Source of the DNA: a virus
Length of the DNA: 29,331 nt
Virus record (IMG/VR): IMGVR_UViG_3300025759_000479
Location: 1 to 29,331 of that record
Direction: 5' to 3' (one strand)
Shown: positions 1 to 29,331 of the stretch, one piece after another
How the letters are laid out: each line of letters begins with the position of its first letter
Position numbering within the stretch: position 1 is the first letter of the stretch
Position numbers and translations under genes: made by a program
The notes under the pieces: model-generated
Databases searched by the model: none
The model's input: only the letters and a program-made list of their open reading frames with translations
Told to the model about the DNA's origin: nothing

Positions 1-390
1 TGCGCTAAATGGTTCAACTTGTTCCCCGCTTATCTGCTCAACTTCTCGTTGATCAAGTTTAGGATCATAGATTATTCTGCGCGTTTTCCCCTTGACGCTC
101 GGTGCATAGTTATTTTTTTGAGTGATGTAGGCCGCGAGTTCCAACTGTTTAAGATAACGCCCGACCAACTGCCTCGAGATCTTTAGATCTACGCCAAGTC
201 TTTCAGTTGTAACGTAAGACGCACCCGCCTTGTTTGAATACATAGACAACGCAATTAAGACTCGAATAGCGCCCCGTGTGATCTTGCGATCATGAATGAC
301 TCGACAAGGAATAACAGCGAATTTTCTCAAGTCTTTAGCCCTGGGCGCACGTTTAATTTTTGGCGGGGTTTCATTTATTTCATATTCCAT
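1..390 (-). CDS. Winged-helix replication-initiator-like protein (partial, C-terminus outside window)
   Basis: An open minus-strand frame runs from ATG at 390 to base 1 without a stop: 130 residues, with the C-terminus beyond the window. After a basic, Pro-rich N-terminus comes a segment (residues about 25-90) of the type seen in plasmid and phage replication or regulatory wHTH proteins: FAVIPCRVIHDRKIT, then a helix with IRVLIALSMYSN, then the helix-turn-helix TTERLGVDLKISRQLVGRYL with a basic wing (QKNNY...KGKTRR). The predicted role is sequence-specific DNA binding, either as replication initiator or as early regulator. It is transcribed divergently from the early genes starting at 486, so it may also control the shared 95-base spacer. 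I infer the family from sequence character only. A simple transcription regulator is the main alternative. Confidence 0.6.
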   Translation of the reverse strand, partial: MEYEINETPPKIKRAPRAKDLRKFAVIPCRVIHDRKITRGAIRVLIALSMYSNKAGASYVTTERLGVDLKISRQLVGRYLKQLELAAYITQKNNYAPSVKGKTRRIIYDPKLDQREVEQISGEQVEPFSA

Positions 391-485
391 GATATGATTA
401 TTTTATCTTATGCCTTACCTTTTCGCATTAGATACGTCTTAATTATGTAACACATTTTTTTTAACTCTCACTTTGGAGGTAACAC
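391..485. promoter_or_regulatory. Divergent intergenic promoter region
   Basis: This 95-base AT-rich spacer separates the leftward wHTH gene from the rightward early genes, so it must carry at least one promoter in each direction or lie within longer transcripts. On the minus strand, TAAGAT and TAAAAT lie just upstream of the wHTH start and could serve as -10 elements. On the plus strand, TTAATT at about 430 is a weak -10 candidate. No consensus -35 is obvious. CCTTACC at 413-419 recurs in the other gene-free regions. Confidence 0.35.
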
Positions 486-716
486 ATGAAAAAGATCAAA
501 CTAAACGAACTTAAAAAGAGCGGGGAACTATTTTTTAAACTTAGCCCCGACGGCAACGCTGTGTATGTTCTAGGCGGTATGAACTCATACGGAACTAAAC
601 AGTTATATAGCCCTTATGATCGTGCGACCAAATCTTATATCTGCGTGAACTATGAAAACGGCAACGATCGTTTGATTAAAGCGAGCCGTGACGTTTTTAT
701 TGGCTTTGAATATTAA
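486..716 (+). CDS. Small early protein of unknown function
   Basis: This gene encodes 76 residues, starting at an ATG preceded by a good GGAGG (475-479). The N-terminus is Lys-rich (MKKIKLNELKKSG). The rest looks like a compact beta-rich single domain (YVLGGMNSYGTK, SYICVNYENGNDRLIKASRDVFIGF) without Cys pairs, membrane segments or a motif I recognise. It is the first gene of the rightward early block, 24 bases before the next start. It shares with four other genes a leader reading roughly ACTCACTTTGGAG. Its position suggests an early takeover or accessory protein, but that is inference from context. Confidence 0.6.
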   Translation: MKKIKLNELKKSGELFFKLSPDGNAVYVLGGMNSYGTKQLYSPYDRATKSYICVNYENGNDRLIKASRDVFIGFEY

Positions 717-739
717 TTCTTACTTTGGAGATAATAACC

Positions 740-1114
740 ATGATTGGATTTTATGATTTAGACACGAACACCCGCAACGTAATTGATTACGCCCTCGACA
801 TGATCTTGAATGACCTTTATGACGACATTGAGGCAGACATTAAAACTCATTTAAAAAAGAGCGTATCAGAGCATCAAACTAATTTGGCCATTGGCAGCAT
901 AGGGCTAACCGCCTTAGAAGATAAATTAGCCATGCACTATGAATACAGCGACTCATTAAGTAAAGAGCTCAACGCTTTTTTTTGGGGATTCTTAGGCAAG
1001 ATTAGACCGAACGAGGACGCTGTTGCATGGATAGGCCATTTTTTAGCTGGTGAAGTTGTAGAGCGTCAACCCGATAATTGGTGGCGCGAGCAAGATAAAG
1101 CGGAGGTTCAATAA
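740..1114 (+). CDS. Small acidic early protein of unknown function
   Basis: The preferred start is ATG at 740, nine bases after GGAG (727-730), giving 124 residues. A TTG at 725 would put the ribosome site inside the coding region and is rejected. The protein is acidic and mostly helical (YALDMILNDLYDDIEADIKTHL near the N-terminus), with Trp-rich C-terminal segments (AFFWGFLGKI, DNWWREQDKAEVQ). I recognise no family and see no signal or membrane segment. The stop overlaps the next start by one base (TAATG), so the membrane protein downstream is probably translationally coupled to it. Confidence 0.6.
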   Translation: MIGFYDLDTNTRNVIDYALDMILNDLYDDIEADIKTHLKKSVSEHQTNLAIGSIGLTALEDKLAMHYEYSDSLSKELNAFFWGFLGKIRPNEDAVAWIGHFLAGEVVERQPDNWWREQDKAEVQ

Positions 1115-1380
1115 TGGACTATTTTATTTTTGGCCTCGTTGATAACGGCGTCATGATCTTTGGCGCATTCACAGGGTTGGAGGTTGAAAAATACCTCCCG
1201 CCTCGCTTCCGTCTAGGCGTTCTCATGCCAATAGTTGGCGCGGGTATCGGCAACGCTTGCTCGGATTTTCTCGGCGGCCTTGTCGCTCTTAACGTGCCGC
1301 TAGCAGTCGGGTCGTTACTCGGCTGTATCGTGGCGCTTGCATTAATTCCAATTTTTAACTACTCACTAAGGAGCAAATAG
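1114..1380 (+). CDS. Small integral membrane protein
   Basis: The 88-residue protein is almost entirely hydrophobic, with likely membrane helices near residues 6-22, 34-57 and 60-82 and a short basic tail (YSLRSK). Gly/Ala-rich stretches such as PIVGAGIGNACSD suggest packed helices. GGAGG at 1102-1106 precedes the ATG, which overlaps the previous stop (TAATG). A holin is possible from size and topology. However, it sits in the early block on the opposite strand from the virion and lysis genes, so an inner-membrane accessory or host-modifying role is at least as likely. Function is not established. Confidence 0.55.
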   Translation: MDYFIFGLVDNGVMIFGAFTGLEVEKYLPPRFRLGVLMPIVGAGIGNACSDFLGGLVALNVPLAVGSLLGCIVALALIPIFNYSLRSK

Positions 1381-1381
1381 C

Positions 1382-1816
1382 ATGACTACAACATCATTTA
1401 AAGAAGTAATGGACGACTTAGAAAGTATCGAGCGACGCGCACAAGAAGCCTATGAATCTAGGCGTGATGAGCTCGCCGATATTTTTGAACGCATGGATAG
1501 ACAACTTGATAATAGTCTAGATGAAGGGCTTAAATTAGACCTCGAGAATGAAGCCTCCATTGAATGGCACAATTATGGCTTATCGTTTGACTACGTCGAG
1601 CCGTTTACGTTCGACGATCAGCGCGATGGATATTATCGTTTTCAAATCTCATGGGGTGGGCCGTCTGAAGAATTGCGCGCATGGTATGACAGCGAAGACA
1701 ATCTGCGCGCCCTTGAGTTTTGGTTCTTAGACTGGGGCGAAGGTGCAATGGTTGACGTGATCGACTGCTCAACCATGCGTCAAGCTATGCAGTGGAACTA
1801 TGATTTAATGAAATGA
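1382..1816 (+). CDS. WGGPSEE-motif small phage/plasmid-type protein
   Basis: This 144-residue acidic protein has an ATG eight bases after AAGGAG (1368-1373). Residues 1-60 are a charged helical or coiled-coil region (SIERRAQEAYESRRDELADI). The C-terminal half carries the pattern YYRFQISWGGPSEELRAWYD followed by LRALEFWFLDWGEGA. From memory, small proteins of unknown function on plasmids and phages end in a similar pattern (ISWGGPS... then FWFLDW). I cannot give it a biochemical role. It is the last gene of the first early block and is followed within about 20 bases by a strong terminator, so the block ends here. Confidence 0.6.
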   Translation: MTTTSFKEVMDDLESIERRAQEAYESRRDELADIFERMDRQLDNSLDEGLKLDLENEASIEWHNYGLSFDYVEPFTFDDQRDGYYRFQISWGGPSEELRAWYDSEDNLRALEFWFLDWGEGAMVDVIDCSTMRQAMQWNYDLMK

Positions 1817-1832
1817 TCAACTCGATCAAACT

Positions 1833-1858
1833 AGCCCGCCCCGTGCGGGCTTTTTTTT
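1833..1858 (+). terminator. Strong intrinsic terminator ending the first early block
   Basis: A perfect seven-base stem AGCCCGC / GCGGGCT with a five-base loop (CCCGT) is followed directly by a run of eight T (1851-1858). It lies 17 bases after the stop of the gene ending at 1816. This is a textbook rho-independent terminator and the clearest one in the window. Confidence 0.9.
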
Positions 1859-1991
1859 ACCCTTACCTTACCCTTACCCTCACCCTAAAAACCTCATACC
1901 GCGCGATTATGTGCGTTTAAAAATGATCAAACAGGCTCATTTTCATTAGATCTAAACTTTTCGATCTAAAAACATGATCATAAAAAAACAT
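1859..1991. other. Gene-free segment with CCTTACC repeats and clustered GATC sites; candidate origin or control region
   Basis: No gene with a credible start fits here. The segment begins with an imperfect pyrimidine-rich repeat (ACCCTTACC twice plus related units, 1859-1887). It continues AT-rich, with four GATC sites at 1924, 1949, 1963 and 1976, two of them extended to GATCTAAA. Two more GATC sites flank the terminator (1815 and 1824). The AT-rich stretch, the short repeats and the nearby operator fit a replication origin or control region, but nothing here proves that. Confidence 0.35.
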
Positions 1992-2020
1992 TTGAATTTG
2001 ATATAAAAGTGATATATCAT
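1992..2020 (+). promoter_or_regulatory. Candidate sigma70 promoter overlapped by a perfect palindromic operator
   Basis: TTGAAT (1992-1997) and TATCAT (2015-2020) are separated by exactly 17 bases, a good match to a sigma70 promoter for the block that starts at 2083. A perfect inverted repeat TGATATA-N7-TATATCA (1999-2019) covers the spacer and most of the -10, where a bound dimeric repressor would block polymerase. The partial wHTH protein at 1-390, or a regulator outside the window, is a possible ligand; that link is inference. Confidence 0.5.
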
Positions 2021-2082
2021 GTCCCTATGCGTGAACGATTCACAAGCGCATATTTTTTATTAACTTACTTTGGAGTAATAAC

Positions 2083-2256
2083 ATGACAGAAAATAAACCT
2101 ATTTACTATTACATTTGCAACGGTCAGATATGGTCAAACCTATCACGCGCGGAGGCATATGCAAATGAGTATTATGAAAAAACTAAAATCATTCTCGGCA
2201 TTGAAAGAGCAAGCGTTATTTTCAATCAAAAAACTCAACGTTACGAGGAGGCTTAA
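2083..2256 (+). CDS. Small early protein, 57 residues
   Basis: ATG at 2083 follows GGAG within the recurring leader ACTTACTTTGGAGTAATAAC. The frame encodes 57 residues and stops at 2254-2256, just before the next start at 2259. It begins MTENKPIYYYICNGQIWSNL. The layout, a short strand pair followed by a helix (SRAEAYANEYYEKTK) and a strand (RASVIFNQKTQRY), looks like a folded mini-domain rather than chance coding. It is the first gene after the promoter/operator at 1992-2020. No family is recognised. Confidence 0.6.
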   Translation: MTENKPIYYYICNGQIWSNLSRAEAYANEYYEKTKIILGIERASVIFNQKTQRYEEA

Positions 2257-2258
2257 TC

Positions 2259-2723
2259 ATGGGTTTAGATATGTATTTGACCGCAAGCAATTTTTTTTGG
2301 ACGCACGAGGAAAACGATAGCATTAAAGAAGCGCGCGAGATTATAGCTAAGACGCTAGGATTAAAAGACGCAAGCGAAGTTCAAAGCGTTAAATTAAACC
2401 TTGCTTATTGGCGAAAAGTGAATTGGATTCATAATTGGTTCGTAGTCAACGTGCAAAACGACGAGGATAATTGCGGGGAGTATTATGTATCACGCGAAAA
2501 ACTCGCAGAACTCAAGGAACTTTGTGACGAACTTATTGCAAGCCGTGACAAAGAAAAGGCTATGGAATTGTTACCGCCCGTTGCGGGATTCTTTTTTGGT
2601 AACGATACCGTTGAGGATAATTATTATTGGCAAAGCCTCAAATACACAAGCGATCAAATAGGGGATATTCTAACGCGCCCTCAACTCGCTAATTTTGACT
2701 TTCATTATTCAAGTAGTTGGTGA
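2259..2723 (+). CDS. MGLDMYL-family phage protein of unknown function
   Basis: This 154-residue protein has an ATG seven bases after GAGGAGG (2245-2251). The start MGLDMYLTA, the central AYWRKVNWIHNWFVVNVQN, the CGEYYVSREKLAELKELC motif and the end GFFFGN...YYWQSLKYT...FHYSSSW match, from memory, a family of conserved hypothetical proteins found widely in phages. Conserved Trp, His and Tyr residues suggest a ligand-binding or enzymatic pocket, but no activity is known to me. No membrane segment or signal is present. It lies in a tight early block with start-stop spacings of a few bases on either side. Confidence 0.75.
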   Translation: MGLDMYLTASNFFWTHEENDSIKEAREIIAKTLGLKDASEVQSVKLNLAYWRKVNWIHNWFVVNVQNDEDNCGEYYVSREKLAELKELCDELIASRDKEKAMELLPPVAGFFFGNDTVEDNYYWQSLKYTSDQIGDILTRPQLANFDFHYSSSW

Positions 2724-2728
2724 ATTAT

Positions 2729-2917
2729 ATGAATATCTTTTATAAGCACTATAAAAAACGCGGTGGCACGATATGGCAATGGCTCGGCGAACTTAACAAA
2801 CAAGGACGCCGTGAATTGCTGAATGATTTTATTAAAAACTGCAAGGCACGAGGTGATCGCAAACTAACAAAGTTTCACGAACGCCTTTTAAAAATAAGCG
2901 AGAGGTTATATGACTGA
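2729..2917 (+). CDS. Small basic protein, unknown function
   Basis: I choose ATG at 2729, five bases after the preceding stop, giving 62 residues. TTG and GTG codons just upstream overlap the previous gene and look less likely. The protein is basic and helical (KHYKKRGGTIWQWLGELNKQ, FIKNCKARGDRKLTKFHERL), a composition suiting nucleic-acid or membrane-surface contact. No strong ribosome site is visible, so translation is probably coupled to the gene before it. No family is recognised. Confidence 0.5.
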   Translation: MNIFYKHYKKRGGTIWQWLGELNKQGRRELLNDFIKNCKARGDRKLTKFHERLLKISERLYD

Positions 2918-2975
2918 CCTTGAACTTATCTCATTAGTGGTGGGCTGTTGGATAGTCTACCACTATTTTTTATAA
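2910..2975 (+). CDS. Possible 21-residue membrane microprotein
   Basis: ATG at 2910 overlaps the end of the previous gene by eight bases. It lies four bases after AGAGG and opens a 21-codon frame ending at 2973-2975. The product, MTDLELISLVVGCWIVYHYF plus a final Leu, is a short acidic head followed by one hydrophobic helix, the layout of a single-span membrane peptide. The gap between flanking genes (2918-2995) is otherwise empty. A frame this short can arise by chance, so the call rests on ribosome-site position and hydrophobic pattern only. Confidence 0.35.
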   Translation: MTDLELISLVVGCWIVYHYFL

Positions 2976-2995
2976 CTCATTAAGGAGTATTTTTT

Positions 2996-3190
2996 ATGTT
3001 ACAAAAACAGAAAATTAAAGTATTGGAAAGCAAACAATGGGATATAAACCCTAAAGGTTGTTATCTCGATCTCTATCAAGATGACTTTGAATCAACCCGT
3101 ATATGGCGTGATATTTGTGAGGTTATAGGCACATCACCTAACCAAGATCATGTTGTATTACTTGTATTCGGCACAAAAAGGGGGGATTAA
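2996..3190 (+). CDS. Small protein of unknown function
   Basis: The gene encodes 64 residues, with an ATG eight bases after AAGGAG (2982-2987), itself part of the recurring ACTCATTAAGGAG leader. The protein has a Lys-rich start, a central GCYLDLYQDDFESTRIWRDI segment and a hydrophobic C-terminal strand (DHVVLLVFGTKRGD). This suggests a small alpha/beta domain. No motif is recognised. The stop is two bases before the next start, so it belongs to the early block running on to the recombination genes. Confidence 0.55.
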   Translation: MLQKQKIKVLESKQWDINPKGCYLDLYQDDFESTRIWRDICEVIGTSPNQDHVVLLVFGTKRGD

Positions 3191-3192
3191 TT

Positions 3193-3459
3193 ATGAGTAA
3201 TCTTAACGTTTTAACTAAAGCACAACGCGAAAGTTTAGCGCAAGCTAAACGCTTTTATCGTAGGTATTATGGCTCGCTTGAGGGGTGGACGATCACCAAG
3301 TTTATAGGTATGAATGAAGATTCTTTTGGTGGCACGGCTTTTCCTCAATTCTTTATTAGAAAAGGTGACCAAGTTTCAATCATGGAAATCTCACAAGACG
3401 AGGAGGGTAACGGCGGAGGTTTTATCTTTCACGATCTTATGGAGGACAATCATGCCTAA
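3193..3459 (+). CDS. Small phage protein of unknown function
   Basis: This 88-residue protein is preceded by a G-run (GGGGGG at about 3180-3185) that serves as ribosome site. Residues 5-30 form a helix (LTKAQRESLAQAKRFYRRYY). The rest is predicted beta: LEGWTITKFIGMNEDSFGG, then FPQFFIRKGDQVSIMEISQD, then a Gly-rich turn and GFIFHDL. The FPxFxxRKGD...EISxDxEGNxGGxxF pattern looks like a small phage protein domain seen in other early regions, but no function is known to me. It overlaps the next gene by eight bases. Confidence 0.55.
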   Translation: MSNLNVLTKAQRESLAQAKRFYRRYYGSLEGWTITKFIGMNEDSFGGTAFPQFFIRKGDQVSIMEISQDEEGNGGGFIFHDLMEDNHA

Positions 3460-3613
3460 ACCTAAATATCTATTAAGTAAAAAGGAACTCGACGTTCTAT
3501 ATTCTGCCATGCTCGACCATGAGGATATGAATAACGACGATTATAAATATCAATGTTTAATTTGGCGTATCTTTGACAAGATCAAAGTAGCTAGGGAGGT
3601 AAATCATGGCTAA
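3452..3613 (+). CDS. Small protein of unknown function, 53 residues
   Basis: ATG at 3452 lies six bases after GGAGG (3441-3445) and gives 53 residues. The same frame is open further upstream to 3314, but that part lies inside the previous gene and lacks a ribosome site, so the short form is preferred. The sequence MPKPKYLLSKKELDVLYSAM is followed by an acidic linker (DHEDMNNDDYKYQ) and a helix (CLIWRIFDKIKVAREVNHG). It looks like a helical mini-protein. Its ends overlap both neighbours by eight bases, a sign of coupled translation. Confidence 0.55.
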   Translation: MPKPKYLLSKKELDVLYSAMLDHEDMNNDDYKYQCLIWRIFDKIKVAREVNHG

Positions 3614-3821
3614 TATATTAACCCAAGATCAAGTTTTTGAGATCGCTGACACGGTTTATTGTGCGGTGATCGAGGAACTAGGCATTACATCTCAATGCGT
3701 TGTGGATTATCCCGACGGCTCAGGCTCAACTGATACAGAAAAAGGATCAAATCTTTATTTTGTCATTGAGGACACAATTAAACACGCTATTAATTTTAAC
3801 GAATTGGAGGTAACACCATGA
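3606..3821 (+). CDS. Small acidic protein of unknown function
   Basis: This 71-residue protein follows a strong AGGGAGGT ribosome site (3593-3600). It is acidic, beginning MANILTQDQVFEIADTVYCA with a helix, then a Ser/Gly/Asp turn (DYPDGSGSTDTEKGSNL) and a second helix (FVIEDTIKHAINFNELEV). No DNA-binding or enzymatic motif is visible. Small acidic early phage proteins are often inhibitors or DNA mimics, but nothing in this sequence identifies a target. The end overlaps the next start by four bases (ATGA). Confidence 0.55.
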   Translation: MANILTQDQVFEIADTVYCAVIEELGITSQCVVDYPDGSGSTDTEKGSNLYFVIEDTIKHAINFNELEVTP

Positions 3822-4069
3822 AAACGTATCGAATATTTTTCAGAACTTACAACGAAAGCTATATAGACATCAATGCGGAGGGCGCTGACGAGGCGCTCGA
3901 GCATTTTGATAAACAAACATACGATCAACGGGCTATCAAGTCTGTTGATCACCATGTGAACCGTGAGCCCACGCACGTAAGCGAGATTCTTTTTAACGCA
4001 AGCGAGGAGCGCAAGGCTTTTAATATTTTCAACGAAATCAATAAGGAGCAAGCAAATTATGGTAGGTAA
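3818..4069 (+). CDS. Small protein next to the exonuclease, unknown function
   Basis: The gene encodes 83 residues, with GGAGGT just upstream of the ATG and a four-base overlap with the preceding gene. It begins with a beta-strand pair (MKTYRIFFRTYNESYIDINA) and the segment AEGADEALEHFDKQTYD, a strand-helix arrangement common in small phage proteins that handle a substrate through a short alpha/beta fold. The C-terminal half is charged (NASEERKAFNIFNEINKEQ). It overlaps the exonuclease gene by 11 bases and carries that gene's AAGGAG ribosome site inside its end. It may be a partner of the recombination module, by position only. Confidence 0.55.
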   Translation: MKTYRIFFRTYNESYIDINAEGADEALEHFDKQTYDQRAIKSVDHHVNREPTHVSEILFNASEERKAFNIFNEINKEQANYGR

Positions 4070-5015
4070 AGTCACACCATACGACATTATGACGGGCAGT
4101 AATCTGCCCGCCATGTTCGGTTTAAACATCTTTAAGAGTGCCAACGAGGTGCTACAAGAGGCTATTGACTACGTCAACGGCAACACACCTCAAGGTATTA
4201 ATGCAAACGAGGCTATGAATTGGGGCAACACCCTTGAACCCGTCATAGCACAACAAGCCTCAGTTCGATTAGGGCTAGGTAATCCAAGAACCAAGCATGA
4301 GAAGGCTGTATTCCATAAAGAGTGGCCTTTAGCTGTATCGCTTGACGCGACCGTTATGGGTGACGGGCGAGAGCAATACACCGACATTGATAAAGGCATT
4401 ATTGTTATGAATGATGACAAGCCTATCAAGCTTGACGGTGAGGGCTGTTTAGAGATCAAGGTTACGGGGAGCGAGGCAGAGTATGAACCCGCCCCGTATC
4501 GTGGCGTGTATCAACTGCAAGCGCAAATGGCATGCACCAATAATAGTTGGGGTGCTATCTGCGTTTTGTATCGAGGCACGATCATGCGTATCTTTATTTA
4601 CAAGCCTGAGCCTGAAATGCTTGAGCGTATCAAGGAAGTCGCTGAAGATTTTGCACGTCGTGTAGAAAAATACAGACAAGCTGAGGAAATAGAGTGGTAT
4701 GACATTTCCACAACGCGTGAGGCCTCTGCTATTTATGACGAAGCATTTGATAAAACCATAGAAGTGCCACAACTTGAAGATGATCTCAAGTGGCTGCTCG
4801 AAATCAATCAAGACTTGCGTCAACTCAATGAGTCTAAAGGCGTTGTTGAGGCTAGGGTTATGGCACAACTTAAAGAGGCAAGGTTTGGTCGATCAAAAAC
4901 ATTTATGGTTGAGTGGGGCAGTAGGACTTACAAGCCTCAACCTGAAAAAGTTATACCCGCCAAAGAGGGTTATACCGTTAGAAATAAAACACTTAAAGTA
5001 AAGGAGATTAAGTAA
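4059..5015 (+). CDS. YqaJ/lambda-exonuclease-like recombination nuclease
   Basis: This 318-residue protein has a YqaJ-type viral recombinase fold of the PD-(D/E)XK nuclease superfamily. Visible active-site pieces in order are E60 in NWGNTLEP, D96 in AVSLDAT, E132-I-K134 in CLEIKV, and Q152/Q154 in YQLQAQ. The C-terminal third is helical and charged. Such enzymes resect one strand of double-stranded DNA from ends, leaving 3' tails for an annealing protein. That partner, ERF, is encoded next with a one-base TAATG overlap, so the pair forms a phage two-component recombination system used in repair, concatemer formation or exchange. AAGGAG ten bases before the ATG supports this start. The function is well supported, the exact substrate preference is not. 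Confidence 0.9.
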   Translation: MVGKVTPYDIMTGSNLPAMFGLNIFKSANEVLQEAIDYVNGNTPQGINANEAMNWGNTLEPVIAQQASVRLGLGNPRTKHEKAVFHKEWPLAVSLDATVMGDGREQYTDIDKGIIVMNDDKPIKLDGEGCLEIKVTGSEAEYEPAPYRGVYQLQAQMACTNNSWGAICVLYRGTIMRIFIYKPEPEMLERIKEVAEDFARRVEKYRQAEEIEWYDISTTREASAIYDEAFDKTIEVPQLEDDLKWLLEINQDLRQLNESKGVVEARVMAQLKEARFGRSKTFMVEWGSRTYKPQPEKVIPAKEGYTVRNKTLKVKEIK

Positions 5016-5416
5016 TGGAAAACATTGCTAAGGCTTTTGTGCAAGCCCAAAAAGATTTTGCACCCGCGCTAACAGATAGCACCAATCCACATTTTAGAAA
5101 TCGATATGTATCTTTACAAGGTTCAATCGAAGCCGTAATTGGCTCACTTCATAAAAATGGCATAGCTTTAATACAGAAAACGCATGATTGTGATACGGGC
5201 GTGCGCGTGGAAACAATCCTTATCCACACTTCTGGGGAAAGTATGTCTGGTGGAGTGATTCATGTTCCCGCTGACAAACAAACACCGCAAGGTTACGGCT
5301 CGGCTTTAACCTATGCGCGTCGTTATAGTTTGATGAGCGCTTGCGGAATCGCACCTGAAGATGACGATGGCAATCTTGCAGAGCAAGCCGTAAAAGCAAA
5401 AAAGAATTTCGCCTGA
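5015..5416 (+). CDS. erf: ERF-family single-strand annealing protein (short form)
   Basis: This 133-residue protein carries the ERF core: NPHFRNRYVSLQGS (24-37), GIALIQ (49-54), HTSGES (71-76), then QTPQGYGSALTYARRYSL (89-106) and GIAPEDDDGN (111-120). ERF proteins bind single-stranded DNA, form rings and anneal complementary strands, here presumably the tails made by the YqaJ-like nuclease upstream. AAGGAG at 5001-5006 fixes the start, and the ATG overlaps the preceding stop (TAATG). The protein is shorter than the roughly 200 residues of P22 Erf because it stops right after the conserved core. The last codons contain an A-AAA-AAG slippery site and a hairpin, so a longer frameshifted form of 219 residues is likely. 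Confidence 0.88.
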   Translation: MENIAKAFVQAQKDFAPALTDSTNPHFRNRYVSLQGSIEAVIGSLHKNGIALIQKTHDCDTGVRVETILIHTSGESMSGGVIHVPADKQTPQGYGSALTYARRYSLMSACGIAPEDDDGNLAEQAVKAKKNFA

Positions 5417-5431
5417 TTCTGCCAGGCGGAG
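5398..5431 (+). promoter_or_regulatory. Candidate programmed -1 ribosomal frameshift site in erf
   Basis: In the ERF reading frame the codons GCA AAA AAG contain the heptamer A-AAA-AAG at 5398-5404, the most efficient -1 slippery sequence known in bacteria and the one used by E. coli dnaX. Five bases later comes a perfect stem CGCCTG (5410-5415) / CAGGCG (5423-5428) with a seven-base loop. Three weaker pairs (5407-5409 with 5429-5431) extend it. The zero-frame stop TGA (5414-5416) sits in the stem. A -1 slip joins residue 130 to a frame open to 5673, giving 219 residues. The hairpin also covers the GGCGGAG that would serve the downstream GTG start. Confidence 0.7.
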
Positions 5432-5439
5432 CAACGGAA

Positions 5440-5673
5440 GTGCTCGCAGAAGATCATCTATTCATAAAAAAATATGAGCAGACTGTTCGAGCAATTCGTG
5501 ACAAGCCCGATAGATTAGCAAGTCAAAAGAAAGAGTATTTGGGTGAGTTTTTAAAGGCAAACAAGCCTACGCGTCAATTACTTCATGGCGCACAAAACTT
5601 GATTATCAGTAATTTAGTTGAAGATACTATTAAAAAACTTGACAAGGAAATAGCAAATGAACCTAAACAATGA
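5440..5673 (+). CDS. C-terminal extension of ERF in the -1 frame, or separate small protein
   Basis: Read as an independent gene, this frame starts with GTG at 5440, eight bases after GGCGGAG, and gives 77 residues. The frame is open back to 5365, upstream of the ERF stop, with no ATG, GTG or TTG before 5440. It can therefore also be reached by a -1 slip at 5398-5404. The extra residues (EFRLILPGGATE) then join directly to VLAEDHLFIKKYEQTVRAIR. The product is basic and helical, like the accessory C-terminal regions of annealing proteins that vary between families. Both expression modes may operate. It overlaps the next gene by 17 bases. Confidence 0.6.
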   Translation: MLAEDHLFIKKYEQTVRAIRDKPDRLASQKKEYLGEFLKANKPTRQLLHGAQNLIISNLVEDTIKKLDKEIANEPKQ

Positions 5674-6025
5674 AAGTAATTATGTTCAGCAAATACTCAA
5701 TCGCCTTGAGTTATTTGATATTGATGTTGATATTATTAAACAACATCATAATGAAAGCCGTATCTTTTTGGCCATACTCATGCGTGCTATGAGTGATGTC
5801 GCCCTGGATAGTTCCCCACGCGTGACAAGACTATCTGCATTATGGTGGCTCATGTTTGAAACACGCAAGCATCAAGTATGGATAAGAGAGTTTGGGGAAA
5901 AGCTACTTAACATTGATCATGATTATATGTTAGGTATGCTACGCGAACATTTGGGCGAGGCTAAGTTTGAGGCCTTAGCAGAACAAGCTAAAAATCTTCC
6001 TGAAAAAAAGAGAGAATGGGCATGA
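5657..6025 (+). CDS. Helical protein of unknown function in the recombination module
   Basis: This 122-residue protein has an ATG eight bases after AAGGA. It is largely helical: YVQQILNRLELFDIDVDIIK, a segment IFLAILMRAMSDVALDSSPR, an aromatic stretch LSALWWLMFETRKHQVW and a charged tail ending NLPEKKREWA. No Cys cluster, nuclease or ATPase motif is seen. The middle is hydrophobic, but with Asp and Arg spacing more like a buried helical core than a membrane span. Near its end the in-frame codons GAA AAA AAG contain an A-AAA-AAG heptamer (6004-6010), from which a -1 slip would run into the nuclease gene. It overlaps that gene by four bases. Confidence 0.6.
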   Translation: MNLNNESNYVQQILNRLELFDIDVDIIKQHHNESRIFLAILMRAMSDVALDSSPRVTRLSALWWLMFETRKHQVWIREFGEKLLNIDHDYMLGMLREHLGEAKFEALAEQAKNLPEKKREWA

Positions 6026-6525
6026 TTAAAATTGCACAATCTTTAATTAAAGAAGCTTATGATTATGCAGTAAAATCAAAAGCTTACACGTCTAACCGTC
6101 ATGATTTTCATGGCGGTGGACTTGATAACAAACAGCAAAAAATGTTTGAAGGAAAGCTTGGTGAAAAAGTGTTTAAACAATTTTTGTTATGGCATCAAAT
6201 TCTTTTTGACGAAGATCATACAGATCATACACAAGCTGATGATTATGATTTTATTGTTAAAGGTAAAACGATTGATGTTAAAACAAGAACGCAACCTTTT
6301 CATACAAGAACGCTTGAGATGGTAGAACAGTTTTATAAAAAGCCTAAAGATGTTTACGTATCTGTTCGACTATATCCTGATAAATATGAAGGTGAAATCT
6401 TGGGGTATATTAGTCGTGATCGTATGCAAAAAATAAATCGCATACAGAACTTAGGTTATCTTGATAACTTTGTTATTTTAGATCATGAGTTATCAGATAT
6501 TGACGAGGTAATAGAGTGGGCATAA
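6022..6525 (+). CDS. PD-(D/E)XK-fold nuclease
   Basis: I start at ATG 6022, seven bases after GAGAG, giving 167 residues; ATG at 6016 would leave almost no spacing. The pattern GKLGEKVFKQFL (Glu48), DDYDFIVKGK (Asp76) and TIDVKT (Asp85-x-Lys87) is the catalytic core of restriction-endonuclease-like nucleases: a helix Glu, then a beta-hairpin with Asp and D-x-K. The C-terminal half (DVYVSVRLYPDKYEG, ILGYISRDRMQKI) continues the mixed fold. Placed after exonuclease and annealing protein, it may resolve branched DNA, trim ends or cut host DNA. Holliday-junction resolvase and host-genome nuclease cannot be told apart from sequence. Its codons are more AT-rich than those of the exonuclease gene. 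Confidence 0.72.
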   Translation: MIKIAQSLIKEAYDYAVKSKAYTSNRHDFHGGGLDNKQQKMFEGKLGEKVFKQFLLWHQILFDEDHTDHTQADDYDFIVKGKTIDVKTRTQPFHTRTLEMVEQFYKKPKDVYVSVRLYPDKYEGEILGYISRDRMQKINRIQNLGYLDNFVILDHELSDIDEVIEWA

Positions 6526-6544
6526 GCCCCTCTATTATTTATTC

Positions 6545-6661
6545 ATGACATACATTGTTACTTCAAAACCAAAACGCATCTCAGTAGCTGATGGTGTAGT
6601 CCACATGTTTAATCTCCTAAAAAAATTGTTTGTCAAGATTGAAGTATATGAAGAATCGTAA
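6545..6661 (+). CDS. Possible 38-residue small protein
   Basis: A 39-codon frame begins ATG at 6545, 19 bases after the nuclease stop, and ends at 6659-6661. The product begins MTYIVTSKPKRISVADGVVH and continues into an amphipathic basic helix (MFNLLKKLFVKIEVYEES). No ribosome site is visible ahead of the ATG, but the sequence is protein-like and fills an otherwise empty gap. It overlaps the next gene by 14 bases in another frame. It may equally be chance coding. Confidence 0.3.
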   Translation: MTYIVTSKPKRISVADGVVHMFNLLKKLFVKIEVYEES

Positions 6662-6875
6662 TAATATAAATCAGTATTTGTATGAGTTAAGACTAATGAT
6701 TCACCCTGACCATAATTTTGTAGTGTTCGACGGCTTTGGCGATAGCCTTCGATCTTTTGAAACTTTAGATGCAGCCAAAGAGTTTGTAAAATACAAGCCT
6801 GATTGCACCATTGAGGAAGTTAAACCTCTTACCAACGATCAATTTACAGCCATTTATGGCGAACCCCCGTTCTAG
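6648..6875 (+). CDS. Small protein of unknown function at the end of the rightward arm
   Basis: ATG at 6648 gives 75 residues; TTG at 6630 in the same frame would add six. The sequence has a helix-strand layout: NINQYLYELRLMIHPDHNFV, then VFDGFGDSLRSFETLDAAKE, then FVKYKPDCTIEEVKPLTNDQ. The segment SFETLDAAKEFVKYKPDCTIEEV reads like a short alpha/beta unit in which a helix precedes a strand. The ribosome site is weak (GAAG). It is the last rightward gene before the convergent terminator region. No family is recognised. Confidence 0.55.
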   Translation: MKNRNNINQYLYELRLMIHPDHNFVVFDGFGDSLRSFETLDAAKEFVKYKPDCTIEEVKPLTNDQFTAIYGEPPF

Positions 6876-6885
6876 CCCGTACAAG

Positions 6886-6958
6886 CCTCATGGTGAGGAC
6901 TTTAATATTTTTGATACCTTACCCTAGGCAAGCCTGGGATCGTCGCATAGCGGCGTTT
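6886..6958. terminator. Convergent terminator region with three hairpins
   Basis: Rightward and leftward transcription meet here. Three hairpins follow each other: CCTCA-TGG-TGAGG (6886-6898), followed by ACTTTAATATTTTT on the plus strand; CCCTAGGC-AA-GCCTGGG (6922-6938), with one bulged base; and CGTCGC-ATA-GCGGCG (6941-6955), followed by TTTAT. None has a long perfect T-run. Together they fit inefficient or bidirectional termination between the converging arms. CCTTACC at 6917-6923 repeats the motif seen in the other gene-free regions. Confidence 0.55.
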
Positions 6959-6966
6959 ATACGCAG

Positions 6967-7194
6967 TCATTTTTGTGATTGAACATACAAAACAGGCTGA
7001 TTGTGATCAATATAGATATATTTGTGTTTAAAATCTTTAGGAAGGTTAATAAAATCTTCGTGCATGCAAATTGTTCGTAAATCGGGTATAAAATTTTCAG
7101 TTGCATAAGCGCGAGCAACTTCACAATTTAAAAATGTTCCAACATATTGAGGCTCACCACCCATCACAAGCAATAAAACAAAATGAAGTTCCAT
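6967..7194 (-). CDS. Small protein with hydrophobic N-terminus and Cys pair
   Basis: I start at the ATG at 7194, one base after the stop of the upstream gene, giving 75 residues. The N-terminus MELHFVLLLVMGGEPQYVG is hydrophobic and could be a signal or beta-strand. Then come TFLNCEVARAYATENF and, after a short loop, TICMHEDFINLP. The F-x-x-C-x-x-A pattern and a later Cys are shared with the small protein at 8133-8318, suggesting a distant pair. There is no visible ribosome site, so translation is probably coupled to the preceding gene. It is the last leftward gene. Function is unknown; an envelope-located accessory protein is possible. Confidence 0.55.
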   Translation of the reverse strand: MELHFVLLLVMGGEPQYVGTFLNCEVARAYATENFIPDLRTICMHEDFINLPKDFKHKYIYIDHNQPVLYVQSQK

Positions 7195-7195
7195 T

Positions 7196-7411
7196 TTAAT
7201 GTAGGTTTTTTGGTTTAGGGTCAACAACAAACATGTTCATACCCTCGGCATGAATGAGTATGAACTTGTCGTCGTTACCATCTAAAATAATTTTGATCAT
7301 AGCTTGATTATCTTCCTCCAAGATTTCAATGTTATAAATCTTCGAGCCGATCAAACGATCAAGCATCTCAGCCTGTTCTGAATTAACCTCTACACTATTT
7401 TCTTTATCCAT
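7196..7411 (-). CDS. Small acidic protein of unknown function
   Basis: The preferred start is ATG at 7411, overlapping the phosphoesterase by 22 bases and preceded by GGACGGGG, giving 71 residues. An in-frame ATG at 7474 would need an 85-base overlap. The sequence is acidic (MDKENSVEVNSEQAEMLDRL), with a beta-rich C-terminal half (YNIEILEEDNQAMIKIIL, DKFILIHAEGMNMFVVD). It may be a small beta-barrel or sandwich protein. No motif is recognised. It sits between the phosphoesterase and the last leftward gene with tight overlaps on both sides, so the three are expressed together. Confidence 0.5.
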   Translation of the reverse strand: MDKENSVEVNSEQAEMLDRLIGSKIYNIEILEEDNQAMIKIILDGNDDKFILIHAEGMNMFVVDPKPKNLH

Positions 7412-8106
7412 TCCCCGTCCTGGTTTAATACCATAGGCATTAATTTTGGTTGTCCATCTAAAATCATACCACAACCAACGATGAATCTATTTTTAAAGTT
7501 TTTAGCATAATCAAAAGCCATAGACTTTTGTGAAGTTAAACAGCCTACTTGCATTGACCAGATCAAAGCATCGGGATTACTGAAGTAACCAATACTAAAC
7601 TTTGAGTGATAATGCCCTTGAACAACATGCATACCCATCTGCATAGACAAACGTAATACATCAGCTGACATACCGTGCGTAAAGAAGCACCGAGTATTAT
7701 CTGACAAAGTAATGGTAACATCATCTACCCATTGCCAGCCAGGGCCAACAGACAAGAACTCATTATAAGAACGCAAATAATCTCTGGGCAAACCATACTT
7801 AAGCGCGCGCCTATAAACTAAGGAGGAGTGATTGCTGTGAACCAAGATCATTTTAGGAAAAATTTTTTCTAGTTCTTTTATATAAACACGTGACGCTCTT
7901 AGCTCGTCACCCGCAGACATTAAGTCTGGATTAGAATCGTGCATGCTGATTGCGTGCTGATCTAATTCATCACCAATATTGATAACGAGGTCTGGCTTAT
8001 ATTTATTTTTAAGTGCCTTAAGAAAATCAAAAGCGTGTCTGTGATGGTAGGGAATGTGGAGATCAGATATGACTAATACTTTTTTGTATTTCATATTCAA
8101 TTCCAT
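7390..8106 (-). CDS. Calcineurin-like metallophosphoesterase
   Basis: This 238-residue protein has the full dinuclear-metal signature: D15-x-H17 (SDLHIP), G45-D46-x-x-D49 (GDELD), N92-H93 (HSNHSS), H144-G145 (THGMS) and H165-x-H167 (GHYHS). Such enzymes hydrolyse phosphomono- or diesters; in phages the substrate may be nucleotide, RNA ends or DNA. The GNH(D/E) motif is altered to SNH-S, which may change substrate choice without losing metal binding. It is encoded on the leftward strand near the end of the late region, after the membrane/lysis cluster. An ATG at 8094 (four codons in) has a slightly better ribosome site (GGAA) and may be the real start. The enzyme class is firm, the substrate unknown. 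Confidence 0.88.
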   Translation of the reverse strand: MELNMKYKKVLVISDLHIPYHHRHAFDFLKALKNKYKPDLVINIGDELDQHAISMHDSNPDLMSAGDELRASRVYIKELEKIFPKMILVHSNHSSLVYRRALKYGLPRDYLRSYNEFLSVGPGWQWVDDVTITLSDNTRCFFTHGMSADVLRLSMQMGMHVVQGHYHSKFSIGYFSNPDALIWSMQVGCLTSQKSMAFDYAKNFKNRFIVGCGMILDGQPKLMPMVLNQDGEWIKKIV

Positions 8107-8132
8107 ATAATTAATGTAATATGGATTTTATA

Positions 8133-8318
8133 TCATAGATTGTCTTTCTGCAACAAGCTTTTGTTGATGCAGCGATAGCCATCATACTTATCTTTGCCAC
8201 GATAAAAAGTTTCGTAGAATGTTGCGGCTTCAGTACAGGTACTAAAAGAACCCTCAATAGTTTCATGAGTGCCGAACGCTGTTACATTACTTACTATTAA
8301 AATAAACTCAATAAGCAT
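8133..8318 (-). CDS. Small secreted or membrane-anchored protein with Cys pair
   Basis: The 61-residue protein starts with ATG at 8318 after AAAGGA. The first 15 residues (MLIEFILIVSNVTAF) are hydrophobic, like a signal sequence or short anchor. The rest is GSFSTCTEAATFYETFY, a charged loop and YDGYRCINKSLLQ. The two cysteines (in FSTC and YRC) could form a disulphide after export. It resembles the protein at 6967-7194 in layout (hydrophobic start, F-x-x-C-x-x-A helix, second Cys about 20 residues later). It lies next to the holin-like gene, so a lysis or periplasmic role is plausible but unproven. Confidence 0.55.
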   Translation of the reverse strand: MLIEFILIVSNVTAFGTHETIEGSFSTCTEAATFYETFYRGKDKYDGYRCINKSLLQKDNL

Positions 8319-8348
8319 AATTATTCCTTTTGTAATACAAGTAATACA

Positions 8349-8780
8349 TTAACGGCCTTTAGCAAGCTGACCACCAAAATAAAATTCAACAATCATGGTA
8401 GCCCATTGGAATATTTCCTCGAACTTAAACAAGCCTTTAACTGTTTGAAAAGTTGAGTTGCCACCAAACTCAAACAAACCAAACAAGAATGAAGTAGGTT
8501 CTTCTTTAACTTCTACAACTGTATCAATACCAATAAGTCCAGCAATAGGATAGATAGCCACGAGTGCAAGTATAATCAGCATCAGAATCCTACGATTCCA
8601 TGCAGCCATAGGTGATTCATTGTTAGATTGTTCACGTGCGCTTTTTAAAGAACCTTCTTTAGCAGCCAATACTTCTAGCATTAATTTGTTTTGATCGTGT
8701 GCTTGCTGAGATTTAATCGCTAATAGTTTGGCAAAGAAGCCAAGTGCGATAGGAATAATATGTTGTAGAATAGTCATCAT
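8349..8780 (-). CDS. Probable holin (three-helix membrane protein)
   Basis: This 143-residue protein has hydrophobic segments at about residues 4-20, 65-85 and 123-137. A charged helical linker (AIKSQQAHDQNKLMLEVLAA) and the sequence ESPMAAWNRRILM lie between the first two. The C-terminus FYFGGQLAKGR resembles the end of three-span phage holins. Holins form inner-membrane holes that set lysis timing and let a muralytic enzyme or signal-anchor lysin act. The next genes upstream on the same strand are two more small membrane proteins, which supports a lysis cluster. The length is somewhat greater than for many holins because of the linker. No holin activity can be proven from sequence. Confidence 0.6.
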   Translation of the reverse strand: MMTILQHIIPIALGFFAKLLAIKSQQAHDQNKLMLEVLAAKEGSLKSAREQSNNESPMAAWNRRILMLIILALVAIYPIAGLIGIDTVVEVKEEPTSFLFGLFEFGGNSTFQTVKGLFKFEEIFQWATMIVEFYFGGQLAKGR

Positions 8781-8787
8781 TGAACAA

Positions 8788-8970
8788 CTATAACCTCATA
8801 AACCATGAAAAAAATTTCTTAACAACAGTCTGTAACAATACGACGCATCGATGGACGAGGCTTTTTGTTTTTTTCCATATCCAATTCCATATCTTTTCGT
8901 ACTCTGTCGCTACGTATGCGATCAATAGGGTCAGAATTATTAAGCCTATCAACGCTAGTATTATTTCCAT
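8788..8970 (-). CDS. Small membrane protein with basic amphipathic tail
   Basis: ATG at 8970 follows a strong GGAGGAA and gives 60 residues. Residues 2-21 (EIILALIGLIILTLLIAYVA) form one membrane helix; the remainder (KIWNWIWKKTKSLVHRC, TVVKKFFSWFMRL) is basic, aromatic and amphipathic, likely lying on the membrane surface. A longer overlapping frame in a different phase (8819-9049) lacks such features and a ribosome site and is rejected. It belongs to the run of small membrane proteins before the holin-like gene and may modulate lysis (antiholin or spanin-like), but there is no diagnostic motif. Confidence 0.6.
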   Translation of the reverse strand: MEIILALIGLIILTLLIAYVATEYEKIWNWIWKKTKSLVHRCVVLLQTVVKKFFSWFMRL

Positions 8971-8982
8971 GTTCTTCCTCCA

Positions 8983-9156
8983 TTATAAATGTAATGTTGA
9001 CATGACTACGGCTACCACGATAGCACCGAAGCCAGCCATGATTCCCCATATTAGTTTGTTAAGCATTGTCTCGATGCGATCAAGGCGTTTATGTATTGTG
9101 CTATAGCGCTCCGCACAAAGCTTTTCGTGGGCCACTAATTCTTCATGCGGAGTCAT
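8983..9156 (-). CDS. XhlA-like coiled-coil/transmembrane protein
   Basis: This short gene gives 57 residues from ATG at 9156, six bases after AGGA; an ATG two codons earlier abuts that ribosome site. The N-terminal part (HEELVAHEKLCAERYSTIHK) leads into a heptad-like helix RLDRIETMLNKL, then a single hydrophobic helix IWGIMAGFGAIVVAVVMS at the C-terminus. That order, coiled coil then one membrane span, matches XhlA-type phage proteins, which cooperate with holins in lysis. It is 12 bases upstream of the next membrane protein gene, in the putative lysis cluster. The assignment is by architecture. Confidence 0.6.
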   Translation of the reverse strand: MTPHEELVAHEKLCAERYSTIHKRLDRIETMLNKLIWGIMAGFGAIVVAVVMSTLHL

Positions 9157-9164
9157 AGTCATTC

Positions 9165-9404
9165 CTAGCTAGCCAAAACTTTTTCGTCTTGGGTTAAAGA
9201 TGTTTTAAGTCGTGTAACAAATATTTCTTTGCCAGCATGTAGCTGGTCTAAGTTGAAGGCCATCTGTCCAATCTTGCGTTCTAGATCAGCAACATGATTA
9301 AGCAGTATGACCTGTTCTTGATTGAAGTTGTCAATGTTATATTCTTGTTCGTCAATGGTAATCACGTTTTTATTATCATTGGTTTCTTTTTTGTTTTTAG
9401 CCAT
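9165..9404 (-). CDS. Small coiled-coil phage protein (DUF6447-like)
   Basis: This 79-residue protein is preceded by AAGGAA. After a Lys/Asn-rich start (MAKNKKETNDNKN) comes VITIDEQEYNIDNFNQEQVI, then a coiled coil (LLNHVADLERKIGQMAFNLD and onwards). The ITIDxxEYxxDxxxxE motif followed by a helical heptad region resembles small proteins common in marine podoviruses and myoviruses, from memory DUF6447. Its role is not known; it usually lies near tail or fibre genes, as here. It sits between the fibre block and the lysis cluster. Confidence 0.6.
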   Translation of the reverse strand: MAKNKKETNDNKNVITIDEQEYNIDNFNQEQVILLNHVADLERKIGQMAFNLDQLHAGKEIFVTRLKTSLTQDEKVLAS

Positions 9405-9430
9405 GATAGTTTCCTTATGTAAAATTAAAG

Positions 9431-9694
9431 TTATGCTGTGTATGCTTCTCCAGCAGTTACAGCAGCGTTAGCAGCAGTCATATCTTCGCTAGTCCAATAG
9501 TCTTTTGCTAACATAATCTTGAGGTGTGCAACATTGCGATCAACACAATCTTGTTTTTCCTCTGATGATTCTTCAGTCATTGCATTACCAGCAATCACAT
9601 CGTTAATTAAATCAACAGAGTGTCCCATTGCTGTATAGTGTTGTGCAATTTCCTCTGCACTAGGTACGTCTAATACTACATTATCTTCTGCCAT
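9431..9694 (-). CDS. Small fibre-proximal protein, unknown function
   Basis: The gene encodes 87 residues after AAGGAG, starting two bases after the fibre stop. The acidic first half (EDNVVLDVPSAEEIAQHYTA) includes an SAEEIAQHY helix. The second half (DCVDRNVAHLKIMLAKDYWT, then AANAAVTAGEAYTA) resembles the C-terminal part of small phage proteins encoded next to tail fibres. It may be a fibre chaperone or a minor tail protein; position and the DCVDRNVAHL pattern are the only clues. No membrane or signal segment is present. Confidence 0.5.
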   Translation of the reverse strand: MAEDNVVLDVPSAEEIAQHYTAMGHSVDLINDVIAGNAMTEESSEEKQDCVDRNVAHLKIMLAKDYWTSEDMTAANAAVTAGEAYTA

Positions 9695-9696
9695 GT

Positions 9697-10026
9697 TTAT
9701 TCTCCTTTTATAGCATTGATTTCAGTTTGTAAAGCCTCTACTTTCGCAGAGAGTTCTTTGACAGCATTGACTAGATACCAAGTCATGTTGTCTGGGTCTA
9801 CTCGTAATGCACCAGTAGTTTCTTCTTTTACCATATCAGGTAAAACTTCTTGTATCTCTTGAGCAATCACACCAAGCTGTGTGCCTTGTTTATCAATTAC
9901 ACTTTCCTTAGGCAAGTCTGTAACTTCATCTTTAGTTCTATATTCAAAGTTTTTAACTTGTACTTGTTTAATTGCATCAAGACCAGTATTATTATCTACA
10001 ATGTTTTTCTTGAGCCTTCTATCAGA
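9697..10026 (-). other. Peptidase S74 (intramolecular chaperone) domain of the fibre
   Basis: The final 109 residues begin with SDRRLKKN, the hallmark of S74 domains, and contain QLGVIAQEIQEVLPDMV and a C-terminal heptad helix (VNAVKELSAKVEALQTEINA). In endosialidase-type fibres, cleavage occurs just before this Ser, with the Lys in RLK assisting. The mature fibre is therefore predicted to lack this part (Ser1271 to 1379). Confidence 0.8.
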
Positions 10027-13000
10027 TACAGTAGCCCATGATGATGAATTGTTACCTTGATAAACACTACCGCCAGTACCACCAGCAACAATATATCCTG
10101 TATTAGAACCTTTACCTGCGCCACCATTAGCAGCACTTAGCATAAATTCCCCAGTAACACCAGAGCCAGATGCTGCAGCACCATACCCAACATAAGTATT
10201 AAAACTACCAGTGGTTAATGTACTACCAGCTGACTGCCCCAGAGCAATATTATATTGACCTGTGGTAACACTTGGCATAGTATTCCCACCAAAAGCCATA
10301 TTCTGAATTCCTGTGGTGTTGTTTTTTAATGAATCATATCCAACAGCAGTATTCCATACAATTGCAGAGCCTGTATTATTAAAACTTTGTAATGAGCTAG
10401 TACCTATTGCTACTAATCTTTGTCCAGTTGTATTAAGATATAAAGCTCTGTAGCCAATAGCAAGGTTGTGACTACCAGTCGTGTTTCTTGAACCAGCTCC
10501 AGCACCAATAAATGTTAATCTACCACCTGTTGTATTACTATGACCAACAGCATATCCAGCACCGCTTTCAAGAGGCCCTATAAATGTATTTGATTCGCCT
10601 GTAGTGTTGTTTTGTCCAGCAGCCATACCCACAGCACAATTGTTTTCTGCAGTATTATCATACAATGCCTGATAACCCACTGCTGTGTTATAATTTGCAG
10701 TGGTGTTGGAGTAAAGGGCTTGTTTACCTAAAGCAGTGTTTCTTATTCCAGTATTATTATATAGGGCTTGGTAGCCAACAGCTGAATTATCATCTGCAGT
10801 GGTGTTAAAGTAGAGGGCGTTATAACCAACAGCTACATTAGAACCGCCTGTAGTATTAGATGTTAATGCGGCACGACCAACTGCTGTGTTGTAGTTACCT
10901 GTCGTATTATTATGTCCAGCAAGATAACCAATAAAATGACCATATAAACCTGTGGTTGAATCTTCACCAGCACCATAACCTATAGCAACCATTTGGTTGT
11001 TAGTATAAGAATAACCAGCTCGATGACCTATAGCCACATTACGTTCACCAGTTGTAAGTCGTAGTGCGTAATGACCAACGGCTACATTAAAATCACTAGA
11101 GACATTATCTGCTAAAGCAACATTACCGATAGCAACATTAGAGTCACCACCTGTATTATCTTCTAATGCTCTATTCCCAATGGCTGTATTGTTAAATCCA
11201 ACTGTATTGCTAGATAAAGATTGATAACCTACAGCTGTGTTTTCATATCCAGTAGTGTTAGATTCTAGTGCTTCACGACCTATAGCTACATTATTATTGC
11301 CACTTGTATTAGAAAGCATCGCTTCAAAACCCACTGCTGTATTATTATCAGCTGTATTAGCTGCTAATGCTTGTTTACCAACAGCTGTGTTTGCTCCTCC
11401 AGTTGTAGCAGAGCTTAACGCCTCAGAACCAACTGCTGTATTACTTGAGCCTGATGTAACTAATACTCCAGCATTATATCCAACAGCAGTGTTGTCATTA
11501 GTTGTAGAATTTGCCAATGCTTGATAACCTACAGCTGTAAGTCTTGCTCCTGTTTGATTATCATATAACGCTTGATACCCAACAGCAGTATTATTAAATG
11601 CAGTGGTGTTGGAGTAGAGGGCTTCTCTACCTAATGCTGTATTATAATTACCAGTGGTGTTGGAGTAGAGTGCAGTGTATCCTAATGCGGTGTTATATGA
11701 GCCTGTTGTGTTTGATTGAGCTGCACTACGACCTATAAATACATTCTGCGTTCCTGATGTATTGTCTTGACCAGAGCCTTGACCAAGTGCAGTGTTGTTT
11801 GGAGCTGTGTTGTTTAATAAAGAGTGGAATCCTACAGCAGTATTGTATCCAGCACTTGTATCTGAATATAATGCTTTATAACCAACAGCGGTACTATTTG
11901 TACCAGTCGTATTACTATACAATGACTGATAACCAACAGCTGTGTTGTTAGATGCAATGGTGTTACTTGTTAATGCTTGCATACCAACAGCTACATTATT
12001 GCTTCCTGTAGTATTTGAAAATAAAGAATGTCTGCCAACAGCGGTATTTTCAAGACCTGAAATATTATTAAACATAGATGATTTTCCAACAGCAGTGTTC
12101 CAATATCCTGTTGTAGTGTTTCTTAAAGCATTAGCACCAAGTGCTGTTTGGTCATTTCCAGTAGTTATGCTTAATAGTGCATTAATACCTAAACCTGTAT
12201 TATTAGATAAGCTGCTTGCACCTTTACCTACAGTGAGTCCGTTGATGGTGGCATCTGTAGAGAATGTTTGTGCTGCGGTAAATGTTTGTACGACATCTAG
12301 TTTTGCTGTGTCTGCATCGTATGCTTGGACTGTTGAACCAATGTCTGAATCAAGTACAGCATCTGATCCAAGAGCTGTATTCACGTCAGCAGCAGATAAA
12401 GTGACTGCACCTGTTCTAGTATTGAATGAGGTTACCGCACCAGATGCAGTAAAAGCAGCTGCGTCCCATGCACTACCTGTCCATACATAAAGTTGATCAC
12501 CTGTTGTGTTCCAATATAAAGCACCTGTGAGTAATGCATCACCATCATTATCTGTAGCGGGTGCAGAAGCCTTAGCTCCTAGATAACGATCATCAAATGA
12601 GTCATAACTAGCAGCAGCAGCGGCAGCTGATGCAGCAGCAGCAGAAGAAGATGTTGAGTTAGAAACAGTTAGCCAAGTTGATCCTGTATAAACATACATA
12701 TCATTAGCAACAGTATTAAAATACAATGCACCTGTAACGAGAGCATCGCCATCATTATCAACAGTTGGCGCTGAACTTTTCTGTCCTAAATATCTGTCAT
12801 CAAAATCATCATATGAGGCAGCAGCAGCCGTTGCGCTATTGGAAGCATCACTTGCGTAGGTAGCCGCAGAAGTTGCACTTGACCCCGCAGAGGTTGCTGA
12901 TGAAGCAGCAGCCGTTGCACTTGTTGATGCATTGCTTGCACTTGTAGCCGCAGCACTTGCTGAGGTAGATGCATTTGTGGCTGAGGTTGAAGCAGACGAT

Positions 13001-13836
13001 GCGCTTGATGACGCAGCACTTGCTTGTGTAGTAGCCGTTGTAGCACTCGTTGCAGCATTGCTTGCTGAGGTTGATGCAGAGGTTGCGCTCGTAGCGGCAG
13101 CGGTAGCACTTGATGCAGCGGCAGTTGCACTTGAAGCGGCAGCAGAAGCTGAAGAAGCCGCAGAAGCTGCGTCTACAACTAAATCCCATTTAGCGTAATC
13201 AGCATTACTTGTAAGTGGTAATGAACCTGATGATGTATGTGATGTTAAACAAATATAAATGTTGTCATTGGTTGTATCTTTAACAATATCTAATTGAACA
13301 TAAGCTGTGCTTGCTGCCCAATCACCACGCCAGTTACCCACACTCTGCACAGCTGTTGGATTACCATCAGAATCAAATGATAAAAATTTATTCGCACGTG
13401 TTGTATTAACAGGTAAAACCATGTCAACTGTGGTTGGATCAGTATTAGGCGCGCGTAATGATCGATCAGCTTGTTCTTGTACTTGCTGAACAAAAATAGT
13501 TTGACTATCAAATTCATCATTAAGAGAGGTAGCAAAGAGTGGGCCACCAGTAGTAAAGTCTGTTGATCTCTCAATAGTTCTATCACCAATAATGGTAATA
13601 CGATCAGAAGCAGTAGGTGTGCTAGGAACATTAGTGCCTACAACAATCGTGACAGAACCTGTGCCATCACCATTGATGGTAACAGTATAGTCTGTCGTAA
13701 GTGTCAGTTCAGTTGTATTAAAATAAACAGCAATATCAGTTTGTGCAAGCACCTCAAATGCAAATGCATATGGGCCTACACCTGATGAGCCTGTGTATAC
13801 TATACGTCTAGTGGTTGATGAGATGTCTATAGCCAT
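9697..13836 (-). CDS. Large tail fibre/host-recognition protein with S74 chaperone
   Basis: This 1379-residue virion protein starts with ATG at 13836 after GAGGAA. Residues 1-150 resemble the T7 gp17 N-terminal anchor (TTRRIVYTGSSGVGPYAF). About 168-215 resembles a small carbohydrate-binding module (WRGDWAASTAYVQLDIV). About 219-340 is Ala/Ser/Thr-rich coiled coil. Two near-identical modules follow (YDDFDDRYLGQK and YDSFDDRYLGAK). Residues about 540-1220 hold about 40 repeats of about 17 residues (AVGYQALYSNTTGNYNT type), like YadA-head beta-rolls. The last 109 residues form a peptidase S74 intramolecular chaperone starting SDRRLKKN (Ser1271), which normally trimerises the fibre and then cleaves itself off. 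Its role is host binding. Part of its length may be gained or lost by recombination between repeats. Confidence 0.9.
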   Translation of the reverse strand: MAIDISSTTRRIVYTGSSGVGPYAFAFEVLAQTDIAVYFNTTELTLTTDYTVTINGDGTGSVTIVVGTNVPSTPTASDRITIIGDRTIERSTDFTTGGPLFATSLNDEFDSQTIFVQQVQEQADRSLRAPNTDPTTVDMVLPVNTTRANKFLSFDSDGNPTAVQSVGNWRGDWAASTAYVQLDIVKDTTNDNIYICLTSHTSSGSLPLTSNADYAKWDLVVDAASAASSASAAASSATAAASSATAAATSATSASTSASNAATSATTATTQASAASSSASSASTSATNASTSASAAATSASNASTSATAAASSATSAGSSATSAATYASDASNSATAAAASYDDFDDRYLGQKSSAPTVDNDGDALVTGALYFNTVANDMYVYTGSTWLTVSNSTSSSAAAASAAAAAASYDSFDDRYLGAKASAPATDNDGDALLTGALYWNTTGDQLYVWTGSAWDAAAFTASGAVTSFNTRTGAVTLSAADVNTALGSDAVLDSDIGSTVQAYDADTAKLDVVQTFTAAQTFSTDATINGLTVGKGASSLSNNTGLGINALLSITTGNDQTALGANALRNTTTGYWNTAVGKSSMFNNISGLENTAVGRHSLFSNTTGSNNVAVGMQALTSNTIASNNTAVGYQSLYSNTTGTNSTAVGYKALYSDTSAGYNTAVGFHSLLNNTAPNNTALGQGSGQDNTSGTQNVFIGRSAAQSNTTGSYNTALGYTALYSNTTGNYNTALGREALYSNTTAFNNTAVGYQALYDNQTGARLTAVGYQALANSTTNDNTAVGYNAGVLVTSGSSNTAVGSEALSSATTGGANTAVGKQALAANTADNNTAVGFEAMLSNTSGNNNVAIGREALESNTTGYENTAVGYQSLSSNTVGFNNTAIGNRALEDNTGGDSNVAIGNVALADNVSSDFNVAVGHYALRLTTGERNVAIGHRAGYSYTNNQMVAIGYGAGEDSTTGLYGHFIGYLAGHNNTTGNYNTAVGRAALTSNTTGGSNVAVGYNALYFNTTADDNSAVGYQALYNNTGIRNTALGKQALYSNTTANYNTAVGYQALYDNTAENNCAVGMAAGQNNTTGESNTFIGPLESGAGYAVGHSNTTGGRLTFIGAGAGSRNTTGSHNLAIGYRALYLNTTGQRLVAIGTSSLQSFNNTGSAIVWNTAVGYDSLKNNTTGIQNMAFGGNTMPSVTTGQYNIALGQSAGSTLTTGSFNTYVGYGAAASGSGVTGEFMLSAANGGAGKGSNTGYIVAGGTGGSVYQGNNSSSWATVSDRRLKKNIVDNNTGLDAIKQVQVKNFEYRTKDEVTDLPKESVIDKQGTQLGVIAQEIQEVLPDMVKEETTGALRVDPDNMTWYLVNAVKELSAKVEALQTEINAIKGE
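10180..12215 (-). repeat. About 40 coding repeats of about 51 bases in the fibre gene
   Basis: I counted about 40 units of roughly 17 residues, each with a Gly after an Ala-Val, Ala-Ile, Ala-Leu or Phe-Ile pair (AVG, AIG, ALG, FIG), then an Ala-Leu-Tyr-type pair and Asn-Thr-Thr-Gly. A few units are one residue shorter or several longer. At DNA level the period is near 51 bases. It is degenerate enough to be coding, but similar enough to allow unequal recombination. The pattern is that of a YadA-like beta-roll. Confidence 0.85.
12440..12825 (-). repeat. Tandem duplicated fibre module
   Basis: Two copies of a module lie back to back. The upstream copy begins YDDFDDRYLGQKSSAP and the second YDSFDDRYLGAKASAP. 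Each continues with DNDGDAL-TGALY-NT and ends in a YV-TGS-W pattern. Between them lies a short Ala/Ser linker. It is a clear internal duplication of the fibre shaft. Confidence 0.8.
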
Positions 13837-13867
13837 AATTTTCCTCTATAATGTTTTTACTTTATAA

Positions 13868-16309
13868 TTAATCTGGTGTCAATGCTTCTAAGTCTGGAGC
13901 GCGTTTAGGTAATGTTCGTCCTGGACTCCACCAATATTTCTGCTTATTTCTTCTTTCCCTACGTCTTGCATTGCGTTTTATAGCCCCCTTAAGGTTAGGA
14001 TCAATAGCTATAGCTAATTGTTCTAGCCCTAGCCTATTAAATGCTAAGTGTCCATACCATAATGTTTGTCCAGGAGTATATTTTCTTAACAATGAATATA
14101 GTTCATAGCTAAAGTTTGTATCTTCACCATGAGCCATATCATATAAGTTGCCAAAAGTTAAACCCATAACATCTGTTGTAGCATCAAAACCTGGGCCAAA
14201 AATATTTGTGCCATACCCTTGAACTGTGTTAGTAAATATATCACCTAAGAAACCTACGCCGCCACCACGCGTAAATGCTTTTCCCCAAAACTCAGCATTA
14301 GTCATATCTTCTGGATCACGACCTCTTGCTAAGTTATGAAGCTGCTCTGATATAGCCCCAAGCATTGTTGCCATGCCAATAAATTTAGTAACATTAATAG
14401 CCTTAGCCGCATTATGTCCAAACTCCATACCAAAGTGTTTAGTTCTTGGAGTAGCCTCTTTAAATAATCTGTATAGATATTGAATGACGACTGATACAGA
14501 AAAGTTTTTAAACATAAATGCAGTTCTTGTTAGCTCGCCTCCAATCGTTCCCCTAGGTTCTGCGCCATACATTTTGGCTGTCGTTTTAATATTACCTACG
14601 ATAACAGCATCATTTTGTAAGTTGCTTATCATCTGTAGGTAGCGCGTGCCAATATCCATATCAAGCTCATCAATTTCTTTATAGCGTAAATATTTTAATC
14701 CTTGAAACTCTTTTGTTTTGGCCTGACTTATAACACCCCAATTTTTATCTAAACCATAAGTTTTTAATGTTTGCTGAAACATGGGATCAAGCTCATCAAA
14801 AGATTTACCTAATTGTTTGCCAGCATAAATCATAAACTCTTGAGCAAATGCAGCGCGCCCACCATCAGTAAATGCTGATAGTCCAGAAGCTCTAATTACA
14901 ACATCAGACAATATTTGCGACCAAGCTGGGCCAGCTACCTCACCAGCAAACTTGGCTTTTTTTTGAGCAAAATCAAGCATGTTGTCAAAGATCACACCGC
15001 TTTCAAGCAAAAATTGTTTTCTATCTTCAGCGCCAACAAACTTAAATATGTTTTTAATGTGTCTTGATATGGCTGATTTTTGCTTCATACCGACACGCAT
15101 AGCGGTATTCATTTGTGTATTAAAATCACCTAGCGCTGATAACACAGCGCCACCAAGATAAACGGCTGTAAAAGTATTTCGAGTTGCACTTGCAATGTCT
15201 GCAAATAATTGATGATCAGTTAATAATTGTCTGCGTTTAAATACGTCATAATGGTTTTGAATATTTGTGAGTGGAGTAGTTTTAACTGTACCATCTTTTC
15301 TGTGAGCATCGTTCATTTTGCTAACTAACATATTGAGTGTCTGTTGTGGCTTAGGCCCTAAGATATGTAACTCTGCAATATCACGTGACATTTGGTCAAT
15401 ATAATTAATCATACTAATAGTAATATCGCCATCACCAAATTTATTATGATACTTTAACCATGCCTCGCCATCTTTAAATTGTAAGATGCGATGCTGTGAC
15501 ATTGTTTTTGACCAAGCTCCTTTGCGATTACTATATCCGCCATTAGAGATAGAGTCATAAATATCATTGAGTAATGTTTCAAGTTTTAATGGAGTAATAG
15601 GCTGCCCTGTATCAAAATCAACCATACGGTCAGTAGCAAGTAATGGCTGAATAAACTCTTTCCACTCATCAACGCCACCTTTAAGATTGCGCAACTTTAA
15701 TTGTGAATGTGTTTGTGGTAAGTAATGTTCAAGTTTAGGAATATGCGCGCCTTGTCTATTTTTTTCTAATCTTAAAAATTCAGCTACCTCTTTCCATGCT
15801 TGCGCTAATATTTTAGCATCAGCATTTTTACTTTCTATTCCCCAAATTTCTTTGACAACGTCTTGTATGTCAACGTTATTTTTGCCAACACCTTGCATGC
15901 CAGAACCTCTCGCGCCAAACAAACCACGCTTGCGGTATTGCATAACAAACTTATTCATCATACCAATACCACGCTTGCGGATAGCTTCTGCATAATTTTC
16001 TAGATTAAGATGCCTCATATATCCTTGAGGATCAGGAGCAATAAGGTTTAAAATGCCATCGCCCCAACGACCATTACCTTCAACAAACTTTTCAATATCA
16101 AGAAGCCTGGTTGCAAAAACTTTAGCAGCCCTTAAGTTATCTGCCTTCTTAATTTTTTGCATAACAGTTAATGCTTTTTCTGTAGCCTCAACAGCTTGGT
16201 CAGTTGCACCACCAAACTTCAGTAAATATTGTTGATAAAGCTCTTGGCCTTGAGCCTTTTCTTCATCACTAAATTTACTGTTATTAGTTATGCAATCAAA
16301 ATTTTTCAT
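13868..16309 (-). CDS. Internal virion (ejection) protein, T7 gp16-position
   Basis: The start is ATG at 16309, six bases after AGGA and overlapping the previous stop (TAATG), giving 813 residues; an upstream TTG is rejected. The protein is large and mostly helical, with long charged stretches, some hydrophobic helical parts (FTAVYLGGAVLSALGDF, FIGMATMLGAISEQL) and a basic C-terminal tail (RNARRRERRNKQKYWW). It is the last of the large internal proteins before the fibre, the position of ejectosome proteins that enter the host cell and form a DNA conduit. I see no lysozyme or other enzymatic motif. The family is unrecognised beyond that positional inference. Confidence 0.7.
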   Translation of the reverse strand: MKNFDCITNNSKFSDEEKAQGQELYQQYLLKFGGATDQAVEATEKALTVMQKIKKADNLRAAKVFATRLLDIEKFVEGNGRWGDGILNLIAPDPQGYMRHLNLENYAEAIRKRGIGMMNKFVMQYRKRGLFGARGSGMQGVGKNNVDIQDVVKEIWGIESKNADAKILAQAWKEVAEFLRLEKNRQGAHIPKLEHYLPQTHSQLKLRNLKGGVDEWKEFIQPLLATDRMVDFDTGQPITPLKLETLLNDIYDSISNGGYSNRKGAWSKTMSQHRILQFKDGEAWLKYHNKFGDGDITISMINYIDQMSRDIAELHILGPKPQQTLNMLVSKMNDAHRKDGTVKTTPLTNIQNHYDVFKRRQLLTDHQLFADIASATRNTFTAVYLGGAVLSALGDFNTQMNTAMRVGMKQKSAISRHIKNIFKFVGAEDRKQFLLESGVIFDNMLDFAQKKAKFAGEVAGPAWSQILSDVVIRASGLSAFTDGGRAAFAQEFMIYAGKQLGKSFDELDPMFQQTLKTYGLDKNWGVISQAKTKEFQGLKYLRYKEIDELDMDIGTRYLQMISNLQNDAVIVGNIKTTAKMYGAEPRGTIGGELTRTAFMFKNFSVSVVIQYLYRLFKEATPRTKHFGMEFGHNAAKAINVTKFIGMATMLGAISEQLHNLARGRDPEDMTNAEFWGKAFTRGGGVGFLGDIFTNTVQGYGTNIFGPGFDATTDVMGLTFGNLYDMAHGEDTNFSYELYSLLRKYTPGQTLWYGHLAFNRLGLEQLAIAIDPNLKGAIKRNARRRERRNKQKYWWSPGRTLPKRAPDLEALTPD

Positions 16310-18762
16310 TAACAATCCTTAAGTTCTTTAATAGCTTTTTCGTCACCATCTAAATCTTTAACCATATCATCAAATGATTTTTGCGATATAACTACGCCAT
16401 CAGCAGAGGTTTCTACAAACATTTTTTCTTGTTTAATATTTTCATACCCACTTGATTCTAATTCATCAAACTGGTCTTTAACGTCAGTAGCTAATGCTTC
16501 TATCTCTGCATCTAGACTTCCGTCTGTGGTGTTGTCATATTTGGCGAGCTGTTCTGGGCCATTTTGGTCTGCGTATTTTGATGCTGAATTATTCGTCGTC
16601 GCAACATCATCAGCGAATCCAAGTTGGCTAGCTGATAACCTAGTGTAAGCGCTTGATGAAATTCGCTCTTGGACAGCCCGTTGAAATTCTTTAATTCCTT
16701 GCGCGAGGTCGATCTCTCCTCTAGCGAATTTTCTGGAAATTGCTGTAAGGTCATCGGCGATGTCTCCAGCATGGTTTGCGTTGTATTTGATCGTTTCGAT
16801 GATTTGGCCATATAAATCCTTTCGTTGTGCATTGTTAAGTTTATCAAGTTTGTTGCCAAACTTTTCAATTAAATCTGAATCATTAACTAAAGTTGTTAAT
16901 ACTTTTTTATTAGCGTTCATGCTTGATAATGTGCTAGACAATATCTTTGATCTTTCCTTAAATAAAGTTTCAGCAATCATATCGTCCGCAAACAATCCAG
17001 CTTGATCTACTTCTTTAAATCCAGCTAATGCTGCTTGAGCTACAATGCTTTCAGCTTCTATTAAATTGTCAGGTTTAGTTTTCATAAGCAAGTTTAATAC
17101 TGCAATCTGCTCATCTCTCCCAGAAACATAGTTTCCTACAAACTGTGCATAACGCTCTGGCACTAATCCTTTATTAACTATATCAAGCGCATCATCAGAT
17201 AACTTGCTTAAGCCTAAACCATATTGTCTTAATTTGCTTTTAGGCGGCAACATTCTATTTAAAGTATCTGGATTCATTTTAAATACTTTAGCAGCATCAA
17301 CTGCTGTGCCTGATCCTTCTGCAATATTCTTGGCAGCAGCTAATGTTCTAACAGTATTAACTTGAAATCCATCTTTAGCGTCATAAACCATTGCTATAAT
17401 TTTAGGTTTTGGCCCTTTATAATTTTTATCACCTTTAAGTCGCTTAGCTAAATTAACGCGTTGATGTCCATCGGCTACAACATATTTTCCTTTTTCATTT
17501 TTGTATAATACAGCAATACCAGCAAAGGCTTGATTCCACTCTTGCACACCCTTAAGTGTTTCTAGCATGCCCAACTCATCAGCGCCACCTTTAAACTGAA
17601 ATGTCTTAGCATCTATCTCAATATCATCAGGCTCAACAATAGCGATTTGCATATGATGCTGGTCGTGATACAGCTCGTCTAAAATTTTAACCTGTTCGTC
17701 TTTAGGTAGTTTTGAAAAATCATCATTAGCAACCGCCTCTTTGGCTTTGTTTAATTTAGCAATAAAGCTTGCATCATTAGGATCGTTAGCATTAACATTA
17801 TGCTCAAGCGTTGCATTATTAACGTCATCGAGTAATACTCCACTATCAGCATCAGCATTGTCTTTTGATGCTATTATTTTTGGATTACCAACCTCATCAG
17901 ACACTTGCTTAGATTTATACTCAGATAACTTATTAATAATGTTTTTCTTTAATACATTAGATGCGCCAGGCAATTTAATAAGTGTCTCCATAAGCAGCCC
18001 TAAAGCAAATGAACCGCCTCCAGCAGCTACAAGGTTATCTCTATATTGTGTATCGCCATAGTCTATGCCTAATTGTTTATATAAATCTTTAACATCATCT
18101 TGTATATATGCTTCAGCTCCTACACCAGCAGCTACATCAATAAGCAATCTAGAAAGCATGCCTGAGCCGTAAGTAGCTTGAAACGGGATTGATGCAAGCA
18201 CAGCCCCTACGTTAGCAGGATCAGTTGCAGCCGCACCAAAACTACCTCCCATTGATGCAAACCAATCGCCCCAGCCGTGCGTTCTTTCTTCAGCATACAG
18301 TGTATTTTCTCTAATCTTATTGGCTTCAGCTACAAGCATTTGCTGTAGTTTCATTGGCGTAAAATCACGCACTTCTGATTCTGGATCAAATAAATCTAAA
18401 TTTTCCCCTACAAAAGAAACAATAGCGTCTATGTCTTTATCAAATCGTTCTGTTTGGCTCAGGCCATCATACGGATCGGGAACGTCATATCCAGCAATAC
18501 TAGAATAAATGTCTGCCTCACCGCCCATAGAGGCTGTTGGCGCATCAAGATGATAGGCTGGATTAGCAAACTTTTTACCTGTAACTTTATAAATCTCATC
18601 TACAATAGGCTGTAAAATTTTTTGATTAATTTGGTATTCAGAATCAGATCGATTTAAAAAATATTGATCATCATAAAACGCATCAAACTGGTCAGCCTCA
18701 CCAGCGGGCAAGGTTTGCGCCTCAGTTAATTGCTTTGAGTAGTCTGATATAAACTTTCCCAT
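16309..18762 (-). CDS. Ejection protein with ParB-like domain
   Basis: This 817-residue internal virion protein has its start overlapping the previous stop (TAATG) and no clear ribosome site, so it is coupled to the gene before. Residues about 100-290 are helical with Gly/Ala hydrophobic parts. Residues about 375-470 carry a ParB/sulfiredoxin-like module: EWNQAFAGIAVLYKNEKGKY then VVADGHQRVNLAKRL, the (D)GHxR box of ParB N-terminal domains. The C-terminal half is helical. ParB-like domains are known as cargo of phage polyvalent virion proteins that are injected with the DNA. It may act on DNA or nucleotides in the infected cell. The remainder is T7-like ejectosome by position. Activity is not established. 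Confidence 0.7.
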   Translation of the reverse strand: MGKFISDYSKQLTEAQTLPAGEADQFDAFYDDQYFLNRSDSEYQINQKILQPIVDEIYKVTGKKFANPAYHLDAPTASMGGEADIYSSIAGYDVPDPYDGLSQTERFDKDIDAIVSFVGENLDLFDPESEVRDFTPMKLQQMLVAEANKIRENTLYAEERTHGWGDWFASMGGSFGAAATDPANVGAVLASIPFQATYGSGMLSRLLIDVAAGVGAEAYIQDDVKDLYKQLGIDYGDTQYRDNLVAAGGGSFALGLLMETLIKLPGASNVLKKNIINKLSEYKSKQVSDEVGNPKIIASKDNADADSGVLLDDVNNATLEHNVNANDPNDASFIAKLNKAKEAVANDDFSKLPKDEQVKILDELYHDQHHMQIAIVEPDDIEIDAKTFQFKGGADELGMLETLKGVQEWNQAFAGIAVLYKNEKGKYVVADGHQRVNLAKRLKGDKNYKGPKPKIIAMVYDAKDGFQVNTVRTLAAAKNIAEGSGTAVDAAKVFKMNPDTLNRMLPPKSKLRQYGLGLSKLSDDALDIVNKGLVPERYAQFVGNYVSGRDEQIAVLNLLMKTKPDNLIEAESIVAQAALAGFKEVDQAGLFADDMIAETLFKERSKILSSTLSSMNANKKVLTTLVNDSDLIEKFGNKLDKLNNAQRKDLYGQIIETIKYNANHAGDIADDLTAISRKFARGEIDLAQGIKEFQRAVQERISSSAYTRLSASQLGFADDVATTNNSASKYADQNGPEQLAKYDNTTDGSLDAEIEALATDVKDQFDELESSGYENIKQEKMFVETSADGVVISQKSFDDMVKDLDGDEKAIKELKDC

Positions 18763-21137
18763 TACTGCATGAGCCTAATGGTTTCAACCTCTGGCATTAT
18801 ATCTCTATTATCAAATCTCTTGCTTGCATACTCATCAAGCCCTGGATTTTTAGCTAAAATTAATTCATATAAATTAGCCATGTCGATGTAAATTGGATTG
18901 CCGTCTGGATCACCAAAAGCTAATTCTTCGTTGCCAAACAATCTAAATATTTCGCCAGACAACATAGCTTTGGTGTTATCAACAAATTTAAGGTTGCTAG
19001 TAACAAATTGATCATAAGAATATGGCTGACTACCACGTCCTATATTTTCTATATTATTACCATCACGATCTACTAGGTTTGCTTCAATATCCTCTATTGT
19101 TGCAAATCTAAATAAATTATCTTCAAAATCATCACGTTTAATGTTGGAAGGTATAGCATGTTTTACTCCTTTATATTCAACAATACCTCCATACTCGCCT
19201 TGTTGTCCAGCAGCTAATTTAAGCGCTTTTTCATACAGGTCAGTATCAAACTCATCAAAGTCTTTTGTTTTTAAAGCATAATAAATTTTAATTGCTGATT
19301 CAGTAACAATGCCACGTTCATTTTGCGTAAAAGCATCACCTAAAACATCAGCTTCAGTTGTTCTCATGTCTGACGTTTCCATTACATATTTAGCTTTATC
19401 ACCAGCAACGCCTAAATCTATAAGGTTGCCAACGGCTAATAACTCACTAGCTTCCATGCTTGGATTTGGCGATCTCATAGCATCATTCATTAAGTTACCA
19501 ATGTGCGCTAATGAAGTATTTTTTTCGCCAAGCTCTTGGAATATTTGATATGAATTACCGCCAAACGTATCAACTAAATACCCAGCATATTGCATTTGTT
19601 GCCCTACTTTTTCTGTCGGTGTCAGGCTGGGTGTTTGTGTGATTTGATTAAATTGATTGCTATAATAACTAACTTCTTCTTTGCTAAATAAATTAGCATT
19701 AGCTAGTCCAAAATCTTCAGCAAATTTTTCTACAACAGCTTTTCGTTTAGCAATCTTACGCGCCATACCATCTCGATACTCTGGATCAATAAGCATATTA
19801 GAGTCTACATATAGTGGCTCAATTTCTGATTTGTATTTAATATTTTTCTTAAGGTATTCAATAGGAGTTTCTTCTATTTCCTTAATAACTTGTTTTCTCA
19901 TCTTATCAGCATGCTGCAATATAGCATCTTCATAGATAGTATTTTGTTCACCGCCATATTGTGTTTGTATTTTTGTCATAGCTGCATCAAAACCAGCTTC
20001 GTTATAAGGCGAACTAGAATATACAACTTCATTAATTAATTGCTTACCAAAAATAATGTCAGCTTGAATTTGTTGTTTGTCGTCAAAATCATATCCAGAC
20101 AGTTGTGACAAATCAGTCAAGTTTCCATTGCTAACAGTTTTATCCATCTCTGATAATGAAAATGTTAGTGTTTTGTTTGATACGCTAGAACTAATTTCTA
20201 GTTTTTCCATTGCTGTGCTAACAGCAGATTGTAATGAGTTTTGTCTATCTGGTAATAAATTAGCAAAATAATTTGTGTAGCGGCCAGCCTTAGTTTCATT
20301 TTGCATTATTCTTTCAACTTCTTCTTTAGAGGCTCCAGCAGCAAAATACTCTTTAGCAATTTGATCAGCAACAGCTGCTTCTTCAACTTTATCTAATTTA
20401 CTTCTAAATGCGTTCATGTTTTCTGTTTGTTTGCCAGTAATAGCAAACGCATCAAACGCGTCTTCCTCAAGCATATCTCGATGAGCTAGTAATAAGGTTG
20501 GATCGGTATTGTTATAAACAAATTGAGTGTAATTTTTAGCACCAGCAGTAATAAATTTATCAACAGTAAATTGCGCTTCTTTTTCTGCTCGATCACCTAA
20601 CTCTTTTAAAATAGCTTTATAGTTTGTTTTTGTGTAAGTTGTTGCAGAAGTTTGGAACTTCATGCCTTCATCTGGATCTATATTAAATACAACATTAGCA
20701 TAGCCTTTTGTAGGAGCTTCTAATTCTGCTCGTATTTGTTGTGGATCAGTAATCTTTCCTTCTTTAACTTGCTGTAATACATTTTGTTGATGGTTTTCTA
20801 ACTCACCTAGCAAATCAATACGTGATTGATGTCCATACATTTTTTTAAGCGTTTTATTGTATGTTTTGCCGCCTTGTAAAAATTGATTAACAGCACTTTC
20901 ACCATTACGCTCTGCATTTTGATAGTCTTTAATTGATAGTGGGTTATTAATACTAAACTCAATACCTTTTTCGATGGCGTATTTTCCAGCTTCTTCTGCC
21001 GTATAAGCTGTCAATTGATCTAACATAGACTGCATAGATTTACTTGCCGTAATTGCAGCATCTATATTTTCTGTGCCAGCCATAGGCACACCTTCGGTTA
21101 AATACTTTTGCCTTTCATATTTGGGTAATTCAGCCAT
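18762..21137 (-). CDS. Internal virion (ejection) protein, T7 gp15-position
   Basis: This 791-residue protein starts at an ATG overlapping the previous stop (TAATG). It is almost wholly helical and charged, with no signal, membrane span or transglycosylase motif. The N-terminal stretch AAITASKSMQSMLDQLTAYT and long heptad-like parts (EELESKK-type regions around residues 250-330) suggest a coiled-coil assembly. In T7-like phages the gene after the gp14-like protein encodes the ejectosome tunnel subunit gp15, and this protein has the same place and similar length. Assignment rests on order, size and composition. Confidence 0.65.
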   Translation of the reverse strand: MAELPKYERQKYLTEGVPMAGTENIDAAITASKSMQSMLDQLTAYTAEEAGKYAIEKGIEFSINNPLSIKDYQNAERNGESAVNQFLQGGKTYNKTLKKMYGHQSRIDLLGELENHQQNVLQQVKEGKITDPQQIRAELEAPTKGYANVVFNIDPDEGMKFQTSATTYTKTNYKAILKELGDRAEKEAQFTVDKFITAGAKNYTQFVYNNTDPTLLLAHRDMLEEDAFDAFAITGKQTENMNAFRSKLDKVEEAAVADQIAKEYFAAGASKEEVERIMQNETKAGRYTNYFANLLPDRQNSLQSAVSTAMEKLEISSSVSNKTLTFSLSEMDKTVSNGNLTDLSQLSGYDFDDKQQIQADIIFGKQLINEVVYSSSPYNEAGFDAAMTKIQTQYGGEQNTIYEDAILQHADKMRKQVIKEIEETPIEYLKKNIKYKSEIEPLYVDSNMLIDPEYRDGMARKIAKRKAVVEKFAEDFGLANANLFSKEEVSYYSNQFNQITQTPSLTPTEKVGQQMQYAGYLVDTFGGNSYQIFQELGEKNTSLAHIGNLMNDAMRSPNPSMEASELLAVGNLIDLGVAGDKAKYVMETSDMRTTEADVLGDAFTQNERGIVTESAIKIYYALKTKDFDEFDTDLYEKALKLAAGQQGEYGGIVEYKGVKHAIPSNIKRDDFEDNLFRFATIEDIEANLVDRDGNNIENIGRGSQPYSYDQFVTSNLKFVDNTKAMLSGEIFRLFGNEELAFGDPDGNPIYIDMANLYELILAKNPGLDEYASKRFDNRDIMPEVETIRLMQ

Positions 21138-21799
21138 TAGTAAGGTGCTCCATAACTTTGATAGCTCGGACTAACATTTCTAAAGTCTGGCCCAATATCA
21201 TAATCAGGTAATGCGGCATTGCCTCCGTAAAGATCAGAATATTCACTACCATATAATTGTGTTTGTGTTTCATATCCTCTATATCCATCAACGGTGCTTA
21301 CAGCTTCTGGATCACCTGGAACAAATGTTTCACCCATAATGTATGCAGCAGAGCCCAAACCTTTTAAAAATCCAGCAAATCCAGATGACTCATAATAATC
21401 AGCAGAATCATTAAGTATTTGTGCTTGAATTTCGCCAAATGTTTTAAAACGTTGCTCTTGTGCGCGTAAGTTCATTAAGTCTGAGCCTAAGTTACTTTCA
21501 TTGTATTGGGCCACAACAGCTGCCGATCCACTAAATGGATCAATATTCCCAGCAGCCCCACGAGCTAACAATGATGCTGCAACTCTTTGTTGTTTTTTTG
21601 CCAGTTCTACACCTTGTTGCCTAGCATTTAATGCTTTTACATCAGCCTCTAACTGTGTTTGTTTTGCCTTAAGACGACTTGCGCTAGCAGCATACAATCC
21701 TTGTTGCCAAGATTGTAATCCACTTGCTACAGCTGAAACAGCACTAAATACACTTAAATAAGGTTTTGCAGCGGTATAAGCTGCCATTACGGTTTCCAT
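21137..21799 (-). CDS. Small internal virion protein, T7 gp14-like
   Basis: This 220-residue protein has its ATG at 21799, right after the nozzle stop and eight bases after GGAGAG. Residues 1-30 contain hydrophobic Ala/Ser helix (YLSVFSAVSAVASGLQSW), then a long Gln/Ala coiled coil (KQTQLEADVKALNARQQGVE) with basic residues, a Gly-rich segment and a Tyr-rich tail (YETQTQLYGSEYSDLYGG). This matches T7 gp14-type ejection proteins, which enter the outer membrane first. Its place just after the tail nozzle supports this. It ends with a one-base overlap to the next ejection gene. Confidence 0.7.
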   Translation of the reverse strand: METVMAAYTAAKPYLSVFSAVSAVASGLQSWQQGLYAASASRLKAKQTQLEADVKALNARQQGVELAKKQQRVAASLLARGAAGNIDPFSGSAAVVAQYNESNLGSDLMNLRAQEQRFKTFGEIQAQILNDSADYYESSGFAGFLKGLGSAAYIMGETFVPGDPEAVSTVDGYRGYETQTQLYGSEYSDLYGGNAALPDYDIGPDFRNVSPSYQSYGAPY

Positions 21800-23776
21800 T
21801 TATCTCTCCTGTGTTACAGCTACTTTATATTCTAAACCAAGTAACGTCATTTTTAATGGCGAGCTTTGCGTTACTGTTATTTGTCCTTCTGTATTATAAC
21901 CTCTAATACCATTTAAAGTCTTTGTTCCTGTAAATTCTGGAACAGCAACATCTAAAGCTCCAGCCCCTAAACTACGTATAGGTACTAAGTTGTCATTAAT
22001 AACTATGTTTTGTGTGTTGTATAACAAAGCATTAACTTCAACAATACGTTTTTTCTTGGCAATTCTTGTGCCTGTAGCTACTTTAACGTTTAAAGGCATT
22101 GTTTTAATTTGAACGTCAATAGGCAATCCAACCTCAGAAGATGTCGTAGGTGGATTTACAAATGTCACAGCGCTATCGGCTGTTTGGTCTAGCTCAACAT
22201 AACCATCAGAAATGACATTGACAGTTGCGCCATCAATGTGTGACATATCTAAGCTAGTTGCTGTTGTGCCTTGTTTAGCACAATCTGTTAAATAATTATC
22301 ATCAAAGACCTCTACATAATATTTATCAACACCATTGTCATCTCTCTTAACAACTGTATAAATATCAGTTAGATCAACACCTACATCAATATATGAACCT
22401 ACTGTTGTCCATTCTGAAGGAGCAATAACATTTTGTAATCTTAATAATGAAAACACGGCAATAGAACCATCGTCTTCATTTACAATAAGTAATAAATCAT
22501 TTTCATCTGTAGCAACTGCTCGACGCAAATCCATGCTCTTTGGATTTTTTAATAAATGACCAGCTAATAAAGATATTTTAGAAGTTATGTAAGTTAATTG
22601 TGTATCAGAGTAAGCAATTTCAGATAACGCCTTGCCTTGTCTTTGCACAAACAATATGCCTGATTCTAATTGCTTAACACGCACGCCTTCTCTTGTGCCG
22701 TTACGTGATGTAGATGACAAGAAAAAGTCTGAAGGTGTAATCGGTGTTAACCCTTCTTGCGGAACATAGAACTCACCACCCGTAGTAAATACTTGAAGAT
22801 CACGACCACTAATAATATCAACGATAGCATTAAAAGTATTAGTATCAAGAGTAGCTTCAACAGCGTCATCGTCTAGTCCTTCCACAGCTTCAAAGTCAAA
22901 ATATAATCCAACCTTAGAACCCCATATAGTTGACGGACGATCACGTGATCCGCCAAAAAATAAACGTCCCTGATGGAATGTAACAGATCTTGGCCAACCA
23001 CGTGTTGCAGACCACACAGCCTCATATCCCGTTTCCAACTCCCAGTCACCGCTTGCAATAGCTGAGGTGTCAAAGAAAGGAAATTCAGTTACTGCATTAA
23101 CTACGGTAGTGCTTACATATTCAACAATTTTTGCTCGCCCTTGAGGTGAAGCATTAATGTATTGTCCAACGTGACCACTATTAAATACAGCTGAGCCAGC
23201 AGTAAGCGTTACCTTCCCAGTTACATCGCTTGGTGTTAATGTTGTAGCTGGATTGCTTGTAGATAATGTAAATGCGTATTTAGGTGTAGAGTCAAATGTT
23301 ATATTTGAAATAGTCCATGAGCTATCTGAGCCTCCACGAACAATCTTAATTGGTCGAAAATCATAATCCACAATAATTAACGTATCAGCAGATTGAGTCC
23401 AGCACATATGTTCTAAATGAGAACCAGTTAAACTATATCCTGTTGTATCTAGATAATCATTTCCTGATCCATTAATATTAGTAATAAGAACTTTGTCTTT
23501 GTAAACATACATTCTGTTGCTTGTAAAACACAACATATAGCTGTCTTCAACAGAAAATTCAAACGCTACAAGGCGCACGCCATTAGCTGGAGTGCCTCCT
23601 ATTTCATTAATAAATTTTGATCCTGGTCGTCGCTTAACGCCACCTTGAGGCTGGCAAATAACATTTTTAGCTGTTTCTAATGCGTTATCATAAGCCTTTA
23701 AATCAACACGCGCTCTAACTAATGGATCAAGCTCACCCGTTGTAAAATTAGTTTGAATTTCTACAAAGCGAGCCAT
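21800..23776 (-). CDS. Tail nozzle / tubular protein B (gp12-like)
   Basis: This 658-residue protein begins MARFVEIQTNFTTGELDPLV, then NVICQPQGGVKRRPGSKF. That N-terminus (NFTTGELDP, GGVKRRPGSKF) is typical of podoviral tail nozzle proteins. The rest is beta-rich, with propeller-like blades (RLFFGGSRDRPSTIWGSK, YFDFEAVEGLDDDAVEATLD, LFVQRQGKALSEIAYSDTQL). The nozzle forms the end of the tail tube and binds the fibres. It lies directly after the gp11-like adaptor with a one-base TAATG overlap, in the T7 order, and is followed by the ejection genes. The call is confident. Confidence 0.85.
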   Translation of the reverse strand: MARFVEIQTNFTTGELDPLVRARVDLKAYDNALETAKNVICQPQGGVKRRPGSKFINEIGGTPANGVRLVAFEFSVEDSYMLCFTSNRMYVYKDKVLITNINGSGNDYLDTTGYSLTGSHLEHMCWTQSADTLIIVDYDFRPIKIVRGGSDSSWTISNITFDSTPKYAFTLSTSNPATTLTPSDVTGKVTLTAGSAVFNSGHVGQYINASPQGRAKIVEYVSTTVVNAVTEFPFFDTSAIASGDWELETGYEAVWSATRGWPRSVTFHQGRLFFGGSRDRPSTIWGSKVGLYFDFEAVEGLDDDAVEATLDTNTFNAIVDIISGRDLQVFTTGGEFYVPQEGLTPITPSDFFLSSTSRNGTREGVRVKQLESGILFVQRQGKALSEIAYSDTQLTYITSKISLLAGHLLKNPKSMDLRRAVATDENDLLLIVNEDDGSIAVFSLLRLQNVIAPSEWTTVGSYIDVGVDLTDIYTVVKRDDNGVDKYYVEVFDDNYLTDCAKQGTTATSLDMSHIDGATVNVISDGYVELDQTADSAVTFVNPPTTSSEVGLPIDVQIKTMPLNVKVATGTRIAKKKRIVEVNALLYNTQNIVINDNLVPIRSLGAGALDVAVPEFTGTKTLNGIRGYNTEGQITVTQSSPLKMTLLGLEYKVAVTQER

Positions 23777-24390
23777 TAATACCTCACATCAATAAGTGAA
23801 AAGTCCTGTATTGCATTAGTGGGTTGTCCTTGTCCGTCAATTGTCATGGCAGTTCTCATATAGCCACCACGACCATTTTCTCCAGGAGTTCCTTGAGTGA
23901 TAACACGCCAATAGTCAGATCTGTCTAATTGGTCTGTAATAGGAATGGCTAAATGCCAAGCCATTTGATATTTCAATAATTGAACAAAAAAATGTGGGAG
24001 CGCATATTCTGGTACATTATATTGATAATCTACATAAACTTTTTCATAGTTTGTTAATATTTTGCTGCCTTGAATTGTATAATCACGCCTTGGCTGTGCA
24101 TAGGTAGAATCTGTATCATAGACAGCTCGTGGTCTGCCAATAATGTCTGATGGCAGTTGATATTCATATTTGTATTCATTAGCTGGAGTTGTAATAAGTC
24201 TTGACAGTTGAACTTTCTTAAATGAAAAAGACCACGGATAAGTGGCCATTGTTTTTATTTTAATGTCTGGATAAAGACGATCACACGTATTTGCTTCGTC
24301 AGTTCCTTCTGTAAAAGACGAAATTGGATTTGCACCTAACATTAAGAGTGCATCAGAACATATTTTAATATCGGTATCACCAGTTGCCAT
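23776..24390 (-). CDS. Tail adaptor / tubular protein A (gp11-like)
   Basis: This 204-residue protein begins MATGDTDIKICSDALLMLGA with a GGAGA ribosome site. Typical gp11 features are CSDALLMLGANPISSFTEGT, YPWSFSFKKVQLSRL and the late YDTDSTYAQPRRDYTI followed by a strand-rich part. It is the ring that joins the portal to the nozzle. Its position between head and nozzle genes, and the order adaptor-nozzle-ejection proteins, match T7-like phages. The length is as usual for the family. It ends in a TAATG overlap with the nozzle gene. Confidence 0.85.
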   Translation of the reverse strand: MATGDTDIKICSDALLMLGANPISSFTEGTDEANTCDRLYPDIKIKTMATYPWSFSFKKVQLSRLITTPANEYKYEYQLPSDIIGRPRAVYDTDSTYAQPRRDYTIQGSKILTNYEKVYVDYQYNVPEYALPHFFVQLLKYQMAWHLAIPITDQLDRSDYWRVITQGTPGENGRGGYMRTAMTIDGQGQPTNAIQDFSLIDVRY

Positions 24391-24414
24391 TCATTATCTC
24401 CAAATGTGCAAATA

Positions 24415-24436
24415 GACGGGAGCATACACCCCCGTC
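24415..24436 (-). terminator. Hairpin between head and tail genes
   Basis: GACGGG / CCCGTC forms a six-base perfect stem with a ten-base loop, located 18 bases after the small head gene on the leftward transcript. It is followed only by mixed T-containing sequence, not a proper T-run. It could be a weak terminator or attenuator reducing tail gene expression relative to the capsid genes, or an RNase site. Confidence 0.45.
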
Positions 24437-24453
24437 ACATTGCATTTTACTAC

Positions 24454-24735
24454 TTAGTCAGCGTCAGCGACTGATAATGCTGTACCATCAGATACGTCAA
24501 CAACGCCAGAAGCATTAGAAAGCACAGTAACTAATGTTGATGTAGGAACAGAAGCGTCCCATACATGAATTAAGTCACCTACTTTTAATACTGTATGTGC
24601 ATCATTAAAGTAACCTGATGTATTAATATCAGCAAGAGCATCAGTACCAGGTGCTGTATAACTCCACATCTGAGGAGCATTACCAGCTTTAGACTGACCA
24701 CCGATAGGCTGTAGGTTGTCTTTTGAGTAAGCCAT
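24454..24735 (-). CDS. Small head protein downstream of capsid gene
   Basis: This 93-residue protein has a ribosome site AAGGAGAG. It begins MAYSKDNLQPIGGQSKAGNA and includes QMWSYTAPGTDALADI and VLKVGDLIHVWDAS, then a short beta-rich end. Proteins of this kind are encoded next to the major capsid gene in several podoviruses and are structural or decoration proteins. I infer this from position and beta-sandwich-like composition. It starts 17 bases after the capsid stop, and a hairpin follows it. Confidence 0.6.
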   Translation of the reverse strand: MAYSKDNLQPIGGQSKAGNAPQMWSYTAPGTDALADINTSGYFNDAHTVLKVGDLIHVWDASVPTSTLVTVLSNASGVVDVSDGTALSVADAD

Positions 24736-24752
24736 TATAATCTCTCCTTATC

Positions 24753-25595
24753 TTAAGATTCACGACATGTGAGTTGAACAATACCCTCAGCATCGATAGC
24801 AACCGCAGTAGCAGAAAGAAGTGTATTCACAAGGAATGAAGTCTTTTCTGGTACGTAGTTGATTTCTGTGCGAGGCGCGATACCTTCAGCATAGCCCATT
24901 GAGTCTTTGTGGAATGCCCAGATTGTTCTGTCTAAAGAACCATCAATAGCAAGACCACCCTCAGAGCGATCACCTAATACATGGAATTTAAAGCCTAAGA
25001 ATGTATCTACTTCACCAGATACTAAAGCTTTAACTGTATTGTAATCAGATGATGTTACAGCTGTTTCTGAAAGTAAAGAAGCTAATGAGTTAGCATGGAT
25101 AACCATATGACGATCCTGTGGAGGAACGTTACCTTTATCCAATAATTTTTTAGCTTCACGTAGTTTAGCTACGTTTAAGTTTGTATCAGTACCACCAATG
25201 TCATTAGAAACTGTTAATGATGTTGATGATGCTGTAAGTGCATCAAGAATAAGTTGATCTTGTCTACGACCGATTGCGTTCGCTAAAACTTGAACGAGCT
25301 CTTGTCTTTCGTCAAAATTAACTTTTTGTTGCATAAAGATGTCAGAATACTCAGCAGCATTCCAATCTTCAAGTGTTGCAGTTACTTGTGAAAAACTTAC
25401 ATTAAGTGGAGTAACGTCAGTTTGTGGTACACGAAGTGTAGCTGAACCTTTACCTACTTTAGGGAATTTCACAACTTCGCCCTCAACGCCGCGTCTCATG
25501 CGTGTAGCACCAACTAATTGTGATTTAGCTTGGTACGCCTGTTTAACTTCGGCATCAAAGAGCGTAACAAAAGCATTAGATAAACCAATAGCCAT
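24753..25595 (-). CDS. Major capsid protein
   Basis: This 280-residue protein has a strong ribosome site AAGGAG, fitting high expression. It begins MAIGLSNAFVTLFDAEVKQA. The body reads RMRRGVEGEVVKFPKVGKGS, then RVPQTDVTPLNVSFSQVTAT and FMQQKVNFDERQELVQVLAN, a layout I recognise from coat proteins of marine podoviruses of the HK97 fold. No protease site or accessory insertion is obvious. It sits immediately after the scaffold gene across a 173-base control region and is followed by the small head protein. The call is confident. Confidence 0.85.
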   Translation of the reverse strand: MAIGLSNAFVTLFDAEVKQAYQAKSQLVGATRMRRGVEGEVVKFPKVGKGSATLRVPQTDVTPLNVSFSQVTATLEDWNAAEYSDIFMQQKVNFDERQELVQVLANAIGRRQDQLILDALTASSTSLTVSNDIGGTDTNLNVAKLREAKKLLDKGNVPPQDRHMVIHANSLASLLSETAVTSSDYNTVKALVSGEVDTFLGFKFHVLGDRSEGGLAIDGSLDRTIWAFHKDSMGYAEGIAPRTEINYVPEKTSFLVNTLLSATAVAIDAEGIVQLTCRES

Positions 25596-25768
25596 GTTAT
25601 TCTCCTTATAGAAATTAATAAAAAATTAATCGCTTAGGTATGCCAGAGAGTCTGGGCCACGCTTGCTATTTACGATAGCCAACCGACAAGATTACTTGTG
25701 TCAAGGGTTGCAGACGCAATATGCCTTGCTCTTTTTTTACCACAGAACAAGGCACGATGCAATGATTA
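25596..25768 (-). promoter_or_regulatory. Intergenic control region upstream of the capsid gene
   Basis: This 173-base gene-free stretch has several elements on the leftward strand. A long hairpin (TGCCTTGTTC to GAGCAAGGCA, plus-strand 25722-25754) lies 15 bases after the scaffold stop, without a T-run. TTGACA (25704-25699 on the minus strand) has no good -10 at normal spacing. Further inverted repeats are ACAAG-ATTA-CTTGT and a GCCAGA/TCTGGGC hairpin. The capsid ribosome site AAGGAG follows. It may hold a late promoter or an RNA processing site that boosts capsid expression. Confidence 0.45.
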
Positions 25769-26560
25769 TTAGGCAAATACCTGTGCAAAGTATCGCTCTA
25801 CTTTTTGCCTAAATGCTGGATCAGTTTTATATCTAGGATCACCAACCATAGCATATACTTCTTCTTTGCTAGGCATATCACCATCAATAGTTGTTTCTAA
25901 AGGAACACGGCCTTCGTAAGATGCTCTTAATTTTTCCAAAGCAGAGATGCCACGCGCTGTGCCACCCATAATTTTAAATTCTTCAAAATCATCTTTAGTC
26001 CATATTCCTTTTTGAACTAAATTACCAGCCCATTTAACCATGCCATTAATACGTGCATCAGCATTAGGGCCAAGTGATTTTCGTTCTTCATCAAGGTTAA
26101 TTTCGTAAGTTTCTTGCTCCTGACTAGCCATATCAACAATATTACTTACAAGAGAGTCTAATGCTCCTTGGCTAATATTATTTTCTCTAGCCCACTCTAA
26201 TACATGACTCCTAACAGGATCATCTTCTGGAGTGTTACCAAAAGCAGCAACGTCATACTTACCATTTTCTGGCGCTTTATGCTTGCCTTGAGAGATTTGT
26301 TTGCGTAAATCTTTCCAAGATTTGACGAGCGCTTGCTCATCTTTCTTGTCATCTTTAATAAAGTTTTCTGGCCACCATTCTGGAATAGGATTTTCAGCAT
26401 CTTCTAATGCTTGCAATTCTTTTGGATCACGATGGTCAATTTCTACTTGTTGCGGATTGTCTGAGCTGGCTTCCTCAACTTCTGGTGTTGCATTATCGAG
26501 TAGGCCAGTTGCTTCTTGAGTTTCCTCTTGAACACTAGGCTCGATTGCTTCTTCGCTCAT
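25769..26560 (-). CDS. Scaffolding protein
   Basis: This 263-residue protein is very acidic at the start (MSEEAIEPSVQEETQEATGL) and continues with a charged, mostly helical body (DLRKQISQGKHKAPENGKYD, VRSHVLEWARENNISQGALD). Its short C-terminal region (KTDPAFRQKVERYFAQVFA) resembles the coat-binding helix typical of podoviral scaffolds. It lies between the portal and the capsid genes, as scaffold genes do. Scaffolds guide capsid assembly and then leave. No protease domain is fused. The start overlaps the previous stop by one base (TAATG). Confidence 0.8.
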   Translation of the reverse strand: MSEEAIEPSVQEETQEATGLLDNATPEVEEASSDNPQQVEIDHRDPKELQALEDAENPIPEWWPENFIKDDKKDEQALVKSWKDLRKQISQGKHKAPENGKYDVAAFGNTPEDDPVRSHVLEWARENNISQGALDSLVSNIVDMASQEQETYEINLDEERKSLGPNADARINGMVKWAGNLVQKGIWTKDDFEEFKIMGGTARGISALEKLRASYEGRVPLETTIDGDMPSKEEVYAMVGDPRYKTDPAFRQKVERYFAQVFA

Positions 26561-26823
26561 TATAGTTTCCTTGCTCTAATTAACCTTGCTTCTAAATCCT
26601 TAATGACACTATTCTGTCCTTCACGATAAAATGCGTAACTAGGATCGCTTCCTGGCAAGGCAACAGGTTGCTCAACAACTGCTTCGCGCAGCCATTTCAT
26701 TAATTTTTCACCATCTTCAGTTCCTAATACTCTTAGTGTAAGACGGTCTAGATCATCTTTTTTTTGATTAACGTCAGCTATTTCAAGAGGTAATGCTGAC
26801 TCTAAATCTTCCCAGCCAGCCAT
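26560..26823 (-). CDS. Bbp19-like small protein between portal and scaffold
   Basis: This 87-residue protein has a ribosome site AAGGAG. It reads MAGWEDLESALPLEIADVNQ, then LDRLTLRVLGTEDGEKLMKW and, after a Pro-rich turn, AFYREGQNSVIKDLEARLIR. The pattern (V-L-G-T-x-D-G then helix, then F-Y-x-x-G-x-N-S-V-I-x-x-L) matches small Bbp19-like proteins that lie between portal and scaffold genes in podoviruses such as Bordetella BPP-1. Function is not known; a packaging or portal-associated role is possible. It starts two bases after the portal stop. Confidence 0.6.
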   Translation of the reverse strand: MAGWEDLESALPLEIADVNQKKDDLDRLTLRVLGTEDGEKLMKWLREAVVEQPVALPGSDPSYAFYREGQNSVIKDLEARLIRARKL

Positions 26824-26825
26824 AA

Positions 26826-28412
26826 TTATTCTCCTTGTGCTTGTGCAACAGCAGCAGTAGCAGCTTCTTGTGCCATTTCTGGATTAGCTTCAGCAGCTTG
26901 CTCTGCCATAGCCATCATTTGTTGTTGCATCATCATTCGCTCTATTTTAGTATTTAAAATGCGCCCAGGGATATTTAAGTGTTCTGCAATGAAATCCATC
27001 ATCTCGTCAACCTTAAGAACAGTCATACCTTGTTGCCCTGATGCTTGTGCAATTTGTGCAAATTTTAATACATTTTCTACATCTTCCATTGATTGTGCTT
27101 GTGCAAGTGGCGATACAGGTTGTATTTTAATTTCAAGACCATTAACTTTAAGTGGTAAGTTTATTAAACCTTTTTGATCCATAACTTGTAATATCTTAGT
27201 TACAACTGGAATCATAGTTTCGTTAATAAGACGCCCAAAAGCAGAACCTAAGTTTTGAGCAAGCTCTTTCATTCGCTCAACTACTTCTGTTGCAGAGCGA
27301 GCTGACATATTATCTGGCGGCAATGATTCGTCAAGTAAAATACGTTTAATATTCATACGAAGATCATTCATAATAAGTTGTGATACATTAAAATCGCCTG
27401 ATCTTGGTAATGCTTTTAAAGACTCACCTTGTGGCCCGCCATTGCGCGCTACAGGGATAATTGCTCCTGGCATAATTTTAACGGTATTAGGATTAAGAAC
27501 ACCATCATCGGCAGCGGTATAAACGCCAGAAATAGATAATGACGCATTTTTTAATACTAACTCAATCGTTTTATTAAGTGTTTTAATATCTGGTAATGCA
27601 GTAATCAGCGGGCCTCTGCCATAAATCTCACCAGCCACTTTAGCATAACGTGATACTACCCAAGGGCTAATCTCTGAACGTCTATAAACTAATTCTGTTT
27701 TACTTTCTTTGTGTATTAAATGATAACAAAAATCACCACGTTTAGGATCAAGAATTGTAGCCTCGATGAGCTCAACATCTTCTGTAGGTTTTTGATCAAT
27801 TTTATCTTGCAATTCTTTAGGTATTTTAGCGTCTGGCCATTGACGCTGTATTGATTCGCCTTTAATACGAACACGTCTATAAACATTATCTACCTGACCA
27901 TCAGCACCTTCTTCAAAAGCAACCAGGTATTGAGGAACTGGAATAAAGTTAATAGGATTGACATCATCACCTGGTTGCACCATCATAACGGCTGTGCCCA
28001 CACATAAATCAAGCAAGAACTCACCAATAGCAATATCAAAGTTAGATTGCTTAAGCGTTGAAAATAATTTATTAGAATATACATCAAGCGCTCTTTGAGC
28101 TTCTTGTTTTCTATCCATAGGAATGTCTGTGCCTGGCTCAAGTCTGCACCAATTTCTTTGTGGAGGGAAAATGCCAGACTGCATGCGGTTAGCAAATCGT
28201 TGTGTAGAATTGATTGCAGTTGAATCAAATACGCGATTCATTTTCTTTTGACCGCCTACCCCGCCTTCCCAATAACCATCATATAAATTACGCTGAGGCA
28301 ACGCAAACTCATATGCTTCTTCATATAAATTTCTAAAATCTTCTTTTTTTCTTAAAGCTGTCTCATGTCTTTTTAAAACATCTTGAGCTGATAATCTCAT
28401 CATGGCTACCAT
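26826..28412 (-). CDS. Portal (head-tail connector) protein
   Basis: This 528-residue protein starts at ATG 28412, overlapping the previous stop (TAATG). The N-terminus MMRLSAQDVLKRHETALRKK, then FRNLYEEAYEFALPQRNLYD and QRFANRMQSGIFPPQRNWCR, is characteristic of podoviral head-tail connectors, here near the usual length. The dodecameric portal is where DNA enters and leaves the capsid. The C-terminal part has Gln/Met-rich helices (RMMMQQQMMAMAEQAAEANP) typical of the barrel or tail of such portals. In-frame ATG codons three and four codons in are alternative starts. Confidence 0.9.
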   Translation of the reverse strand: MVAMMRLSAQDVLKRHETALRKKEDFRNLYEEAYEFALPQRNLYDGYWEGGVGGQKKMNRVFDSTAINSTQRFANRMQSGIFPPQRNWCRLEPGTDIPMDRKQEAQRALDVYSNKLFSTLKQSNFDIAIGEFLLDLCVGTAVMMVQPGDDVNPINFIPVPQYLVAFEEGADGQVDNVYRRVRIKGESIQRQWPDAKIPKELQDKIDQKPTEDVELIEATILDPKRGDFCYHLIHKESKTELVYRRSEISPWVVSRYAKVAGEIYGRGPLITALPDIKTLNKTIELVLKNASLSISGVYTAADDGVLNPNTVKIMPGAIIPVARNGGPQGESLKALPRSGDFNVSQLIMNDLRMNIKRILLDESLPPDNMSARSATEVVERMKELAQNLGSAFGRLINETMIPVVTKILQVMDQKGLINLPLKVNGLEIKIQPVSPLAQAQSMEDVENVLKFAQIAQASGQQGMTVLKVDEMMDFIAEHLNIPGRILNTKIERMMMQQQMMAMAEQAAEANPEMAQEAATAAVAQAQGE

Positions 28413-29140
28413 TAGATTTCCCCGTAACTAAATAAATTTTGTTTATAGATGCCAGCATCTTTTGATAAAGGCTTAGGTTTAACTTTTGTTTTTGGAAACA
28501 CATTTTTATTAGCTCGTGTGTGTGAAGTCCAATTGTCAATATAAATTTTAGCTGATTTTTGATTTCCATCTTTAAAATCCACAATTTCACCCGCTAAATA
28601 TTTACTTAAATTTGTAGCGCCACTATTGTGCCCAAACGCTAAATACCCCATTTGCCCAACAAGGTTAGTGTTCATAAATTTTTCTTTACCTTTTTGCCTT
28701 AAATATTCACTATTGCCTGTCATAAATCTATAGTTGCTAATTGTAAATCCAGCAAATAATTGTTCTTGTAATAAATGATCATTTAAAAAGGCCTCTCTTG
28801 CTTTAGATGTATGTCCTGGATTTTTAATGCCAAAATTTCTTGCGCCAGATTCTTTAGCATCAGCCCCTAATTGGTAACGACCATCATAAGCATTATTGCT
28901 ACCGCCTTGTTTTTTATAATAAGGTGCATACCTTGCATATTCTGTTTCAAACTTATTGCCTTGAGATTCACGATAGGCAATCGAATTACGATACAAATCC
29001 CATTGAGCTTTGTTTAAACCAAGGTTTTCTTCGACAAACTTATAAACATCACCCATGCCTTCCATTGTTTTTGTGTCATTTTTTTCCATTGTAAATCCTG
29101 TGAACAGTATATAAATTAATAGGGCCAAAATAAATTTCAT
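28412..29140 (-). CDS. Membrane-anchored transglycosylase/lysozyme-like protein
   Basis: This 242-residue protein begins MKFILALLIYILFTGFTMEK, a signal or anchor sequence. The following domain has YRNSIAYRESQGNKFE, then YDGRYQLGADAKESGARNFG and YLAFGHNSGATNLSKYL. An active-site-like Glu in the RES motif followed by a GxYQ-type element resembles lysozyme or lytic transglycosylase domains. It may be a signal-anchor endolysin used at lysis, or a virion-linked enzyme opening the wall at entry. The gene comes just before the portal, not in the lysis cluster 20 kb away. Catalysis is inferred, not proven. The N-terminus is preceded by a weak GGAA. Confidence 0.6.
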   Translation of the reverse strand: MKFILALLIYILFTGFTMEKNDTKTMEGMGDVYKFVEENLGLNKAQWDLYRNSIAYRESQGNKFETEYARYAPYYKKQGGSNNAYDGRYQLGADAKESGARNFGIKNPGHTSKAREAFLNDHLLQEQLFAGFTISNYRFMTGNSEYLRQKGKEKFMNTNLVGQMGYLAFGHNSGATNLSKYLAGEIVDFKDGNQKSAKIYIDNWTSHTRANKNVFPKTKVKPKPLSKDAGIYKQNLFSYGEI

Positions 29141-29143
29141 GCA

Positions 29144-29331
29144 TTATTCATTCCAACTTAATATAATCTCAGCAGCATGAGCATTGTTCTGAGTATCTGC
29201 ATTGGTTAATCTAAACAAGTAAGTCGTGAGTCCTTTTAATATTAAATTGTTACCACCAGCCTCACCTCCACCGCCTTTTTTACCAAGACCCCCTGTTAAA
29301 ATTTCTTGCAATACTAAGGTTCCTAATGAAG
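29144..29331 (-). CDS. C-terminal end of a beta-rich small protein (partial)
   Basis: A minus-strand frame is open from the window edge (29331) to a stop at 29144-29146, about 62 residues of the C-terminus. It has the Gly-rich segment GGLGKKGGGGEAGGNN, then a strand pair LILKGLTTYLFRLTNAD and the end NNAHAAEIILSWNE. The final pattern, a strand with LFRLTN and an end strand with a Trp, resembles small beta-sandwich virion proteins, but the fold cannot be settled from the fragment. It is 3 bases before the lysozyme-like gene and in the same operon, so it is probably a virion component. Confidence 0.6.
   Translation of the reverse strand, partial: SLGTLVLQEILTGGLGKKGGGGEAGGNNLILKGLTTYLFRLTNADTQNNAHAAEIILSWNE

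Follow-up and report, generated by a model that had tools for sequence, protein, structure and literature searches.

A dnaX-type −1 programmed ribosomal frameshift inferred in the ERF annealing-protein gene of a largely uncultivated phage family

The window analyzed here is the whole 29,331-nucleotide stretch of viral DNA in IMG/VR record IMGVR_UViG_3300025759_000479. It carries on its plus strand, at 5015–5416, a gene whose 133-aa product matches the ERF family (PF04404: E = 6e-17, 62 bits against a cut-off of 25; PHROG 2324: E = 1.6e-39). By these profile matches the gene is one for an ERF-family single-strand annealing protein; annealing activity and ring formation are inferred. A YqaJ/RecE-like exonuclease is the usual partner of an annealing protein, and such a gene (4059–5015, plus strand; PF09588, E = 5e-10; PHROG 434) lies directly upstream of ERF in the window, as it does in the cultured Methylophilales phage MEP301. 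The next gene in the list of open reading frames (5657–6025, plus strand) is of unknown function, with no match in PHROGs or Pfam. Elsewhere in the window, the minus strand at 9697–13836 encodes a 1379-aa tail protein with many NTAVGYQAL-like repeats and a C-terminal endosialidase-type chaperone (Peptidase_S74).

Toward its end the ERF frame reads GCA (5396–5398), AAA (5399–5401), AAG (5402–5404), AAT, TTC, GCC and TGA (5414–5416, plus strand), a codon reading that bears out the original prediction of a slippery heptamer, A-AAA-AAG (5398–5404, plus strand), in phase with the ERF codons in the X-XXY-YYZ register. A spacer of 5 nt (5405–5409) separates the heptamer from a plus-strand hairpin at 5410–5428, whose perfect 6-bp stem, CGCCTG (5410–5415) with CAGGCG (5423–5428), and seven-base loop, ATTCTGC (5416–5422), are present in the sequence as had been described. 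The 0-frame stop codon had been placed within the stem; this holds for its TG, but its A is the first base of the loop. The same prediction was right that the −1 frame is open from 5365 to 5673 without an ATG, GTG or TTG before the GTG at 5440, and that a slip would yield 219 residues instead of 133. The putative extension (5404–5673, plus strand) comprises 89 codons and a stop, and its end overlaps the next gene by 17 bases. The hairpin folds better than synonymous −1-frame shuffles (over 30 nt, −10.1 kcal/mol vs. a mean of −4.0; z = −3.0, p = 0.01), and with its 5-nt spacer it meets the requirement of dnaX-type −1 frameshifting for a stem-loop 5–8 nt after the heptamer. An internal Shine-Dalgarno sequence about 10 nt upstream is not found in the window, where the best pairing (−2.1 kcal/mol) equals background. 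Nor is AAAAAAG enriched in the window (14 found vs. 14.1 expected), so the case for this site rests on comparison with its relatives.

Relatives of the ERF gene were gathered by searches blind to the heptamer and by one DNA pattern, which gave many chance matches among the matches listed and was kept out of the unbiased counts. A profile of the C-terminal domain encoded by the extension was used to find the frame of that domain relative to ERF; it lies in the −1 frame (layout A) at 74 loci and in frame (layout B) at 28, many of the loci being redundant. All 74 of the former, including 12, 3, 27 and 2 from separate heptamer-blind searches, have an in-phase heptamer 7–16 nt ahead of the 0-frame stop, and this stop falls 0–3 codons past the heptamer in all layout-A relatives. 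With redundancy included, the junction heptamer is in phase at 137 loci, 69 of layout A and 68 of layout B. By comparison, it occurs once in 17740 codon positions further upstream in these genes and, in ERF genes that lack this C-terminal domain, 4 times in 7574 codon positions after the core. This excess of the heptamer over chance, a comparative argument drawn from sequences alone, is decisive. The loci reduce to 23 (layout A) and 11 (layout B) lineages at 85% nucleotide identity, and layout A is represented by 30, 23, and 17 sequences at 95, 85, and 75%, respectively. The codon before AAA AAG is ATA, GTA, GCA, ACA, CCA or TCA, specifying six amino acids (I, V, A, T, P, S), and it always ends in A, a base with a background frequency of 0.25–0.59. 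The comparison with related phages that had been proposed as a check thus finds the heptamer and the −1 frame kept without exception. As judged from substitution patterns, the extension itself is under purifying selection: the median dN/dS of the −1 frame is 0.13 (Nei-Gojobori, 117 pairs), that of the 0 frame is 1.1 and that of the +1 frame is 2.4; for the window (L001 in our numbering of loci) against its relative L083 the extension gives 0.26.

The site coincides with a boundary in the predicted protein. Whole-protein folding was examined in the in-frame homologue L019, not in the whole window protein, and MEP301 was left out of structure prediction. The core of L019 matches the solved phage ERF-type protein Gp77 (9y6u) by profile (3e-20) and by Foldseek (E = 1.8e-5), and in its AlphaFold2 model the site falls in a disordered linker (residues 117–140, pLDDT <50) between the ERF core and the C-terminal domain. 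The C-terminal domain of the window protein is predicted to form a beta-hairpin and helices (pLDDT 82.6), the first strand of which begins right after the slip site. No trustworthy relative of this domain was found in Pfam, PHROGs or the PDB, by sequence or by fold, where only weak coiled-coil matches were obtained.

The in-frame homologues mirror this arrangement. An in-phase heptamer is present at the same junction in 24 of the 28, L034 having A-AAA-AAA, and the four exceptions (L027, L033, L049, and L078) have a longer, different linker; the idea of in-frame relatives without the heptamer, for which only the vicinity of the 0-frame stop had been examined, was accordingly rejected. In layout B a −1 slip would reach a stop after 2–4 codons, and the predicted sizes are alike in both layouts (short form 133–156 aa, long form 202–236 aa). 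A −1 stop occurs within four codons by chance at 41% of positions, so that the stop is weak as independent evidence and the case for layout B lies more in the conserved heptamer. Because the site also occurs in relatives with an in-frame C-terminal part, the products are better described as a core that either carries or lacks a small domain made of a beta-hairpin and helices; the two ERF forms of the original inference are supported by the comparison, and its description of a basic helical C-terminal domain fits less well. In a tree of ERF cores, layout-A and layout-B genes together are set apart from the rest by a single branch (support 80/81), and five changes between layouts are needed, at least three of them forced by strongly supported branches. 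The near neighbors L002 (layout A) and L019 (layout B) have a one-base difference in the spacer, AAAAAAG-CCATTA-GCCTG vs. AAAAAAG-CAATATA-GCCTG; apart from this, the DNA identity of their C-terminal domains is only about one half, so domain exchange may also have contributed to this switch.

Signals around the heptamer are conserved less uniformly than the heptamer itself. Folding relative to synonymous shuffles of the coding frame has a mean z of −1.96 over 54 nt in layout A (n = 23), and relative to synonymous shuffles in layout B a mean z of −1.17 over 30 nt and −0.49 over 54 nt (n = 15). One type of layout-A hairpin, GCCTG/CAGGC with a seven-base loop, is found in the window, L083, L002, L137, L238, L025, and L144; another, CCTCAATC/GATTGAGG, is found in L015, L016, L026, L028, L210, L213, and L217. 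Covariation in the first type is modest (nine sequences, three with a double change): one pair is changed from G-C to C-G in L025, L144, and L188, and there is in addition a U-A/U-G pair. L150 and L230 lack a noteworthy hairpin, for several layout-B members no hairpin lies within 30 nt, and a clear one is absent from some members of either layout; conservation of the hairpin, which had been expected of related phages, was thus met in that it is conserved or replaced by another in most lineages, but not in all. Synonymous sites near the heptamer are constrained in layout B, where 7 of 9 are invariant in columns 0–12 vs. 21 of 78 elsewhere (p = 0.004), and in the second hairpin type of layout A (4 of 9 vs. 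3 of 29, p = 0.04). No consistent upstream Shine-Dalgarno-like stimulator was found in the family, and as a general stimulator an internal Shine-Dalgarno sequence is unsupported, being strong only in L159, L015, and L328; such a sequence is an accessory and not a requirement, since the cso2 frameshift appears to have none (PMC5009743). L159 has a near-perfect Shine-Dalgarno sequence, GGAGGTGAT (−15 kcal/mol), just upstream of the heptamer at about 7059–7075 on the minus strand; its GGAGG ends 7 nt before the heptamer, and L159 is the sole member with an obvious upstream stimulator.

The break in frame could in principle be a sequencing error or a mark of a decaying pseudogene, that is, a plain fusion gene minus one base; A runs are error-prone and layouts A and B are one base apart. 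However, the site of the window is identical in an independent metagenome assembly (L082), and L083, with an extension 72% identical to that of the window, keeps the heptamer, TGA and −1 frame despite several substitutions. The closest isolated relative, MEP301, has the same heptamer, 0-frame stop and −1 domain in its ERF gene, gp06 (L085 2589–3232, equivalent to MW452941 2654–3297), and this isolate was sequenced with Illumina and Sanger methods (PMC8024684). Since it is common to independent assemblies, the diverged L083 and a cultured phage, the site is not an error, and with 23 lineages carrying it and an extension under such low dN/dS this explanation can practically be dismissed; a run of seven As, which was to have refuted the original prediction, is contradicted by the same assemblies and isolate. 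Another reading makes the −1 ORF a separate downstream gene, whose translation would re-initiate at the ERF stop or be coupled to it (in the window, from GTG 5440), given that the ORF begins around that stop and that L228 has a −1-frame ATG overlapping it (TAATG). Yet at 68 of 69 layout-A loci the −1 frame has no ATG, GTG or TTG before the conserved LPG motif of the strand SLxLPGK, so a separate start cannot explain the conservation of this first strand, which a start at GTG 5440 would delete; the in-frame homologues are fused, and the heptamer would be left unexplained. A separate gene is therefore most improbable.

Slippage might instead occur during transcription, the polymerase rather than the ribosome producing both frames on the A run. 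A runs are capable of this and Thermus dnaX uses it (PMC5009743), but the run here has only six As where the review describes runs of nine (PMC5009743); it is never longer than the A-AAA-AAA of L034, codon phase and the final G are otherwise kept, and hairpins stand at ribosomal spacing in many lineages. Transcriptional slippage is consequently very unlikely. A less easily discounted alternative, still unlikely, accepts the frameshift as real and supposes that only one form matters: the slip would correct an indel and be tolerated as such, and the other product would be waste. With efficient slipping, a one-base indel in the spacer would be nearly neutral. Waste is hard to reconcile with layout B, which keeps the heptamer, and constrained synonymous sites around it, even though the full-length protein there needs no slip.

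The ERF gene is very probably a dnaX-type −1 programmed ribosomal frameshift gene whose products are the core with or without the C-terminal domain, as had been predicted; the relatives' heptamer, their −1 frame and the selection on it support this reading, and use of the site is inferred in the absence of peptide, other protein or ribosome-profiling data. What is observed is the site with its frame and its conservation, the selection that acts on the extension, and the layout mirrored in relatives; from these a course of events can be proposed in which slipping in vivo, its efficiency and the function of the domain are inferred. At A-AAA-AAG, the P- and A-site tRNA-Lys would re-pair one base back (the tRNA-Lys set of the host is unknown), in the window presumably aided by the hairpin 5 nt further on. 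Without a slip, translation would end at the TGA at 5414 and give the 133-aa ERF core; with one, it would continue to 5673 and give the 219-aa long form with its C-terminal domain of about 86 residues. Slipping at tens of per cent in vivo is inferred because layouts A and B interconvert: the repeated changes suggest a rate near half, since only then would a one-base change leave the ratio of products nearly unchanged, a point also made for dnaX (PMC5009743). By analogy with Red-beta, the C-terminal domain may bind a partner, for example an SSB or the YqaJ exonuclease of the neighboring gene, and the short form would dilute this domain in mixed oligomers of core and tailed subunits. It is offered tentatively, with slightly more doubt than conviction, that near-equal frameshifting builds such mixed annealing oligomers and that selection holds their ratio and not the frame, hence the repeated flips between slip-gives-long and slip-gives-short.

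Known systems resemble different parts of this scheme. E. coli dnaX (tau/gamma) likewise has A-AAA-AAG, a downstream stem-loop and two products with a common N-terminal part, and as in layout B its slip leads to the short form after a few codons; the arrangement of layout A, in which the slip gives the long form, is the one reported in a minority of dnaX genes (PMC5009743). The ERF protein is unrelated to the dnaX products, however, its family lacks a consistent internal Shine-Dalgarno sequence, the hairpin of the window is short (5–6 bp), and the layout has changed several times within one phage family. Phage lambda Red-beta, like the ERF protein described here, joins a small C-terminal domain to an annealing core and is a model for what the long form adds: C-terminally truncated Red-beta anneals but does not recombine (PMC5052646), and its C-terminal domain binds lambda exonuclease and SSB (PMC8303780). 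Neither of these papers describes a frameshift for Red-beta. Tail-assembly (G/GT) and capsid frameshifts of tailed phages are also programmed and add a C-terminal extension (PMC5009743), but they affect structural or assembly genes and not, as here, a recombination gene.

No programmed frameshift appears to have been described before in a phage DNA-annealing protein of the Rad52/Erf/Red-beta type, and the present one is conserved over many lineages; the mechanism, including the reversal of roles between frames seen for dnaX, was already known, and it is the gene class that appears to be new. In line with the original statement that no frameshift was known in an ERF gene, the literature searched, among it a review of recoding from 2016, a genome-wide survey of frameshifts and a paper on a prediction tool, contains no earlier report for Erf or another annealing protein; most subscription papers and preprints on bioRxiv lay outside the search. 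After dnaX, the system is a second natural case in which the frames exchange roles, and by implication these phages require two forms of the annealing protein, so that what C-terminal domains do in such proteins becomes directly testable. Annotations across this family, most of whose phages are uncultivated, are likely truncated, because the long form is unannotated in the sole cultured member: only the 133-aa 0-frame form of MEP301 is annotated, its extension of about 81 codons sits in an unannotated gap, and the paper describing the phage mentions no frameshift for ERF (PMC8024684).

Several further observations were made among ERF loci. In L257, a Luteibacter contig, a full-length ERF gene has an in-phase A-AAA-AAG 16 nt ahead of its stop, and the −1 frame is open for 137 codons; this frame has no match to the C-terminal domain and probably belongs to an overlapping next gene. 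L045 and L054, from a separate ERF lineage whose C-terminal part is different, have an in-phase A-AAA-AAG 14 codons after DDDGN, with a stop 6 codons on in the −1 frame; this may be an independent case or mere chance. In Salmonella phage vB_SenS_SB28 (L086 777–1737) the ERF match spans two overlapping CDS, both called recombinase, as a result of either a frameshift or a duplication. Finally, a small conserved ORF of unknown function, with an end like YFG...GDC, overlaps the ERF start by 26–32 nt in many lineages; it is found just upstream of ERF in L016, L025, L028, L213, L217, L224, L237, and L238 and in the layout-B loci L003, L234, and L309.
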